The position numbers and the translations under genes are program-made. Shown here piece after piece: positions 1 through 64,000 of a DNA stretch of 64,000 bases. The stretch covers positions 1 to 64,000 of the forward strand of contig CP006977.1 in NCBI GenBank assembly GCA_000508305.1, given 5' to 3'. The stretch is from Sulfolobus acidocaldarius SUSAZ. GTDB taxonomy: Archaea; Thermoproteota; Thermoprotei_A; Sulfolobales; Sulfolobaceae. The notes below the pieces were generated by a model. That model had not been told where the DNA came from. It worked only from the letters and a program-made list of their open reading frames with translations, and ran no database searches. Within the stretch, counting starts at the first letter, position 1. Each line of letters opens with the position of its first letter.

Positions 1-100
1 GGGGAGTTAAATGGTTGTAATCCCTATTTCAAAATAGTTTGAGGTAACACCATTGGAAATTATTGTAAACTAAAATAACGTATGAAACACATGTATTCAT
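1..100. promoter_or_regulatory. Upstream region of cdc6, possible edge of a replication origin
   Basis: This is the AT-rich stretch before the initiator gene. It holds a run GGGGAGTT at the very start and the segment CCATTGGAAAT near 50-60, which loosely resembles the core of Sulfolobus origin recognition boxes (CCA-TGGAAAC type). Sulfolobus origins commonly lie beside orc1/cdc6 genes, so this may be the margin of an origin whose main part lies before the window. The match is imperfect and single, so this is an inference. Confidence 0.3.
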
Positions 101-1261
101 GTGGCAATTAGGGAAACGCTGAAAGGTGGCAAAGGGGAGGTTATAAAGAATCCTAAGGTCTTCATAGATCCCCTTACCGTATTTAAGGATATTCCTTTTA
201 GAGAGGATATTCTTAGAGAGGTTGCTATTGCTGTAAGATATTTCGTAAAAAATAACATGAAATTCTCGACCCTGTTTCTCGGTTTGACCGGAACCGGAAA
301 AACTTTCGTTGCCATGTATATGTTTAATGAGATACAGGAGGTTAAGAAAGAAGACGGTGAATATGGTGTAGTGTCTCAGGCTTATGTTAACTGTAGGGAG
401 GTAGGTGGGACACCTCAGGCTGTTTTATCAGCCATAACTCAACGTATAACAGGTGAGGAGGTTCCTAAGCATGGAATAAATCTTGGTGAGTACATAGAAA
501 GAATTAAGGAAAATTTAGTAGATAAGAAAGCCTTAATATATCTTGACGAAGTAGACACTTTGATTAAAAGGAGAGGCGGAGATATAGTACTTTACCAACT
601 ACTAAGAGCAAATGCTGACATTTCAGTAATTATGGTAAGTAACGATATTAATATCCGTGATTACATGGAACCGCGAGTTCTTTCATCTCTAGGTCCAACA
701 ATTTTCTTTAAACCCTATGATGCAGAACAGTTAAAGCATATACTTTCCATCTACTCTGAATATGGATTAATTAAAGGGTCGTATACAGACGAAATTCTAT
801 CATATATTGCTGCTATATCAGCTAAAGAACACGGTGATGCGAGAAAAGCAGTTAATTTGCTATTTAGGGCCGCTCAATTAGCCTCAGGGGAAGGAATGAT
901 CAGAAAGGAGCATGTAGATAGGGCAATAATAGAATATGAGCAAGAAAGGCTAATAGAGGCAATAAAAGCCCTTCCATTTCACTATAAGCTAGCTCTAATT
1001 GCATCTATGCAAGCTTCTGATGTGATCACGGCACATAAGATTTACTCGGATCTGTGTAATGAGTACAAACAGAAACCCCTATCCTACAGAAGATTTTCTG
1101 ATGTGATATCTGAGCTTGATATGTTCGGTATAATAAAGGTTAAAATAATAAATAAGGGAAGGGCAGGAGGAATAAAGAAAACAATAGAGGTCGCAGATAA
1201 GGAGAAGATAACTAAAGCATTAGAAGAGGCAATGCAGTTAGAGTATGAAGACACAGTGTAA
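101..1261 (+). CDS. cdc6: Orc1/Cdc6 replication initiator
   Basis: AAA+ ATPase related to eukaryotic Orc1 and Cdc6; it binds origin repeats and helps load the MCM helicase. The Walker A motif GLTGTGKT lies at residues 61-68 and Walker B LIYLDEVD near 143-150. The AAA+ part covers about the first 270 residues and a winged-helix DNA-binding domain the rest. Length (386 aa) is usual for the family. The start is GTG; the frame has a stop (TGA at 83-85) upstream and no ATG between, so no earlier start exists. Sulfolobus has three paralogues; from its position I suspect Cdc6-3 (Orc1-3), but I cannot prove which one. The following small gene is co-oriented 32 bp downstream. Confidence 0.95.
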
Positions 1262-1293
1262 CACTGAAATTATACTGTAATAGGTCGGTTTAC

Positions 1294-1629
1294 ATGTTAT
1301 GGGAAATTGTAAAAGTACTAGAAGAGAGGAGGAGTAAACTGGATACAGAGATCGCTGAATTGCAGAAGGTTTTGGATACGTTACCTAATGGTCATCTTGA
1401 GGAAAAGGTAGTGAAAGGTAAAAAGTATTATTATCTCAGGTATTGGGAGAACGGTAGGTTAAGAAGTAAGTATTTGGGGAAAGACGTGACTGAAATCAAG
1501 GAGAAGTTTAAGATTGCCACAGAGACTAAGGTAAAGTTAAATAGATTGATAGAAGAAAGAAATAGGATAGTTAGAATTCTTGATAAAATAAATAAAATTC
1601 TAGTAGAAAATGATCCCATAAATACATAA
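1294..1629 (+). CDS. Small coiled-coil protein, DUF6788-like
   Basis: A protein of 111 residues with a charged helical N-terminus, a central short segment (residues about 32-65: LPNGHL, then KGKKYYYLRYWENG and KYLG) and a charged C-terminal helix. The middle part resembles the DUF6788 pattern, a GSL-type turn followed by a Tyr/Arg-rich beta region ending in YLG, found in small archaeal and phage or plasmid proteins. No enzymatic motif is visible. It follows the initiator gene in the same orientation, so it may be co-transcribed. Its function is unknown; a DNA-associated role is only suggested by the basic composition and the neighbour. Confidence 0.7.
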   Translation: MLWEIVKVLEERRSKLDTEIAELQKVLDTLPNGHLEEKVVKGKKYYYLRYWENGRLRSKYLGKDVTEIKEKFKIATETKVKLNRLIEERNRIVRILDKINKILVENDPINT

Positions 1630-1664
1630 TTTTATATATTTATAAAATTATAAACTAACTTGAT

Positions 1665-2504
1665 ATGTTAGAGAACCTTCTATTTAGCCTTATAATCTAT
1701 CAAGTAACTAGTATATCAGAGGCTCTATCAAACCTAGCTACAGAAATTATTAATGCGATTCCTTCAATAATACTGTTTGTAATTATAGTAATTATTGGAT
1801 ATATTGTAGCCGATATAGTGGCAAGTATAATAGGTAGAGTACTTAGATCCCTAGTATCCAGTAGTACTGTTCATATAAGTGCTAATCTAGTCTCAGGAAC
1901 TGTGAAGGCATTGATAATAATAATCTCATTGGCAATAGCATTTTCCATTCTTAACTTAGGACCTGCAAATACATATATTTCTGCAATAGCCACATATCTA
2001 CCCTATCTAGCTGGAGCAATTCTATTACTTACCCTCGGTATAACACTAATTAACATTCTGCTAGACTATATATCTGCTCAGATTAAGGTAGACGATCCGT
2101 TTGTTGCATCGATATTTTCAGTTTTAAGATTGGGATTATATGCTGTTATAATAACAGTGGCTGCAACTTTAGCTATTTTCCAATGGATCCCATTCATAAG
2201 CGCTTATCTATTCTACGATATTCTAATAGGATTCGTGGTTCTCTTATTTAGTTTTGTGATTATTGATAAAGCTATGGATAACATTTCTAAAAGTGATCCA
2301 AATGCAACATATATAACCACATATGGTAGGTTTATTCTCTATGCAATATTCATTCTAGTTGCAGTAGCTATAATAATACAACCATTCGGCAATGTAACTT
2401 CAATAATTCAGATCCTAGCATGGGGATTAGCAATAGGATTTGGAATTTTATTAATCCCATTGGTATATGCTTTGGCTAAGAAATTGGCTTCAGAATTTAA
2501 GTGA
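1665..2504 (+). CDS. Multi-spanning membrane protein with conserved TM-helix repeats
   Basis: A 279-residue protein, nearly all hydrophobic, with about six to seven membrane segments. The first (residues about 26-50, after LATEIINAIPS) has the small-residue and Ile-rich form of the conserved TM-helix repeat found in MscS-like proteins, including a basic patch (GRVLRSL) right after it. A similar repeat recurs near residues 100-135. There is no MscS beta domain. A channel or membrane-stress role is possible but is only inferred. Its TGA stop forms part of the C box of the sRNA that follows. Confidence 0.75.
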   Translation: MLENLLFSLIIYQVTSISEALSNLATEIINAIPSIILFVIIVIIGYIVADIVASIIGRVLRSLVSSSTVHISANLVSGTVKALIIIISLAIAFSILNLGPANTYISAIATYLPYLAGAILLLTLGITLINILLDYISAQIKVDDPFVASIFSVLRLGLYAVIITVAATLAIFQWIPFISAYLFYDILIGFVVLLFSFVIIDKAMDNISKSDPNATYITTYGRFILYAIFILVAVAIIIQPFGNVTSIIQILAWGLAIGFGILLIPLVYALAKKLASEFK

Positions 2505-2553
2505 TGAGAACTCCCCAGTCAGAATCCATGAAGAGTCCTTTAAGTACTGATGT
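2498..2553 (+). ncRNA. C/D box sRNA (2'-O-methylation guide)
   Basis: All four boxes are present with the expected spacing: C box GTGATGA (2501-2507), 12-nt guide, D' box CAGA (2520-2523, one change from CTGA), 4-nt spacer, C' box ATGAAGA (2528-2534), 12-nt guide, D box CTGA (2547-2550). The D guide GTCCTTTAAGTA is complementary over 10 nt to the ACUUAAAGGA segment of archaeal 16S rRNA (the site of the universal 907R primer). By the D-plus-5 rule this would methylate the second U of ACUU, about E. coli position 912. The C box overlaps the stop codon of the upstream gene. The ends are estimates. Confidence 0.85.
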
Positions 2554-3056
2554 TACATAAGGAAAGTTATTTTTTCTTCTCCACCTACTTTTGTTCCTTT
2601 ATTAACTTTCACATAAACTATATTTTTATTTATAGTAACCTGACCATGGATTTTGATGTCCAAGACCCTTCCAGGCATAACCCAAGTTACTTCGTATGGG
2701 TATTCAGCTTCCTCTTCGTTGTAATAGTTTACGTATTCATTACTTCCTCTTCTCAGTCTTCCCCTGAATGTTATTATAAACTCCACAAATGGTAGGTCAA
2801 CTTTTATAAGTCCTAGTTTCGCCCATATAACTCTTGCTCTCGATTTCTCACCATTTATTAAAATAGTTTCTTGGTCTAAAAAATACTGTAGATTGCTCTT
2901 TATGTTTTTCAGCTCTAAATCTAAGTCACTTTTATCAAGTGAGGCATAATAATTTTCAGGATCCTCGTAGTAAAAAATAGTGTATTGTGTAACTTTTCCA
3001 TTTCTGCTAAATATGAATACTCCAGAAGCGTAAATTGGTTTTACTTTTTCACTCAT
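2553..3056 (-). CDS. Conserved hypothetical protein
   Basis: A 167-residue soluble protein that I do not recognise. It is mostly predicted beta strand with charged loops (for example VFIFSRNGKVTQYTIFYYED near the start), no membrane segment and no obvious catalytic motif. I chose the ATG at 3056 over an upstream start because AAGGAGT lies a few bases before it and because it overlaps the end of the preceding gene as ATGAGTGA, an 8-base stop-start overlap typical of translational coupling. It is likely to act with that neighbour. Confidence 0.75.
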   Translation of the reverse strand: MSEKVKPIYASGVFIFSRNGKVTQYTIFYYEDPENYYASLDKSDLDLELKNIKSNLQYFLDQETILINGEKSRARVIWAKLGLIKVDLPFVEFIITFRGRLRRGSNEYVNYYNEEEAEYPYEVTWVMPGRVLDIKIHGQVTINKNIVYVKVNKGTKVGGEEKITFLM

Positions 3057-3768
3057 TCTTACTCCTTTTTCTTTTAGTTTTAGGATTGGACTCGAGTAAA
3101 GCAGTGACAACTTCCTTTAGTCCATCGCATTTGTTCATTTTTTCATTTACCATTGCTATAAAGCAAAACAAACTCTTTATCCTCTCAAAGTTCGTAAACT
3201 TGATGGAATTCTGGGGTCTCTCCGTGGATATGGAAACGAATCTAGTCTGACCACTTGTCAGAGCTTTTAAAGATAACTTATTAATGGTCAGAATTTCGCT
3301 GGATACCCATTTACCCTGTGTTTCCATTGGTAATTCTAGTTTTACCAACTTAACTTCCTGGCATTCATTATTTACTTCAACTTCATCTCTTCTTTCCAAT
3401 AAATCCACTATCTCAGATTCTCTAGTTGATGCAGTTAGGAACTGGTCAAATAATTTCTTTACATCAGGGTTATTATATGCACAGTATGTGAGCTTTGTTA
3501 ACTCTTCCATGCTGGACAAACTTCTGAGGGTAATGTTATTTGTTCCCCTAGCTGTGGAAAGAGATAGTAGTGTTGGACCCTTTGGAATCAGCAGAACTTC
3601 AAATCTGAAGTAGTTGCTCTCAGCTATCCTCACTATATAGGTCTTGTTATTTTCATCCGCATGTTTTCTAAATAGATTAAATTTTTGAGATAAATAATCT
3701 TTATTGCAGTTTTCTACGAAAAAATTAAAACCTCTAATGTCTCTTAAGTCTTCCGTAGAACATTTCAT
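3049..3768 (-). CDS. Conserved hypothetical protein
   Basis: A 239-residue protein without recognisable domains. It holds cysteines near the N-terminus (C3, C20) and in the middle (C92, C135), a low-complexity basic tail (KTKRKRSKNE) and no signal peptide or membrane helix. Its end overlaps the start of the next minus-strand gene by 8 bases, so the two probably form one transcription and translation unit. Upstream is the ArsR-like regulator in the same orientation, separated by 32 bp, which may belong to the same operon. Function unknown. Confidence 0.7.
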   Translation of the reverse strand: MKCSTEDLRDIRGFNFFVENCNKDYLSQKFNLFRKHADENNKTYIVRIAESNYFRFEVLLIPKGPTLLSLSTARGTNNITLRSLSSMEELTKLTYCAYNNPDVKKLFDQFLTASTRESEIVDLLERRDEVEVNNECQEVKLVKLELPMETQGKWVSSEILTINKLSLKALTSGQTRFVSISTERPQNSIKFTNFERIKSLFCFIAMVNEKMNKCDGLKEVVTALLESNPKTKRKRSKNE

Positions 3769-3800
3769 AAATATAGATTCTTATTAAGATATATAAAAAA

Positions 3801-4052
3801 TTATACCTGATTGGAATAAAATTCAAGATTTTTAAGGCTGACTTCATATACATATTTTTTAGTTTTTCTAGCCTTTACAAATCCGAATTTTTCTAATAAT
3901 TCTAGGTGATATCTGACTGTTGAATAATTCAAATCAAGCTCTTTAGACAGTTCGTAGGCAGTTTTTGGTTTCTCTGATAAACTCTCTAATATTTTCCTCC
4001 TAGTGTCCCAACCAGGGAGTGACATGAGTTCCTCCAACTTTACGATGCTCAT
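3801..4052 (-). CDS. ArsR-like winged-helix transcriptional regulator
   Basis: An 83-residue winged-helix protein. Residues about 15-75 have the pattern R-x-x-IL-x-x-L, then KTAYELSKELDLNYSTVRYH (recognition helix) and HLELLEKFGFV, typical of small archaeal ArsR/HTH_20 regulators. There is no second domain and no cysteine metal site, so the signal it senses cannot be read. It lies first in a minus-strand run with the two coupled unknown genes below it and could control them or itself; no operator is evident. Confidence 0.85.
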   Translation of the reverse strand: MSIVKLEELMSLPGWDTRRKILESLSEKPKTAYELSKELDLNYSTVRYHLELLEKFGFVKARKTKKYVYEVSLKNLEFYSNQV

Positions 4053-4138
4053 ATGCTACATGAGCCGTTCTTTATGTTTAAATCTAAGCCTTTTTGGAAT
4101 AGTAAAAATTTACTGAAAACTAGATAAACGTTTTTTTC

Positions 4139-4420
4139 CTAAAATGGATGGTATTTTATTCTATTTAAAACGACCATTGCTACAAGAAATAACGTCAGTG
4201 TAATTACTGCATATGTATAATATTCATGAATACCAAGTAATAATAGAAGAATGAGCGAAAGAGGTATAGGCAGAAAATATTTATCATATATAGTATTTAG
4301 GGCTGATAATCCAATTGCTGGTATCAGAAAAATTGGTGATAATAAAGAGAGGATAAGGAACAGGAGAAGAAGTAAGAATAGTACAGTCTCCATTAAATTA
4401 GATCTTTTGAGCAACTGCAT
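4139..4420 (-). CDS. Small integral membrane protein
   Basis: A 93-residue protein with three hydrophobic stretches (about residues 13-38, 47-63 and 68-85), the first very leucine-rich. It has no signal for cleavage and no charged catalytic motif. It is preceded by the minus-strand NAD synthetase genes and followed by a gap of 86 bp. The function is unknown; composition and length support a real gene, but not strongly. Confidence 0.55.
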   Translation of the reverse strand: MQLLKRSNLMETVLFLLLLLFLILSLLSPIFLIPAIGLSALNTIYDKYFLPIPLSLILLLLLGIHEYYTYAVITLTLFLVAMVVLNRIKYHPF

Positions 4421-4456
4421 ATTCCAATATATGATTAAGTTTCTAACTAAAAAAGA

Positions 4457-5272
4457 TTAAAGTTCTCTCAATACGTCATGAAACGTTGAAATATGTTCTC
4501 TGAAACTACTGAAAAATCTATTTTTCCTATTCTCATCAATATTAATTTCAATTATAATTCTGTCTTCTTCAAATAATTTTGCCTTTGCTTTAATTTCGCC
4601 CAGAGGGGATACAGCCATAGACCCACCCCAAAAATACTCTTCCTCTTGGCTACCTACTGAATTTGAAAATAGGGTCCATATTCCGTTAATCAGTGAGTGG
4701 GCTTTCAATAAAGCCTCCCAATTATCCTGTATGAATAGTTTATGTGATGTCAATCTTCTTATGGGTGAAGCAGAGGGTATGAAAATGGCATCTGCACCTA
4801 ACATGGTTAATGCTTCTATAGGCTCATAATGCCAAGCATCCTCACATACAATTACACCAAATCTTAATCCCTTATACTCAAATATGTTTAAGTCCCTTAT
4901 AGGGTTTCCAGGTTGGAAATATCTTCTTTCTTCAAAAAGTCCGTATGTGGGTAAATAGAATTTGTACACGTAATTTATCTGAGAATTTACCACAACGCCT
5001 GCTGTATTTCTTAATATCCCTGGTCTCACTTCTTTTATAAAACCTACTATGGCGCAACCTCTAGCGTTTTCCGCAATTTTGTTTAGAGCATTTTCACTAT
5101 CCTTATATACCTCATAAACCAAATCTTTGAGCACGTAACCTGTTAGAGATAGTTCCGGGAAAACTACACATTCTGCACTAGAAGTTTGTAGTATCTCTAA
5201 ATGCTTGTTCAGATTATATTCTACATCTCCTAGTTTTGAAGATATTTGTGCTAACTCAACCTTTATGCCCAT
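4457..5272 (-). CDS. Glutaminase (nitrilase-fold) subunit of NAD+ synthetase
   Basis: A carbon-nitrogen hydrolase of 271 residues. The catalytic Glu is in VFPELSLTGY, the Lys in VYKFYLPTYGLFEERRYF and the Cys in GVIVCEDAWHYEP. The Lys and Cys blocks match the amidase domain of glutamine-dependent NAD+ synthetases (KQHLPNYGVFDEKRYF and CEDIW) better than general nitrilases. It overlaps the nadE gene by 10 bases, so it most likely supplies ammonia to it. The ATG at 5272 has GGAGGT about 10 bases upstream, which favours it over the TTG at 5290. Confidence 0.88.
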   Translation of the reverse strand: MGIKVELAQISSKLGDVEYNLNKHLEILQTSSAECVVFPELSLTGYVLKDLVYEVYKDSENALNKIAENARGCAIVGFIKEVRPGILRNTAGVVVNSQINYVYKFYLPTYGLFEERRYFQPGNPIRDLNIFEYKGLRFGVIVCEDAWHYEPIEALTMLGADAIFIPSASPIRRLTSHKLFIQDNWEALLKAHSLINGIWTLFSNSVGSQEEEYFWGGSMAVSPLGEIKAKAKLFEEDRIIIEINIDENRKNRFFSSFREHISTFHDVLREL

Positions 5273-6108
5273 TGTCTTGGATACCTCCAATCCGAATTTA
5301 TTGATCTCCCACTCAGCCTAAATATCTCAGGTGGCAGTCGCTTATGCTGAGAGATCTTCACCATTCGCACAATCCTTCTCACTAAGTCTAATGGAACATT
5401 TACTAACGCTGAAATTTCATTCTCACTCCTCATTTCCTCGAACCTGAGGTACAATATCGAGTCTATAGTCTCATAGTCTAATCCTATTTCGCCTTCAGCA
5501 GTTTGCCCTTCCCATAAGGCAGGAGAGGGAGGCTTCTTTACAATATCCTCTGGTACTCCCAAATAGCTACCAAGCATTCTCACTTGCGTTTTATATAAGT
5601 CACCTAGGGGAAGTATGTCTACTCCACCGTCTCCGTACTTGGTGAAATAACCCAGCATAAGTTCACTTTTGTCCCCCGTACCCACAACTAAGTAGTTGAA
5701 TTTTTGGGCAAAAGCATATAATAAGGTCATTCTACTTCTTGCTTTTATGTTACCTGAAATAATTTTATCATCAGTCTTTACTGCTAACCTAAATTGGTCC
5801 ACTATTGGATCTATGTTTATGATCGTGTACTTTGATTCAGTAGCATTTATGAGACGTAAAATCGTGAAGGCATGGTCTAAATCTTCTTTTGGTGTACTTG
5901 ATGAAGGCATTAATAGTACATGAAAATTTTCAGTTGCTTTAGATAAAAGAACTGAAGCAACAGACGAGTCTATACCTCCACTTAATCCGATTATACCACC
6001 GTTCTTCCCACTATTATTGATGTAATCCTTAATTCTCTTGGCTAAGTATTCAGTAACTAAAGGGAAATTAAGTGTTAATTTTTCCCTTACATATTCCGGC
6101 ATCATCAA
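5263..6108 (-). CDS. nadE: NAD+ synthetase, ATP-pyrophosphatase subunit
   Basis: It amidates nicotinic acid adenine dinucleotide to NAD+ with ATP. The PP-loop GLSGGIDSSV is near residues 42-51; VVGTGDKSE and FTKYGDGGVDI are the NAD synthetase signatures, followed by LPLGDLYKTQV. At 281 aa it has no amidase domain, which is instead encoded by the overlapping next gene. The reading frame begins TTG-ATG-ATG; any of the three could be the start, and I give the longest. The upstream membrane-protein gene is 9 bp away in the same orientation. Confidence 0.95.
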   Translation of the reverse strand: MMMPEYVREKLTLNFPLVTEYLAKRIKDYINNSGKNGGIIGLSGGIDSSVASVLLSKATENFHVLLMPSSSTPKEDLDHAFTILRLINATESKYTIINIDPIVDQFRLAVKTDDKIISGNIKARSRMTLLYAFAQKFNYLVVGTGDKSELMLGYFTKYGDGGVDILPLGDLYKTQVRMLGSYLGVPEDIVKKPPSPALWEGQTAEGEIGLDYETIDSILYLRFEEMRSENEISALVNVPLDLVRRIVRMVKISQHKRLPPEIFRLSGRSINSDWRYPRQWA

Positions 6109-6117
6109 TTTATAATC

Positions 6118-7710
6118 TTACTGAGTGCTATTAACACTATATGTTGCAAAATAGTATTCTGAATATACTTGCACTGTAAATGGTGTGGAATTTATAGCCT
6201 CTAATGAATTGCTGGCATATGCAAATACCAGAGCACTAGAGTTTGGCGGGATAACGGTCTCAGTTGAATTCCATACCATATTTAAATTGTTAGGTATAGA
6301 CACTCTAACTAATGTTATATTGACTGGTTCATTTTTAGTGTTTTGAACCTTGATTATTAAAGCAGTATATGGTGGGGTATTCTGCAAGGTGTATACTTCA
6401 TCTATTTTTAGTGGATTTGAAGCCACATAAGACTCATGGGCGTAAACTGACAATGATGCTAAGAAAACAAATATAATAAGCAATGGTAATACGATTTTTT
6501 TCTTAAAGTCAAATTTTATTGCTGGAAGCTTGTACTGAGTTCTAAACAGGGAAGTGAAGATCAACGGTATCCACATAAAGAAATATTCCGTTAATGTCCT
6601 CCATAGAAACCATGAAATGATGAGTGGAAATAGCCAAATAGTTTCCTTCAAATAATCAAAGAGCTGGTAATATAAGTATGTTAAGAACATGGCTACTACG
6701 CCAAATACTATCGTGAAGAACCACGGCTCCATAGGATACAATCCAGAGTACGAGATAACTGTAAGACCTACCTGACCAACTGGTATCAGTTGGGTATTCA
6801 ATGTTATTATGTTGCCTATGAATCTCACAGGATTCCAAGCTAGAAATGGAATATTTACGATGGATAATGTAATAAGGAATGATAGGAAGTAACTAGATCT
6901 AAGAAATTGCCTGCCCACGTTGTCGCTTTTGATCCTGTAAATCAGTAGAAAAGGGAAAGCAAGCCATGATAGCTGGGAAAATGATATGGCTAAGGCTAAG
7001 CCAATTCCTCCTAGATAATTCTTATTAACATAAGATAGAGCTAGAAAAGTTGATGCGATAACTATAGGCACGCCGTAGAAAGGTGGTATGGATACTGCAG
7101 TGATTATATATAAAAATATGACAGGAAAAAGTGCAAAGGGATCATCATCCTTTTCTTTACCAATTTTGTAGAGTAGCAAGCCTAATATAACTGCAAATAT
7201 AACGTTTTCAGCATTTAAAACGTAACCAGGTAAGTTAAACGCCTTTATTAGAAGATAAAGTGGGATATAAACGATAAATGAGAATGGAGGGTAGATGAAG
7301 TTACTTGCTACACCTCCAGATAAGGTATAAGTTGGTTGGACTGTATATGGTGCATATATCATCTCGTAAGGATTTTTGCCCTGGAAAAAGTTGTTCAATG
7401 CCTCATACGTGTACTCCATATTATCAGTTCCGAAGGAGTTTATGAGTGAGAGACCTATAAATAGGAAAGTTAATGTGGCAATAATGACTACGAAATCATC
7501 TATTCTCTCCATTTTCCTTTGTGGGCTTAATATTTCAGGATATATGGCTATTATTATTATGCCTACCACAGAGAAGAAGGAGATAGAGACTATTGCAGAC
7601 TGCACGGGATTTGAAAGAATACTCTCTCTTGAATTATACACAAACAAGACGTAAAGCATGATTGAAGAGAGAAGAAAATAGACTATTCGTCTACGTAATT
7701 CTGAATCCAC
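6118..7710 (-). CDS. Polytopic membrane protein, GT87/ArnT-like glycosyltransferase family suspected
   Basis: A 530-residue protein with about ten to twelve membrane helices and a soluble C-terminal domain of about 110 residues rich in N-x-S/T sequons (NIT, NST, NSS), so probably outside the cell. The loop after the second helix has the NPYEMIYAPYT and FIYPPFSF elements; an acidic first loop followed by a YPP motif is common in DUF2029/GT87 lipid-linked sugar transferases. A role in S-layer or lipid glycosylation is possible but inferred. It lies just upstream of nadE and downstream of the THEP1 gene on the same strand. Confidence 0.65.
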   Translation of the reverse strand: MDSELRRRIVYFLLSSIMLYVLFVYNSRESILSNPVQSAIVSISFFSVVGIIIIAIYPEILSPQRKMERIDDFVVIIATLTFLFIGLSLINSFGTDNMEYTYEALNNFFQGKNPYEMIYAPYTVQPTYTLSGGVASNFIYPPFSFIVYIPLYLLIKAFNLPGYVLNAENVIFAVILGLLLYKIGKEKDDDPFALFPVIFLYIITAVSIPPFYGVPIVIASTFLALSYVNKNYLGGIGLALAISFSQLSWLAFPFLLIYRIKSDNVGRQFLRSSYFLSFLITLSIVNIPFLAWNPVRFIGNIITLNTQLIPVGQVGLTVISYSGLYPMEPWFFTIVFGVVAMFLTYLYYQLFDYLKETIWLFPLIISWFLWRTLTEYFFMWIPLIFTSLFRTQYKLPAIKFDFKKKIVLPLLIIFVFLASLSVYAHESYVASNPLKIDEVYTLQNTPPYTALIIKVQNTKNEPVNITLVRVSIPNNLNMVWNSTETVIPPNSSALVFAYASNSLEAINSTPFTVQVYSEYYFATYSVNSTQ

Positions 7711-7730
7711 AGAAATAATAAAGACCTTAT

Positions 7731-8249
7731 CTATATATTATTTTTGTTAGAAGTTACTCTTCCTAGTATCTCTTCCAGGAGTATATTCCTGTTTTGTATC
7801 GTTACTTCATAGATCACACCATCATCAAACTTTATTGACCTATGAATAACAGCAATAACAGGGTAATTGGAGGTCAGTATTTTATTTATCAAATTTTTGA
7901 GGGAAAGAGAGGAAAGTTCCATGGGTCCTATTTCGTCAATCAAGATGATATCAGGGAAGCTAAATATTTCTTCTTCGAGCTGTCTTACGAAATTATCTTC
8001 TAAGACTACATAGTATTTTCCAATCCTGATTCCACTTCTAGCGTCTACCCTAGCAAGCCAAGCCTCTTTGCCTGATAGGATGCTTTTAATTTTGAATCCC
8101 ACTCTAGTATTATTACCTCTCACCTCTGGGCAATAGAAGCCTGTAATTCTCCAATTCTTTTCTTTTAATATCCTGTAAATATTAGAGAGAAGTGTTGTCT
8201 TTCCTATGCCTGGTTTGCCTGTTATGTATATTCTAAAAGGCTTATCCAT
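7731..8249 (-). CDS. Nucleoside-triphosphatase of the THEP1 family
   Basis: A 172-residue P-loop NTPase. Walker A GKPGIGKTTL is at residues 11-20, the family-typical GFYCPEVR follows at about 38-45, and Walker B with the family signature ILIDEIGPMEL is near 101-111. THEP1 proteins hydrolyse ATP, GTP and other NTPs slowly; the human homologue is NTPCR and the cellular role is unsettled. Length is as expected (about 175-190 aa). It is the first gene of a minus-strand run that includes the membrane protein and NAD synthetase. Confidence 0.92.
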   Translation of the reverse strand: MDKPFRIYITGKPGIGKTTLLSNIYRILKEKNWRITGFYCPEVRGNNTRVGFKIKSILSGKEAWLARVDARSGIRIGKYYVVLEDNFVRQLEEEIFSFPDIILIDEIGPMELSSLSLKNLINKILTSNYPVIAVIHRSIKFDDGVIYEVTIQNRNILLEEILGRVTSNKNNI

Positions 8250-8337
8250 TAGAGTTCCCTATCTATTATATATGCTTGGGTTATCTGACATTAAGTTTTA
8301 AGATTTAGAGATTTTTGGTTATTTAGTTTGTAATGCA

Positions 8338-8346
8338 TTTTTTATA
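8338..8346 (+). promoter_or_regulatory. TATA box of the chlorite-dismutase-family gene
   Basis: TTTTTATAC is centred about 29 bases before the ATG at 8371, the distance expected for a leaderless Sulfolobus transcript. There is no Shine-Dalgarno sequence before that ATG. Confidence 0.55.
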
Positions 8347-8370
8347 CTACAAATCTGAAGAATAAGAAAT

Positions 8371-9039
8371 ATGGCTAACGGAGTTTACATGTACGTAATT
8401 CAGGCTAAATTTAATAACGAATGGTGGGCAACTTCTCTTCAAACAAGAAGGAATATATTAAGTAGAATAGAAGAATTAGAGGCTCGTAGTAAGAATGAGC
8501 TTGTTGCGTTAAAGAGATTTATTTCTCTACGATACGATGGTCATCTTTTATATTGGGTATCAGACTTTGATACGTCTAAGCTAAATAACCTCAGATATTC
8601 ACTGATTTCTTCAGGGGAAGGATTTTTAGAGGAGAAGCTTACATTATTTTCATATTTTAAACCATCACCTTATATTGGTGGTTCAGCTGATAAATTAGCC
8701 TCTTACCTTAGACTAGAACCTCTCAAGTATTTTATAGCTTACCCAATGAAAAAATCCCCTGAATGGTATTTACTACCTTTTGAAGAACGTAAAGAGATAA
8801 TGGATGAACATATAGAGATAGCAAAAACCCATCCTGATAATCAAGGAATTAGGTCATATACTACTTATTCTTTTGGTATTGCTGACTATGAGTTCGTGGT
8901 AATTTATGAAGCTCCAGATCTCTCCAGGTGGATAAATGTAGTGGAGCGACTCAGGGAGGCAAAGGCAAGAAAGTGGGTTATTTCAGAGGAGCCTATCCTT
9001 GTAGGAGAGATCGGATCTCTTGATATTTTCTTGAAATGA
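8371..9039 (+). CDS. Chlorite dismutase / HemQ family haem protein
   Basis: A 222-residue alpha/beta-barrel protein of the Cld/HemQ superfamily. Diagnostic are YFIAYPMKKSPEWYLLPFEE (residues about 129-148), the ERKEIMDEH helix, and TYSFGIADYEFVVIYE, which corresponds to the G-x-D-D-x-E-F region in coproheme decarboxylases. The histidines in MDEH and KTHPDNQ are candidates for haem contact. Without biochemical data it could be a coproheme decarboxylase, a peroxidase-like enzyme or a chlorite dismutase; archaeal members are mostly uncharacterised. Its 3' end overlaps the convergent Nudix gene by 47 bp. Confidence 0.88.
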   Translation: MANGVYMYVIQAKFNNEWWATSLQTRRNILSRIEELEARSKNELVALKRFISLRYDGHLLYWVSDFDTSKLNNLRYSLISSGEGFLEEKLTLFSYFKPSPYIGGSADKLASYLRLEPLKYFIAYPMKKSPEWYLLPFEERKEIMDEHIEIAKTHPDNQGIRSYTTYSFGIADYEFVVIYEAPDLSRWINVVERLREAKARKWVISEEPILVGEIGSLDIFLK

Positions 9040-9520
9040 ATAAGAGGCTGAGAATAGTTTTTCCGTCCTCTATTTTTCCTTCATCTATCATTTTAATTGC
9101 TTCATCAATTGATAATTCAAAAGGCTCTATTACCTCATACTCCTCTAATTTTTGAGTACTTTTTGTAAGATTTGTAGCTATATATAGGTGCATTAACTCT
9201 GTCGCTATTCCAGGGGAGACATAGAATTTTAAAACCTTAAATAATTTAAGGGGAACATAACCTATTTCCTCCTCTAACTCTCTTCTTGCAGTTAGATCCT
9301 CATTTTCTCCTTCCTCTATTGTTCCAGCAGGCAATTCATATAGCCATTTTCCTAAGATGGGTCTGTATTGTTTGATCAAAATTATTCTGTTTGGTTCTAA
9401 AAAGGGAGCAATGACTACTGAGCCCCTATGTTTCACAAACGCTTTCTCCACTTGTTTTCCATTTGGTAAGTTAAAGTTCTCAATTAATACATCGAATTTC
9501 TTAGACGAATATATTCTCAT
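8993..9520 (-). CDS. Nudix hydrolase, ADP-ribose pyrophosphatase type
   Basis: A 175-residue Nudix protein. The Nudix box begins at GTIEEGENEDLTARRELEEE and continues with IGY, giving the complete G-x5-E-x7-R-E-x2-E-E-x-G pattern. The preceding IILIKQYRPILGKWLYELPAG is typical of ADP-ribose/nucleoside-diphosphate-sugar hydrolases. It probably clears ADP-ribose or related NAD breakdown products in the cytoplasm. The tail overlaps the end of the convergent Cld-family gene. Confidence 0.92.
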   Translation of the reverse strand: MRIYSSKKFDVLIENFNLPNGKQVEKAFVKHRGSVVIAPFLEPNRIILIKQYRPILGKWLYELPAGTIEEGENEDLTARRELEEEIGYVPLKLFKVLKFYVSPGIATELMHLYIATNLTKSTQKLEEYEVIEPFELSIDEAIKMIDEGKIEDGKTILSLLFISRKYQEIRSLLQG

Positions 9521-9524
9521 AGGA

Positions 9525-10133
9525 CTAAAAATTAATCCAATGATATTTTTGCTTTGCTTTCAAATATAATGTTTCCCAGTCAATTAAGAAGAAGACAACT
9601 CCTAGCACTATAAAAGCTACTGAAGATATTAATGTTAAAGTAAGTGTCCCTACATTTAAAACATCACTTATCTTAATTAGTCCAAATACTTCTAAAGGTA
9701 TTTCTATAGCACTTTTGGTCAATTTGCCGAGTATTGACACTTTTAACATATTAAGTATAGATATTTTAGCCACTCCTCCACCTATAAATAAATAATCATC
9801 AAAGGGAAGAAGTGGAATTACAGACAGGATGAATAATAATATTTTAAAATATCTAGAGCGAGAAAACTTGCTTAGAATGTTAATATTTTTACTTCTTCGT
9901 AAAGGTTTTCTTAAAACAAATCCTAAGGCATAGGTGAGCGTTTTAGCTAAAGCTGCTCCTAAACCCGAAATAACAATTGCTATAACAAAATTTTCTATGT
10001 TTATGCCATTCCTGATGATGAAGTATGTTGCTATCAATGTATAAGGAGCACCAAGGAACGGAAGAGCATTTGAGGCTAAACTTATTATGAATATTATTAT
10101 TGCCTCTAATAGATAATTATCGATATGCATCAT
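9525..10133 (-). CDS. VTT/DedA (SNARE-associated) family membrane protein
   Basis: A 202-residue protein with about five hydrophobic segments. The first region LPFLGAPYTLIATYFIIRNG and the later FILSVIPLLPFDDYLFIGGG fit the VTT/DedA fold (re-entrant loops with G and P, then a basic stretch). Relatives are thought to be lipid scramblases or transporters; the archaeal substrate is unknown. It lies 4 bp upstream of the Nudix gene on the same strand. Confidence 0.8.
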   Translation of the reverse strand: MMHIDNYLLEAIIIFIISLASNALPFLGAPYTLIATYFIIRNGINIENFVIAIVISGLGAALAKTLTYALGFVLRKPLRRSKNINILSKFSRSRYFKILLFILSVIPLLPFDDYLFIGGGVAKISILNMLKVSILGKLTKSAIEIPLEVFGLIKISDVLNVGTLTLTLISSVAFIVLGVVFFLIDWETLYLKAKQKYHWINF

Positions 10134-10203
10134 TGATGCTCAACTTTACATTATTTAGTGTATATCCTAAATAATATTTATCTGCAAGTTATAATTTCAC
10201 TAC

Positions 10204-11037
10204 ATGGTAAAGATATACTTAGGACCTGCAGGTGTTCCCCATAGCGCAAAGAAGAAATCTACTATAGACGGGGTGAAAACTGTTAAAGAGCTAGGTTTGA
10301 ACGCAATGGAAGTTGAATTTGTTCAAGGAGTGAAAATGAGAAGGGAGACAGCAGAAGAAGTAGGTAGAGTAGCGAAGGAGTTGGGGGTAAGATTATCAGT
10401 GCACGCTCCTTATTTTATAAACTTATGTTCAGAGGAAGACGAGAAAGTACAGGCATCAAAGAAAAGGATACTTGATACTGCCGATAGGGCAGAGAGCATG
10501 GGTGCAGATGCTATAGCTATTCACATAGCGTTTTACGGTAAAATGAAACCAGAGGAATGCTATGGGAAAATTAAATCTGAATTAGGAGAGGTTGTAGATA
10601 GTGCTAAGTCTAATGGAATCAAAAACGTGAAATTTGGCGTAGAGACTATGGCTAAGGAGACAGCTTTTGGCTCATTGGATGAGGTCATTTCAATATCTAA
10701 GGAAATAAAAGGTGTTATTCCTTACATAGATTGGGCTCATACCTTTGGAAGATTAGGTGGTAAGATAGATTATGAAGAGATAATCAATAGACTAGTTAAA
10801 GAGTTGAACTTAATTCATATAAATTCCCATTTTGAGTCATTAATTTTTAAAAACGGTAAGTATATTGATGAACATATACCTATAGATAATAATACTCCTC
10901 CTTTTGAGCCTTTAGCTAGAGAATTAGTTAAGAGGAAGGACATTTCAATTTCTCTCATTTGTGAAAGTCCAGAGCTGGAAAGAGACGCACTTAAGATGAA
11001 AAAGGTATTGGAAGATCTGGGGTATAAGTTTGAATAA
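10204..11037 (+). CDS. Endonuclease IV-like TIM-barrel protein
   Basis: A 277-residue protein of the AP endonuclease 2 / xylose-isomerase-like TIM-barrel superfamily. Metal-ligand elements are visible in order: MEVEFVQG, LSVHAPYF, IAIHIAFYG, FGVETMAKE, YIDWAHTFGR, IHINSHFE and ICESPEL. Endonuclease IV cleaves abasic DNA through three zinc ions, and the H and E positions are kept. The gene has AATATTTA (10173-10180) about 27 bases before the ATG, so it is probably leaderless. It overlaps the next gene by 8 bases. DNA-repair function is likely, but other TIM-barrel roles remain possible. Confidence 0.82.
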   Translation: MVKIYLGPAGVPHSAKKKSTIDGVKTVKELGLNAMEVEFVQGVKMRRETAEEVGRVAKELGVRLSVHAPYFINLCSEEDEKVQASKKRILDTADRAESMGADAIAIHIAFYGKMKPEECYGKIKSELGEVVDSAKSNGIKNVKFGVETMAKETAFGSLDEVISISKEIKGVIPYIDWAHTFGRLGGKIDYEEIINRLVKELNLIHINSHFESLIFKNGKYIDEHIPIDNNTPPFEPLARELVKRKDISISLICESPELERDALKMKKVLEDLGYKFE

Positions 11038-11707
11038 GGACATAATTTTTGTATCTGACTATGATAGAACTCTGTCCTCGGAAAAGAATAGTTTTCGTAT
11101 AGACAAAGAAGTCGCTCGGATTGTAAATGATTTTTCTAAGACCTATCCATTTTTTGTTGTTACGGGGAGGGAGAAGAAGTTTATAGATATCTTAGCCCCT
11201 GAGCTTAAACCTACTGGTTGGATATTAGAAAATGGAGCTTTAATGTACGTTAATGGTGAGTTAATTTATAATATTCAACCTTCTTGGTTTGACACAAGAA
11301 AAAACATAATTAAAATCCTTGATAATTCCAATATTTCTTATAGTCTGGGAAATGTAATAGTATATGTAGACAAGGCTCATGAATATAAAAGTGTTCTAGA
11401 TTCGATTAAGGACGCCACCGTTGAATGGAATAGAAATGACGCAATGATTCTTCCGAAAGGAGTTGATAAGGGGAGTGCTATAATCCAACTTCGAGAGAGA
11501 CTTGGTTATAGAGGTAAGATAGTTGCAATTGGGGACAGTGAAAACGATATTTCAATGTTTAGAGTTGCAGACATTAGGGTTAGTGTTGCAAATGCCCTAC
11601 CTATGATCAAGGAGATTAGTGAATTGATACTAGAAAAAGAGGATGGGGAGGGAGTAAAAGAATTCTTGTTGAAGATATTAAAAGGAGAAATTATTCTTAT
11701 AAAATAA
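11030..11707 (+). CDS. HAD-superfamily (Cof/SPP-type) phosphatase
   Basis: A 225-residue HAD phosphatase. Motif I is VSDYDRTLSS (nucleophile and acid Asp), motif II is FFVVTGRE, and motifs III/IV are in KGVDKGSAI and IVAIGDSENDISMF. The type IIB cap lies between. Relatives include archaeal phosphoglycolate, mannosyl-3-phosphoglycerate and sucrose-phosphate phosphatases; the substrate cannot be read. The start is TTG at 11030, overlapping the preceding stop codon, so the two genes are coupled. The 3' end overlaps the convergent methyltransferase by 30 bp. Confidence 0.88.
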   Translation: MNKDIIFVSDYDRTLSSEKNSFRIDKEVARIVNDFSKTYPFFVVTGREKKFIDILAPELKPTGWILENGALMYVNGELIYNIQPSWFDTRKNIIKILDNSNISYSLGNVIVYVDKAHEYKSVLDSIKDATVEWNRNDAMILPKGVDKGSAIIQLRERLGYRGKIVAIGDSENDISMFRVADIRVSVANALPMIKEISELILEKEDGEGVKEFLLKILKGEIILIK

Positions 11708-12295
11708 GTAAACATCTACCTGGAATTCATGAAAATTTTTTATATGCCATGGATAATAGGGTTTCATTCTGTATTTGGATGTCAGCATTTCATACTGAAA
11801 ACCATATTCTTTAGATATCCTTTCAATTAATTGTTGTGTTTTTGGATTTGACTTATGAATTGAATAAACTGTTGTAGAAATACTCAGAGCTTTTCTCAGA
11901 AATATGAGGTCCATACCTTGTTTCACTACTCCAAATGGAGGGTTTTGTATTACAGTGTCTACTTTTTTTGATATCTCAAGCCACTCCACATCAGCTTCAA
12001 TAAACTCAGGATTATCAAATTCCCTCAATAAGCTTCTCGCCTCCTTGATGGCTTCCCTATCAAGTTCAATGCATACGCAATTTCCTCTCAGTACGGTCAC
12101 ACCTAAGCAGAATTTTCCTGTTCCACAGCCTAGGTCTATTACTAATTTACCTTGAATATCTTTCCTTAGGTATGCTGTCCATAATATTGTGGACGCTAGA
12201 TCGGAAGGGGTTATGTACTGCTCTAACTGATATTTAGGATTAGGGTGGTTTCTTACCTTTTCTAGAAATATTTCTAATTGTTTCTTACTATTAAT
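11678..12295 (-). CDS. METTL5-like N6-adenine RNA methyltransferase, apparent AUU start
   Basis: A SAM-dependent methyltransferase; human METTL5 methylates one adenine of 18S rRNA. Read from 12295 the protein has 205 residues with a METTL5-like N-terminus (LEQYITP), motif I DLGCGTG at 54-60 and motif IV NPPF at 118-121. No ATG, GTG or TTG lies early enough in this frame: the first, a GTG at 12100, would remove the SAM-binding motif. The frame is closed by TAA at 12323-12325. ATT at 12293-12295 has AGAGGT six bases before it, so I take it as the start. It overlaps the preceding HAD gene by 22 bases. Confidence 0.8.
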   Translation of the reverse strand: MNSKKQLEIFLEKVRNHPNPKYQLEQYITPSDLASTILWTAYLRKDIQGKLVIDLGCGTGKFCLGVTVLRGNCVCIELDREAIKEARSLLREFDNPEFIEADVEWLEISKKVDTVIQNPPFGVVKQGMDLIFLRKALSISTTVYSIHKSNPKTQQLIERISKEYGFQYEMLTSKYRMKPYYPWHIKNFHEFQVDVYLFYKNNFSF

Positions 12296-12936
12296 TTCAG
12301 TACCTCTAATAAGCTTTTCACCTTATTAGCTTTTACGTCCTCATAAAAACCGAACCTGTCTAATAATACAGGATTAATTCCTGCTCGTAGTGCCCCAATG
12401 TAATCTACTTCATATACGTCACCAATATGAAATACTGGTCTTCCATGTTTTTCCATAGCCATTTTAAATATCCTAGGATGAGGTTTTAAAACGCCTAGAT
12501 CACAAGAGGCATACATACCATCTATATATTTATCTATCTCTAGATCATGAATTATTCTGTAAACACTTTTAGTAGCATTTGTGATTAATACTAATTTATA
12601 ACCCATCTCTTTTGCTTCTTTTATGAAATTAAAGGCATCTTCATATAACTCCCATACATTTGATAGTAGATTAAGTTTCATAAGCTCATTTACTAAACTT
12701 TCCGTAGGAAATATCTTAAGGTCATATAAAAGTTCATAGTAGTTTATTTCACTTAATCCGCCAATTGTAGGATCTGGAAAATGCTTTTTACCTAACTGTC
12801 TATTAATGGCTCTAAATACCTGCTTTTCAGAGATATTATATCCTTTATCTTTAAGAAATTCAAATATAGGTTGATGAAATTTTGGACTAAAACTGACAAG
12901 TGTTTCTCCCATATCTATGAATATTACTTTATTCAT
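12274..12936 (-). CDS. HAD-family hydrolase
   Basis: A 220-residue HAD phosphatase of the haloacid-dehalogenase/PGPase type. Motif I is IFIDMGETLVSF, motif II LVLITNATK, motif III KPHPRIFKMA and motif IV HIGDVYEVDYIGA. The second motif-I Asp is replaced by Glu (D-M-G-E), as in some archaeal members. The ATG at 12936 overlaps the upstream stop as ATGA; a GTG at 12945 would add three residues. Substrate unknown. Confidence 0.88.
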   Translation of the reverse strand: MNKVIFIDMGETLVSFSPKFHQPIFEFLKDKGYNISEKQVFRAINRQLGKKHFPDPTIGGLSEINYYELLYDLKIFPTESLVNELMKLNLLSNVWELYEDAFNFIKEAKEMGYKLVLITNATKSVYRIIHDLEIDKYIDGMYASCDLGVLKPHPRIFKMAMEKHGRPVFHIGDVYEVDYIGALRAGINPVLLDRFGFYEDVKANKVKSLLEVLKLIVRNN

Positions 12937-13247
12937 TTCAACCACTTAATTGAAAATTTTGGCGGTTCTATGTTTTCACTCTTACACTCGGGGCATTTAC
13001 TTGGTTTTCTTGGTTTCTCTATGTCGAAGACATATCCGCAATTATTACATTTTGGTAAATATACCAAAAGTTTTACGTTCTTCCTTTTTAAGGATTTGGC
13101 TATATGGTAAAGGTTCTCATAAACTTCTTTCTCCTTTTTTATCCCTAATATTTTCATTATCTGTTTTGCTGTTAATGGTTCTTGTGAATACTTTAACAGT
13201 AGTACAATCTTCTCTCTCGTCGTAAGAAACTCAAACTCATTTATCAT
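12933..13247 (-). CDS. Winged-helix regulator with C-terminal zinc ribbon
   Basis: A 104-residue protein: a winged-helix region (residues about 5-60, TTREKIVLLLKYSQEPLTAK then QIMKILG) and a zinc ribbon formed by CNNC and CPEC (residues about 67-88). This architecture is common in archaeal transcriptional regulators and general-factor-like proteins. It is encoded between the CobT-like gene and the HAD gene, overlapping both by 4 bases, so it belongs to that operon. Confidence 0.85.
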   Translation of the reverse strand: MINEFEFLTTREKIVLLLKYSQEPLTAKQIMKILGIKKEKEVYENLYHIAKSLKRKNVKLLVYLPKCNNCGYVFDIEKPRKPSKCPECKSENIEPPKFSIKWLK

Positions 13248-14266
13248 ATTAATTTAGAATATATTTTTTCTATTTCCACTAATATATCTTGCGGTGTAAA
13301 TCCTTTTGATAATGCAATAATTGATGACCCGCCTGCTCCTACACCTTCCTTAACAAACCCTTCTTCATATGCTCTTAATCCACTGTATTTTGATTTGCTG
13401 AAATCTAATAATGATGCCATAACTGGTACTCCGACTTGTCTTGATATAGAGACTATATCTGAGGAAGAGTCTTGAATTATCCATTTCGTTGTACCTATTG
13501 AAATGTTCTGAATTATCTTCTTGTCAATTTCCTTGATTATAGCTGCAGCTGCAGTCATTTGTGTACCTCCTGCTAATAACACTCTTTTCCTAAATCCAAT
13601 TGTAATTCCAGCCACACTAATTAACATGGGATCAGAAACTTTACTTATTTTGCCTAGAAAGTCACTAGGTAATTCTTTTATGGCTTCATATACAACTTTT
13701 CTTTTTAAGTCTTTAGGGTTCACAGGAGACGCGGAACTGACTTTGTCAGCTGCGTCATATCCTAGACTTAGGAGGACAGCCATAGCTGTAGTTGTGCCTG
13801 CAGGTATTGATTCACCAATCACTAAGAAGTCATAGGAGTTTGCCAATTCTTCTCCCAATGTGATAGAATTCTCTAATATCCTCTGTGATATCTCTCTAGT
13901 TAGGGAGAATTTCCTAATATCCCCTCCTGGTTCTCCCCCTACATCTATAAAGGGTATTTTTGGTTTTACCCTAGAACCCGCATTAACCACCAACTTTGTA
14001 GCATTTACAAGTTTCAGTGATACCCTACTGATTATTGCTGGTGTTGGTATTCCAGTTGGCGTTACAGGAACAGAATTTATAGAGATACACTTTCCTTTAA
14101 TCAAGAATTCTGCATCTGCTGCAGGAGTAAAGTGCGTCAATTCGGGTGTAGCCCCAGCAACAGTAATTCCTGGAATAAGACTAACATCAGTTGTTGCTAT
14201 AACTAAAATAAACGCAAAATTACCATTAAGGCTTATTTTTCCGTTAATCTCCTGAATGAAATTCAC
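13244..14266 (-). CDS. CobT-like protein (UPF0284 family)
   Basis: A 340-residue protein related to nicotinate-nucleotide--dimethylbenzimidazole phosphoribosyltransferase, which makes the alpha-ribazole phosphate of cobamides. Visible are TPELTHFTPAADAE near the start, IDVGGEPGGDIRK, FLVIGESIPAGTTTAMAVL and GGTQMTAAAA. The family is annotated as UPF0284 in Sulfolobales, and a true CobT reaction has not been shown for it to my knowledge. It is the first gene of an operon with the zinc-ribbon regulator and the HAD protein. Confidence 0.88.
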   Translation of the reverse strand: MNFIQEINGKISLNGNFAFILVIATTDVSLIPGITVAGATPELTHFTPAADAEFLIKGKCISINSVPVTPTGIPTPAIISRVSLKLVNATKLVVNAGSRVKPKIPFIDVGGEPGGDIRKFSLTREISQRILENSITLGEELANSYDFLVIGESIPAGTTTAMAVLLSLGYDAADKVSSASPVNPKDLKRKVVYEAIKELPSDFLGKISKVSDPMLISVAGITIGFRKRVLLAGGTQMTAAAAIIKEIDKKIIQNISIGTTKWIIQDSSSDIVSISRQVGVPVMASLLDFSKSKYSGLRAYEEGFVKEGVGAGGSSIIALSKGFTPQDILVEIEKIYSKLI

Positions 14267-14306
14267 ATTAACTTCATTAGCGAGGTGATAATAAAAATCT
14301 TAAGGC

Positions 14307-14663
14307 ATGGAAAAATTTTGGGAATATTATAAAGTTATTGAAAAAGGTACACTAATTAGTTTTGAAGAGTTCAAGAATAACAGAGAGATAAACCTCAGTA
14401 TCAGAGAAGCTATAAAGTTCTTATATAAATTGATTGAGTCATCAGCAAGTAAAATAACTTCAAGTAAGGGGGAAAATTTGATTTGGGATTTAGCTAGAAA
14501 AAAGGTGATAAGACCATCTAATATAGAGGAGTTCCTAGATGTTGTAAACATTGCCACAAGAGTAGAAGAAGTAGATGATAGTATAATTTACCCTATGCTA
14601 GTTAGAATAATGGAGGATTTGGAAGAATTATACTTTTCAATAATTAATTTTAAAAACTCATAA
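14307..14663 (+). CDS. Hypothetical helical protein
   Basis: A 118-residue soluble protein, predicted almost fully helical and acidic, with no recognised motif. It runs divergently from the CobT-like gene (40 bp between starts) and is followed 26 bp later by nadA on the same strand, so it may be in the nadA transcript. The function cannot be inferred from sequence alone. Confidence 0.65.
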   Translation: MEKFWEYYKVIEKGTLISFEEFKNNREINLSIREAIKFLYKLIESSASKITSSKGENLIWDLARKKVIRPSNIEEFLDVVNIATRVEEVDDSIIYPMLVRIMEDLEELYFSIINFKNS

Positions 14664-14689
14664 GTAGTTGAACATATGTTCGATTGCCA

Positions 14690-15688
14690 ATGCCTGCTAG
14701 CAATAATGATTTAATATCTCAAATAAAAAGATTAAAAAAAGAGAAGAATGCAATAATACTGGGACATAATTATATGGAGTACGGTGTTCAACTAGTTTCT
14801 GATTTTACAGGTGATTCTTTTGACCTGGCATTAAAGGCAATGAATACTAACGCGGATATAATAGTGTTCGCTGGTGTTTACTTTATGGTAGAGCAGGCTG
14901 CTGCATTAAATCCAGATAAGAAAGTGCTATCACCAGAGCCTAATGCCGGTTGTTCTTTATCAGATTCATTACCAGTAGACGTATTGAAGAAATATAAGGA
15001 AATGTATCCTGACGCTCCAGTAGTTCTTTATATAAATACTAGTATTAACGCAAAAGCATTAGCTGATTATGTGGTAACTTCTTCCACAGCCATTCAAGTG
15101 ATCGAGAGAATTAATTCGGATAAAATCATTTTTGGTCCTGATATTAATCTTGCGAGATATGTTGAATCTCGTACAGGTAAGAAACTAATTAAGGTACCAC
15201 CAGATGGAAGATGTATAGTACATGCGAATTATACTAGACAATTAGTAGAGTTAGCTAGAAAAAGATATCCGAATGCCATTCTTATGGCGCATCCAGAGAG
15301 CCCTCTAGAAGTACTGGACGCAGCAGATTTTGTGGGATCTACTAATCAGATGGTCAAGTTTGCGAAGGATAGTCCACAGAGGGAATTTATAGTCGCCACA
15401 GAATTAGGAATGGTAAACGCATTAAAGCTAAAAGTTCCAGAAAAGGAATTTTACCCTTTAGTTACAACAGAAGCTTGCGGATGTGCAAGATGTCCTTATA
15501 TGGCTATGGTAAACCTAGAAAATATTAAGAAATCGTTAGAGTTGGAAGTTTATGAGGTAAAGGTTCCTAAAGATGTAGGAGAAAAAGCTAAGGAGGCTTT
15601 CCTAAGGACTATGAGGCTTGTTGGAGAATCTTCTTCATCTCTTCAATCAAGATCTCAACTTCCTTCTTTGTATTATAGAAATGAGTAG
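14690..15688 (+). CDS. nadA: Quinolinate synthase A
   Basis: It condenses iminoaspartate with dihydroxyacetone phosphate to quinolinate, the first committed product of de novo NAD synthesis, using a [4Fe-4S] cluster. Cluster ligands are likely the Cys of PNAGCSLSD, that of DGRCIVHANY and one in EACGCARCPYM. The N-terminal ILGHNYME is the substrate-binding signature. The protein has 332 residues from the ATG at 14690; a TTG at 14684 would add two. The last 27 codons overlap the convergent aminotransferase gene, giving an unusual Ser-rich tail ([13 protein letters not shown]). Confidence 0.95.
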   Translation: MPASNNDLISQIKRLKKEKNAIILGHNYMEYGVQLVSDFTGDSFDLALKAMNTNADIIVFAGVYFMVEQAAALNPDKKVLSPEPNAGCSLSDSLPVDVLKKYKEMYPDAPVVLYINTSINAKALADYVVTSSTAIQVIERINSDKIIFGPDINLARYVESRTGKKLIKVPPDGRCIVHANYTRQLVELARKRYPNAILMAHPESPLEVLDAADFVGSTNQMVKFAKDSPQREFIVATELGMVNALKLKVPEKEFYPLVTTEACGCARCPYMAMVNLENIKKSLELEVYEVKVPKDVGEKAKEAFLRTMRLVGESSSSLQSRSQLPSLYYRNE

Positions 15689-16733
15689 ATATTCTTATTC
15701 CTTCTCCTCGAGCAGAAACAACTATATGCTTCTCTAATAGTTTCTGAACTACTTGCTTAGCGTTATTTACCCTTATTATCGATATACCTGCCTTTCTTTT
15801 CTTAGGTGTAATCACGTCTAGTCTGTTCTCTTCAGCAAGTTTTATCACATAATCAGATAAATTTTGAACTGAGGAATAGGTTTCTTCTTCATGCTTTCTG
15901 ATTATTTCACAAGACTTGGCTAATCCCAGATTAGCTGCTATATCTATTGTCCCAATTTCGAATCTTCTTGGACCTGGTTCAATTTCAAATTTTTCTGGGT
16001 TAAACTCTAAATAATTCTTTGTACTCTTCCATCCATAGAACGGTGGGTCTGAAATTAATCCTTTTCTTACGTATATAAATCCAGAGCCCTGTGGACTCAT
16101 TAACCACTTATACCCTCCAGCTACTGCGAAATCTACACTAAGTTCTTTGACATTAACCTTTATGGCTCCTGCACTCTGAATTATGTCTAAAAGGGTAAAT
16201 CCTCCAACACTTTTAACCTCTTTAACTATTTTTTTAACATCTACCATAACGCCAGTGTTGAAACTTACATGACTAACAGCTACTAGTCTTGTTCTATTAT
16301 CTATTGCGGAAAGCAGATCCTCTTCTATTGTATCTGGTTTTGTTTTTACTAGTTTAATTTTAACTCCTTTCTTTTCAAGTTTTAAAAATGGATAGACTAC
16401 AGTTGGAAATTCTAAATTATCAGTTACTATATTTTCTCCTTCCTTTATGTCTAAACCAAATGAGACAAGATTAACCCCAAAGCTGGTGTTAGGTATTAAC
16501 GATATTTCATCAGCTTCTGCATTTATTAAGGAACCAATGTTTTTTCTTATATGATATAATTCATCTGATTCTTCATCGTTATCTGCCAGGGAACCATAAC
16601 GCATTACATCAATTAAATATCTGTTAGTTTCAAAGTAAACGGGTAGTGGGGTAGGAGATATAGCGGCATGGTTAAGGTATGTCATTCTTTTTGTTATAGG
16701 TACTAGTTCTCTGAAATCCTCAACGAATGTCAT
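15609..16733 (-). CDS. Class V aminotransferase (cysteine desulfurase-like fold)
   Basis: A 374-residue PLP enzyme of the NifS/CsdA/isopenicillin-epimerase group. [11 protein letters not shown] is the N-terminal signature, [15 protein letters not shown] and [19 protein letters not shown] contain the PLP Lys (K of GGYKW). There is no Cys-containing loop typical of cysteine desulfurases near the end, which argues for another substrate, as in the isopenicillin N epimerase-like branch. It overlaps the acyl-CoA synthetase gene upstream by 14 bases and nadA by 80 bases at its 3' end. Confidence 0.88.
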
Positions 16734-18426
16734 TCTTGATCTCCTCGATTACTTCTGGGTCTTCTAGCATACTAGAATCAATTTGTTTTCCTATTAATAA
16801 ATCTCTCAGAGCACGTCTAACCACTTTACCACTCCTAGACTTTGGAAGTCTTTTCACGTAATATATTTTGTCTATAATGTATATGGGACCCAATGAATCC
16901 CTTACCTTGAGGGTAATCTCGTCTTGGTTGACGTTTCCTACAACAAAAACAATTAATTTTTCTCCTTTAACTTCATCAGGTATTCCGACCACTGCAACGT
17001 CTTTAACACCATCTATTTCCATGATCACATTTTCTACCTCTCCACTTGTTATTCTATGACCTGCTACTTTTATCATATCATCTGCTCTACCCACTATCTT
17101 CACATAATTTCCTTCAAGTATTGCAACATCTCCTGTGTCATGATATCCAAATTTCTTAAAATATGACAAAAATCTCTCTTCATCATTTAAAATTCCTGTG
17201 AATTGAGTAGGAAAAGGCGTTTTGCATACTAAGTAACCTGGATTTCCTTTTACGGATCTTCCATCTTCGTCTAAAGTATCTACTACGGCTCCAGGGAACG
17301 GAACACCAGCATAACCTGGTTTTGTCTCGACGCCGTCTAGGGTATATGGTGTTCCTATTATATATCCTAATTCCGTTTGTCCATAAACATCAGTTACTCT
17401 GTCAGCAAATCTCTTAGCATATTCCCATGTTTGTTCATCAAATATTTCACCAGCAGTAGCTATATACTCGACCCTCGGTATTCTTATTTCATATCTTCTT
17501 AACATCCTCAATAACGTGGGTGAAGTGAAGAAAACTTTTGGTCTAATTTCATCTATTATTTTAACTAATCTATCTATGGGATTATCTGGTGCTCCCTCCA
17601 TAAATCCAAATGTAGAACCATGAAGTAATGTACCATACATAACCCTTGAAAAGGTTATCCAGCCAACATCTGCAGTAGTAAATACAGTATCTGTTGGTTT
17701 TAACCCAAATAGTATGTCAAAAACTGTGTAATCTCCAACCATCCATGAGCCATGGGGTAGGATTACTCCCTTAGGCTTTCCTGTAGTACCTGAAGTGTAC
17801 ATTACCTTAAGAGGTTCACTGGATTCAATCTCCTCTACTTTTACATCTTCAGACATGTTTAACAAATCATTTATTTCCTCATTATCGTCTTTTTGCCTAA
17901 ACATGATATTGCCTTTATGGTGCAAAGGTATCTTATTTCCTCTTCTCACAGTGTATTTACTGGTGACTATAATGTCTGGACTGAAATCTTGCAATCTACT
18001 ATTTACAGCTTCCTTCCCAAGTCCTGCAAATATCAGTGAATAAATTGCCCCTATTCTAGCAGATGCAAAAATCGTAGAGAGCGTTTGAATTGAGTTAGGG
18101 GAATATATGGTTATTCTTTTTCCTTTACGTAAACCTAATTTAAGGAGTATTGATGATATGGATTGTACAATTCTTTTTAATTCTTCAAATTTTACGTAAA
18201 TAGCCTTGGAATCCTCAGGGAAAAATACTAGAGCTGTTCCTGTATGCCTATCCACTGTGTTATAAGAAATATTTGTTTTTCCATTTACGAACCAGTTATA
18301 CCTATATTTGTCCTTTTGTTGTAGAACCTTTTCCCATGGTCTAAACCATGTTAGGTTATCTGAAAATCTCTTCCAATATACTTCTGGCTTCTCTAGGGCT
18401 AGTTGGTAGAGTGTAAAATAATCCAT
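16720..18426 (-). CDS. AMP-forming acyl-CoA (acetyl-CoA type) synthetase
   Basis: A 568-residue member of the ANL superfamily. P-loop-like [18 protein letters not shown] (about residues 210-227), [19 protein letters not shown], and the C-terminal [13 protein letters not shown] containing the catalytic and acetylatable Lys. It looks like a short acetyl-/propionyl-CoA synthetase; the first 60 residues match that group ([17 protein letters not shown]). Which acid is used cannot be told. A 17-bp palindrome sits directly before its start (see 18433). Confidence 0.9.
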
Positions 18427-18432
18427 TTATTA

Positions 18433-18449
18433 GTTAGTCATTGACTAAC
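18433..18449. promoter_or_regulatory. 17-bp perfect palindrome before the acyl-CoA synthetase start
   Basis: The arms GTTAGTCA and TGACTAAC are separated by one base. On the minus strand it covers the nob1 stop codon and ends seven bases before the acyl-CoA synthetase ATG. It might be an operator for a dimeric regulator or an RNA hairpin controlling the start; the sequence alone does not decide. Confidence 0.45.
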
Positions 18450-18914
18450 CTTTATTACTTTATGACCACATATTTCACATATTTTTATATTTTTCATGTA
18501 AGTTTTTCCACATCCTTCACATTTATATATATAATTTTTTTTCTTGTTTATTTTTATATTTAGCTTCACAGAATAATATTTAATATTCATGTGTAAGAGT
18601 AGATTTTGTAATGATAAGTCATCTGTAACTACTAAACTTGGTATTAAATCTAAAGCTAAAGCTGCCACAGATATATCAGTTCTAGAAAGAGATATATCAT
18701 TAATTTTATTCAGAGTTTTAGTCACAGTTATAAGAGATTTTCTTGTAGGTTCAAATATAATAACCTTATTTGACGATATAGCAAGTTCTAAGAGACTAGC
18801 TGATTTAAAATCCTTAACTTCTCTTATAACTTCTTGTGTTGTGTAAACTTTCTCATAAAGATTCTCTAACCCGGCTAAAAAGCCTGCTGTATCGAACACA
18901 ATATTAACGGACAT
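18438..18914 (-). CDS. nob1: Nob1-like rRNA endonuclease (PIN domain plus zinc ribbon)
   Basis: It cuts the 3' end of 16S rRNA precursors in the last step of small-subunit maturation. The PIN domain (residues about 1-105) has IVFDTAGFLAG, the EVIREVKDF acidic helix, and SRTDISVAALAL with VVTDD. The zinc ribbon is CEGC then CEIC near the end. At 158 aa it has the usual archaeal length. I chose the ATG at 18914 because GGTGA lies nine bases before it; a TTG at 18920 is also possible. It overlaps NAD kinase by 11 bases. Confidence 0.92.
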   Translation of the reverse strand: MSVNIVFDTAGFLAGLENLYEKVYTTQEVIREVKDFKSASLLELAISSNKVIIFEPTRKSLITVTKTLNKINDISLSRTDISVAALALDLIPSLVVTDDLSLQNLLLHMNIKYYSVKLNIKINKKKNYIYKCEGCGKTYMKNIKICEICGHKVIKVSQ

Positions 18915-19650
18915 TTCCAAGATTCACCGAGTTGAAGAACCTAAGGATGTTAGCCTTCTTTTCTGAAATCTTGATAGTTATTGCATCGTCCTCATTAGTT
19001 TTAAGATATCCTACTGTTTCACCATCAACTACTATTCTGACACTTTGTGGTCTCCCTTTATCCTCCAATTTTATTGAAAGCTCTTCATTGTCAGGTAAAA
19101 TTAGTGCTCTTATGTCAGGTGTTAGACAGTTTAAAAATGAAACATTAATAGCGTTCACTTTTCTATGCACAACAATCCTATTTGCTGCATAACCCCATGC
19201 CCAACTTCCCTGGGTGGTGGAAACTAGTATTCCGTCGCCTTCAAAAATAATTTTGTTGGATTCAAATAGGATACTTCCATATATAGTCTCAGGAAGATCA
19301 AATAATATTGCAATATCATTAAATGCGATGTCCTTTACATACTTCGATTTAGCCTCTAGCAACTTATATTCCTCTACTTTATAATCTCTGTTTTTGAGCT
19401 TCAATAACATCTCTTTTGATTGCCCTGGTTCGACATCAAATAGGGCAGATCTTCTTCCACTTTTTATACCAATTATGGGTTTTCCTAATTTTACATATCT
19501 CAATAATGTTCCATCTCCTCCAACAACTACTATGGCATCTTCCGTCTCGTCCTCTACAATTTTAAATCCCATATCAATAGCTATCTTTTTTATGTTGCTT
19601 GCTATCTCTTTGGCATCCTTAGTATCCTTTGACACTACTCTGAGTCTCAT
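18904..19650 (-). CDS. nadK: NAD kinase
   Basis: It phosphorylates NAD+ to NADP+. The GGDGT motif is in VVVGGDGTLLRYV (residues about 42-54); FNDIAILFDLP corresponds to the NE/D substrate-binding motif, followed by EGDGILVSTTQGSWAWGYAA. The length (248 aa) is typical of archaeal enzymes. It forms a minus-strand operon with the upstream membrane protein (8 bp) and the downstream nob1 (overlap). Confidence 0.95.
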   Translation of the reverse strand: MRLRVVSKDTKDAKEIASNIKKIAIDMGFKIVEDETEDAIVVVGGDGTLLRYVKLGKPIIGIKSGRRSALFDVEPGQSKEMLLKLKNRDYKVEEYKLLEAKSKYVKDIAFNDIAILFDLPETIYGSILFESNKIIFEGDGILVSTTQGSWAWGYAANRIVVHRKVNAINVSFLNCLTPDIRALILPDNEELSIKLEDKGRPQSVRIVVDGETVGYLKTNEDDAITIKISEKKANILRFFNSVNLGNVR

Positions 19651-19658
19651 AATTTAAC

Positions 19659-20012
19659 TTACCCTGAGTTAGATTTTAAAATAATTACATTAGTGCTGGA
19701 TATTAGGCTTTCGTTAACTAGTTCTATTTCTCCATAATGATTAATTAATCTTATTTTATAGATACGCTGTTTTGTTCCCTTGTATTTTAGTGTTAACCAA
19801 CCTGTAGTTAATATTGTTGTCTTTCCTGTTACTTGAATTTTTACGCTTTGTTTTGGTTTTAATTTTATCTCTAATTTTTGAGGGTTCTCTCCTGCGTACT
19901 CTATTGCAGCTTTGGTTATTTTCCTAGAATATACGAACCACATCTGTACAAGTATCATTAATCCAATAATATATATTGGCAGTAGCAATAGGATGAAGTT
20001 TTCAGTGAGCAA
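19659..20012 (-). CDS. Single-span membrane protein
   Basis: A 117-residue protein with one N-terminal hydrophobic segment (residues about 6-28, starting FILLLLPIYIIG) and a basic, beta-rich cytoplasmic or external domain with a KLKPKQSVKIQVTGKTTIL stretch. The start is TTG. It is the first gene of the nadK-nob1 run. No function is recognised. Confidence 0.65.
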   Translation of the reverse strand: MLTENFILLLLPIYIIGLMILVQMWFVYSRKITKAAIEYAGENPQKLEIKLKPKQSVKIQVTGKTTILTTGWLTLKYKGTKQRIYKIRLINHYGEIELVNESLISSTNVIILKSNSG

Positions 20013-20091
20013 ATGTATTTCCCAATCAAGTTTAAAATCAAAGAATTAAAGTTTAAATAGTATAAGCCACAATCAAAATCCGGGGACTACT

Positions 20092-21093
20092 TTGACGGAA
20101 TATGACATGGTTATTATAGGTGGTGGTCCTATAGGACTTTACGCTACATTTTATGCAGGATTAAGGGATATGAGAGCTTTGGTAATTGATGCCCAAGACG
20201 AATTAGGTGGACAACTGGTTACCTTATATCCAGAAAAGGTAGTTTATGATGTAGGTGGTTATCCTGGAATTTTAGCTTATGATTTAGCGCAAAACCTGAT
20301 TGAACAGGCAAAGATGTTCTCTCCAGATATTAGAATAAATGAATGGGCTGATATGATTGAAAGAACTCCAGATAATATGTGGATTATAAAAACCGATAAA
20401 GGAGGAGCCTTTAAGACCAAGACAATTCTTATTGCAGCTGGAATTGGAAAAATAATACCGTCAAGACTTAATGCCAAAGGAGAAATAGAGTACGAGAATA
20501 AAGGAGTATACTATACCGTGAGAAGAAAGAGGGATTTTGAGGGAAAAAGAATACTAATAGTAGGAGGAGGGGATTCTGCAGTAGATTGGGCTTTAACATT
20601 ATCACCAGTTGCAAAATCAGTTACTCTTATACATAGGAGAGATCAGTTTAGAGCACATGAAAGAAGTGTAAAACAGATGTTCCAAGTAGCTACGGTTTAT
20701 ACTTGGCACGAGTTGAAGGAAGTAAAGGGGGATGGAAGTAAGGTTACCCAGGCTGTAATATTTGATAATAGGACAAAGGAGGAGAAAACGCTAGATGTTG
20801 ATGCTGTAATAATAAGTATTGGACATAAGGGAGATCTAGGAAATATGGTCAAATGGGGTTTGAACATGAAAGGAAGGAGCATTACGGTAAATGGTAAAAT
20901 GGAAACAAACTTAGCTGGTGTTTACGCTGCTGGTGATATCGTAGAGCAAGAGGGTACACCAAAACTTGCCTTGATAGCTACAGGATTTGCTCAAGCCGCT
21001 ATAGCAGTGAGTGTAGCTAAGAAGTACATAGACCCTAATGCATCAGTGTTTGCAGGACATAGTTCAGAAATGGATAACAAGTTTAAGAAATGA
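20092..21093 (+). CDS. Ferredoxin--NADP reductase, thioredoxin-reductase-like fold
   Basis: A 333-residue FAD/NAD(P)-binding flavoprotein. FAD site GGGPIGLYA (residues 10-18), NAD(P) site [12 protein letters not shown] (about 155-166) and a second FAD motif [10 protein letters not shown]. The position that carries CxxC in thioredoxin reductases reads [11 protein letters not shown] and the whole protein has no cysteine, so it belongs to the ferredoxin/flavodoxin--NADP reductase type. It probably moves electrons between ferredoxin and NADP(H) in the cytoplasm. TTG start; TATA-like TTTAAATA lies near 20050-20057. It overlaps the next gene by 4 bases. Confidence 0.92.
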
Positions 21094-21980
21094 AGTGCAT
21101 TAAAGTACATAAAGACGAATTAAATAAAGTCATAGAGCAGGTACATGTAAATCCATTTTTTAAAGTATATTATAGTAAGGATTATGCGTATATACCTATT
21201 TATGAGGAAATTTCAGGCTATGATATTATCGAATGTAATCCGCCTCGTAAGACTCCAAAACTAAATGAGATTATAAACGGTGTTAGAAGTTATTACGTTA
21301 TAGGAGACATAGCGTTAGTAACCCCCAAGATAAATATAGACAAGGAATTGTTGGCTAAAACAATAATGGAAACTAACCCTAGGATTAAATCTGTTTTCAT
21401 AAGAAAAAAAGTTAAAGGAGAATTAAGAGTAAATCAGATAGAATTTGCAGGGGGAGAAAATAAAACTCAAACTATATATAAAGAAAACGGTCTGAGATTC
21501 TTAGTTGATATAAATAAGGTTTATGTAAACCCATCAATGTCAAACGAAAGGCAGAAGATCGTTAATGAGATAGAATGTGGTAAAATAGTTGACCTATTTA
21601 CAGGTTATGGCGCTATTGCGATCCATTTAGCAAGAAAGTGTGGGTATATAGTTGCTGGAGATCTAAACTTAGAAGGTCTATTACTTTTGAAAGAATCTAT
21701 TAACTATAATAAATTAAAAGGAGAAATAGACGTTGTTAATTATGATGCTAGGTATCTACCATTTAGAGATAAAACATTCGATTTAGGAATTGCTGATAAT
21801 CCGACTATAATTAGTCAATTTAAAGAGGAAATATGTAGGGTATGCAAAGAGGCAATTTTTTACATACTAGCTCATAGCACGGAGGAAGCTTGTAATCTCA
21901 TAGGATTAACTAATTGGGTTAAGGTTAACGATTACTCTAAAGATCTCTTCATCTTTAAGGGGAGAATCAGATGTCAATAA
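21090..21980 (+). CDS. Trm5/Taw2-like tRNA methyltransferase-fold protein
   Basis: A 296-residue class I methyltransferase-like protein. [20 protein letters not shown] followed by ERQKIV is the Trm5/Taw2 signature and [16 protein letters not shown] is SAM motif I (residues about 166-181). Motif IV, usually NPP, is here ADNPTI, a departure from Trm5. Trm5 makes m1G37 and Taw2 makes a wybutosine intermediate in archaeal tRNA-Phe; which activity, if either, cannot be decided. It overlaps the FNR gene by 4 bases and the convergent DUF371 gene by 75. Confidence 0.8.
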
Positions 21981-22388
21981 TATAGCTACCATATTGCTCT
22001 GATTTGTTCTAAGTTTCCTGACAATTTCCCTATTAATGTCATTAGCAGATTTATCAGAATTAATCATTACCGTAGCTTCGCATATGTAATTGGACTTTCT
22101 GAAAATCATTCTATTTGGGTCAGTCAATTTTAATTTAGACGATCCCCTTCCACGTATAATATCTGTAAGTCCTTCAACATGAATTACTAGATATACATAA
22201 GTTTCATCCCTTTTAAGTAGGTTTTTAGTTTCCTCTGAAATATCCTTTGCACCTTTATCTGAAAGTATCCCAATGATGCAGTCTCCTCTAGGAGTTAAAT
22301 AATCATCTTTTGTAATCTCAAGTGTAGTTCTGTGTTTCGCTCTAACATTAAAATGTCCTTTTGCCTTAATTACATCAAACTTGATCAT
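21906..22388 (-). CDS. DUF371 family protein
   Basis: A 160-residue conserved archaeal protein. KGHFNVRAKHRTTLEITKDD and LTPRGDCIIGILSDKGAKD are the DUF371 hallmark regions. The structure and function are not known to me. It overlaps the CRM-protein gene by 14 bases on the same strand, next to RNase P and Nep1 genes, so a link to RNA metabolism is plausible by context only. Confidence 0.85.
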   Translation of the reverse strand: MIKFDVIKAKGHFNVRAKHRTTLEITKDDYLTPRGDCIIGILSDKGAKDISEETKNLLKRDETYVYLVIHVEGLTDIIRGRGSSKLKLTDPNRMIFRKSNYICEATVMINSDKSANDINREIVRKLRTNQSNMVAILLTSDSPLKDEEIFRVIVNLNPIS

Positions 22389-22638
22389 CTTTATCTTCCT
22401 TAACTAGAATAAATGTGTAGCCCCTAACTTCTACTAATTTTGCATTTACCTTATCTGCAACTTCTTTAGCGAACGACTTTCTATCTTCAACATCAGCTCC
22501 TATTCTTATTTTCACAACCTTATGTTCTTTCAATCGTCTCTTTATTTCGTTTACCATTCCTTCATTGAGTCCTTTCTTGCCTATTCTTATGTCCGGGTGG
22601 GATGCCTTTACCCTCTTTACTATCTCTTTTAAGCTCAT
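22375..22638 (-). CDS. YhbY/CRM-domain RNA-binding protein
   Basis: An 87-residue CRM-fold protein. IRIGKKGLNEGMVNEIKRRL is the classical YhbY signature with the exposed IGKKGL loop, and the C-terminal strand follows. YhbY-type proteins bind pre-50S rRNA. I chose the ATG at 22638 (MSLKEI); GTG at 22656 is possible. Either way, it begins well inside the RNase P gene: the two overlap on the same strand in different frames by 77 bp or more. Confidence 0.85.
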   Translation of the reverse strand: MSLKEIVKRVKASHPDIRIGKKGLNEGMVNEIKRRLKEHKVVKIRIGADVEDRKSFAKEVADKVNAKLVEVRGYTFILVKEDKDDQV

Positions 22639-22918
22639 ATCTTCTGACCCATCCACATAATAAACATGTTCTTATAACAACTTTATTTTTTATTCTCCTT
22701 CTCTCCGTCAATCCTATAACCAGTGGTACGTAACAATTTCTACATATATTATGCTTATATTCTATAGGAATTCTGAATCTGAATTTACGTGAATACGTGA
22801 TAGCCAATTTTGTATATTCTCTGGCAAGCTGATACTCTCTATTCTTCGTCATATCAATTGCCATCTCAATGAGTTCTAATGACCTCCTCTTATAGGGTTT
22901 TAAATTTTTTACCTTCAT
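22562..22918 (-). CDS. rnp4: RNase P protein component 4 (Rpp21/Rpr2)
   Basis: The zinc-ribbon subunit of archaeal RNase P, which trims tRNA 5' ends. Two Cys pairs, CRNC (residues about 59-62) and CLLC, bind zinc. The helical N-terminus (RSLELIEMAIDM) is typical. The end GHKNRQERTQ is encoded in the same DNA as the start of the CRM gene. The length of 118 aa is usual. The gene is divergent from nep1 with only 18 bp between the starts. Confidence 0.92.
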   Translation of the reverse strand: MKVKNLKPYKRRSLELIEMAIDMTKNREYQLAREYTKLAITYSRKFRFRIPIEYKHNICRNCYVPLVIGLTERRRIKNKVVIRTCLLCGWVRRYELKRDSKEGKGIPPGHKNRQERTQ

Positions 22919-22936
22919 TTTTTAGTATTTTTTATC

Positions 22937-23596
22937 GTGAGATTAAATCTTATATTGTTAGATTCTGCGTTAGAACTTGTTCCTCGAGAGATTATATCTC
23001 ACCCTGCTGTTGTTAAAAATGCTGTAAGAAGGGGTAAAAAGGCAGAAAATACCTTACTTGATATTTCATTGCATTACAAGGCTATGAGAAACTTAGAGAA
23101 TGTGAATAAGAGAGGAAGACCAGATATAGTTCATTTTGCATTATTGTTATTTTTAACCCTTGAAGAGGAGATTAGAGGAGATCTATTTGTACATACAATT
23201 GACGGTAAAATAATATTTGTTGATAGGCAAATGAGACCACCTAAAAACTACAACAGGTTTGTAGGATTAATGGAACAGTTATTGCTAGAGGGCAAAATTC
23301 CTCCAAAGGGTGATAGGTCTCTAATGCAAATTACTAACCTTAAATTAAAGGATCTCTCTAGAAAATACTCTTCTCTAATAGTGTTAAGTGAAAGTGGAAG
23401 AAAAGTAAATCCTACTGATTTATGCAAACTCATTCATCAAAATGTGCTATTTGGAGTAGGTGGATTTGCTCATGGGGATTTTTCATCTGAAGTTAAGGAA
23501 TCGGCTAGTGATTTTCTCTCAATAAGTAAAAATGTTTTAGAAACTCATCAAGTCATATGCAGAGTCTCATTAGCCTGTTCAGGGTTCTTTAGCTGA
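22937..23596 (+). CDS. nep1: Nep1/Emg1 pseudouridine N1-methyltransferase
   Basis: A SPOUT-class methyltransferase that modifies a hypermodified pseudouridine in helix 35 of 16S rRNA and helps ribosome biogenesis. Family signatures: LILLDSALELVP, RRGKKAENTLLD, RGRPDIVHFALL, and near the C-terminus GVGGFAHGDF, the SAM-binding knot region. 219 aa, GTG start. The 3' end overlaps the convergent gene by 18 bp. Confidence 0.95.
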   Translation: MRLNLILLDSALELVPREIISHPAVVKNAVRRGKKAENTLLDISLHYKAMRNLENVNKRGRPDIVHFALLLFLTLEEEIRGDLFVHTIDGKIIFVDRQMRPPKNYNRFVGLMEQLLLEGKIPPKGDRSLMQITNLKLKDLSRKYSSLIVLSESGRKVNPTDLCKLIHQNVLFGVGGFAHGDFSSEVKESASDFLSISKNVLETHQVICRVSLACSGFFS

Positions 23597-24160
23597 TAGT
23601 AATGCTATCTTATAGACTATTATTCCTCCGGGTGTAGCTGAGACTTGATTTACTCTAAAGCCATACTCCTCTAATATTTTTCTAAATATAACAGAAGCAC
23701 AGGTTGTTGACTCTAACCCAAATCCAGAGCCCGTAATTCTTATTACTATTCCGTCTTCGTCCTGTTTGAGAAATACATCCTTAACAGGTAGTATGGTTCT
23801 GATTTTATTATAAATATTTATTATATCATTAAGACCAGTAACCTTGGTTTTTAAGTAAGAAGCTAGCTGTATGCCTGCTGATTCGCATATCTCTGTAACT
23901 CTATTCGAATCATGTTCATATGCTATCCTTATTAGATTTTCAAGATACCACGTGGTCACTGGTATAAGCTCTAAGTCTTTAACTATTTTATAGTACTCAA
24001 TTAAAGATAACAACGTTTCCGCATTTCCCTCTCTAAGTGCCTCAACCATAGCCTGAATAGCTAGATTTGTAACAGCATACATAGTATAGCCTTTTTTCTT
24101 TGCCTCTTGCTCTAATTCTTTCACTAGCTTTTCATCTGCAGCTATATTTATTCTTCCCAA
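23579..24160 (-). CDS. Conserved hypothetical protein with ribbon-helix-helix-like N-terminus
   Basis: A 193-residue protein. Residues about 2-40 (RINIAADEKLVKELEQEA, then a turn and second helix) look like a ribbon-helix-helix DNA-binding unit. The rest is helical up to about 130, then beta strands with GIVIRITGSGFGLESTTCAS and ATPGGIIVYKIAL. The C-terminal domain faintly resembles V4R-type small-molecule domains, but I am not sure. It may be a ligand-responsive regulator; its target is unknown. Confidence 0.7.
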   Translation of the reverse strand: MGRINIAADEKLVKELEQEAKKKGYTMYAVTNLAIQAMVEALREGNAETLLSLIEYYKIVKDLELIPVTTWYLENLIRIAYEHDSNRVTEICESAGIQLASYLKTKVTGLNDIINIYNKIRTILPVKDVFLKQDEDGIVIRITGSGFGLESTTCASVIFRKILEEYGFRVNQVSATPGGIIVYKIALLSAKEP

Positions 24161-24214
24161 TCACTCCCACACTATAAAATAAGAAACTTGAAAAAATAAA
24201 TAGCTTTTCTTTAC

Positions 24215-24262
24215 AACATGAGGGAAGCCTCGCCCTTTATGGCGGGGAGAAATTCAGCAACG
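24215..24262 (+). repeat. TnpB-type right-end hairpin remnant (omega-RNA-like)
   Basis: GAAGCCTCGCCC-TTTAT-GGCGGGGAG forms a 7-bp GC-rich stem (24228-24247) in an AT-rich gap. This resembles closely the conserved 3' end of archaeal IS200/IS605 tnpB genes, where the same DNA is the scaffold of the guide (omega) RNA, as I remember it. No tnpB reading frame remains beside it, so it is probably a relic or a stand-alone structured RNA. Confidence 0.5.
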
Positions 24263-24268
24263 AACGTG

Positions 24269-24415
24269 TTATCTAGGTGTGAAAAATATTATATCAAAGA
24301 CTATAAATAAAATGAAAACTATTATAAAACCTCCAAGATACCAATTATCATATTTGAATAAAGCTTTAATCAGATTTGTAAAAGAATCAATTGAATATTC
24401 TTTATCATTACTCAT
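24269..24415 (-). CDS. Possible 48-residue membrane microprotein
   Basis: An open frame with ATG at 24415 and TAA at 24269-24271. The product starts MSNDKEYSIDSFTNLIKALF, a charged then amphipathic part, followed by one strongly hydrophobic helix (GGFIIVFILFIVFDIIFF) and a short TPR end. It fills the otherwise empty gap. No Shine-Dalgarno sequence is seen. The coding status is uncertain. Confidence 0.4.
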   Translation of the reverse strand: MSNDKEYSIDSFTNLIKALFKYDNWYLGGFIIVFILFIVFDIIFFTPR

Positions 24416-24564
24416 AATATTTTATTTCTACCGGTAAAATTTAAAATTTCCTGTAATCATTATAAATTTTTGGTTTAAGTACAAGTCCTAAACGAAATCT
24501 TAGCTTTAATAATGAAAGAGTAAAGCTGATGAAGATTTCTTACATACTTTATCATCATGAAATC
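24416..24564. other. Rest of the 24161-24564 gap, nothing recognised
   Basis: AT-rich sequence holding the likely promoter region of the 48-residue frame and the 3' flank of the arginine-deiminase-like gene. I see no tRNA, no C/D box set and no open frame beyond about 20 codons. Confidence 0.5.
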
Positions 24565-25680
24565 TCATTCCGTAATTTTGACAATTAAGTTATTAGGTCC
24601 CCTATGATCAGGAGCTAAATTATCCATCTGTATTTTAACTATATCGTATCCCAAATTTTTGAAAATCCCATTGCTACCGTCATCCTTAAGGTCTTTAACC
24701 AATAATGTCTTATCATTAACCTCTAGGAATGATAAAAGACCTTTATTTATATCTTGAACGCTCACATCAATGATTTTTAGGTTAACCTTCCTGAGGAATT
24801 CTCTCAGACTTGTTTTTCCCTTTAAGACGTATTTTTCTCTCTCCCTTTCATAGATGTTCAGTTTGATCTTTTCTGATATATTTAGATTTGTAAGGACATA
24901 ATCTTGAGAGATTAGTCTCAATATAGAAGATAATGGCGTTTCATCTCCGCTAAAGTCCGAAAATACCTCAGCAATTTGTGGAAAATTAAGTGAAAAAAGC
25001 GTTAAAAACCCATCTGCATTAGTTGAGGAAGAGATTTGCGCTAGTAACATTTGATCTCCTAAGATTGTTACATCATCTAAATTTAACAGGGCTGGAGGAT
25101 AGTTTACTAATATTATTTCTTTAGAAAATTTTTCAAGAGTATCTCTAAGGAACTTTGTCATGGCGTTATCAGAAAAAGTTGATGGATAGCTAATGGTCAG
25201 TTTATTTTTAGCGTACATAATATGTCTGTGTAACCAAAGGAGTTCAGCCCTCATGTTGTGAACTAATATTCTATTTTTAGAAACTTTACCCTCCTCATTA
25301 AGGATGATTGAGGGGTTCAAAATAAAGATTTTGCATAATTCCTCCCTGTCGTTATTAACTAAGCTTTTTTTGAGATTATTTTTGCATGACGAATTTTCGA
25401 CGTCTACGCTTATTGTATCATGAATTATATCTAACAACTTATCCTTTTCGGCTATATTACACAGATCTATTACGTCTCCATTTTCCTTTAATATACTTAT
25501 TAGGTTTTCAAATTCGTGCCTTACTAATGTTGCGGGGGCATAATTATTAAATCCGAAATCGAAAGGATTAATTGAAAGAAACTCCCATAATCGTGGATTA
25601 AACATTAAAAACTGTTGCATTATTGATGTGTAAAAACTGATGTATAAAAAATGTTTGTTTTGGTCATGGAAATTTTTCAA
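24565..25680 (-). CDS. Arginine-deiminase-fold-like protein, probably inactive as a deiminase
   Basis: A 371-residue protein. The pattern APATLVRHEFENLISILKEN with GDVIDLCNI resembles the start of arginine deiminases, and the HNMRAELLWLHRHIM and C-terminal DHRGPNNLIVKI regions fall where those enzymes have conserved blocks. The nucleophilic Cys expected near the C-terminus is absent: the last cysteine is in the first third. It may be a degenerate or repurposed guanidino-enzyme. The TTG start overlaps the upstream stop as TTGA; ATG at 25620 is an alternative. The family call is tentative. Confidence 0.5.
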   Translation of the reverse strand: MKNFHDQNKHFLYISFYTSIMQQFLMFNPRLWEFLSINPFDFGFNNYAPATLVRHEFENLISILKENGDVIDLCNIAEKDKLLDIIHDTISVDVENSSCKNNLKKSLVNNDREELCKIFILNPSIILNEEGKVSKNRILVHNMRAELLWLHRHIMYAKNKLTISYPSTFSDNAMTKFLRDTLEKFSKEIILVNYPPALLNLDDVTILGDQMLLAQISSSTNADGFLTLFSLNFPQIAEVFSDFSGDETPLSSILRLISQDYVLTNLNISEKIKLNIYEREREKYVLKGKTSLREFLRKVNLKIIDVSVQDINKGLLSFLEVNDKTLLVKDLKDDGSNGIFKNLGYDIVKIQMDNLAPDHRGPNNLIVKITE

Positions 25681-26543
25681 ATCAAATCTATATTAAATAC
25701 TTTAGGTAAAATACCCCTTTCATATGTTACAGAATAGAATTTCTCCAAACCTCTTTTAACCTCTGGAAGTGGCACATTATACTCCTGTATGTCAGCCCAT
25801 ATGGTCTTCCTTATAATCTCCTCATCTAAATTTGTCTTATGGGCATCAGCCATTATCCTGGCATCTATTTTAATTATTTCATCTATATGCTTCTCTGCAT
25901 AATGCTTACTTTTCACATAAGCCTCCTTAAACTTCATAGCTAATTCTCTACCAATGTCCTTACTGATTACAACTAATCCCATAGGCATTGGTGTATCTCC
26001 TGCTAACTGTTTCCATAGATCCCACATACTTATTATTCTATTGACTTTTACACCTAGTTTTTCCAGTGCATACATCATCTTCAACTCATGAACTGCGACT
26101 AACACATCTCCTTCCTTCCCAAGTGCCTTGATCTCATCAAGAACATTCTTTATTATAACAAGTTTCCTGTACTTGCCAATAAGGAGTTTATAAAGAGTAA
26201 AAGCAGTTGTATTATGACCATGCACTATTAACCTGGAGTTTTTTATTTCATCTACCTTAATGGGATTAATGGATATCACAGGCATACCAGTTATCCCGTC
26301 TATTGCAGACGCAACAGCCTCTCCGAGGATATAATAATCATTTTGTATATATGGATACATAGCAGCAGAAGGTACGGCGACATCTACATCCTTCTTTAGA
26401 ACTTTTTCATTAGTATCCTGAACTGTAGAGATTATTTCGAATTCTAGATTGATTCCCTCTGGCTTTACCATTCCCTCTATAAGCGGTATAAACGGATACA
26501 GATCACCTGAGTCCGCTAATGGACCAATTTTTATTGTTGTCAT
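25677..26543 (-). CDS. MqnA/MqnD-like periplasmic-binding-fold protein, cytoplasmic
   Basis: A 288-residue protein without signal peptide. KIGPLADSGDLYPFIPLIEG, the DVDVAVPSAAMYPYIQNDYYIL segment and MPMGLVVISKD fit the two-lobed fold of MqnA/MqnD enzymes of the futalosine pathway and related solute-binding proteins. Sulfolobales make caldariellaquinone rather than menaquinone, so a classical MqnD role is doubtful. It forms an operon with the arginine-deiminase-like gene, overlapping it by 4 bases. Confidence 0.6.
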   Translation of the reverse strand: MTTIKIGPLADSGDLYPFIPLIEGMVKPEGINLEFEIISTVQDTNEKVLKKDVDVAVPSAAMYPYIQNDYYILGEAVASAIDGITGMPVISINPIKVDEIKNSRLIVHGHNTTAFTLYKLLIGKYRKLVIIKNVLDEIKALGKEGDVLVAVHELKMMYALEKLGVKVNRIISMWDLWKQLAGDTPMPMGLVVISKDIGRELAMKFKEAYVKSKHYAEKHIDEIIKIDARIMADAHKTNLDEEIIRKTIWADIQEYNVPLPEVKRGLEKFYSVTYERGILPKVFNIDLI

Positions 26544-26571
26544 AACTCTATATCAATAAGTGATCTAAAAA

Positions 26572-27081
26572 ATGCTTGTTTCAATTGGTTCCAAGAATAA
26601 GGTAAAAATAGAGGCTGTTCATGAGGCGATAATGCGTATAGGTTTGAATGCTGAAGTTATTTCTGTGGAAGTAAGTCCTGAAGTTCCACTACAGCCCTTT
26701 GGTCATCAGACTTTCATAGGAGCCAGAAATAGAGCGGTTAAATCCTTAAAACAGACTGATTCTGATATAGGTATAGGAATAGAAGGGGGAGTATTTAGCT
26801 ACGAGAATAGGTTAATGGCGTTTGCAGTGGTCTATGCTGTAAATAGAAATGGTCTCGAGAATTTTTCGTTTTCTACTTCCTTTACACTACCAACAAGTAT
26901 AACATCCCTTATATTTCAAGGGAAGGAGTTGGGAGAGGCTACGGATATAGTTTTCTCTACAAAAGGGAGTAGGGAGAATGAAGGTGCCATAGGATATCTA
27001 ACTAAAGTCATCAACAGAAAAGAGCTTTATGTACAACCAGTAATAGCGGCACTTTATCCTTTCTATAATAAGGTGGATTAG
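26572..27081 (+). CDS. Inosine/xanthosine triphosphatase (YjjX family)
   Basis: It removes non-canonical ITP and XTP from the nucleotide pool. VSIGSKNKVKIEAV at the start, then QPFGHQTFIGARNRA and IGIGIEGGVF are the family signatures (DUF84). 169 residues, typical. It is divergent from the MqnD-like gene with 28 bp between starts and ends in a 4-bp overlap with the convergent gene. Confidence 0.9.
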   Translation: MLVSIGSKNKVKIEAVHEAIMRIGLNAEVISVEVSPEVPLQPFGHQTFIGARNRAVKSLKQTDSDIGIGIEGGVFSYENRLMAFAVVYAVNRNGLENFSFSTSFTLPTSITSLIFQGKELGEATDIVFSTKGSRENEGAIGYLTKVINRKELYVQPVIAALYPFYNKVD

Positions 27082-27731
27082 TAAATTTTTGTTCCTTTAT
27101 TTAACTTCAGAAACTGTAAACTTATTTCTAATAGCTCAAGTGGTCTCCTGCTATTTGGTCTCTCCACAGTAGCTAAATAGACACCGTGTTCCTCATGTAT
27201 ATTTTCTTTAGTAGGCTCTCCGTATGGTGAAAATAATATGAAATCATCTACCTTACTCAAAAGTTCACCAATAAATCTATCAACCTTCTCATATAACTTA
27301 CATTTATCTATTTTAGTATTTGAACTCAGTATTCTATCTAGCGCGGTAATGTCAGCTATAACCGGCTTCTCCTGAATTTTAGATAATATACTTTTCTTAA
27401 CTAATTCTATTTCTTTTTCAATTTCCACTTCAGCTTTATAATCTATCCCTATCTCTCCGTAGGTAGGGTTAGTAATAGGTATATTAACTAGAGTCGCACC
27501 GGTCATTTCCACTAATTTTAGCTTACCAACACTACTCAAAAAAGTGTTTACACCGTGATTGATCTCCATATCCAGAATACTTAGCCATGCTTGGGCAGGA
27601 TGCTTATTAAGTGTCCTATTAACAACCACTCCTCTGTTAATGTCATTAAAGAGAGTCAATAGAACACGTGGTTGACACTTCATAAAACTGGAGTAGCTTA
27701 AACTGTCAATTCCAATTAGCAGTGGTTTCAA
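27078..27731 (-). CDS. Alkaline-phosphatase/phosphodiesterase-like protein, short and divergent
   Basis: A 217-residue protein. The beginning LLIGIDSLSYSSFMK and the later ADITALDRIL, FILFSPYGEP and HEEHGVYLATVERPN sit in the order seen in the type I phosphodiesterase/alkaline phosphatase superfamily (nucleophile region, metal Asp, then the H-G block). Members are usually 350 aa or more, so this is a minimal or reduced version. It could have lost catalysis. It lies 3 bp after the thioredoxin gene. Confidence 0.5.
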   Translation of the reverse strand: MKPLLIGIDSLSYSSFMKCQPRVLLTLFNDINRGVVVNRTLNKHPAQAWLSILDMEINHGVNTFLSSVGKLKLVEMTGATLVNIPITNPTYGEIGIDYKAEVEIEKEIELVKKSILSKIQEKPVIADITALDRILSSNTKIDKCKLYEKVDRFIGELLSKVDDFILFSPYGEPTKENIHEEHGVYLATVERPNSRRPLELLEISLQFLKLNKGTKIY

Positions 27732-27734
27732 TTA

Positions 27735-28073
27735 CTATTCACCTAAAACAGACTTTAGCTTATTTTCGATAGTATCTCTGGGAACTGCACCCACTATTGT
27801 GTCAACGACCTTACCATTTTTAAATATGAGCACTGTGGGTAAACTCATTATACCAAATTGGTTGGCTATATCACTATTTTCATCAGCATTTACTTTTCCA
27901 AAGCCTATTTGAGTATACTCAGACGCCAATTCCTCAATTATTGGGGAAAGGACAAAACATGGAGCACACCATTCAGCCCAAAAATCCACCACAGCGATTT
28001 TATGAGATTCTACAAATGAATTAAAATTACTTGAATTTAGTTCAATTACAGGACTGTTCTTGGTCTTAGGCAT
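27735..28073 (-). CDS. trxA: Thioredoxin
   Basis: A 112-residue thioredoxin with the active site WCAPC (residues about 35-39) in VDFWAEWCAPCFVLSPII, the cis-Pro in SLPTVLIFKNG and the usual alpha/beta length. It reduces protein disulfides in the cytoplasm. The ATG is about 26 bases from the TATA-like AATATAATT (28095-28104, minus strand), so the message is probably leaderless. Confidence 0.95.
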   Translation of the reverse strand: MPKTKNSPVIELNSSNFNSFVESHKIAVVDFWAEWCAPCFVLSPIIEELASEYTQIGFGKVNADENSDIANQFGIMSLPTVLIFKNGKVVDTIVGAVPRDTIENKLKSVLGE

Positions 28074-28156
28074 AATTAGTTAATAGGCTATACTAGGAAT
28101 TATATTTTTCCCATAAACATAAAATAATAGTGTATAAATAACTTTCTTGGCAAATC

Positions 28157-28870
28157 ATGAACATCTCAATTATAGTTTCAACAAGGGATCCTGTCGGAGA
28201 AACTATTAAAAAATTAGGATATAAATTTGAGGAAATTGACGAAGATGAGGTTGATTTCAGATTTGAGAGAGGTGATGCTATAGTCATATTTTCGAGACAC
28301 CAGAGTTCGTCTAAGACCCCGGCACTCACAGTTCATTATCCAGGAAATCCAAGCTCTCAGGTGTTAGGCGGAGAACCGGAAAAATTAGGGGTTGCATTTC
28401 CCAGCTTGTTAACAGCAATTTTTAGAGAAATTAATAAACTTGATATACCTATACAGAAAACTTTAGAGGCTACTCATCACGGACCTACATACCAGAAAGT
28501 TCCTATAGTATTTGTTGAAGTTGGAAGTGACCCTACCTATTGGGGTAACGAGAAGATAGTAAAGAGTTTAGTGGAATCTACCTTATCAGCTATAGATAAT
28601 GTATCGTCACTGTATTGCGAAGAGATTATAGTAGGCTTTGGTGGTCCACACTATGCTCCATATTTCTCCAAGCTAGGAGAAAGAGTCTGTATTGGTCATA
28701 TAATTTCTAAGTACTATTTAGCTTCAATGAAAGATACTACCATTACAGAAGCTGTGGAGAAGTGTAAGGAGAACGTAGATACTGTAGTATTTGATAGTGT
28801 GCCCTTAAGCGTGAGAGATAGAGTTATGTATGTTCTAAAAGACAGGAATCTAAGATTTAAGTTTCATTAA
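28157..28870 (+). CDS. dtdA: D-aminoacyl-tRNA deacylase, archaeal DtdA type
   Basis: It hydrolyses D-amino acids from mischarged tRNAs. The family signatures [37 protein letters not shown] and [12 protein letters not shown] are all present. 237 aa as usual. TATAAATA (28133-28140) sits about 21 bases before the ATG, pointing to a leaderless message. The 3' end overlaps the phosphatase gene by 21 bp. Confidence 0.95.
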
Positions 28871-29476
28871 AATCTCATTAGTTAAAGTTAAGGCACCAAT
28901 AGAAACTAACCTGCAATCTTTTACATTCTGATTAAAACACTTTAAAATTGTCATACTTGCATTTGGCAATATTACACCTAGTCCTGAAAATTCATCGAGA
29001 TCTAGAACATAAGTAATTAGAGATTTTATGGGATCATGATGTGATACAACGATTGCATTTTCTCTTGTACTTAAGACTGTTTCGGTGAAGTTTATTATCC
29101 TTTTAGTCAATTCATCCCATGATTCTAAATCTTTAGGTGTGTTAGATCTATTTTCGGCAATTTTTTTCATTAACTCAATCATATTTACCTTCTTGTTGTT
29201 TAATTCTCCAAGTCTTCTCTCCTTCAGTCTATCGTCTATTACGGTAACTAAGTTTAATCCTTCTGAAAGGATAGAAGCTGTCTGATAAGCTCTAAGAATC
29301 GGACTTGTGTAGATCTTAGAAAAATTAAGGAATATAATTTTCCTAAGCTCATCCACTGCTTTCTTTGCCTGTCTTTGTCCTTCATCTGTTAATGGGTAAG
29401 AGTTTATATCATCAGATAGGATTTGTTGTGTATTTGCATTTGACTGTGCATGCCTTATAAAGACTATAACTGTCAT
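28850..29476 (-). CDS. Histidine phosphatase / phosphoglycerate-mutase-like protein
   Basis: A 208-residue member of the histidine phosphatase superfamily: RHAQSN near residue 8 (catalytic His), [22 protein letters not shown] and [13 protein letters not shown] carrying the second His. This could be a cofactor-dependent phosphoglycerate mutase or a broad phosphatase (alpha-ribazole phosphatase is another relative, of interest given the CobT-like gene at 13 kb). Confidence 0.88.
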
Positions 29477-29672
29477 AGTTAAGACTATATGTGGTTACTT
29501 TTAAAATAAATTTTTCTCGATAAACTGCTCTTAGAAGGTAATTATTTTAATAGATTATTTCCGTTTTCATTCTATTATACCAAGGATTTATAATAATATG
29601 ATTGTAATACTAATGGATTGTATAAACACAAAGGAAAAGTTTTTATTTTCCATAACATAATATAATAATGCT

Positions 29673-30167
29673 ATGCAAACCCAATTCAATTCTATTTTAA
29701 ATAAAACTGTTCATGTAATAAGAGAAGATGACTCTGTAAGATTTGCAGCAGAGGAAATGAAAAAGCATAACATAGGCTCATTAATAGTAATAGACCATAA
29801 GGGTAAGGTCTCAGGTATAATAACCGAGAGGGATCTGGTAAGAGCTATTGCTGAAGGAAATATAAACAGTACAGTAAGCAATTATATGACAAGAAATGTG
29901 ATAGGGGTCACAGAGAATTTTGATCCTAATCAAGCCTTGCAAGTAATGTTAGATCACGGGTTTAGGCATTTGCCTATCATAGGAAAAGATGGTAAAGTCA
30001 AAGGGATTCTAAGTATAAGGGATCTAGCAAGAACATTAATTGACCCGCACTATCTGACTTATGGTAAGGAGCCCGAGGAGGTTAGAGGCACAGGAATTAT
30101 ATGCCCAGTTTGTGGAGTAGAGATAGACGAATACGGTTATTGTGGATGTGGTTCGGGTTCAGGGTAA
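29673..30167 (+). CDS. Tandem CBS domain protein with zinc-ribbon tail
   Basis: A 164-residue protein with two CBS domains (about residues 8-60 and 68-125: IGSLIVIDHKGKVSGIITER and GFRHLPIIGKDGKVKGILS) and a C-terminal CPVC...CGCG zinc ribbon. CBS pairs sense adenine nucleotides or SAM; the zinc tail suggests nucleic acid or protein contact. TTTTTATTTT at about 29639-29648 lies near 30 bases upstream, as for a leaderless start. A short unknown gene follows on the same strand. Confidence 0.9.
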   Translation: MQTQFNSILNKTVHVIREDDSVRFAAEEMKKHNIGSLIVIDHKGKVSGIITERDLVRAIAEGNINSTVSNYMTRNVIGVTENFDPNQALQVMLDHGFRHLPIIGKDGKVKGILSIRDLARTLIDPHYLTYGKEPEEVRGTGIICPVCGVEIDEYGYCGCGSGSG

Positions 30168-30198
30168 TTTTTTATCTTTGAAATCATTTTTTGATATT

Positions 30199-30540
30199 AT
30201 GATAATATTCTATGCGGTTGGTGAAAGAGACAGAGCAAAAGAGTTAGTTAGAATAATAACTAAAACAAGATGGAAAACAGTCTCAAAACATGCTATTAAA
30301 ATAGCTAGTTCATCTGTTAGTGCTTCTATAGTTCTTTTTAAACCCACAAAATCCGGATTAGCTGTTGCGTTATGGTTAAAGCAAAAGGCTGAAGAGTTAG
30401 GAATGATAGCATCTGTTGGTTGGTTCACGGAGATCTCTGATGTACCGCCAGATGTTGAAGAAGCGGTAAAGACAGATTTAAACAAATTACTTATGAGAGA
30501 ACTGGAAGTTCCCTGGTCTCCAAAAGTCGTTCAGTCTTGA
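30199..30540 (+). CDS. Conserved hypothetical protein
   Basis: A 113-residue soluble alpha/beta protein, not recognised. I chose the ATG at 30199 (MIIFYAVGERDRAKEL) because the earlier start at 30142 lies inside the CBS gene and would add a non-conserved-looking leader. The sequence has a basic patch RIITKTRWKTVSKHAIKIA and an acidic end. Its 3' end overlaps the SMC-like gene by 50 bp. Confidence 0.6.
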   Translation: MIIFYAVGERDRAKELVRIITKTRWKTVSKHAIKIASSSVSASIVLFKPTKSGLAVALWLKQKAEELGMIASVGWFTEISDVPPDVEEAVKTDLNKLLMRELEVPWSPKVVQS

Positions 30541-32236
30541 CTTGCAGTGTTTCATCACTCTTTGTGATTATTACATAATCCACTATTCCATTCAGGTACT
30601 TTAGTACTCTTGAGAACCTCTTCTGGTCGAATGTCATAAATGACTCATCAATTATGAAGAATGGCGCTTTGAAGTATTCCTTCAGCCCTACTAGAATAAG
30701 TATTAAAGCTAACGTGGTTTTTTCTGACGTTGACAGTCTTCTTAACTCCATAGTTACTCCGTCTTTCTTTATTACCAATCTATACTTTTCATCTATCTCA
30801 GCGGTGTAATTGAACTCTAATTCTTTCAATATACTATTTGATAATGTCTCAAATTCTTCCTTGACTACAGTTAGTCTTCTTATATACTCTCTATTTATAT
30901 CATCTATCTGCTTGTTTATATCATCTATCTGCTTCTTAAGGCTTTCAATCTCCTCTGCGACCTTCTTAGGAATACCTAACTGCTGTAATTGAAGTTCTAA
31001 CTCACTTCTCCTTTTTCTCAGTTCTTCAATTCTCTTGTCAATGTCATTATCTTTGCTCTCGACCTCATAAGTAGATTCTACTCTTTCTTCTAGACTCTTT
31101 AACTGTTTCTGCAAAGCCTCAATTGTTCTGTTTATTACACTTGCCTCAATATTCAGATTTTCTAGCGCTTTACTCTTTTGCGCAATTAACTCCTCAGTTC
31201 TTTCAATTTCTTTTACTTTCTGTAATAACTCGCTTCTTCTCATTTTTTTCTTGTTTATATTGTTTATGATGTCATTCTTTGTACGGTCTAATTCATTAAT
31301 ATCCTTCTTTACGGTTTCAAACCTAACTTTCCATAAATCTGGCTCTACTTTACTTCCACAAACTGGGCACATACTGGAGTGTATTCTCTCCGCTTCTTGT
31401 ATATCTTGTAATATTCTAGTTAATACACCTTGTTCAATCTCTATTGAGTTTTGTCTGTTAATTAATGAGTCTAACTCTCTATCTATCTCCTGAATTTCTT
31501 TTGTTAATTTATCCTTTAATTCAATGTTAGCTTTTCCATTAAGTTCCTCTAACTCTTGGGTTAGTTTTTGTATTTTAGTTTCTTTTTCTTTCAATTCTTT
31601 AATTTTAGCCTGGATACGCTCCCTTATTTCAACTATTCTATTCTGTCTTGTTATTTTTATGGTCTGCTCCGTTTGTACCGTCACATTTTCCTTTTCCTTT
31701 TCAAGCCTTTCAATTTCCAGATTGATGTTCTCTAATTCATTAGCAATTTTCTTTATATCATCATAAGTTCTCAAAAGATTGTTGTAGTTGCTCTTTACCT
31801 CCTCCAATTTCATGATCAGACTCTCTCTTCTTCGCTTTAACTCATCAATTCTGGATGTTGAAGATATAAACCACTCTATATTTTCGTCTCCTGTTATTAT
31901 CCTAGCTATCAATGGGTTTTCAGGTGAGAAGTATGATAGTAGTGTTGCGTTCTTGTCATCAGCTATTAAATTCTTTTCTTCTAAAATTCTATTTTTTATT
32001 CTCTTTAGTCTTCTAAAATATTTCTTGCCGTCCATTTCAACCTCTACAAAACCTTCATCACTAAATACATTCAAAAGATCCTCAGCTGTAATTTCATTGG
32101 TCAGCAAGGATACTAGGGCTTTCGACAGTGAGGTTTTCCCGTAAGCGTTAGGTGCTCTGTATATAGTGATGCCTTTCTCTAGGGATAATACTAGCTCTCT
32201 ATTTATACCACCAATATTTAATATTCTAACTTGCAT
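30491..32236 (-). CDS. SMC/Rad50-like coiled-coil ATPase
   Basis: A 581-residue protein: N-terminal ATPase half with Walker A APNAYGKTS (about 29-37), a coiled coil from about 125 to 470 broken by a CPVC zinc-hook-like motif near 290, and a C-terminal half with Walker B FFIIDESFMTF. The ABC signature, LSGGE in Rad50 and SMC, reads LSTSEKTTLAL, so it is altered. It is shorter than Rad50 (886 aa in this genome). It belongs with archaea-specific SMC-related proteins; DNA repair or chromosome organisation is likely, but the partner is unknown. Confidence 0.82.
   Translation of the reverse strand: MQVRILNIGGINRELVLSLEKGITIYRAPNAYGKTSLSKALVSLLTNEITAEDLLNVFSDEGFVEVEMDGKKYFRRLKRIKNRILEEKNLIADDKNATLLSYFSPENPLIARIITGDENIEWFISSTSRIDELKRRRESLIMKLEEVKSNYNNLLRTYDDIKKIANELENINLEIERLEKEKENVTVQTEQTIKITRQNRIVEIRERIQAKIKELKEKETKIQKLTQELEELNGKANIELKDKLTKEIQEIDRELDSLINRQNSIEIEQGVLTRILQDIQEAERIHSSMCPVCGSKVEPDLWKVRFETVKKDINELDRTKNDIINNINKKKMRRSELLQKVKEIERTEELIAQKSKALENLNIEASVINRTIEALQKQLKSLEERVESTYEVESKDNDIDKRIEELRKRRSELELQLQQLGIPKKVAEEIESLKKQIDDINKQIDDINREYIRRLTVVKEEFETLSNSILKELEFNYTAEIDEKYRLVIKKDGVTMELRRLSTSEKTTLALILILVGLKEYFKAPFFIIDESFMTFDQKRFSRVLKYLNGIVDYVIITKSDETLQVKTERLLETRELPVLS
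30888..30940 (-). repeat. 21-bp tandem repeat in the SMC-like coiled coil
   Basis: Two copies of a 21-bp unit encode KQIDDIN twice, exactly one heptad each. It keeps the coiled-coil register and looks like replication slippage. Confidence 0.7.
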
Positions 32237-32446
32237 TATGCAGACGTTAGACTTCTTTACTTAAAAATATTACTCTTGAAATTCGCCGTTTGTTCTATGT
32301 TTTCAATCATATTATTATATTTTTTAAAAAGTAAAAATTCATTTGTATCAGAAAGTGTATACTCACTCTATGTTAAAAATTAAGGAGTTATACTGATGAT
32401 ATTCACTTCAAATAAAATTTTGTTTCACTAAATTTAAAATAAGATT

Positions 32447-33373
32447 ATGGCTAAAAGAAAAGTTATATTCGACAGTGATACCGCAAGTGATGATATCATA
32501 GCACTTATGTTAGCATCAGATTTTTTTGAAGTAAAAGGAGTCACAATAGTAGCAGGTAACGTGAAATTTGAGAACGAAATTAGAAATGCCCTATTTACCT
32601 TAGAGTATTCTGGACTATCCGATATACCTGTTTTTGTAGGAAGCAATAGACCAATTTTGGGTAAGTGGAGGACGGTGGAGGAAGTTCATGGTAAGAACGG
32701 AATGGGCGACTGGAAAATTCCTGAGCCCACTAAAAAACCAGAAAGGGAGCATGCTATAGATGCCATAATAAGGCTTTCAAAAGAATATAATGGAGAGCTT
32801 GAAATCCTTGCGGTTTCACCTTTAACAAATCTGGCTCTTGCATATCTAAAAGACCATGATTTGGTGAAAAGAATTAGGAAGGTTTGGATAATGGGTGGGG
32901 CATTTTCCAAGGGCAATACCACTCCCCTAGCAGAGTTTAACTTCTGGGTTGATCCTGAGGCTGCAAATATCGTAATTTCAGCTGGGTTTGATATAACAGT
33001 GGTACCCTGGGAAGTAACAGAGGAGTCTGCAACAATTTATGACAATGAATGGGAAAAAATTGAAAGATTGGGAAATAGAAGGTCGGAGTTTTTTATAAAT
33101 GTAAATAGGGTTTTGCGGGAATATTCCAAATCTGTGGGATCTAAAGGGAGTGTTCATCCAGACTCTTTAACCGTCTCGATTGCATATGATAATAGTTTAG
33201 CTCTATCATATGTCTACAAGAGTATATCTGTTGAGACATGTTCCTATTCGAGAGGGGCTATGCTAATTGATTGGTATAACCAGTTTAAAGATAGAAATTC
33301 AGTACAAATAGTACTAAAGGCTGACGAAAAGAAGTTTAAGCAATACCTTTTTGATTATCTTTCCCAAGCTTAG
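32447..33373 (+). CDS. Inosine/uridine-preferring nucleoside hydrolase
   Basis: It splits ribonucleosides into base and ribose for salvage. The Ca-binding DxDxxxDD motif reads [13 protein letters not shown] at residues 8-20; [21 protein letters not shown] and [12 protein letters not shown] are family blocks. 308 aa, normal length. It is preceded by a 210-bp gap with no feature that I can name. Its 3' end overlaps fur by 38 bp. Confidence 0.93.
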
Positions 33374-33758
33374 AACAATTAGCTACAGTGACTATGTTTA
33401 GGCTTTTCACGTCAATTCCTTTTTCAATTAATTGTTTATATACCTGGTCAAGATTAATATCGACGTCAATTATTGTATTTAGATCCTCACAATAAACATT
33501 TACGTGGAGGTCCCTCTTCATTTCATACCAAGTAACTCCACCTACCTCAAAGGAGTTCAATAGACCAGCCTTTTCTAGGGCATTTAGCGTATTGTAAACT
33601 GTCGATAAGCTTATTGTTGGTTCTATTTTTTTCAATTCGTTGTAAATCTGCTCTCCATTAAAATGTCCTCCATTATGGACTAGTTTAAGTATTGATATTC
33701 TTTGTGGCGTCGCTTTTAATCCGTGTGTTCTCAGTACATTTATGATTTCTGCTTCCAT
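33336..33758 (-). CDS. fur: Fur-family metal-dependent regulator
   Basis: A 140-residue Fur/Zur/PerR-like repressor. The winged helix [20 protein letters not shown] leads to [20 protein letters not shown], the recognition helix; the C-terminal dimerisation and metal domain is shortened, with HVNVYCEDL and few cysteines, so the structural CxxC zinc site is missing. Which metal or peroxide it senses is open. A palindrome 55 bp upstream of its start looks like its operator. Confidence 0.9.
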
Positions 33759-33812
33759 CGTGTTATATAGGAACTCCGTAGAATTTAAAATTATTTTTTT
33801 CTCGGTACTCAG

Positions 33813-33831
33813 AATTATTTTAAAAATAATT
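33813..33831. promoter_or_regulatory. Fur-box-like 9-1-9 palindrome
   Basis: AATTATTTT-A-AAAATAATT is a perfect 19-bp inverted repeat with one central base, the geometry of the classical Fur box. It lies about 55 bp before the fur ATG, just upstream of a TATA-like TTTTAAAT near 33784-33791. Autoregulation is the simplest reading. AT-rich DNA makes chance palindromes more likely. Confidence 0.55.
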
Positions 33832-34262
33832 TAAGTGATTTTAAATGTTTATTGGATAACATTTTATTTCAATATAATACTCTATATAAACCTCTAAGAA
33901 TTCATGGTTTCAATGTAACAATTATAATTTTTTATATATAAAAACACCTGATATAATCTATGAGATACACAGAATATATATTAAATGTTAACATACACCG
34001 TAAATATATTTAATTTAACTTATTGTTTATTAAAAAAATCTAAAATCTATGAGTATACAATATACTAAAAAACAAAGGTTTTGAGACTATTATACTTTGA
34101 TATGAAAATTACATGAATATGAATTTAGGTAAGAGCTATTTTTCAAGGAAGGAATTATTTTCCTTAAAAATTACTAAATATTCCCTCAAAAACTAGAATA
34201 AAAAGAGTATGGTGCTAAAATAAATATATTTTAAGTGTAGTATTTTGATAAAATATTTGTAA
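33832..34262. other. AT-rich gene-less stretch
   Basis: About 430 bp with a visibly higher AT content than its neighbours. I find no open frame above about 27 codons, no C/D boxes and no tRNA. A small inverted repeat AAGGAA-TTATT-TTCCTT occurs near 34152-34168. It may be a decayed gene or a long regulatory region. Confidence 0.5.
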
Positions 34263-34267
34263 TATTG

Positions 34268-34276
34268 GTATATAAG
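34268..34276 (+). promoter_or_regulatory. TATA box of the Cys-rich hypothetical gene
   Basis: GTATATAAG lies about 30 bases before the ATG at 34303; no ribosome binding site is visible, consistent with a very short leader. Confidence 0.5.
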
Positions 34277-34302
34277 GCTGAGACGCGTTATAATTATATT
34301 AG

Positions 34303-34764
34303 ATGGAGCGGTTCAGAGAACTTTTAATTGATCTGTCTGTCTCACCTAAAATACAAAACTACGACCAAATAATTCAAGAAGGCAACAGGAAAAAGTATTC
34401 TTGTGGTAACTTCTATGAAGGAAAATGCAGAAAATATCTGGTAAATTCAGAAGCTCCAGCACTATGGATTTCAAATAACGAAATGGATCCACATCCAATT
34501 TTATGTTATATATGTCCATATTTTTCTTTAAGGCAAGATGATAGCAGAAGGGTAGCTTTCGATCTGTTTGAGATTTTACTTTACTATGAAAGTCTAGGAG
34601 AACAAATAGAGAAGGAGTTAATAATTATGGATCAGAAGACTTCGCTTTCAAACCAGAATTTTTACATCAGAAGACGAAGAGAGGAACTAATTCATTTACT
34701 TGAGGAGACAAGATCTAAACTACGTATAAGTAAACTGTTGATCCAAATATTGTTTAAAAAATAA
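34303..34764 (+). CDS. Hypothetical protein with possible metal-binding cysteines
   Basis: A 153-residue soluble protein. Four cysteines lie in the first half in the pattern YSCGNFYEGKC (residues 34 and 42) and LCYICPY (68 and 71), which could bind zinc or an Fe-S cluster. The second half is a long charged helix. It is isolated: a large gap before it and the nurA operon running towards it. I do not recognise the family. Confidence 0.65.
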   Translation: MERFRELLIDLSVSPKIQNYDQIIQEGNRKKYSCGNFYEGKCRKYLVNSEAPALWISNNEMDPHPILCYICPYFSLRQDDSRRVAFDLFEILLYYESLGEQIEKELIIMDQKTSLSNQNFYIRRRREELIHLLEETRSKLRISKLLIQILFKK

Positions 34765-34766
34765 TT

Positions 34767-34821
34767 GTCGGTCCTCTGCTCATAGCGACCTGATAGTCTT
34801 ACTTGCAGAGGCGATCCTGCC
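34767..34821. ncRNA. GC-rich hairpin element between convergent genes
   Basis: In this AT-rich genome the segment stands out by GC content. Arms CCTCTGC (34773-34779) and GCAGAGG (34805-34811) can form a 7-bp stem with an inner GAC/GTC pairing. On the minus strand the 3' side ends in CCGACA, reminiscent of an ACA box, but no complete H/ACA architecture is clear. It could be a small RNA or a bidirectional terminator. Confidence 0.4.
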
Positions 34822-34844
34822 AAATAATTATTTGTGAAAACTAC

Positions 34845-35843
34845 TTAATAAAATTGGCTAGGCCACCAGCTTATGTCTTTTCTTTTCATCTCAAGAATGC
34901 TGTAAATTCTCTCTCTATCCTCTTTACCAACCCTCACATCCTTATGAACCTTTATAAGTGGATAAGGATATCCCTTTAGAGAAACGGGTTTTAGAACCTT
35001 TAAATACTCAAATATTCTGTCGGCACTGAAGAAATCTAATCTAAATAATCTTTCAGATGGTTCCAATCTTACATTTGTAAAATAGTAGTTTAAGCCTGAT
35101 AACAATTTACTAGCCTTCCTTGATAAAATGTAATTTTCATCTATTTTCTTTTCTAGAATCTTTGAATAACCACAATCCTGCGTGAATAACTCTAGGATGG
35201 TTATATCGGAATAAGCCTGTTTGAATAAATCACTAGACTTACTGTTTTTAGAGATAAATAATAGTTTATCCTTATATCTTGATACTAGTTCAGATAAAAC
35301 TAATTGATTTTCAGCAATAAGGAATCTTAGCATGTTATCTTCGTCTTTTTCTTCCAATGATAGTATCTTGTCAATACTAACTATATCATCCAATAAATCT
35401 AGTTTCAATTCCGATTTATGCCTTCCTAATTTTTTACTAAAACTTCCATCTAGAAGAACATAGTCAACATTTTCTACTAGTTTTAGTGCCAATTGTAATT
35501 CTAGCAGTTGCATCAATAATTCTATTCTTTCCTTCGCGTAATTACCTGGACTAAAAATATGAACTAATACCTTACCCTCACTATTTATTTCGTTTATTCC
35601 TTCAAATACTATCGCTTTAGCATTTACTATAAATATAACTCCTTGCCTTGTTTCCTTAACCCACATACCTCCATCTATAGCCAATAGCTTCTTACTATGC
35701 TCAACACTTTCAGGAGAGTAATTAATCCACAGTTCATTAAGAATACTTTCTACACTCTCGCTTAATTCCTTGTGTATTGCATGCGAATCCCTCATTATTT
35801 TCTCCTTCATTTTAATTAGTTCTTCATATGCCTTATCTATCAT
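34845..35843 (-). CDS. nurA: NurA 5'-3' nuclease
   Basis: It works with the HerA translocase to resect double-strand break ends, producing 3' overhangs. AIDGGMWVKETRQGVIFIV (residues about 55-73) holds the first catalytic Asp; VDYVLLDGSFSKKL the second; the C-terminal LIKVHKDVRVG region follows. 332 aa, usual. It is the last gene of the herA-mre11-rad50-nurA operon and overlaps rad50 by 11 bases. Confidence 0.93.
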   Translation of the reverse strand: MIDKAYEELIKMKEKIMRDSHAIHKELSESVESILNELWINYSPESVEHSKKLLAIDGGMWVKETRQGVIFIVNAKAIVFEGINEINSEGKVLVHIFSPGNYAKERIELLMQLLELQLALKLVENVDYVLLDGSFSKKLGRHKSELKLDLLDDIVSIDKILSLEEKDEDNMLRFLIAENQLVLSELVSRYKDKLLFISKNSKSSDLFKQAYSDITILELFTQDCGYSKILEKKIDENYILSRKASKLLSGLNYYFTNVRLEPSERLFRLDFFSADRIFEYLKVLKPVSLKGYPYPLIKVHKDVRVGKEDRERIYSILEMKRKDISWWPSQFY

Positions 35844-38493
35844 AACTTGACACCTCTACCTTACTAGTGTCTCCCTTCTTCTCCACTCTTATGATATAGT
35901 CGCCTGCCTGAATCAATTCTTGATCATGTGTGACTAAAATTATTTGAGGAACAATCTCTATGGCACTCCGTATAACATCTATTAATTCTTTTTTTCTATA
36001 CTCATCAAGATTTACAGTAGGTTCATCAAGTATTAATGTGGAAAATTGATTCATAAGAGCTTTTGCAATAGCTAACCTCAATGCTAACGCAATAGAAATT
36101 CTTTCACCACCACTTAATGCATTTATGTGGATTTTTTGACCAGACGCATTATAAACATATAATTCAGATTTTCCAATAAAATCAATCTCTACCGCTGAGA
36201 AAGATAAATCAAATTTGGCTATTACTTCGTTCACATTATTCTCTATTTGATTCCTGACAATATTCATAATGTGGCTCTGGAGGTGCTTATTATCTAACAC
36301 TTCCCTAAGTTTTTGAAGCTTACTTATGCCTAGGTTTAACTTACTTTCCTCGTTCATTTTATTTCTTAATTCTTCTACGTTTTTTATCTTTTCTTCTACG
36401 TTTTTTATCTTTTCTTCTAGGCTTCCCTTTATTTTACCTTTATCTGCTTCAATACCTGATAAAATCTTGGAAAGTTTGTCTATAATCTCCTCTAACTCTT
36501 TATACTTTTTTTCACTGTATCCAAGTTCACTTATACGGCTAAGTAATGCATCTTCTTCTTCCTTTAACTTTTCATACTCTTCCTTTAGTCCTTTCATTCT
36601 TGTAATTTCTTCCTTTAACCTCTCATACTCTATTTTAAGTTTCTCCAGCTCACTTATCCTTCTTCTTATACTCTCTTCTAGATTGACAAGGGATTTTAAA
36701 TCAGCTGGCAGGAATTGATATTTAGCTTTATAATCAATATAACTCTTCTCTAATTCACTTAGTTTAGAGTTAAGCTCATTCAGTCTCTGTTCTTGTTCCT
36801 GTATGTCTTCTTCAAATATGTCAGAATTCTTAAGATACTCCTCATGGTAATCAATAAGCCCTTTTTCTTTTTCTACTATATTCTCAAATTCTTGGTGATA
36901 TAATAAAAGTGAGTGGATTTCGTTTTGCAACTTATTTTTCTCTTCTTCTAGTCGTTGTAACTCTTTGAGTTTAGCTTCGTATATACCTTTCTCTTTACTC
37001 CTTTTCTGTAACTCTAGCTGTAGCTTACTTCTAGTAGTTTCCAGCTCTTCCCTTTCTTTATTTAGAGAATTTATTTTAGCTTGAAGAGTAGTAATCTGTT
37101 TGTTTAGCTCAAGTAATTGTACTTTTATTTCCTCTCTGATTTTCGCTTTATGCTCGCTATCTAAAGGTCTTCCACAAATGGGGCACTTATCATCTTCAAT
37201 TGAATTTAGATTATTGTAAATCTTTAGTGTTTGCTCCTTTCTTCCATTTAAGTCTCCTCTTCTATCCAAAAGTTCCTTAAGTTCATTGTCTATTTGGTTA
37301 ATTCTATCATTTACATCCTTAATTTTATTCTCTAGATCTTGTGTGTCTACATAGTTAAGTTTATCTATTTCTTTCTTTTGTCTTTCGATATTATTTAGTA
37401 TGTATGTAAGTCTTTTTTCTATTTCTTCGTATTGTTTTTCTTTCTCTTCTAACTCTTTCTTTCTTTTTTCTATTTCTTCGTATTGTTTTTCTTTCTCTTC
37501 TAACTCTTTCTTTCTCTTCAACTTCTCTTTCTTTCTTTTTAATTCAGTTTCTACAACATTTATTTGGGATTTTAAGGAGTCTATCTGAACAAGAACGTTC
37601 TTAAAACTACTTATTGTGTTTATTTTCTCTCTGTTCTCGTCTAATTCCTTAACTTCTGTCTCTATTTTATTATATCTTTTTTCCTTCTCTTCGAAATCCT
37701 TTAGCCTTAAAGCTATCTCTTCGATTTTTTTATTTACAACACTTAATTTTCCTGATAAGATATCATATTCAACCTTAATTTCTTTAATTCTATTAAATTC
37801 TAGGTTATATTGATTTAGTTCATTCTCCTTCTCTTTGGCTTCTCTTTCTATGCTTTCTAGTTTTACCTTAAGTTCATCTATTTCCTTTTTTAGTCTGTCT
37901 ATTTCAGCTTCTTCCCTCTTTAATATATCTTTTATACTTTGTAAGCTTCTTATTCTATCGGTTAACACTTTTATTAAGGAGTGTATAGGTCCATTACTTT
38001 CTCTGAGCATCTCTAATTTGTTAATTTTTAGTAATTCTTTCATGACCTCAGGAAAGTCAGAAAATACACTTTCTACACTACCCTGACCTATAATTGTTGT
38101 AGACATCAAAATTTTATGATCAAAGCCCAGGATCTCCTTTATTTTGTTATTAACAGTCGTAGATTGTCTAGCTAATGTGGTGATCTTTCCTTCCTTTAAC
38201 AAGGATATAGTGTCTCTACTCGTCTCACCTATATTTCTATCTATAAGGTATGTGTCACCATTAATCTCGAATTTTATCGACACTTGTCCGCTTTTCTTTC
38301 CTTTCTTTATGAGTTCTTCATTTTTACCTATGTCCCTGTTGGTTCTTTTGAACAATCCAAATAGTATCCCATCTATTATCGAGCTTTTCCCAGCACCATT
38401 GTTTCCAATAATTACATTTATACTGCCTTCAAACTTAACTGTAGTATCTTCATGACTAAGGAAGTTTTGTAATCTTATCTCTCTAATTATCAT
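35833..38493 (-). CDS. rad50: Rad50 double-strand break repair ATPase
   Basis: An 886-residue SMC-like ATPase that tethers DNA ends and regulates Mre11. Walker A GNNGAGKSSI is at residues 30-39, the zinc hook CPICGRPL near 435-442 in the middle of the long coiled coil, the signature LSGGERISIALAL and Walker B LILDEPTVNLD near the C-terminus. It overlaps mre11 by 4 bases and nurA by 11. The coiled coil has two slippage-like repeats (see 36370 and 37411). Confidence 0.97.
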   Translation of the reverse strand: MIIREIRLQNFLSHEDTTVKFEGSINVIIGNNGAGKSSIIDGILFGLFKRTNRDIGKNEELIKKGKKSGQVSIKFEINGDTYLIDRNIGETSRDTISLLKEGKITTLARQSTTVNNKIKEILGFDHKILMSTTIIGQGSVESVFSDFPEVMKELLKINKLEMLRESNGPIHSLIKVLTDRIRSLQSIKDILKREEAEIDRLKKEIDELKVKLESIEREAKEKENELNQYNLEFNRIKEIKVEYDILSGKLSVVNKKIEEIALRLKDFEEKEKRYNKIETEVKELDENREKINTISSFKNVLVQIDSLKSQINVVETELKRKKEKLKRKKELEEKEKQYEEIEKRKKELEEKEKQYEEIEKRLTYILNNIERQKKEIDKLNYVDTQDLENKIKDVNDRINQIDNELKELLDRRGDLNGRKEQTLKIYNNLNSIEDDKCPICGRPLDSEHKAKIREEIKVQLLELNKQITTLQAKINSLNKEREELETTRSKLQLELQKRSKEKGIYEAKLKELQRLEEEKNKLQNEIHSLLLYHQEFENIVEKEKGLIDYHEEYLKNSDIFEEDIQEQEQRLNELNSKLSELEKSYIDYKAKYQFLPADLKSLVNLEESIRRRISELEKLKIEYERLKEEITRMKGLKEEYEKLKEEEDALLSRISELGYSEKKYKELEEIIDKLSKILSGIEADKGKIKGSLEEKIKNVEEKIKNVEELRNKMNEESKLNLGISKLQKLREVLDNKHLQSHIMNIVRNQIENNVNEVIAKFDLSFSAVEIDFIGKSELYVYNASGQKIHINALSGGERISIALALRLAIAKALMNQFSTLILDEPTVNLDEYRKKELIDVIRSAIEIVPQIILVTHDQELIQAGDYIIRVEKKGDTSKVEVSSYDR
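36370..36419 (-). repeat. 21-bp tandem repeat in rad50
   Basis: Two near-identical copies encode KIKNVEE twice. The unit is one heptad, so the coiled-coil phase is preserved. Confidence 0.75.
37411..37513 (-). repeat. 51-bp tandem repeat in rad50
   Basis: Two almost identical 51-bp units encode KKELEEKEKQYEEIEKR twice. Seventeen residues are not a whole number of heptads, so one copy shifts the coiled-coil register unless a stutter compensates. Confidence 0.85.
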
Positions 38494-39638
38494 TTGTCCT
38501 CAACACCTGCAAACTTTTTCAGTAATTCTTCTACCTTTTTCTCGTCTTCTTCATTTATAATATCAATAATTATCCTAGTCTCTTCATCAGCGTATCCTAT
38601 GCCTTTAAGGTAGTCAGCTATTATATCGTTCAAAGAAGAATATGTTGTCTTAAGTTTTGTCTTAAGGTTCTCCTCCTTAATACTCACAATGTTATCCTTA
38701 TATATTCTATAATATTCCACATAATCCCTTAAAGCCTGTAACTTAGTCATTAAAACGTCCTTTCTTATAGGTATAGTTCCTTCTAGTTCTATGTGTAGAA
38801 TTGGCTTTTTGTTATTTTTCACACTTTCCTTTAATGTATGTATAACACTTTCTATAGATTGTTCAATATTATCTACGTTAATGTCTAAAACTAACTGATC
38901 TCTTATGTCAACGTTAATGTAGTTAATACTCGGTAAATCTCCCGACATATCAATTAATGTTGCCCCCTTTTTACTCTTCTGATAACCTTCGATTTCCTCT
39001 TCTCTCATTATATCAGGTGAACCAGCTATTTCAATAAGAGCTCCTCCATCTAGATAGTCTTTCCTTCTTGAATGAAGATGACCAACTGCATACAAACTAA
39101 AACCTTTAGGCAAGTCAGATAACTCAATTTGCCATGCCCCTTGATATGGTAAGTAGGTTCTAATTCCCTGATGTAGCATCAGTATGCTTTTTCTCGTTTC
39201 CGGTTTAACTTTGCTTAGCTGTTCTTTCAAGTCATTAACAGATACATTAGAAATGTGAGAAATTCCATATACTTCAACGTTTTCTAACTTAACCCTGTTA
39301 TCTATTTTTTGCAGGATTTTTATCAGATTAAATTCTTCTAGTATTCTTTGCGGATATATTTCTTCTTTTCTTTTCGGTGAATCATGATCTCCTGCTATAC
39401 ATATAAAAGGAATATTGTGGTCTTTAAGCCTCTTAAGTTCCTTTATTGCATGGAGTTTTGCTCTATTAGGCGGGTTATTTACGTCAAATAAATCCCCTGT
39501 ATGAATTACTGCTTTAACATGTTCATTAATTGCTATATCAATTAGTTGTGTAAATGTGTCATAAACATCTTTTTCCCTGGATTCAAGGTTGTACTGTCTT
39601 TTACCTAGATGGGTGTCTGAAATATGAAGTAATTGCAT
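38490..39638 (-). CDS. mre11: Mre11 nuclease
   Basis: A Mn-dependent nuclease working with Rad50. The phosphoesterase motifs are HISDTHLGKRQ (residues 5-15), HTGDLFDVNNPP, CIAGDHDSPKR, LMLHQG and VGHLHSRR. The start is the ATG at 39638 (MQLLHISDTHLG); the longer frame to 39653 would begin inside herA without conserved residues. It has 382 residues. The 3' end overlaps rad50 as a 4-base stop-start. Confidence 0.97.
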   Translation of the reverse strand: MQLLHISDTHLGKRQYNLESREKDVYDTFTQLIDIAINEHVKAVIHTGDLFDVNNPPNRAKLHAIKELKRLKDHNIPFICIAGDHDSPKRKEEIYPQRILEEFNLIKILQKIDNRVKLENVEVYGISHISNVSVNDLKEQLSKVKPETRKSILMLHQGIRTYLPYQGAWQIELSDLPKGFSLYAVGHLHSRRKDYLDGGALIEIAGSPDIMREEEIEGYQKSKKGATLIDMSGDLPSINYINVDIRDQLVLDINVDNIEQSIESVIHTLKESVKNNKKPILHIELEGTIPIRKDVLMTKLQALRDYVEYYRIYKDNIVSIKEENLKTKLKTTYSSLNDIIADYLKGIGYADEETRIIIDIINEEDEKKVEELLKKFAGVEDK

Positions 39639-39643
39639 TATAT

Positions 39644-41131
39644 CTAACCCCAATCAGAAACATCCGAGTGAACAATTTCTTCTTCCTTAGCTCTCTTCCA
39701 TTCTTCTGTTAGATTTGGATCACTTCCTGATAATTTACCTTCGAACTTGTCTATTTTGATTATTGTTGGCAGTTTAACCACATTACCTATGATTATCGCT
39801 TCACCTGTGTCCAGAGAGGACAATCCATCAGCTAAATCCTCACTCAAGTTATCACTAGTTTCTAGCACATATTTTTTATCACTTGGCTCAACTATCTTAA
39901 GTATTATCTTATTTGTCATTTGGCTAAGTATGTTCTCGTCAAGACCCTTAGGTCTCTGACTAACAATTATTAGTCCTACACCAAACTTCCTTCCTTCTCT
40001 CGCTATTCTGCCAGCCCATTTCTTTGTTAATGTATTTGTATCCTTAGACAATAGGACGTGAGCCTCCTCTACCACAGTTAGTATTGGGAATCTTAAACCA
40101 GAATCTTTCTTTATCTTATTTTCTTTCCTTGAAGTTAGTATTCTTCTTAAATAATGGGCTACTATGGCGTCTATTGCGTCCTCGTCCAAGGAGCTAAGAT
40201 TTACAACGTTTATCTTGCCTAGTTTTATTTTGTTTATAACGTCACCAAATGTTATGTCAATAATATCTGAGTACCTCTCCGCAAAGTCTTCAACCTTATT
40301 CAAAACCTCATCCTTACTCTCTTTTCTTTTTTCATTTCTACCTTCTTCCTCTATTTTCACTTTTAGTCTCTCGAAGAAATTACTATTTAATTCTGCTAAG
40401 GAGGTTTTTCCTTCCTTTATTTCATTGTTTATTTCTTCTTTCAATTGATTGAAAGTCCTTCTTATTATTCTGTACTGAATATTTGCGTTTTCCCTAATTT
40501 CAAGGAGAGTAGCGAATTCATTCACAGACAAGTATAAGGGATTTAATTTTGGCTCTATGATGTTCAAATTGGGTAGTGTACTATCGTAATATTCTCCGTG
40601 ATAGTCAAATATTAGGATAGAACCTCCTATTTCCACTAGCCTCTGGGATAGTATGGCGACTGTATTTGATTTACCTGAACCTGTTGCTGCCAAAATAGCA
40701 AGGTGTCTAGATAGGGGATTTAGTCTAATTTTCACCTCCACATTACTCCCTATTAATTTTCCTACTCTAACATCCCCTGCGGAGAAAACGGTTGAAAGCT
40801 CTTCATCAGAGGCCAGTCTAACAGGTGTTCCAGCTACAGGAGGTAAATCTGGTTGTGTGAATTTTCCGTCTAACTTACAAAGTAGTTTGATTCTTGCTTT
40901 AATGAAAAACGGGATCTTGTTTGCCTCCAGTTGTTTTATTCTTTGTACAAATTTCACATCATTCAAATTGTCATCTAATAAGGGACTACCTGTATAGACA
41001 TTAGTTATTAATCCTAAAATTTTTTCTCCATCATATTCAAGAATCACGTAATAACCAGCTCTAATTTTTTGTTCTAGTATAGCAGTGGCTTCATTTATAG
41101 TCGCTGATCCTATAATGTATCCTATGGTCAT
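39644..41131 (-). CDS. herA: HerA DNA translocase/helicase
   Basis: A hexameric FtsK/HerA ATPase that drives resection with NurA. An N-terminal HAS barrel covers about 1-125, Walker A LAATGSGKSNTV is near 150, Walker B ILTVVEEAHVLL near 350 and the arginine-finger/sensor SQRPKGLDENILSQ follows. 495 aa. It is the first gene of the operon. Confidence 0.96.
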   Translation of the reverse strand: MTIGYIIGSATINEATAILEQKIRAGYYVILEYDGEKILGLITNVYTGSPLLDDNLNDVKFVQRIKQLEANKIPFFIKARIKLLCKLDGKFTQPDLPPVAGTPVRLASDEELSTVFSAGDVRVGKLIGSNVEVKIRLNPLSRHLAILAATGSGKSNTVAILSQRLVEIGGSILIFDYHGEYYDSTLPNLNIIEPKLNPLYLSVNEFATLLEIRENANIQYRIIRRTFNQLKEEINNEIKEGKTSLAELNSNFFERLKVKIEEEGRNEKRKESKDEVLNKVEDFAERYSDIIDITFGDVINKIKLGKINVVNLSSLDEDAIDAIVAHYLRRILTSRKENKIKKDSGLRFPILTVVEEAHVLLSKDTNTLTKKWAGRIAREGRKFGVGLIIVSQRPKGLDENILSQMTNKIILKIVEPSDKKYVLETSDNLSEDLADGLSSLDTGEAIIIGNVVKLPTIIKIDKFEGKLSGSDPNLTEEWKRAKEEEIVHSDVSDWG

Positions 41132-41154
41132 TTATTAAGATGTTATCCTGAAAA

Positions 41155-41163
41155 GTATATAAC
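41155..41163 (-). promoter_or_regulatory. TATA box of the herA operon
   Basis: GTTATATAC (minus strand) is centred 28 bases before the herA ATG, giving a leaderless start for the herA-mre11-rad50-nurA message. Confidence 0.65.
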
Positions 41164-41233
41164 TATTTATTATACTGTGATAGTAATACCAGAATGAGAA
41201 ATTAGAAAATTGTAAAAAAAGAACTTTAAAATA

Positions 41234-41608
41234 TTATGCAGCTACTTTTCCTACAGTTTCTGCAATTTTTGCTTCTTCTTCAGCAAATGCGCATAGCATT
41301 GCTTCTATGTCAGCATATCCTTCTGCTTTTGCTGTCATTGCTATCTTGTTGTATGTGGATATGTGCTCCTCTCCCTCTTTAGTAGCAAAATCAGACAATA
41401 GCTTCTTTACCTTTAATTCAGTGGCTACTTTTCCTACAGTTTCTGCAATTTTTGCTTCTTCTTCAGCAAATGCGCATAGCATTGCTTCTATGTCAGCATA
41501 TCCTTCTGCTTTTGCTGTCATTGCTATCTTGTTGTATGTGGATATGTGCTCCTCTCCCTCTTTCATCGAGAATTCTTCTAATATTTTTTCTACTTTACTG
41601 GATATCAT
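41234..41608 (-). CDS. Rubrerythrin-like ferritin-fold protein, internally duplicated
   Basis: A 124-residue protein made of two near-identical 61-residue units. Each contains KEGEEHISTYNKIAMTAKAE, then GYADIEAMLCAFAEEEAKIA, which resembles rubrerythrin/ferritin-like helices (A-x-A-E-G-Y then E-x-x-x-A). The expected ExxH iron ligands are only partly kept (EEH). The ATG at 41608 is supported by the TATA box at 41639-41646; the upstream ATG at 41650 would lie before that box. Confidence 0.75.
   Translation of the reverse strand: MISSKVEKILEEFSMKEGEEHISTYNKIAMTAKAEGYADIEAMLCAFAEEEAKIAETVGKVATELKVKKLLSDFATKEGEEHISTYNKIAMTAKAEGYADIEAMLCAFAEEEAKIAETVGKVAA
41241..41563 (-). repeat. Perfect 140-bp direct repeat, 183-bp period
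   Basis: Bases 41241-41380 and 41424-41563 are identical over all 140 positions that I compared. The period is 183 bp (61 codons), so the duplication is in frame and forms the two halves of the ferritin-like protein. Confidence 0.95.
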
Positions 41609-41638
41609 AGGTATTCGTAATGAATAATCGGAAGGGAA

Positions 41639-41646
41639 ATATATAA
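41639..41646 (-). promoter_or_regulatory. TATA box of the duplicated ferritin-like gene
   Basis: TTATATAT on the minus strand, about 34 bases before the ATG at 41608, would give a leader of roughly eight bases. This geometry decides between the two possible starts. Confidence 0.6.
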
Positions 41647-41748
41647 GCATTTGTTAAGCTTTTTTAATACTAAATATAATTAGCTTTTTTGTAATTCAAC
41701 AAACCCTGAGATTTTTGTAAGATTAAACTAGAAATTCTTCTAAAAAAT

Positions 41749-42159
41749 TTAACTTATATCTAAAATTCTCTCGTATAATTTCTTTGCATCTTCATACTTC
41801 TCCTTTGATTTGGTTTCTAATTCGTCCTTCCTTTCAGGAAGTTTTTCAGCCAATAATTTTGATAGCATATAAACTGTAGCTGTAAGCATAAACTTCTCTT
41901 TTAATTGATCACTTTCCTTTTTATTTAACTCTTCGAACCAATTCGTTATATATTCCAACCCTAAATACTTTATCATTTTCTCTAATATTCCCCTAGCGTG
42001 ACCTAATTCAACAATGGCTTTTTCTCTAATTTTTTCAGATTCATCCCTTTTGTTTATCTCCTCCAGCTTTTGAGAGGAGAATAATAACAATAGATGGTCT
42101 TCGGAATTAGCTATAAAAAGCTCTTTTAATCCTATTTCAGTCTGTGTTCCCTTCATCAC
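41749..42159 (-). CDS. Helical protein of unknown function
   Basis: A 136-residue, highly charged, all-helical protein. ELGHARGILEKMIKYLG and VYMLSKLLAEKLPE are the more hydrophobic helices. It might be a four-helix bundle like the ferritin-like neighbour, but it lacks ExxH motifs. The start MMKG has GGTGATG overlapping as a Shine-Dalgarno sequence, favouring the second Met (42156). Function unknown. Confidence 0.65.
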   Translation of the reverse strand: MMKGTQTEIGLKELFIANSEDHLLLLFSSQKLEEINKRDESEKIREKAIVELGHARGILEKMIKYLGLEYITNWFEELNKKESDQLKEKFMLTATVYMLSKLLAEKLPERKDELETKSKEKYEDAKKLYERILDIS

Positions 42160-42196
42160 CTTTAAATTGTATTCATAGCTAATATACTCTTGTTAA

Positions 42197-42253
42197 AATA
42201 ATGATGATTAACTCCAATACTGACTAATGATGTCGTAACCCGAAACTGAATAA
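42197..42253 (+). ncRNA. C/D box sRNA (2'-O-methylation guide)
   Basis: C box ATGATGA (42201-42207), 12-nt guide TTAACTCCAATA, D' box CTGA (42220-42223), 3-nt spacer, C' box ATGATGT (42227-42233), 12-nt guide CGTAACCCGAAA, D box CTGA (42246-42249). Every spacing is canonical. Predicted targets contain UAUUGGAGUUAA (methyl on the fifth base, G) and UUUCGGGUUACG (methyl on G); I could not assign them to an RNA from memory. It lies in the divergent gap upstream of nnr. Confidence 0.9.
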
Positions 42254-42285
42254 AAGTAAAATCTTTCCCTGTTAAGAATATTTGT

Positions 42286-43797
42286 ATGATAACCTCAAAA
42301 AGAATGAAAGCCCTTGAAATTAATAGCGAAGCATTAGGTGTGCCAACATTACTCTTGATGGAAAACGCAGGGAGGAGTGTGAAAGATGAAATAATGAAGA
42401 GATTGAATTTGGACTATTCTAAAAAAGTTGTAGTATTTGCAGGAACCGGTGGAAAAGGAGGAGACGGATTAGTAGTAGCAAGGCACCTTGCCTCGGAAGG
42501 GTCAGAGATTCATATTTTACTTTTAGGGGAGAACAAACATCCGGACGCAATCATTAACTTGAATGCAATATACGAAATGGATTACTCAATCAGAGAAGTT
42601 AAACTGATTAAAGATACTGACGAATTGCAACCAGTTAAAGCTGACGTGCTTATAGATGCTATGTTAGGCACGGGATTTTCCGGCAAGGTTAGAGAACCAT
42701 TTAGAACGGCTATTAGAGTATTTAATCAGAGCTCTGGCTTTAAGGTTTCTATAGATGTACCCTCTGGGATAAATGCAGACGATGAAGAACAGCAAGGAGA
42801 ATATGTTATTCCCGACCTAATAGTTACCTTTCACGATCTTAAACCAGGCTTAAAAAAATTTGAGAGTAAAGTGGTCATTAAGAAAATAGGTATTCCTAAA
42901 GAGGCTGAAATATATGTTGGTCCTGGTGATGTCATTGTTAATGTAAAGAAAAGAGAATATAATACAAAGAAAGGAGATAATGGAAGAGTTTTGATTATCG
43001 GAGGGAATTTTACATTTAGCGGTGCTCCAACTCTATCTGCTTTGGGAGCCTTAAGGACGGGAGCAGATCTAGTATATGTGGCATCTCCGGAGGAGACAGC
43101 TAAGGTCATCTCTAGCTTTTCCCCTGACCTTATATCTATCAAGCTTAAGGGAAGGAATATATCTACAGACAATTTAGATGAGCTAAAACCGTGGATTGAT
43201 AAAGCTGACGTTGTCGTCGTAGGACCTGGTATGGGACAAGAAAGAGAAACCATAGATGCTTCCATAGAGATAGTTAGATATCTGAAAGTGAAGAATAAAC
43301 CTTCAGTCATAGATGCTGATGCGTTAAAAGCAGTGGCAGGTATGGAATTGTTCTCGAATGCAGTAATTACTCCTCACGCTGGAGAATTTAAGATCTATTC
43401 AGGGGTTCAGCCTAATTCGAATACGAGAAAAAGAATTGAACAAGTAAAGGAGTGTTCGCTGAAATGTAATTGTGTAGTACTCCTTAAGGGTTATGTCGAT
43501 ATTATAGCAGAAAAGGAAGAATTTAGACTTAATAAGACAGGAAATCCTGGAATGGCAGTGGGCGGTACTGGGGATACATTGACAGGAATAATTGCCTCAT
43601 TTATGGCTCAAAAGCTATCTCCATTCACTTCTGCTTACTTGGGGGCATTCGTTAATGGTTTAGCAGGATCCATAGCATATGAAAAACTCGGCGCACATCT
43701 AGTTGCAACAGATATAATAGAAAACATTCCTAAGGTAATTAATGAACCTCTGGAAGTGTTCAAGAAAAAAGTGTATAAAAGGATTTTAGATACTTAG
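42286..43797 (+). CDS. nnr: Bifunctional NAD(P)HX epimerase/dehydratase
   Basis: It repairs hydrated NAD(P)H. The N-terminal YjeF_N epimerase domain (about 1-210) has MENAGRSV, FAGTGGKGGDGLVVARHL and LIDAMLGTGFSG; the C-terminal ribokinase-fold ADP/ATP-dependent dehydratase (about 225-500) has GRVLIIGG, VVGPGMGQE, PSVIDADAL and NPGMAVGGTGDTLTGIIA. At 503 aa it is a full two-domain protein. It ends in a 4-bp overlap with the convergent peroxiredoxin. Confidence 0.95.
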   Translation: MITSKRMKALEINSEALGVPTLLLMENAGRSVKDEIMKRLNLDYSKKVVVFAGTGGKGGDGLVVARHLASEGSEIHILLLGENKHPDAIINLNAIYEMDYSIREVKLIKDTDELQPVKADVLIDAMLGTGFSGKVREPFRTAIRVFNQSSGFKVSIDVPSGINADDEEQQGEYVIPDLIVTFHDLKPGLKKFESKVVIKKIGIPKEAEIYVGPGDVIVNVKKREYNTKKGDNGRVLIIGGNFTFSGAPTLSALGALRTGADLVYVASPEETAKVISSFSPDLISIKLKGRNISTDNLDELKPWIDKADVVVVGPGMGQERETIDASIEIVRYLKVKNKPSVIDADALKAVAGMELFSNAVITPHAGEFKIYSGVQPNSNTRKRIEQVKECSLKCNCVVLLKGYVDIIAEKEEFRLNKTGNPGMAVGGTGDTLTGIIASFMAQKLSPFTSAYLGAFVNGLAGSIAYEKLGAHLVATDIIENIPKVINEPLEVFKKKVYKRILDT

Positions 43798-44255
43798 ACT
43801 TTACCTCTAATTCTTTTAATGATTTCAAGTGATTTGTTTGCATGTTCTTCTGCATTTCCTAGACCGCTCAATACGTCTATGATTTTTCCGTTTTCGTCTA
43901 TGATAAAGGTTACTCTCTGAGCACTGGAGCCCTTCTCGTTTAGAACACCGTATAATTTAGCTATTTGTTTGTTTGAATCAGAAACTATAGGAAATTTGGC
44001 ACCGCATTTGTCTGCAAAACTCTTTTGAGTTGAAACTGTATCAACACTAACACCTATAACTTCCGCATTTAATTGTTTAAATTGATCATAAAGTTGTCCA
44101 AATTTTATGGTCTCTCTGGTACAACCAGGTGTAAATGCCTTAGGATAGAAATATAGTACAACTACAGATTTGCCTCTATATGAAGATAGTTTCAATTTTC
44201 CTATAGTCGAATCTCCTTCAAAATCAGGAGCTTCATTTCCTTTTTCTAAAGCCAT
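43794..44255 (-). CDS. bcp: Peroxiredoxin, Bcp/PrxQ type
   Basis: A 153-residue thiol peroxidase. The catalytic site is YFYPKAFTPGCTRETIKF (peroxidatic Cys in PGCTRE; the usual P-x-x-x-T-x-x-C context). The resolving Cys at +5 of typical PrxQ is not there; another Cys occurs in FADKCGAKFP. It removes peroxides using thioredoxin-like donors. Confidence 0.93.
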   Translation of the reverse strand: MALEKGNEAPDFEGDSTIGKLKLSSYRGKSVVVLYFYPKAFTPGCTRETIKFGQLYDQFKQLNAEVIGVSVDTVSTQKSFADKCGAKFPIVSDSNKQIAKLYGVLNEKGSSAQRVTFIIDENGKIIDVLSGLGNAEEHANKSLEIIKRIRGKV

Positions 44256-44266
44256 AGATTATCTGA

Positions 44267-44276
44267 TATAAATATA
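44267..44276 (+). promoter_or_regulatory. TATA box of the PEP carboxylase gene
   Basis: TATAAATATA sits where transcription would begin near 44298. That rules out the ATG at 44284 and supports the ATG at 44320. Confidence 0.55.
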
Positions 44277-44319
44277 TTCAGTTATGGTTTTTAACCTCTT
44301 TTTCGCTTATGCCTTACAA

Positions 44320-45855
44320 ATGAGAAAAATACCTAGGACTATGTCAACACAGCACCCTGATAACGCAAAAGTTCCTGAATGGAACCAAGGAGAAGCAATC
44401 AGCGGTGAAAACGAGATTATTGAGGCATATTTGGCTTTTTCCAGATATGGCGTGGAAGAGGTGATGTGGGATGCCGAAGGTAAGGACGTGGACACTCATG
44501 TAGTGAGAAAATTACTAAGTCAATACCCAGAATTTTTCAGACACAGGATATTAGGCAAGGATATTTTCTTGACGTATAGGGTTCCAAATCCAAAAATAGA
44601 GGGTGCTGAGAGAAAAGTCTTTGCTGAAACGCTAAATACTATACCAATAACATATGACTTAGCTGAGAAGTTTTATGGCGAAAATCCTAATCCACCAGTC
44701 TTTGAAGTTATCTTACCTTTTACAACTAGTTATGAAGAGTTAATTGCAGTCATCAAGTTTTATGAGAAAGTAATAGTTAACAGTGACAATACGAAGCTAG
44801 TTGATGATACATATGTGAAGGATATTATAGGTGAGACAAATCCTAAGAAGATCGAAGTAATTCCTCTAATAGAAGATAGAGATTCAATGTTAAGAATAGA
44901 TACAATAGTTGGGAAATACATAGAAATAGAGAGACCACCTTATCTGAGAGTGTTCTTAGCAAGATCTGATCCAGCTATGAATTATGGTTTGTTGTCAGCT
45001 GTTCTATCAGTGAAATACGCATTAAGCAGACTTTCGAAAATGGAAAAGATTTATGGAGTGAAGATATTTCCTTTACTCGGAGTCGGTTCTTTACCCTTCA
45101 GAGGTCATTTTAGTCCATATAATGTTGAAAATACTTTGAATGAATACAGAGGCATATATACCTTTACTGTTCAATCAGCTTTCAAATATGACTATGAAGA
45201 TGACCTTGTGATCAGTGCAATAAAGAAAGTAAATGGGACTAACGTAACCGAAAAAATTGAATTAAGTGAGGAAGATGAGGAGATCATTTCTAACGTAACA
45301 AGAAAATACACACAAGGTTATCAGAATAAGATAGAGGCATTAGCCGATGTTATAAACAAAGTGGCATTACTACTTCCTAGAAGAAGAGCCAGAAAATTGC
45401 ACATAGGTTTATTTGGATATTCAAGAAGTACAGGTAAGGTAACACTACCTAGAGCTATTTCCTTTGTTGGCTCTCTATATACTATAGGTATTCCACCTGA
45501 GATTATAGGGCTTTCCTCTCTATCAAAAATGACTAATCAAGAGCTTCATGCCATATTCAGTAATTACAAATATTTGAAGAATGATCTGCAGTTCGCAGCC
45601 CGTTTTGTTAACTTAGAAGGTCTCCAGTTACTCAAAGATATATGGAGTGTTGATGCAGAGGTTGTCAAAGCTATAAAGGAAGATATAGACTATGCAGAAA
45701 ATAATCTGGGAATTAGAATAGGCGAAAGTGATTATATGAGCAAAAAACACGTTCTACTCTCTACCCTGGCACTATTGTCCATAAAAGAGGGTAAATTGGA
45801 CGAGGCTAAAACGTATATAAAAGAAATGGCTATAGTAAGAAGAGCAATAGGATGA
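44320..45855 (+). CDS. ppcA: Phosphoenolpyruvate carboxylase, archaeal type
   Basis: It makes oxaloacetate from PEP and bicarbonate. The 511-residue protein starts [16 protein letters not shown], the family signature, with [26 protein letters not shown] and [14 protein letters not shown]. Archaeal PEPC is about half the size of the bacterial enzyme. The ATG at 44320 is favoured by family length and the promoter. It overlaps the next gene as ATGA. Confidence 0.95.
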
Positions 45856-46667
45856 AAATACTAGTAAGTGGTTTAATTCCCATGGATTCGGGTAAGACCA
45901 CTTTTTCGCTTTCTATTCTAAGCTTTTTTAAGAGTGTTGGAATACATGTGTTTCCGCATAAACCAGTTGCAGGCCATAATGCATGGTATAGTTATTCTAC
46001 GTTATTGAGAAGTGAAGAACTTAAAGCACTTGTAGGCAACGATGCTCTAAAATACTATGATGAAACCAGGCTAGATATAAATATGATAAATCCTTTTGCG
46101 GTTCTTCTTGCTCCTCCAGATCTCGAAAAATTAGGGTATAATGTTAGGCTCTATAAAGAGATTATTACAAATGGTCTTCCTGTAATGGTAAGATTATATG
46201 ACGGCAACGTGGTATCACACTTAGTCTTAGAAAAGTTTAGTGAATTGGTAACTGATTCTCTCGTAGATAAGATAGAGTCGTTATCAAAGGTTCTAAAAGC
46301 CATCCGTGTTCCTAAGGAAAAGTTAAATGAGATTATAAATTACTCACCAGATATCTCTGATATATCTACCCAGAAAATATTGTCTCGGGAGACTAATGTT
46401 TTAATTGAGTCTTATAATGACGCCTTAGCTCCTAACTATAGTTCTTTAAATGTAGATTACCTCTTTATCGTATCTCCTGGTAAAGTGTTTTTAATAAACG
46501 AGTTTAAGAAGTTTATTACTCTCTTTTCTACTCAGCCTTGGCTAATTCAAGGATCCACATTTATTAGATATGCAAAAGTGAGCAAAGTGTGGAAAACAGA
46601 GTTGGGTACATATAAACTGGAAAGCGGTTTAGAGGATTTTTTATTAGGTTTGGCTGAAAAAGAGTAG
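45852..46667 (+). CDS. P-loop ATPase/GTPase-like protein
   Basis: A 271-residue protein with an N-terminal P-loop [15 protein letters not shown] (residues 6-20) and [15 protein letters not shown], like DTBS/CobB-related or archaeal predicted P-loop proteins. The rest is not recognised. It is translationally coupled to the PEP carboxylase gene by a 4-base overlap, so a metabolic or regulatory link to that enzyme is possible but unproven. Confidence 0.7.
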
Positions 46668-46700
46668 GAAGTAATTTATTCTCAAGTAAAATTAAGCTTT

Positions 46701-47651
46701 CTATTTATTTTCTAATATATTACCAATGATTTTTGCATATTTCTCAATAAGAAGCCTAATTCTGTGATTTTTATTTAACTCTATGTCTATCTCATTTTTA
46801 TTCTTTGTAATCAAACTTTCTATTATACTATTTACTGATCTTTTCAGTAGTAATTCTAATATCTTAATTCTTCTATTTTTTACTTTAGATTCAAACTTTC
46901 TATTACCTATCAAGAACCTCAGATGTTCATCAAAGGTGTCAACGAGTTCACTTATACCAACTCCCTTAATTGCTATTGTTTTCACTATCCTCGGTTTCCA
47001 TCCATCCTTATACTCACCTTCAGCGGTTTCAATTGCAAACCTTATAGTATTATAGGCTAATTCAGTTTCAGGCTTATCGGATTTGTTTATAACATAGATA
47101 TCTCCAATTTCCATTATTCCTGCTTTTAGGGCTTGTATGTCATCTCCAGTTCCCGGAGTCGTTAATACACTTATGGTGTGAACAGTATCTATGACTTCTG
47201 TATCCGTTTGACCTGCACCAACTGTTTCAACCAATATTCTATCAAATCCTAACCCATCTAGAGCTTCTACTAACATTAATGCTTCTGAAGATATGCCACC
47301 TAAATATCCTCTGGATCCTATACTTCTAATGAAAACTTTTTCTCCAAACTCATCTTCGGATAGCCTTATCCTATTACCCATAAAGGAGCCTAAACTAAAT
47401 GGACTTGATGGATCTATTAGTATCACACCTACCCTATGTCCTCTATTTAAATATTCACTAACAAGCTTAGAAATTAGTGTACTTTTCCCTGAGCCGGGAG
47501 AACCAGTTATTCCTATTACATGGGCTCTTCCAGAATTTTTCATTAATTGCTCTAAGGCATCGAGACCTTCTGGGGTCAGGTATTCTATCTTAGTTAACAG
47601 TCTTCCGATTGCTAACTGGTTCCCCTTGAGTGCTTCATCTAACAGGCTCAA
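46701..47651 (-). CDS. meaB: MeaB/ArgK-type GTPase chaperone of methylmalonyl-CoA mutase
   Basis: A 316-residue G3E-family GTPase. Walker [18 protein letters not shown] (about residues 42-58), [32 protein letters not shown] and NKSDKPE (G4). MeaB protects and reactivates the B12 mutase. It starts at TTG inside the end of the small-subunit gene (17-base overlap), an operon that proves the link. Confidence 0.95.
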
Positions 47652-48057
47652 AACTTAAACCTCTCTTATCTGAGGCTACTTTTATTATCTTTTCAGTTAT
47701 TTCTTTAAGACTTGAACCTGGCAAAAATACCTCATCTACACCCATTTGCTTTAGGGCAGGAATATCTTGAGGTGGGATAACTCCTCCAACTACGAGACCT
47801 ACGTCATTTAGTTTTTTGTCTTTCATCTCTTTCACTAACATTGATATTAACTCAATGTGAGCTCCACTCAGTATACTTATTCCTATAACATCTACGTCTT
47901 CCTGTATTGCAGCTTTTACTATTTGCTCAGGTGTTTGTCTTAAACCAGTATAAACAACTTCCATGCCAGCATCTTTCAATGCTCTGGCTACTACTTTAGC
48001 ACCCCTATCATGGCCATCTAATCCCAATTTAGCTACTAGAACTTTGATACGCTTCAT
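47635..48057 (-). CDS. Methylmalonyl-CoA mutase, cobalamin-binding small subunit
   Basis: A 140-residue B12-binding protein. [20 protein letters not shown] contains the D-x-H-x-x-G motif whose His binds cobalt from below; [15 protein letters not shown] follows. The catalytic large subunit is not in this window. In Sulfolobales the mutase interconverts succinyl-CoA and methylmalonyl-CoA. The start is the ATG at 48057; the frame reaching 48126 would run into the tRNA-Pro gene. Confidence 0.95.
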
Positions 48058-48095
48058 ACTTAATATTAAGTTTAAACTGTTTAAATTTTTTAGTC

Positions 48096-48171
48096 TGGGG
48101 CCGCCGGGATTTGAACCCGGGACCACCAGGGCCCAAGCCTGGCATCCTAGTCCAAGCTAGACTACGGCCCC
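48096..48171 (-). tRNA. tRNA-Pro (UGG)
   Basis: Acceptor arms GGGGCCG and CGGCCCC pair over seven bases, with A as discriminator. The anticodon stem CCAGG/CCTGG encloses loop CTTGGGC, giving anticodon TGG. The T arm CCGGG-TTCAAAT-CCCGG is standard. No intron and no encoded CCA. TTAAAC near 48189-48194 is a plausible TATA box. Confidence 0.97.
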
Positions 48172-48422
48172 TCATTATAACTAGCTAGTTTAAGGTTTAT
48201 TAATTTGTTGCTTGATCTTACCAACATACGTTGATCTAGATATTTTGTAGAATCATTATGTTTTATAGCGTAATCATGAACAGTTTGTATAACTCCTTTA
48301 GAGAATAAATTATATTTCAATATTACTAATTATTGTACTGGATTCCCCATAAAATTGTATACATTATATAGGAAAAATAATTTGAGGTAGTCTCATAAGT
48401 ATGACTTAACTTAATACCGTAA
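48172..48422. other. Intergenic stretch between tRNA-Pro and sac7d
   Basis: AT-rich, with the presumed tRNA-Pro promoter at its left end and the sac7d TATA-like GTTTATTTAT (about 48423-48432) at its right. I see no open frame above about ten codons and no RNA boxes. Confidence 0.5.
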
Positions 48423-48462
48423 GGTTTATTTATGACAATATCGTAAGATATCTTGACCTAAT

Positions 48463-48663
48463 ATGGTGAAGGTAAAGTTCAAGTATAAGGGTGAAGAGAA
48501 AGAAGTAGACACTTCAAAGATAAAGAAGGTCTGGAGAGTCGGCAAAATGGTGTCCTTTACCTATGACGACAATGGTAAGACAGGTAGAGGAGCTGTCAGC
48601 GAGAAAGACGCTCCAAAAGAATTATTAGACATGTTAGCAAGAGCGGAAAGAGAGAAAAAATAA
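48463..48663 (+). CDS. sac7d: Sac7d/Sso7d-type chromatin protein
   Basis: A 66-residue basic, SH3-like DNA-binding protein that coats and sharply kinks Sulfolobus DNA. It begins [20 protein letters not shown] and continues [16 protein letters not shown], with the intercalating V and M of the binding face. The whole sequence agrees with what I remember of Sac7d of Sulfolobus acidocaldarius, which is the best species marker in the window. It is a stand-alone gene, and a T-rich stretch after the stop may terminate transcription. Confidence 0.98.
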
Positions 48664-48780
48664 ATAATTTGTTAAGAAAATCTTCACATAAATTCTTTTT
48701 ATTTTCTTGTTTTAATTTATTAGAATTCGACTTAACTGTAAGGTTAATATAATTTATACTTACTACGTATATTTTATGTT

Positions 48781-49116
48781 ATGACGAAGAGAATTAATGC
48801 GCCTTGTGAGAAAGCATCCCGTGAAATTATCCCAGTTGTAAAAAATTTAATAGCCAATAACTTATATGCAAAAGGATATACGTACAAGCAAATAGGTGAG
48901 GTTCTAGGAGTTTCAGCTACTGAAATAAACTATTTGATCAGAGGGCTAAGGGGTGCTAATGAGCTAAGAGATGTACTTAAAAAGGATAGGGAGTTTATGG
49001 AGATGGTAGAGTCGTATGTGGTTAGTGGTGAAGAATTTTTATCATTATGCCCATTATGTAGTTATGTAAGGAGAAAAGTATTGAACTGGTCTATTATTTG
49101 CCCGTATGATATATAA
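48781..49116 (+). CDS. Helix-turn-helix regulator with C-terminal cysteines
   Basis: A 111-residue protein. The HTH is GYTYKQIGEVLGVSATEINY, with RGLRGANELRDVL after it; the C-terminal part has CPLC and another Cys (IICPYDI), possibly a metal or redox site. It resembles COG2522-like archaeal regulators. The ATG has a TATA-like TTTATACTT about 25 bases upstream, suggesting leaderless translation. Its TAA stop overlaps the C box of the following sRNA. Confidence 0.8.
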   Translation: MTKRINAPCEKASREIIPVVKNLIANNLYAKGYTYKQIGEVLGVSATEINYLIRGLRGANELRDVLKKDREFMEMVESYVVSGEEFLSLCPLCSYVRRKVLNWSIICPYDI

Positions 49117-49168
49117 TGATGAGCTTCCAGGCTCTGGATTGGTGAAGAGGGTTAGCAAGATCTGATTC
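49113..49168 (+). ncRNA. C/D box sRNA (2'-O-methylation guide)
   Basis: C box ATGATGA (49116-49122), 12-nt guide GCTTCCAGGCTC, D' box TGGA (49135-49138, degenerate), 3-nt spacer, C' box GTGAAGA (49142-49148), 13-nt guide GGGTTAGCAAGAT, D box CTGA (49162-49165). The C box begins at the last base of the upstream stop codon. Predicted targets contain GAGCCUGGAAGC and AUCUUGCUAACCC; I did not identify the RNA. Confidence 0.8.
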
Positions 49169-49221
49169 ATGTAATTGTTTTCATGCTACATGATTTCGGT
49201 TAGAAACTAAATTAAAAATAA

Positions 49222-49355
49222 TGGGCCCACGGGGACTTGAACCCCGGACCACCGGGTCTCTCCTCCAGATCTATATCATCCCCCAACAAGGGGGTCTTAA
49301 GACCCAATGCAGCTCATCTGGAGCCCGGCACTCTACCTGGCTGAGCTATGGGCCC
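49222..49355 (-). tRNA. tRNA-Trp (CCA) with an intron of about 60 nt
   Basis: Acceptor arms GGGCCCA/TGGGCCC with A discriminator; D arm GCTC/GAGT; anticodon stem CCGGG/CCCGG; anticodon CCA. After base 37 an insert of about 60 nt is present before the 3' exon (ACCCGG...). CTCCAGAT and ATCTGGAG around the exon borders pair, as needed for a bulge-helix-bulge splice motif, and GACCCCC-TTGTT-GGGGGAT forms an inner hairpin. The mature tRNA is about 74 nt. Confidence 0.95.
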
Positions 49356-49427
49356 ATTATCGATCATCTGTTGATTATAGTTAAGTGTTAGATAGAAATA
49401 AACTTAACTCATCGGCTTTGTGCAAAG

Positions 49428-49435
49428 TTTAAAAC
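49428..49435 (+). promoter_or_regulatory. TATA box of lysS
   Basis: TTTAAAAC places the transcription start near 49458. The ATG codons at 49420-49444 would then lie at or before the start of the message, so TTG at 49468 is the likely initiator. Confidence 0.55.
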
Positions 49436-49467
49436 TTAACTCTATGTTTCATATTATTGATTTAGCG

Positions 49468-50946
49468 TTGAAATGGGATGAACGACGAGTAAAAATAGTT
49501 GATGAGTTAAAGTCAAAGGGAATCAATCCATATCCTCATAAATACAATATAACTTACACTATTATAGACATAAAGAAGATGGAGAGGAGTGACAAACCCA
49601 CAGATGCATTTGCTTTTGATATATCTACTGCTGGTAGGGTTGCTAATATTAGGAGACATGGTAAAATCTCCTTCGTAGATATATTTGATGAGGGCGAAAG
49701 ACTTCAATTACAATTAAGAGTTAATGAATTAGGCGATAGGTATGATAAATTCTTCGAGATAGTAGACAGAGGAGACATATTAGGTGTTAAAGGTGACTTG
49801 CTCTATACTATAAAAGGCGAATTAACACTTAGAATCAAGGACTATGAGCTCTTGTCAAAGTCCCTAATAGAACCTCCGGATTGGTCCAAACTTTCACCCG
49901 AGTTTAGATATGCTCACAGGTACGTAGATTTTCTGTATAATGATTTGGCTAGGAGAAATATGGAAATTAGATATTCCACGATAAAGAGAATAAGGGAATT
50001 CCTTTATTCGAAAGGTTTTATGGAAGTGGAAACACCCATATTACAACCTGTTTACGGAGGGGCGCTAGCTAAACCATTTATGAGCCATGTAAACTACCTG
50101 AATGAAAACTGGTATCTGAGAATATCTTTAGAATTATATCTCAAAAGATACATTGTTGGTGGATTTAATAAAGTATTTGAAATAGGTAAAGTGTTTCGAA
50201 ATGAAGACATAGATGTTACACATAATCCAGAATTTACTCTATTGGAGTTATATTGGGCTTATGCAGATTACAACGATATTATGAGACTTACTGAAGAAAT
50301 GCTCCAAGATGTAGTTAAAAATATCAATAATGACTCTAAAATAAAATACAATATTGGAGGAAAAGAGTACACGATAGAGTTTTCACGATTTAGAAAAATT
50401 ACCATGATTGATTCCTTAACTGAAGTCTTAGGCAAAGATGTTGATAAAATGAGTGACGAAGAGCTAAAGTCTCTTATGGATAAGAATGGACTTAAGCCAA
50501 GAGGAAATATGTATATTAGAGGTTTAATGATAGAGAAATTATTTGATAAATTGGTTACTCCGACACTAATACAACCGACCTTCGTTTTGGATTATCCTGT
50601 GGAAACAACTCCCCTTTGCAAGCCTCATAGAAGCAAGCAAGGATTAGTGGAAAGGTTCGAATTGTATGTGGCTGGAATGGAACTTGCAAATGCTTATACT
50701 GAACTGAACGATCCTATAATACAAGACATGCTATTCAAACAAGAGCAAGAAATGTTTAAGAGAGGAGATGAAGAGGCTCACCCATATGATGTTGACTTCG
50801 TTAGAGCTCTTAGCTACGGTATGCCCCCTACAGGAGGATTAGGAATAGGTATAGACAGGTTGATAATGCTGTTGACAAATAACATGAGTATAAAAGAAAT
50901 AATACCATATCCTATGCTTAGTGCCAAGGTCATCCAAGAGGATTAA
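49468..50946 (+). CDS. lysS: Lysyl-tRNA synthetase, class II
   Basis: A 492-residue enzyme charging tRNA-Lys. An N-terminal OB-fold anticodon-binding domain (about 40-140) is followed by the class II core: motif 1 [17 protein letters not shown], motif 2 [18 protein letters not shown], motif 3 [13 protein letters not shown]. The TTG start gives [15 protein letters not shown], which matches the N-terminus of relatives. The 3' end overlaps the convergent protease by 17 bp. Confidence 0.95.
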
Positions 50947-52006
50947 AGGAGAACAATATTGCTCCAATGAGGATCACAGTAAATATTGATTGTATAAGAT
51001 AAGATTCCCTATCTCCCAATCCTAATTTTCTTGTTATTTCTGTGAAAACTTTTCCTCCATCTGTGATAATTAGTGGAGCACCGTTCAGTAGTGCCAGGCT
51101 GAAATTAACAGTGAACATCCATGTTATGAATTGAAGCAATCCAAGTAGTCCCTGAGGAAAATAATAAGTAATGTAAACACCTATCTGATGTGTTTCAGTT
51201 GTGTTAATCGTAATTGAGTTTATTGAACCATTGGGATATAATAAGGTAAGTATATGAGTCCTTCCTTGATCTAGATAATAAGATAACTGTTGAGGTACTT
51301 TTACCACATTTCCATCTACTTTTAATATTATACTGTTTACGGGTATTGAAGTATTATAAGCTGGAAAATATTGCTTTTCACCTACTATAAGTAAACCTTG
51401 CGAAAGATTTGCAGGTAGAAAGTTGGCTAAGGGAAAGAATATGGCTGCTAAGATCAGGTTTACAGCTATTCCAGCGGATATTATTTTAAGTCTAGATATG
51501 GAGCTGGCAGATTTGAACTCCTCCTCATCAGGCTCCACAAATGCTCCCGGAAAGAAAATGAGAAGTAAAAGACCGCCACTCCTTACCTTAATGCCGTTAG
51601 AGGTAGCTGATACTGCATGAGCTAATTCGTGTAGTGTAACAGAGATTCCAATTGCAAGGAGGATATAGGGTAATTGGTCTAAACCAACTGTTATACCCGG
51701 GATTATGGGCTGTAACGAAACTGTAGACCCTGAACTAGACGGGAATACAGAGTTCAGGAAAACATATAGTATTAGAGTTAACCCTAACACTAATGAAATT
51801 ACTCCCAGTACAACTGCAATTTTATCGAATATCTTATAGGCTCGTTTCCTAGCGAAATTTGGGAACCACTCACTTCTTGTCTGTTTTTTCCACAGTAACA
51901 TGAAAGGGTAAACCACGAATCCCTTTTTCTCCAGTCGTCTTCTAAACGAGTACATTATAAGCCAGAAAAGTAATATACCTAAGGCAAAGTATACTATGTT
52001 ATTCAT
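50930..52006 (-). CDS. Site-2-protease-type membrane zinc metalloprotease (M50)
   Basis: A 358-residue protein with about six membrane helices. The HExxH motif occurs in [20 protein letters not shown] (residues about 125-144) and the third ligand is likely in the [13 protein letters not shown] loop (N-x-x-P-x-x-x-x-D-G). S2P proteases cut within membranes, often to release transcription factors; the target here is unknown. It has a PDZ-like insertion ([15 protein letters not shown]). Confidence 0.9.
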
Positions 52007-52040
52007 GAATTTATATCCTTATTTGGATAATAAAAACTAA

Positions 52041-52706
52041 ATGGAGGTAGCTTATACTAATGAGCACTGGAAAGTACTCATAGAGAAGAGAAAAATTGCT
52101 ATGGAGATTTTGAATTATTTAACCAAACTGGGAATGGAGGGTTTTGTTTACGGTTCTGTTGCAAGAGGTGACGTAAATAAGGAAAGTGATATAGATATTG
52201 TGATATTTAATCCTAATATTCTGGGTTTGGATTTGATAGCTTGTGATCATAAATTTATAGTGCAGGCGACACCTTTTTCCACTCCTAAGGCATATATTTC
52301 ATTGGATCATGAGGAGAAGAAAGTCATTTCATTTCCCTTATCCAAATTGACAAAGAAGGAGACTGAATTCTACTACTTTGGTGGGTTATTGAGCAGAGAT
52401 GAGATAAGAAAGGACATTCGAGCTCCTGGTGTTAATAAAAAGCTATCAATTATAATTCCCACTAAGGAGGGACACATGGAGCTTCCATTGAAAGGTAATG
52501 AAGATTATGCTGTAAAAATGATTAAGAATGTTTCAAAGTATACAATAATGGAAAGGGAAAGATTATTGACTAAAAGAGAGGAGAAGGGTCATACCGGAAT
52601 CTTTATTAAATATGAGCTTACCAGGGAGGAAAGTTTACAAGAGGCTTTTAGAGATTTATATAAGTCAAATAAGTATTTTAGAAGAGTGATAGATGCTAAG
52701 CGGTAG
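52041..52706 (+). CDS. Nucleotidyltransferase-domain protein
   Basis: A 221-residue protein with a minimal nucleotidyltransferase core: FVYGSVARGDVNKESDIDIVIF (GS...D-x-D; split here as GSVARG and SDIDIVI) at about residues 37-58. The rest is an archaeal extension with no known name. It overlaps the DUF1122 gene by 14 bases. It may transfer a nucleotide to RNA, protein or a small molecule; unknown. Confidence 0.8.
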   Translation: MEVAYTNEHWKVLIEKRKIAMEILNYLTKLGMEGFVYGSVARGDVNKESDIDIVIFNPNILGLDLIACDHKFIVQATPFSTPKAYISLDHEEKKVISFPLSKLTKKETEFYYFGGLLSRDEIRKDIRAPGVNKKLSIIIPTKEGHMELPLKGNEDYAVKMIKNVSKYTIMERERLLTKREEKGHTGIFIKYELTREESLQEAFRDLYKSNKYFRRVIDAKR

Positions 52707-53226
52707 GGTAGGGAATAAATTAGTTATAGAGAGCATAGATGTAAAAGACACTCAAATAAAAGAACTGAAGACCTTCATTCTTTATGTAAATGGAAGGAAA
52801 GTTGGCAGGACGTTTTATTTTACTGGAAGGGAGTATTATTTGCCTTGGATAGAAATAGATTATGATCCATGGCTTAGGGAAATTGATGGGGAAGTTGATT
52901 TATTCAATTTTATTTATAATACGCTTCTTCCTGGTGGTAAACTGTTTGTAACCTACATAAGGGACAAGGAAACTGCTGGTATGTTGTATCAAGGTTTTTC
53001 GCCTGCAGATACACCGTTGGGTTTCTCTTTGCTGAAAGCAGGCTTCACGTGGTTTAAACATTGGTATTTTCCTGAAGGAGGTAATGAAGGTGCTCCTAAG
53101 ATTCAAGCCAATAAGCCGTTAAACGATACAGATATGATTAGACAGCTTAGAGAACTATTAGATGAAGTTAAAAGGAATGAAGTAAAAGCTTTCATAGAGA
53201 GTAAGATTGCTAAAAGGAAATCCTGA
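52693..53226 (+). CDS. DUF1122 family protein
   Basis: A 177-residue protein with the DUF1122 features [27 protein letters not shown] and [17 protein letters not shown]. The fold resembles an acetyltransferase-like alpha/beta protein, but no function is known to me. It sits between a nucleotidyltransferase and a radical SAM gene, overlapping both (14 and 20 bases). Confidence 0.8.
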
Positions 53227-54220
53227 GATTGGATTATATAATCTTGATCTGCCTAAAGGTTGCGAGCTATGTAGGATGGGGGGTAAGCTTGTAGTTTTTA
53301 TCACAGGTGAATGTGGGGATAATTGCTACTATTGTCCGGTAAGTGAACAGAGATTTGGGAAGGATAAGGCGTTTGCTAATGAAGCTCCTGCTGAAAACCT
53401 GGTGGATTTTATTTATGAAGCCTACAGAATGAGGGCATTAGGTGCAGGAATTACAGGCGGAGATCCCTTGATAAGAATTGACAAAGTAGTAAATTTGATT
53501 GAGAAATTTAAGGATGAATTTGGTCAGGAATTCCACATTCACCTGTATACTAGTGGTAGATATGTAACTAAGGATGTTTTAAGTGAACTAGAAAGAGCCG
53601 GCTTGGACGAAATTAGATTTCATCCTCTAAAAAGAGAATACCTAAGAGCAATAGAGAAAGCAGTGCAGTTTGATTTCGACGTGGGAATAGAGCTTCCTGC
53701 AATACCAGGACAAGAACAAGAGCTGGAAAAGTTGATATTATGGTCAAAAGCGATAGGAGTTAAGTTCGTTAACATAAATGAGCTAGAACTAACAGAAAGG
53801 AATTATGCACCTTTAAATGCTAGAGGTTTTAAAAGCGCCCATGGACTTGCAGGAGTAAATGGAAGTTTTGAAACAGCTCATGCTACTTTGAGGAAATTGC
53901 ATGACGAGAAAATTGCACTCCACTACTGTAGTTCAGTTTACAAAGATTTAGTGGAAACCAGAACTAGGTTCCTGAGAATTATAAAGTACTCATCTAAAGC
54001 CTATGAGGAGGGAACAGGAGAGGGAACAGTTCTAAGAGCTATAGTGAAGTCTTCTCAAGATCTAAGTGATTATGGTGAAGAGATAGAAAAAGGAGTCTGG
54101 AGTATTTCACCATCTCTGGTTACTCACTTGGGAGTAAATGAGTATGTATTAGTGGAGGAGTATCCTGATTGGAGGAAACTTAAGATAGGAGAGAAGTTAG
54201 TTTATTCTAAACCTCAGTAG
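53207..54220 (+). CDS. Radical SAM protein (COG2108-like)
   Basis: A 337-residue radical SAM enzyme. The cluster motif CGDNCYYC lies in [17 protein letters not shown] (residues about 31-47); a second Cys pair CELC precedes it ([10 protein letters not shown]). [10 protein letters not shown] is the GGE-like SAM motif. It belongs to a group annotated as related to pyruvate-formate-lyase activating enzyme with no known substrate. TTG start inside the DUF1122 gene. The 3' end overlaps pelota by 24 bp. Confidence 0.88.
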
Positions 54221-55225
54221 AGAGACTATTCCTGTCAAATTTTTAACTTGATAGTATATTGGAGAATCCTTTGGTACTATCATAATCTTTCCCTTCTTTT
54301 TCTCAATATCCCTCAAGAGCTCATCAATAATTTCCCTACCGGTATCAGTTAGATAGTCTTCAGTAATTAGTAATTTATCCACTGCACCTAGTTCATTAGC
54401 CTTCTTTATATCTTCTATGCCATACATAACTAATCCAGTATTTTTAGCTAAATTTTCCATTATACTTTCAAGTATTTTTAGTTGTTGTGCTATTTCAAAT
54501 TCCCTGTATACCTGATCTATAATATCCCTCCTGAGTAATTCATTTAATCCCGCTCTGCTAGCTGACGATACACTATCTACATATACAATCAACTTATTAT
54601 CAATCTGTTTTATTTTCTGGTTTACCATGTCTTTAAAAGGACCTGGTCCTGCAATTATAATCACGTTTACGCCTGTAAGTTTTACAAATGAGATTATCTC
54701 ATTTGCCATTTCTTCAATATTTTCATTTACTACATCGTTATCCTTCCCCGGAGTCTGGAGACTTTTTTCTGCGAGGACTTTCACACCTTGCTTCATCAAT
54801 AATGCTATGATATATTCATCTACATCCACTAATGCAATTAGTAATTTACCTTTTTTCTCCTCTTGTTCTCTTATTTTCTCTAATTCATAATTATTCCATT
54901 GTTCTTTTATTATAATTACTTCATCACCAATATCTAAATTTACAGTATGATGGGCTCCTTTTATTCCGAACCTTTCTGGTGCGTCAAGTATTAGTCCGTG
55001 TATTCTAAGCCTAGTGGTAAAATTTTGAAATTCTGTATATTCCACCTGAAGCTCTATAGTCATTGGAATTCTCCTACTGTCTTTTCCCATACTGATATCT
55101 CTGGTGGTCTTGGCAACTATTCTATCTCCCTTTTTTATTATAATGTGTAGTAGCCATAAATCATCTTCATTTTCTACGTGAAGTTTGAGCGATCCTCGTT
55201 TGTCATTAAATTCTAAAATCTTCAT
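54197..55225 (-). CDS. pelA: Pelota (Dom34) ribosome rescue factor
   Basis: It enters the A site of stalled ribosomes with aEF1A and ABCE1 to release them. The first domain [18 protein letters not shown], then [19 protein letters not shown], the central [14 protein letters not shown] and [13 protein letters not shown] are family signatures. 342 aa, usual archaeal length. Confidence 0.95.
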
Positions 55226-55247
55226 TTCTTATATTTAGTGAGTAACT

Positions 55248-55712
55248 TTGATAATTATATCTGACGCTAGGGAGGAGGATTTACCTGAAATTTATGACGT
55301 AGAATTAGAGAGTTTCGATAATCCTTATCCGTTTTCTTTACTCAGAGCCTATTATTATATATCGGGTGATCTCTTTATCGTTGCTAAAAGCGGTAATAAG
55401 GTTATAGGGTATATTCTAGGCATAATACAATTTGGCTATAGGGGACATATAGTATCTATCGCGGTTAAAAAAGATAAGAGAGGAAGTGGCATTGGCACTA
55501 AACTTATTTCTGAACTAGAAAATAGGTTTAAATTAGCTTATCATTGTATTCATTCGTACCTAGAAGTTTATTATAAAAATATGTCTGCTATCAATTTCTA
55601 CATAAAGAACGGTTATAAAGCAATAAGGATTCAGAAGGACTATTATGGAAGAGAAAAGCATGCCATAATTATGATTAAGAGCTTATACGATCATCAAAAT
55701 GGCTTTGAGTAA
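55248..55712 (+). CDS. GNAT-family N-acetyltransferase, RimI/Naa-like
   Basis: A 154-residue acetyltransferase. ESFDNPYPFSLL at the start is the RimI/Ard1 substrate-side motif; VSIAVKKDKRGSGIGTKLI holds the acetyl-CoA pyrophosphate loop; SAINFYIKNGYKA ends the fold. It could acetylate protein N-termini. TTG start; 22 bp from the divergent pelota start. Confidence 0.85.
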   Translation: MIIISDAREEDLPEIYDVELESFDNPYPFSLLRAYYYISGDLFIVAKSGNKVIGYILGIIQFGYRGHIVSIAVKKDKRGSGIGTKLISELENRFKLAYHCIHSYLEVYYKNMSAINFYIKNGYKAIRIQKDYYGREKHAIIMIKSLYDHQNGFE

Positions 55713-55744
55713 ATATTTTATTCAGTTTCTAGTAGATAATCAGT

Positions 55745-58093
55745 GTGTTAGAGGATTTCTTTGTATTAGACTTTTCATATGATGTTGTTGATAACATACC
55801 CGTTATATTTATTTGGTCGATAGATAGACAAGGTAACAGAGTTACACTAGTAGAGAAGAACTTTAGACCATATTTCTATGCCGTGGTAGATGATAGAGAA
55901 GACGTATCTAAGGTGATCTCTGAGATAAAGAAACTAAGTAAGCCCTCCTCTCCTATAACGAATATAGAAATTGAGACTGATCGAAAGTACTTTGGTAATC
56001 CATTAAAATCATTAAAGATAGAGACTGTAGTTCCTGCATATGTGAGGATATATAGAGATGAGGTATCTAAAATTAAAGGTGTAAAGAATGTACTAGAGGC
56101 TGATATAAGATTTTACATGAGGTATTCAATAGACAAGGGAATAAGACCATTTTACTGGATTAAGGCTGACGTGGAGGAAATTCAATCGAAGGAGGTTTTC
56201 AAGGTAAAATCGGAGAAACTGTATTTGATTAAAGACATATTAGAAATATATGAGGCGGAGGAACCTAGGCTTAAAACTATGGCGTTCAGCATAGAGGTTT
56301 ATAATAAGTATGGTTTTCCCAACACAAGAAGAGATCCTATTATTATAATAGGTGTATATACTGAAAATGGGTATAAACAATTCATATCCTCGGATTATGA
56401 CGATATAAATGTAATAAGAGAATTCATAAAGTTTGTAAATGATTTTGAGCCGGATATAATTTTTGGTTATAATTCTAATTCGTTTGACTGGAGATATCTT
56501 GTAGAAAGAGCAGAATTAAGAGGGATTAAAGTTGCAATAGGTAGGAAACTTAATAGTGAGCCGTCACAAGGAGTCTATGGTCACTATTCGGTAACAGGTA
56601 GACTAAACGTAGATTTAGCGGGTGTTTTTTGCTCATCTAGAAGTAAGAGTCTAATAGATCTCGCGGATAATCTGGGTGTTATGCCAAAGAATAAGAGAGA
56701 AATATTAGAATGGTATGAAGTACCTAAGTACTGGGATGATAAGAGTAAGAGGGAAATTCTCCTGAAATATAACTTATCTAATATAAAATCAATTTATGAT
56801 ATAGGTCAGTCTAATCTTCACTACCTCATCCAACTTGTTAAAGTCACTGGCTTGCCTTTAGATCAACTTTCCATGGCTAGTTCAGGACACAGAATTGAAT
56901 GGCTTCTAGTTAGAGAGTCCAAGAAATATCATGAATTTATACCAAATAGAGAAGATAGGAGAACTGAAGCCTCTGATGAAGGTATTATAATCCCTCCAGT
57001 ATCTGGTCTTCATAATAACGTCTACGTACTAGATTTCTCAACCATATATCCTTCCATCATTTTTAAATATAATATAAGCCCCGATACCCTAGTCAGAGGA
57101 GATTGTAGTGATTGCTGGACCTCTTTGAATGGTAATTACAAGTTCAGAAAGGATATTAGAGGTCTTTATCAAAATGTTCTCTTAAATCTTTTGACAGAGA
57201 TTGAAAGAAGAGAAGAGATCATAAAGACTTTAGACGCTGAGAAGAGGAGGAGGTTTGAAGAAGAATTAAGAGCTTTAAGGTCTATATTAAATTCATTCTA
57301 TGACTATATAAGGTGGACCAATGCTAGATGGTATGTTAGAGAATGTGTCGAAGGATTATTTGAATGGGGAAGGGAACTTATCCTACAAATTCTAAAAATC
57401 GTTAAGGAGAGTGGTTTTCAAGTAATTTATGCAGACACTGACTTAATGTTTTTTAAAGGCGAAAATGATCCTAAGAAGTTGGAAGAAGACATAGCCAATA
57501 AGTTAAGCTTTAATCTCAAATTTAATAAATTCTATACTAAACTTATTCTATTAGAGGGCAAGAAACAGTACGCAGCTCTTACTAAAGGTAATAAGGTGGA
57601 TATGGTTGGTATTGAGGATTATAGGAATAATTGGTGTGATCTTGCTAAAGAAGTTCTACAAAACGTAGTAGACCAGGTGCTGAGAAACGACAAGATCAAC
57701 GAAGCTGTAAGATATGTCAAGAGTGTCATATATTCGTTGAGAAGGGGAGAGTTTAAGATAGAAGATCTTGTTACATGGAATATTATAGATAAGGACATAG
57801 AAGAGTACAAGTTTGACTTGCCTCATATTGTTGCTGCTAGAAAAGCTATGAAATCAGGACATTTAGTAACTAGAGGTTCTAAGATAGGTTATGTGATAGT
57901 CAAGGGTTCAGGTAGGCTTAGTAATAGGGCTGAGCCATATTTTATGGTTAAGGAAAAATCGAAAGTTGATATTGAATATTATATTGATAAGCAGATAATA
58001 CCCAGTGCATTAAAAGTTCTGGGGTTATTTGGGGTAAAAGAAAATACCTTTAAATTTGGGGGAACTGATGTTTTGAATTTTTTTAAGAAATAA
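55745..58093 (+). CDS. dpo3: Family B DNA polymerase, B3 type
   Basis: A 782-residue polymerase, one of three family B enzymes of Sulfolobus; size and position suggest Dpo3/PolB3. Motif A is YVLDFSTIYPSIIF (near residue 430), motif B LNSFYDYIRW (the usual K-x-x-x-N-S-x-Y-G is altered) and motif C YADTDLMFF (near 563), where the usual YGDTDS becomes ADTDL. Exo I reads AFSIEVYN, so the first Asp of D-x-E is Ser, while NSNSFDW (Exo II) is kept. It may be a slow accessory polymerase with weak or no proofreading. GTG start. Confidence 0.9.
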   Translation: MLEDFFVLDFSYDVVDNIPVIFIWSIDRQGNRVTLVEKNFRPYFYAVVDDREDVSKVISEIKKLSKPSSPITNIEIETDRKYFGNPLKSLKIETVVPAYVRIYRDEVSKIKGVKNVLEADIRFYMRYSIDKGIRPFYWIKADVEEIQSKEVFKVKSEKLYLIKDILEIYEAEEPRLKTMAFSIEVYNKYGFPNTRRDPIIIIGVYTENGYKQFISSDYDDINVIREFIKFVNDFEPDIIFGYNSNSFDWRYLVERAELRGIKVAIGRKLNSEPSQGVYGHYSVTGRLNVDLAGVFCSSRSKSLIDLADNLGVMPKNKREILEWYEVPKYWDDKSKREILLKYNLSNIKSIYDIGQSNLHYLIQLVKVTGLPLDQLSMASSGHRIEWLLVRESKKYHEFIPNREDRRTEASDEGIIIPPVSGLHNNVYVLDFSTIYPSIIFKYNISPDTLVRGDCSDCWTSLNGNYKFRKDIRGLYQNVLLNLLTEIERREEIIKTLDAEKRRRFEEELRALRSILNSFYDYIRWTNARWYVRECVEGLFEWGRELILQILKIVKESGFQVIYADTDLMFFKGENDPKKLEEDIANKLSFNLKFNKFYTKLILLEGKKQYAALTKGNKVDMVGIEDYRNNWCDLAKEVLQNVVDQVLRNDKINEAVRYVKSVIYSLRRGEFKIEDLVTWNIIDKDIEEYKFDLPHIVAARKAMKSGHLVTRGSKIGYVIVKGSGRLSNRAEPYFMVKEKSKVDIEYYIDKQIIPSALKVLGLFGVKENTFKFGGTDVLNFFKK

Positions 58094-59321
58094 TGTCGTT
58101 GAAACTTAATAACTCAAGCTCTTTTGGTCTTCTATTTATTCCTCCAATTCGTGCACCTATTAGCATTTTTATGTTTTTGGCTGAAGCTAGGTCCACTAAT
58201 CTCTGAGTTATAACACCATCAAATACAATGTACCTAATACTATCCGCGCTAATATTTTCTAGTTTCTGTACTATGTCTCTAACCTGTATTTTTTCAATTA
58301 TATTCCAGTTTTCGTCTAGTAAAATTCCCTCTAAAGTTCCTGGTAGTTTCTTTATCTCTTCTATTATTTGTGCAGGTACAGTTATCTGTATTTCTTTCTT
58401 CTCTTCAGGCTTAACTTCAACTTGTATTTGTGTAGATGTAGTTGTAACTGCAGTAGTTGTAGTCTCAGTAGCAAGTGCTTGTTTTATCGCCTGTTGAGCC
58501 TCTTGTTGTTTCTTTATGTATTGTGCTATTGTAAGCATATTTGAAAGTGATTTGGCTATTTCTTTTCCTGTTAACTCTTCTACTTCTTTTCCTGTAGGTG
58601 CTCTAGCCACATAATCCAATTTTATGTTGCTAGAGAGTAGTTCCTTTAGTATTAAATCTCCACCATGGTCTCCATCTAAGAACGCTATTACTGCCTTTTT
58701 CTGTTTTGTAAGGTCAACAAGAGTTTGAGGTATTTTCCCTGTGGCGCCTTCAACTGCGATAACGTTCTTATATCCATATCTTAATAGATTTATTACGTCT
58801 GCTCTTCCTTCAACTATTATCAGTTCGGGGTCCTTGTCTACATCTGGTCCTGCAGGCAGTCTTTCTGGTCCGTATTCTGTCAATTCTCCTGTCTTTACAG
58901 AGGACGTTATTTCGTTAATTACTTCTCTTATATCTAAGGTTTTTTCTCTACTCCAACTTCCTAAAATTTCTTTAGCTCTACCAATTATCTTTTTTATCTT
59001 TTCCTCTCTAATGTCAACTATGTCAATTAGTTTGAATTCAGCATTGTATGGACCTACTTTATCCACGTTCTCTATCATAGCAGCGACTAAAGCGGTTTCA
59101 ACTTTATCTAGATTTGAGGGAATAATTATTGTCCCTTCAGATCTTCCCTTGCTAGTTGATAAATCTACAGATATTCTACCTAATCTACCTTTGTCTTGAA
59201 GTTCTCTGAGGTCAAAATCATCGCCAAATAAATTTTCAGTCTGTCCGAAGATTGCACCTATAACATCGGGTTTATCCACTATCCCCTCAACATTAAATTT
59301 AAACACTATGTTGTATTTCAT
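58083..59321 (-). CDS. dnaG: DnaG-type primase, archaeal
   Basis: A 412-residue Toprim protein. Toprim motifs ELIIVEGRADVINLLR and AFLDGDHGGDLIL (D-x-D) lie at about 165-240. A Thr-rich low-complexity linker (ATETTTTAVTTTSTQ, about 285-300) joins a C-terminal domain. Archaeal DnaG has primer synthesis activity in Sulfolobus but is also an exosome subunit that favours poly(A) RNA. It lies 9 bp downstream of tyrS and overlaps dpo3 at its 3' end by 11 bp. Confidence 0.95.
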   Translation of the reverse strand: MKYNIVFKFNVEGIVDKPDVIGAIFGQTENLFGDDFDLRELQDKGRLGRISVDLSTSKGRSEGTIIIPSNLDKVETALVAAMIENVDKVGPYNAEFKLIDIVDIREEKIKKIIGRAKEILGSWSREKTLDIREVINEITSSVKTGELTEYGPERLPAGPDVDKDPELIIVEGRADVINLLRYGYKNVIAVEGATGKIPQTLVDLTKQKKAVIAFLDGDHGGDLILKELLSSNIKLDYVARAPTGKEVEELTGKEIAKSLSNMLTIAQYIKKQQEAQQAIKQALATETTTTAVTTTSTQIQVEVKPEEKKEIQITVPAQIIEEIKKLPGTLEGILLDENWNIIEKIQVRDIVQKLENISADSIRYIVFDGVITQRLVDLASAKNIKMLIGARIGGINRRPKELELLSFNDIIS

Positions 59322-59330
59322 TTGTCTTTT

Positions 59331-60416
59331 TCACCTAGTTATACTTTTTTCTATACTTGATATCAGATCTACGAATTGTGACTTGGAGCTTATTCTTTTC
59401 CTTATAGGGTCTAGTATATCATTTAATTTTCTTGCCGTAGCTAGCTTTAAGTCTAACGGATGCAATTTACCTTCAATGAAAATGCGTTCTAGTTCTTCGT
59501 ATGATTTTATCTCTATGTCTCCACCATACTTGGCATCTCTCTCTATTTTCAACGTTACACCTTGTTCTCCAAAAATTATATATTTGTTTATCTGAAGAAC
59601 AGGGTTATCGTTTACTACTCCCTTTGGACAATATGAATTCTTTAGTTTAGACTCAACTAATTCTGGTGAGTCATGAATAAATATTGCAGTTTCAGGTTTA
59701 GATTTACTCATTTTTATAGTGGCTAAGTAGTCGTCTTCCTCTAATCCTTCTGTATTCATTCTTTGACCTCCTTGGAGACCGACTAGAAGAGGTGTATGAA
59801 TTGCAATTACTTTTTTCCTTTGTAATTTTTCTGCCACGTCTCTTGCCAGCATATGGGCTTTTCTCTGATCTGTACCACCTAAAGCTATGTCAAGATCCTG
59901 GAAGAATATGTCGGAAACTTGCATTGCAGGATAAATTAATTTTGAGGTATCAAGCTCAGCTTCCTCTGATCTTCTCCCCATTATAGTTAGTGCTCTTTTC
60001 ATTCTTGCAAGACTAGTATTTTTTGCAACTTTTACCACTAAGCTCCAATAATCAATATTCTCCACTAAGTCTTCTGCATAAACAACTTTCAATTTACTCA
60101 TGTCAACTCCAAATCCTTCAAGTACTTCTAATGCGTATTTACCGGCAAGTTTTATTTTCTCTAGATCTCCTCCAAGCTTATCATTTATCATTGCATGCCA
60201 AGTTGCCACGAGGATTGACATGTCTACTCCAGCTTTAATTAAGTCTTTCAGTTTCTGAGCCCAAATAAGCCAACCAATGTGAAATAAGCCGCTTGGTTCA
60301 AAGCCTATATAACCCTTTAATTTACTGTTCTCTTCTAACTTTTTTCTCAGTTCATCTACAGTTATTACTTCATCAGTATTTCTAGTAATTAATTTAATTT
60401 TTTCATCTATGTTCAA
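59331..60416 (-). CDS. tyrS: Tyrosyl-tRNA synthetase
   Basis: A 361-residue class I synthetase. GFEPSGLFHIGWLIW (HIGH-like, residues 38-52) and IKMSKSKPETAIF (KMSKS) frame the ATP site; ALGGTDQRKAHMLARD binds tyrosine and tRNA. Length as in archaeal/eukaryotic TyrRS cores. It shares its strand with dnaG. Confidence 0.95.
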   Translation of the reverse strand: MNIDEKIKLITRNTDEVITVDELRKKLEENSKLKGYIGFEPSGLFHIGWLIWAQKLKDLIKAGVDMSILVATWHAMINDKLGGDLEKIKLAGKYALEVLEGFGVDMSKLKVVYAEDLVENIDYWSLVVKVAKNTSLARMKRALTIMGRRSEEAELDTSKLIYPAMQVSDIFFQDLDIALGGTDQRKAHMLARDVAEKLQRKKVIAIHTPLLVGLQGGQRMNTEGLEEDDYLATIKMSKSKPETAIFIHDSPELVESKLKNSYCPKGVVNDNPVLQINKYIIFGEQGVTLKIERDAKYGGDIEIKSYEELERIFIEGKLHPLDLKLATARKLNDILDPIRKRISSKSQFVDLISSIEKSITR

Positions 60417-60460
60417 ATAAGCATCCCCTTAAAAAATGAAGGCATAACAAATAAAAAACC

Positions 60461-60811
60461 CTATTCATCGATTATTTGCTTCAAGAATATTACAATCGGG
60501 TGCGATTTACCAAGTTTTTCTTCTAGATCATATACGATCAAATCTATATCAATTTCGTTCTGAATAATTTTCTCGACTAAAGTCTCTGTAAACTTATAGA
60601 AATTAAAGAATTCCTTCTCATCCATCTCCTCTTCGTCATCATCACTAAACGCAAATTTCACCTGATTATTAGTTTTACTCAATCCAGAAACGTCAATTCT
60701 AGTGCTAGTATTAATGATAGACTTTAGATACTCATCAACTATTTTTTCTACACATGATGAGTTATTGCAATATCCTAACTTTTCGAAAATAGAGAAGTAA
60801 GCGGGTGGCAT
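60461..60811 (-). CDS. Hypothetical acidic protein
   Basis: A 116-residue helical protein with an acidic run (DDDEEEMDEKE at about residues 57-67) and two early cysteines (YCNNSSCVE). It precedes tyrS by 44 bp on the same strand and follows the YjbQ gene. No family is recognised. Confidence 0.65.
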   Translation of the reverse strand: MPPAYFSIFEKLGYCNNSSCVEKIVDEYLKSIINTSTRIDVSGLSKTNNQVKFAFSDDDEEEMDEKEFFNFYKFTETLVEKIIQNEIDIDLIVYDLEEKLGKSHPIVIFLKQIIDE

Positions 60812-60856
60812 TCTGGTAACCCACTAATATTTACATACTAAGTAGTAAAAAAGCTA

Positions 60857-61261
60857 TTATTCTCCGATACCCTTTACTAATATACTCCTAGTCCTTGGTC
60901 CATCAAATTCCAAAAGAATGACCCTTTGCCACGTCCCTAAATCTAGTTCTCCATTCGTTATTGGCAAGACCCTGGAGTTCCCAATTATAGAGGAAATAAT
61001 ATGTGCATGTCCATTATTGTCAATGTTATTATGTTCAAATATGCCATCAGGTGGGACAAGTTTCTTACCCCATTCAAGATAATCCTTCATTAAACCACTT
61101 TCAGCCTCATTAACGATTAATGCGCATGTTGTGTGTTTCACAAAAACATACACCACTCCATCTTTGATTCCCTTAATGCTTTCCCTTATGTGTTCTGTTA
61201 TGTCTACACTTTCAAACCTAGATTTAGTTCTAACATTAAACTCATGAGTAATTATCTTCAT
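60857..61261 (-). CDS. YjbQ/UPF0047 family protein
   Basis: A 134-residue protein; some members have thiamine-phosphate synthase activity in vitro. Hallmarks are VKHTTCALIVNEAESGL and NGHAHIISSIIGNSRVLPI, then GTWQRVILLEFDGPR. The metal-binding His residues are kept. The ATG at 61261 is right because TATA-like DNA for both divergent genes lies just beyond; the ATG at 61297 would remove the promoter. Confidence 0.9.
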   Translation of the reverse strand: MKIITHEFNVRTKSRFESVDITEHIRESIKGIKDGVVYVFVKHTTCALIVNEAESGLMKDYLEWGKKLVPPDGIFEHNNIDNNGHAHIISSIIGNSRVLPITNGELDLGTWQRVILLEFDGPRTRSILVKGIGE

Positions 61262-61265
61262 AAGC

Positions 61266-61273
61266 TTATAATA
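61266..61273 (+). promoter_or_regulatory. TATA box of the PurM-like gene
   Basis: TTATAATA is centred 27 bases before the ATG at 61296, again a leaderless arrangement, and overlaps the divergent YjbQ upstream region. Confidence 0.5.
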
Positions 61274-61295
61274 TGTCAGGAAATTATTATATTTC

Positions 61296-62570
61296 ATGGA
61301 TCTTGAAGGGATTGCTAGAAAATTAATTCCTGATCTAGAGAGCGCTAGACGAAAATTAAGAGAGGAGATCTCGTTCTATAAAGATGACAGGTATCCTTTC
61401 ATAAAGGAATTAGTAGACGCAGTAGTTGAAGAGGCAAGGAGATCCCTTGAAGCAGAAAACAAAGATAAATTACTTAAGTATCCCGTTACAGGGGTCAGAG
61501 CAGGAGAAGCAGGTCTTGGTTCTAGGGGTTTAGGTGATCACATAGTTCATGAAAAGATACTTCAACTTAGTAAGCTAGGAGCATATGAAGACGCAAGAGT
61601 CACGGAAGAGGGGATAGTTGCCTCAATAGATGGTATTCATTCTAGGCTTTCATATTTCCCTTTTCTTGCTGGCTTTCATGCAACGAGAGCATCATTAAGA
61701 GATGTTATGGTGAAAGGTGGAAGACCAATAGGGATACTCATTGACATACATTTATCTGATGATAGCGATGTAGGGATGTTATTGGACTTTGAGGCTGGCG
61801 TATTATCAGTTGCAGAGTCACTTAATGTGCCCATTCTCTCGGGTAGTACGCTAAGAATTGGGGGAGATCTTGTAATAGGTGAGAGAATTAGTGGAGGAGT
61901 TGGTGCGATAGGTGTGATACATAAAAAATACTTTGGAAGGAACTCGATTAAGCAGAATATGGATATTGTAATGACAGAAGGATCTGGTGGAGGAACAATT
62001 GCTACAACTGCAATATATAATGGGTATTACGATGTGGTAAAAGAAACTATTTCTATTAAAGATCTGATTACCTGTAAAATAGTTTCTGAAGAAATGTATG
62101 ATTTAGTAGATAGTATGACTGATGTTACAAATGGCGGTATAAGGGCTACTGCAAATGAGTTGCCTGAAAACTTATCATTAGCCATAAACACAGAATCTTT
62201 CCTGAGGTTGGTAAACAATAAAGTGCTAAAGATGCTTAATGAACTGCAGATAGATGTTTTCGGTCTATCTGTAGACTCTATACTCATATTCACTGATAAA
62301 GGTAATGAAGTTGTAAGTAGATTAAAAGGCAAAGGTATTAATGCGGAGATAATTGGAAAAGTAGTTCAAAGACAAGTTTCGCCATTGATTACTAGTGAAG
62401 GTAAACCTTTAATAATGAATTTCAGAGAGTCTGCGTATACACCGGTTAAAAGAGTTATAGGGAATTATTCTCCTTTGTCTATTGGTGATATTAGGAAAGC
62501 TTTGGAAACATCCTTTGAGCAGGTGAAGGATAAGATGGAAAAAGTATTGAAAACTTTAAAAGCGAGTTAA
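61296..62570 (+). CDS. PurM/AIR-synthase-like ATP-binding protein
   Basis: A 424-residue protein of the PurM/SelD/HypE superfamily. VTEEGIVASIDGIHSRL, GFHATRASLRDVMVKGGRP and LVIGERISGGVGAIGV form the ATP-binding half; MTDVTNGGIRATANEL starts the second domain. It has an extra helical N-terminus of about 60 residues. The paralogue group is 'AIR synthase related protein' in archaea, without a known reaction. It precedes the ribosomal operon by 26 bp. Confidence 0.85.
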   Translation: MDLEGIARKLIPDLESARRKLREEISFYKDDRYPFIKELVDAVVEEARRSLEAENKDKLLKYPVTGVRAGEAGLGSRGLGDHIVHEKILQLSKLGAYEDARVTEEGIVASIDGIHSRLSYFPFLAGFHATRASLRDVMVKGGRPIGILIDIHLSDDSDVGMLLDFEAGVLSVAESLNVPILSGSTLRIGGDLVIGERISGGVGAIGVIHKKYFGRNSIKQNMDIVMTEGSGGGTIATTAIYNGYYDVVKETISIKDLITCKIVSEEMYDLVDSMTDVTNGGIRATANELPENLSLAINTESFLRLVNNKVLKMLNELQIDVFGLSVDSILIFTDKGNEVVSRLKGKGINAEIIGKVVQRQVSPLITSEGKPLIMNFRESAYTPVKRVIGNYSPLSIGDIRKALETSFEQVKDKMEKVLKTLKAS

Positions 62571-62596
62571 TAGTTTAGGTTTACAAGTAGATATTT

Positions 62597-63109
62597 ATGT
62601 CTCAACAGCAGTTCAAGTACATAGTAAGGCTCTTTGGTCAAGACGTAGATGGAACTATGAAGCTTCCTTATGCCTTAGCCATGATTAAGGGTATAGGGTA
62701 TAATACTGCTATGATAATTATTCGTAAATTGAATCTTGATAAGGATAAACGATTAGGTGAAATATCAGACGAGGACATAAAGAAGATTGAGAATTTGTTA
62801 AACAACAAAATTATTCCGGAAAGCCCTAACTGGATTTATAACAGACAGAAGGATTACGAATCAGGAGCCGATATGCATTTGGTGACCTCTGATTTGATCT
62901 TTTACGTCAGAAATGATATTGAGAGGGAGAGGAGAAGTAGGAGCTGGAGAGGTGTGAGACATAGTTTAGGTCTTAAGGTCAGAGGTCAGAGAACTAGAAC
63001 CACCGGAAGAACTGGTGCCACGATAGGTGTAAGAAGAGCAAAAGCTGGTCAGCCTCAACAGCAGGCAAAGCCAGCTGGACCCGCAGAGGGTGGAGAAGCA
63101 AAGAAATAA
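62597..63109 (+). CDS. rps13: Ribosomal protein uS13
   Basis: A 170-residue small-subunit head protein that contacts the 50S subunit. [20 protein letters not shown] then GYNTAMII is the archaeal signature, and [20 protein letters not shown] the C-terminal part, followed by a low-complexity tail rich in Q, A and G. First gene of the rps13-rps4-rps11 operon. Confidence 0.97.
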
Positions 63110-63125
63110 CTCTTAGGTGATTTAG

Positions 63126-64000
<875 letters not shown>

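Follow-up and report, generated by a model that had tools for sequence, protein, structure and literature searches.

What do three overlapping genes accomplish together at positions 52041-54220 of this archaeal genome, and do they form one pathway? The stretch that we analysed, here called the window, comprises bases 1-64000 of a single-contig genome of 2.06 Mb. Within it, a nucleotidyltransferase (NT; 52041..52706, + strand, 221 aa) has a stand-alone nucleotidyltransferase fold (Pfam NTP_transf_2, AlphaFold2), the motif GSVARGD...SDIDI and a C-terminal part that is basic (RERLLTKREEKGHTG); a DUF1122 protein (52693..53226, +, 177 aa) represents a short Sulfolobaceae form of Pfam family PF06557; and a radical SAM protein (RS; 53207..54220, +, 337 aa; Pfam Radical_SAM, AlphaFold2) starts at TTG and contains six conserved cysteines. 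As the sequence-only reading had described, the genes overlap in series, by 14 bases between NT and DUF1122 (52693-52706) and by 20 bases between DUF1122 and RS (53207-53226), and RS carries the two cysteine motifs CELC and CxxxCxxC. Opposite-strand genes flank the unit on each side: a divergent M50 membrane peptidase upstream of NT (50930..52006, −) and, downstream, a convergent Pelota gene (54197..55225, −; TIGR00111, 197 bits, over the cut-off) that runs 24 bases into the end of RS. Further along lie a RimI-type N-acetyltransferase (55248..55712, +; TIGR01575, 86.3 bits against a cut-off of 86.4) and, as a context gene, a family B DNA polymerase (55745..58093, +).

Two features elsewhere in the window were recorded in their own right. 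A tRNA match of 134 bases (49222-49355, −; 54 bits), probably intron-containing, has a short ORF on one side and the gene of a class II aminoacyl-tRNA ligase on the other, and an ORF of 111 aa with HTH-like sequence (48781-49116, +), without a match in a Pfam search, stands beside the gene for a 7-kDa DNA-binding protein.

The three-gene arrangement is a stable property of the Sulfolobaceae. Gene order from M50 through NT-DUF1122-RS to Pelota was constant across the loci that we fetched from this family, except in one genus without NT. Because the three proteins retain 54-72% identity in six more distant Sulfolobaceae loci, and because the distance between NT and RS stays within 504-531 bases in all 13 of the family's genomes that have both, NT, DUF1122 and RS are real genes whose arrangement goes beyond chance. 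Operon starts are likewise conserved, the TTG of RS aligning with ATG or TTG starts of its relatives. In the exceptional genus, two genomes (L050 and L051) keep M50, DUF1122, RS and Pelota in place and lack NT, and a genome-wide search (E <= 1e-8) found no NT elsewhere in either.

We next consider how the three genes are distributed beyond the family. Across 300 genomes of the phylum, searched at E <= 1e-20 for RS and E <= 1e-8 for NT, DUF1122 was present in 57, RS in 100 and NT in 198, with all three in 26. NT and RS occurred together in 75 genomes, RS without NT in 25, NT without RS in 123 and neither in 77; RS and DUF1122 were found together in 42, and DUF1122 without RS in 15. With shared ancestry ignored, Fisher tests on these genomes gave an uncorrected P = 0.02 for RS with NT, a weak association, and P = 4e-12 for RS with DUF1122. 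The 80 RS loci kept from outside the phylum are all archaeal, judging by their record titles, and come from Asgard archaea, Thermoplasmata, Methanomassiliicoccales, Thermococci, Altiarchaeota, Woesearchaeota and others. RS was present in 61 of 61 sampled genomes of the Thermococci phylum and in 50 of 60 of the Thermoplasmata phylum, nearly always as a single copy.

The other two genes follow different distributions. NT was likewise found in 61/61 Thermococci-phylum genomes and in 4 of 25 mixed archaeal genomes reached via RS loci, and it was not found in the Thermoplasmata genomes checked, although RS is common there; DUF1122, searched in 15 of the archaeal genomes reached via RS loci, appeared in none. 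Conversely, TACK lineages that lack RS commonly have NT, and whole TACK families have kept NT but not RS; in several loci of such RS-less genomes NT adjoins Pelota. Heimdallarchaeota show the opposite, with RS between M50 and Pelota and no NT in the locus. Such natural losses, together with the NT-less Sulfolobaceae genus, argue against one obligate pathway, and since each gene also occurs without the others, the three probably do not form one. Long open frames in nine genomes, considered as possible fusions of NT or RS, appear to reflect an unread upstream frame and not fused domains.

Where NT and RS coexist, they are often close neighbours. Outside Sulfolobaceae, coordinates of both genes were available for 47 genomes: the two lie at most 1.2 kb apart in 26 of them, the distance being no more than 200 bases in 16 of these, and in another 16 of the 47 they are far apart or on different contigs. 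Many loci have them co-oriented and abutting or overlapping, with a minority convergent or separated. Co-oriented, adjacent pairs occur in Thorarchaeota and Baldrarchaeota, and adjacent pairs in many other TACK families and Asgard archaea, between M50/NcsA-like genes and Pelota-RimI-PolB-DnaG genes. Among the recurring neighbours are a PP-loop tRNA thiolase resembling NcsA (NcsA and TtuA match it best, at scores below their cut-offs), M50, which is retained in many TACK and Asgard loci, Pelota, RimI, PolB and DnaG, as well as a class I tRNA synthetase. DUF1122 was near NT or RS in none of 22 non-Sulfolobaceae loci, inspected with 1.5 kb flanks on each side, so that the three-gene operon is a feature of Sulfolobaceae that extends an older pair. 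It is very probable that NT and RS form an ancestral unit that DUF1122 joined only in Sulfolobaceae, the genes being independent of one another.

Other clades place the genes in further contexts. The t6A enzyme TsaC is encoded two genes away from NT in one Thermococcus genome, and another Thermococci genome has NT near a TsaC-like gene. By coordinate comparison, RS stands 465-494 bases after RqcH, two genes on, in 11 of 61 Thermococci-phylum genomes, and directly after a DUF512 radical SAM gene in 7 of 61 (L244 5007-7221; L246; L228; L229). Cobalamin binding has been demonstrated for the DUF512 family (PMC11659888). In Thermoplasmata the neighbours of RS, as judged from their sequences, are either RadB and ribosomal genes or genes of RNA polymerase; an initial reading that placed RS beside eIF5A was dropped, the neighbours being read as L7Ae, S28e and L24e. 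The RqcH, DUF512 and TsaC contexts are probably clade-level and not independent events, and given also the mixed functions of old archaeal clusters, we treat these links as leads only. More generally, the conserved neighbourhood is an old, mixed 'informational' cluster that includes DNA replication genes, and so context proves little about the substrate.

Additional genes were observed in the same neighbourhoods. Two Thermococci genomes (L224 4513-6746; L225) have, near NT and TsaC, a gene for a small unnamed protein (166 and 138 aa), and in some Thermococci RqcH and RS are lined up with, between them, a gene for a 146-aa protein that matches no family (L245 4152-7663; L227). In some loci NT-RS is followed by a radical SAM gene of the AmmeMemoRadiSam type (L118 8673-9803, directly after RS; L172). 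In some deep TACK lineages, RimI, NT or RS repeatedly has beside it another radical SAM gene, which is MoaA-like and reaches no family cut-off (L113, L115, L116, L124, L126).

RS is a member of the radical SAM superfamily, scoring 51.6 bits against Pfam Radical_SAM (PF04055; cut-off 29.5). Its first motif reads C19-E-L-C22 (53261..53272, +) and its second C36-GDN-C40-YY-C43 (53312..53335, +). We followed the cysteines through an alignment of 57 sequences chosen from archaeal loci and a second alignment of 34: C36, C40, C43 and a downstream C241 (53927..53929, +) are present in 57/57 and 34/34 sequences, and C19 and C22 in 56/57, with one gap, and 34/34. The RS of the window contains no cysteine beyond these six. 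From this conservation we infer that C36-x3-C40-x2-C43 holds the SAM-binding [4Fe-4S] cluster that would cleave SAM, and C19, C22 and C241 quite probably supply the three ligands of an auxiliary [4Fe-4S] cluster. The remaining invariant positions are mostly polar ones on strands of the predicted barrel; the invariant polar set (H110, H112, Y114, E135, R137, H139, E162, N189, N191, E192, E194, H239, K246 and R254) suggests a polar or phosphate-bearing substrate.

RS has a confident AlphaFold2 model (pLDDT 95.9), for which Foldseek gave resemblance at the level of the radical SAM barrel only (TM about 0.3-0.6), the nearest solved structures including TsrM, viperin, lipoyl synthase, RlmN, MoaA and biotin synthase. 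Neither PDB profile nor Foldseek searches returned a close solved relative, and RS reached the cut-off of no characterised NCBIfam family: MoaA models gave 30.8-31.8 bits (cut-offs 231-325) and pyruvate formate-lyase activase 22.3 bits (cut-off 231.8). The PADLOC pVip model gave 16.6 bits over residues 30-129 only, short of a family-level match to viperin, and a role in defence was set aside, PADLOC having returned weak matches only, to the NTase core and to viperin. RS is acidic (pI 5.75); we found no RNA-binding domain in it, and Pfam and NCBIfam searches found no SPASM or peptide-recognition domain.

MoaA (GTP 3',8-cyclase), the best PDB sequence-profile match of RS (E 0.001), shares with it the radical SAM barrel, CxxxCxxC and two clusters, the second of which is predicted in RS. 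The auxiliary cysteines of MoaA are all C-terminal in its structures, whereas RS has CxxC before the core and one cysteine after it. Viperin, a CTP radical SAM enzyme that ranks high in the Foldseek results (E about 1e-6, TM 0.43-0.59, identity about 14%), carries one cluster, unlike RS with its extra C19, C22 and C241. Lipoyl synthase (LipA), a further fold neighbour, draws its auxiliary-cluster ligands from an N-terminal extension and the C-terminal end, and the proposed auxiliary ligands of RS would similarly stand on both sides of the core. However, RS lacks the N-terminal CX4CX5C and the Ser ligand of LipA and has CxxC plus a single Cys instead, C19-x2-C22 alone preceding the core. Pyruvate formate-lyase activase and the AmmeMemoRadiSam radical SAM protein are distant superfamily relatives, and no glycyl-radical partner was seen near RS.

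NT belongs to the pol-beta-like nucleotidyltransferase superfamily (Pfam NTP_transf_2, PF01909; 29.9 bits, cut-off 21). Its invariant residues are G38, S39, R42, G43, D44, S49, D50, D52, K83, R127, K133, R172 and R179, among which G38, S39, D50 and D52 make up the GS...DxD motif. The protein is basic (pI 9.1), its C-terminal 72 residues more so (pI 9.7). A Foldseek search with the confident AlphaFold2 model (pLDDT 94.5) returned no solved structure at E <= 0.001 (best E 6e-3, TM about 0.3) and no structural match to the C-terminal part. The leading weak matches are RNA-tailing enzymes (CutA, GLD-2, Cid1 and CCA-adding enzymes, including the archaeal one), which share with NT the NTase core and GS...DxD; the match, at TM about 0.3, is confined to that core, with no shared fold beyond it. 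The NCBIfam models for the MntA antitoxin (20.4 bits, cut-off 60) and HalB (17.8 bits, cut-off 190) both stayed below threshold. Action on RNA is a tentative assignment for NT that we hold at slightly less than even odds. A release-factor paper that mentions an NTase was discarded as a source on NT, the NTase there being a different protein that belongs to bacterial RFH systems.

The DUF1122 protein is a clear family member (PF06557; 211 bits, cut-off 25) and has a solved relative, Aquifex aq_1966 (PDB 2arh; E 2.5e-28), deposited as a hypothetical protein. In contrast to other DUF1122 proteins, the Sulfolobaceae form has no C-terminal helical tail, and it reads PEGGNEG where aq_1966 has PEGFMEG. 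In SCOP, aq_1966 probably stands near GNAT; hhalign detected no similarity between DUF1122 and the RimI-type (GNAT) proteins. Elsewhere DUF1122 has no constant partner, although five loci have it beside a likely oxoacid:ferredoxin oxidoreductase, identified by its sequence only. Literature searches returned no paper using DUF1122, PF06557 or COG2413, a single match for COG2108 (the group named in the sequence-only reading), in a gut-flora study, and nothing on the essentiality of these genes in Sulfolobus.

On balance, we favour a translation-linked modification of RNA or of a nucleotide, in which NT and RS would be neighbours without being obligate partners, and give this reading a probability of roughly 0.5. 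An ancestral archaeal pair of NT and RS would have received DUF1122 by insertion in the Sulfolobaceae lineage. The C36/C40/C43 cluster of RS would cleave SAM, C19/C22/C241 would carry the auxiliary [4Fe-4S] cluster, and the enzyme would modify tRNA, rRNA or a nucleotide used in translation, while NT would transfer a nucleotide, most likely to RNA. Both may serve one functional area, such as tRNA modification or ribosome rescue, without being obligate steps of one pathway, DUF1122 being accessory. That the substrate of RS is RNA or a nucleotide has, in our estimate, an even chance. Among the observations in favour of the reading as a whole we count the fold neighbours of RS, which include viperin (CTP), MoaA (GTP), RlmN and lipoyl synthase. 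A stronger version, which would make NT and RS the centre of a hitherto undescribed archaeal system for nucleotide or RNA modification coupled to ribosome rescue, seems improbable: there RS, with an unusual auxiliary cluster formed by its N-terminal CxxC and C-terminal Cys, would make a modified nucleotide or RNA residue, NT would attach or repair the nucleotide, and Pelota/RqcH would be the functional setting.

The most demanding alternative is one obligate three-enzyme system, in which NT activates a substrate, RS modifies it and DUF1122 completes or escorts the product. The overlapping, co-oriented genes conserved in Sulfolobaceae at near-constant spacing and the above-chance co-occurrence of DUF1122 with RS speak for it, but DUF1122 stands apart in the 22 loci outside the family, NT and RS co-occur only weakly, NT has been cleanly lost from one Sulfolobaceae genus, and RS is unaccompanied by NT in most of the other archaea examined and by DUF1122 in 15/15. 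We consider such a system very unlikely and, in its obligate form, mostly refuted already. The suggestion in the sequence-only reading of one modification pathway survives in part: the conserved operon and the second conserved Cys set of RS are supported, while a single system of all three genes is not. The outcome that this reading had itself named as refuting, independent occurrence of the genes in most genomes, was largely obtained, as in the NT-only and RS-only genomes of the phylum survey. Among the targets proposed there (RNA, protein or a cofactor), the NcsA-like tRNA thiolase, TsaC, Pelota and RqcH contexts fit RNA modification or translation.

A different division of labour would have RS make a small cofactor or metabolite by MoaA- or lipoyl-synthase-like chemistry, with NT an unrelated housekeeping neighbour. 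The dense invariant polar residues would suit a small, enclosed substrate, MoaA, viperin, lipoyl synthase and biotin synthase are fold neighbours, and RS is broadly kept in archaea and almost always single-copy; yet no cofactor-pathway gene recurs beside it in clustered loci, and its absence from whole TACK families keeping NT means that the product would be dispensable there, leaving this a somewhat unlikely account. It is less likely still that RS modifies a translation protein (a ribosomal protein, Pelota, RqcH or an elongation factor): RS adjoins Pelota in TACK and Asgard loci and lies near RqcH in one Thermococci clade, but the Pelota link may be inherited synteny and the searches found no SPASM or peptide-recognition domain. 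Inheritance may explain the whole grouping, as unrelated housekeeping genes on a shared transcript, an explanation compatible with the various chemistries for RS. Each gene persists alone and the flanking genes are functionally mixed, as such a neighbourhood would predict; against it, several distant lineages have NT and RS as a same-strand two-gene unit, in many cases adjacent or overlapping, with opposite-strand genes on either side, and we put this explanation on a par with the cofactor account.

What holds most interest is RS, a radical SAM enzyme retained across many archaea, whose cysteine layout is unusual and which matches no characterised family; beside it stands its old partner gene, NT. 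As RS is so widely kept (in Thermococci, Thermoplasmata and loci of Asgard, DPANN and TACK archaea) and retains a full second set of cysteines, its product should be something that many archaea need. This genome has one copy of the gene and genetic tools exist for the family, and its role is thus directly testable.
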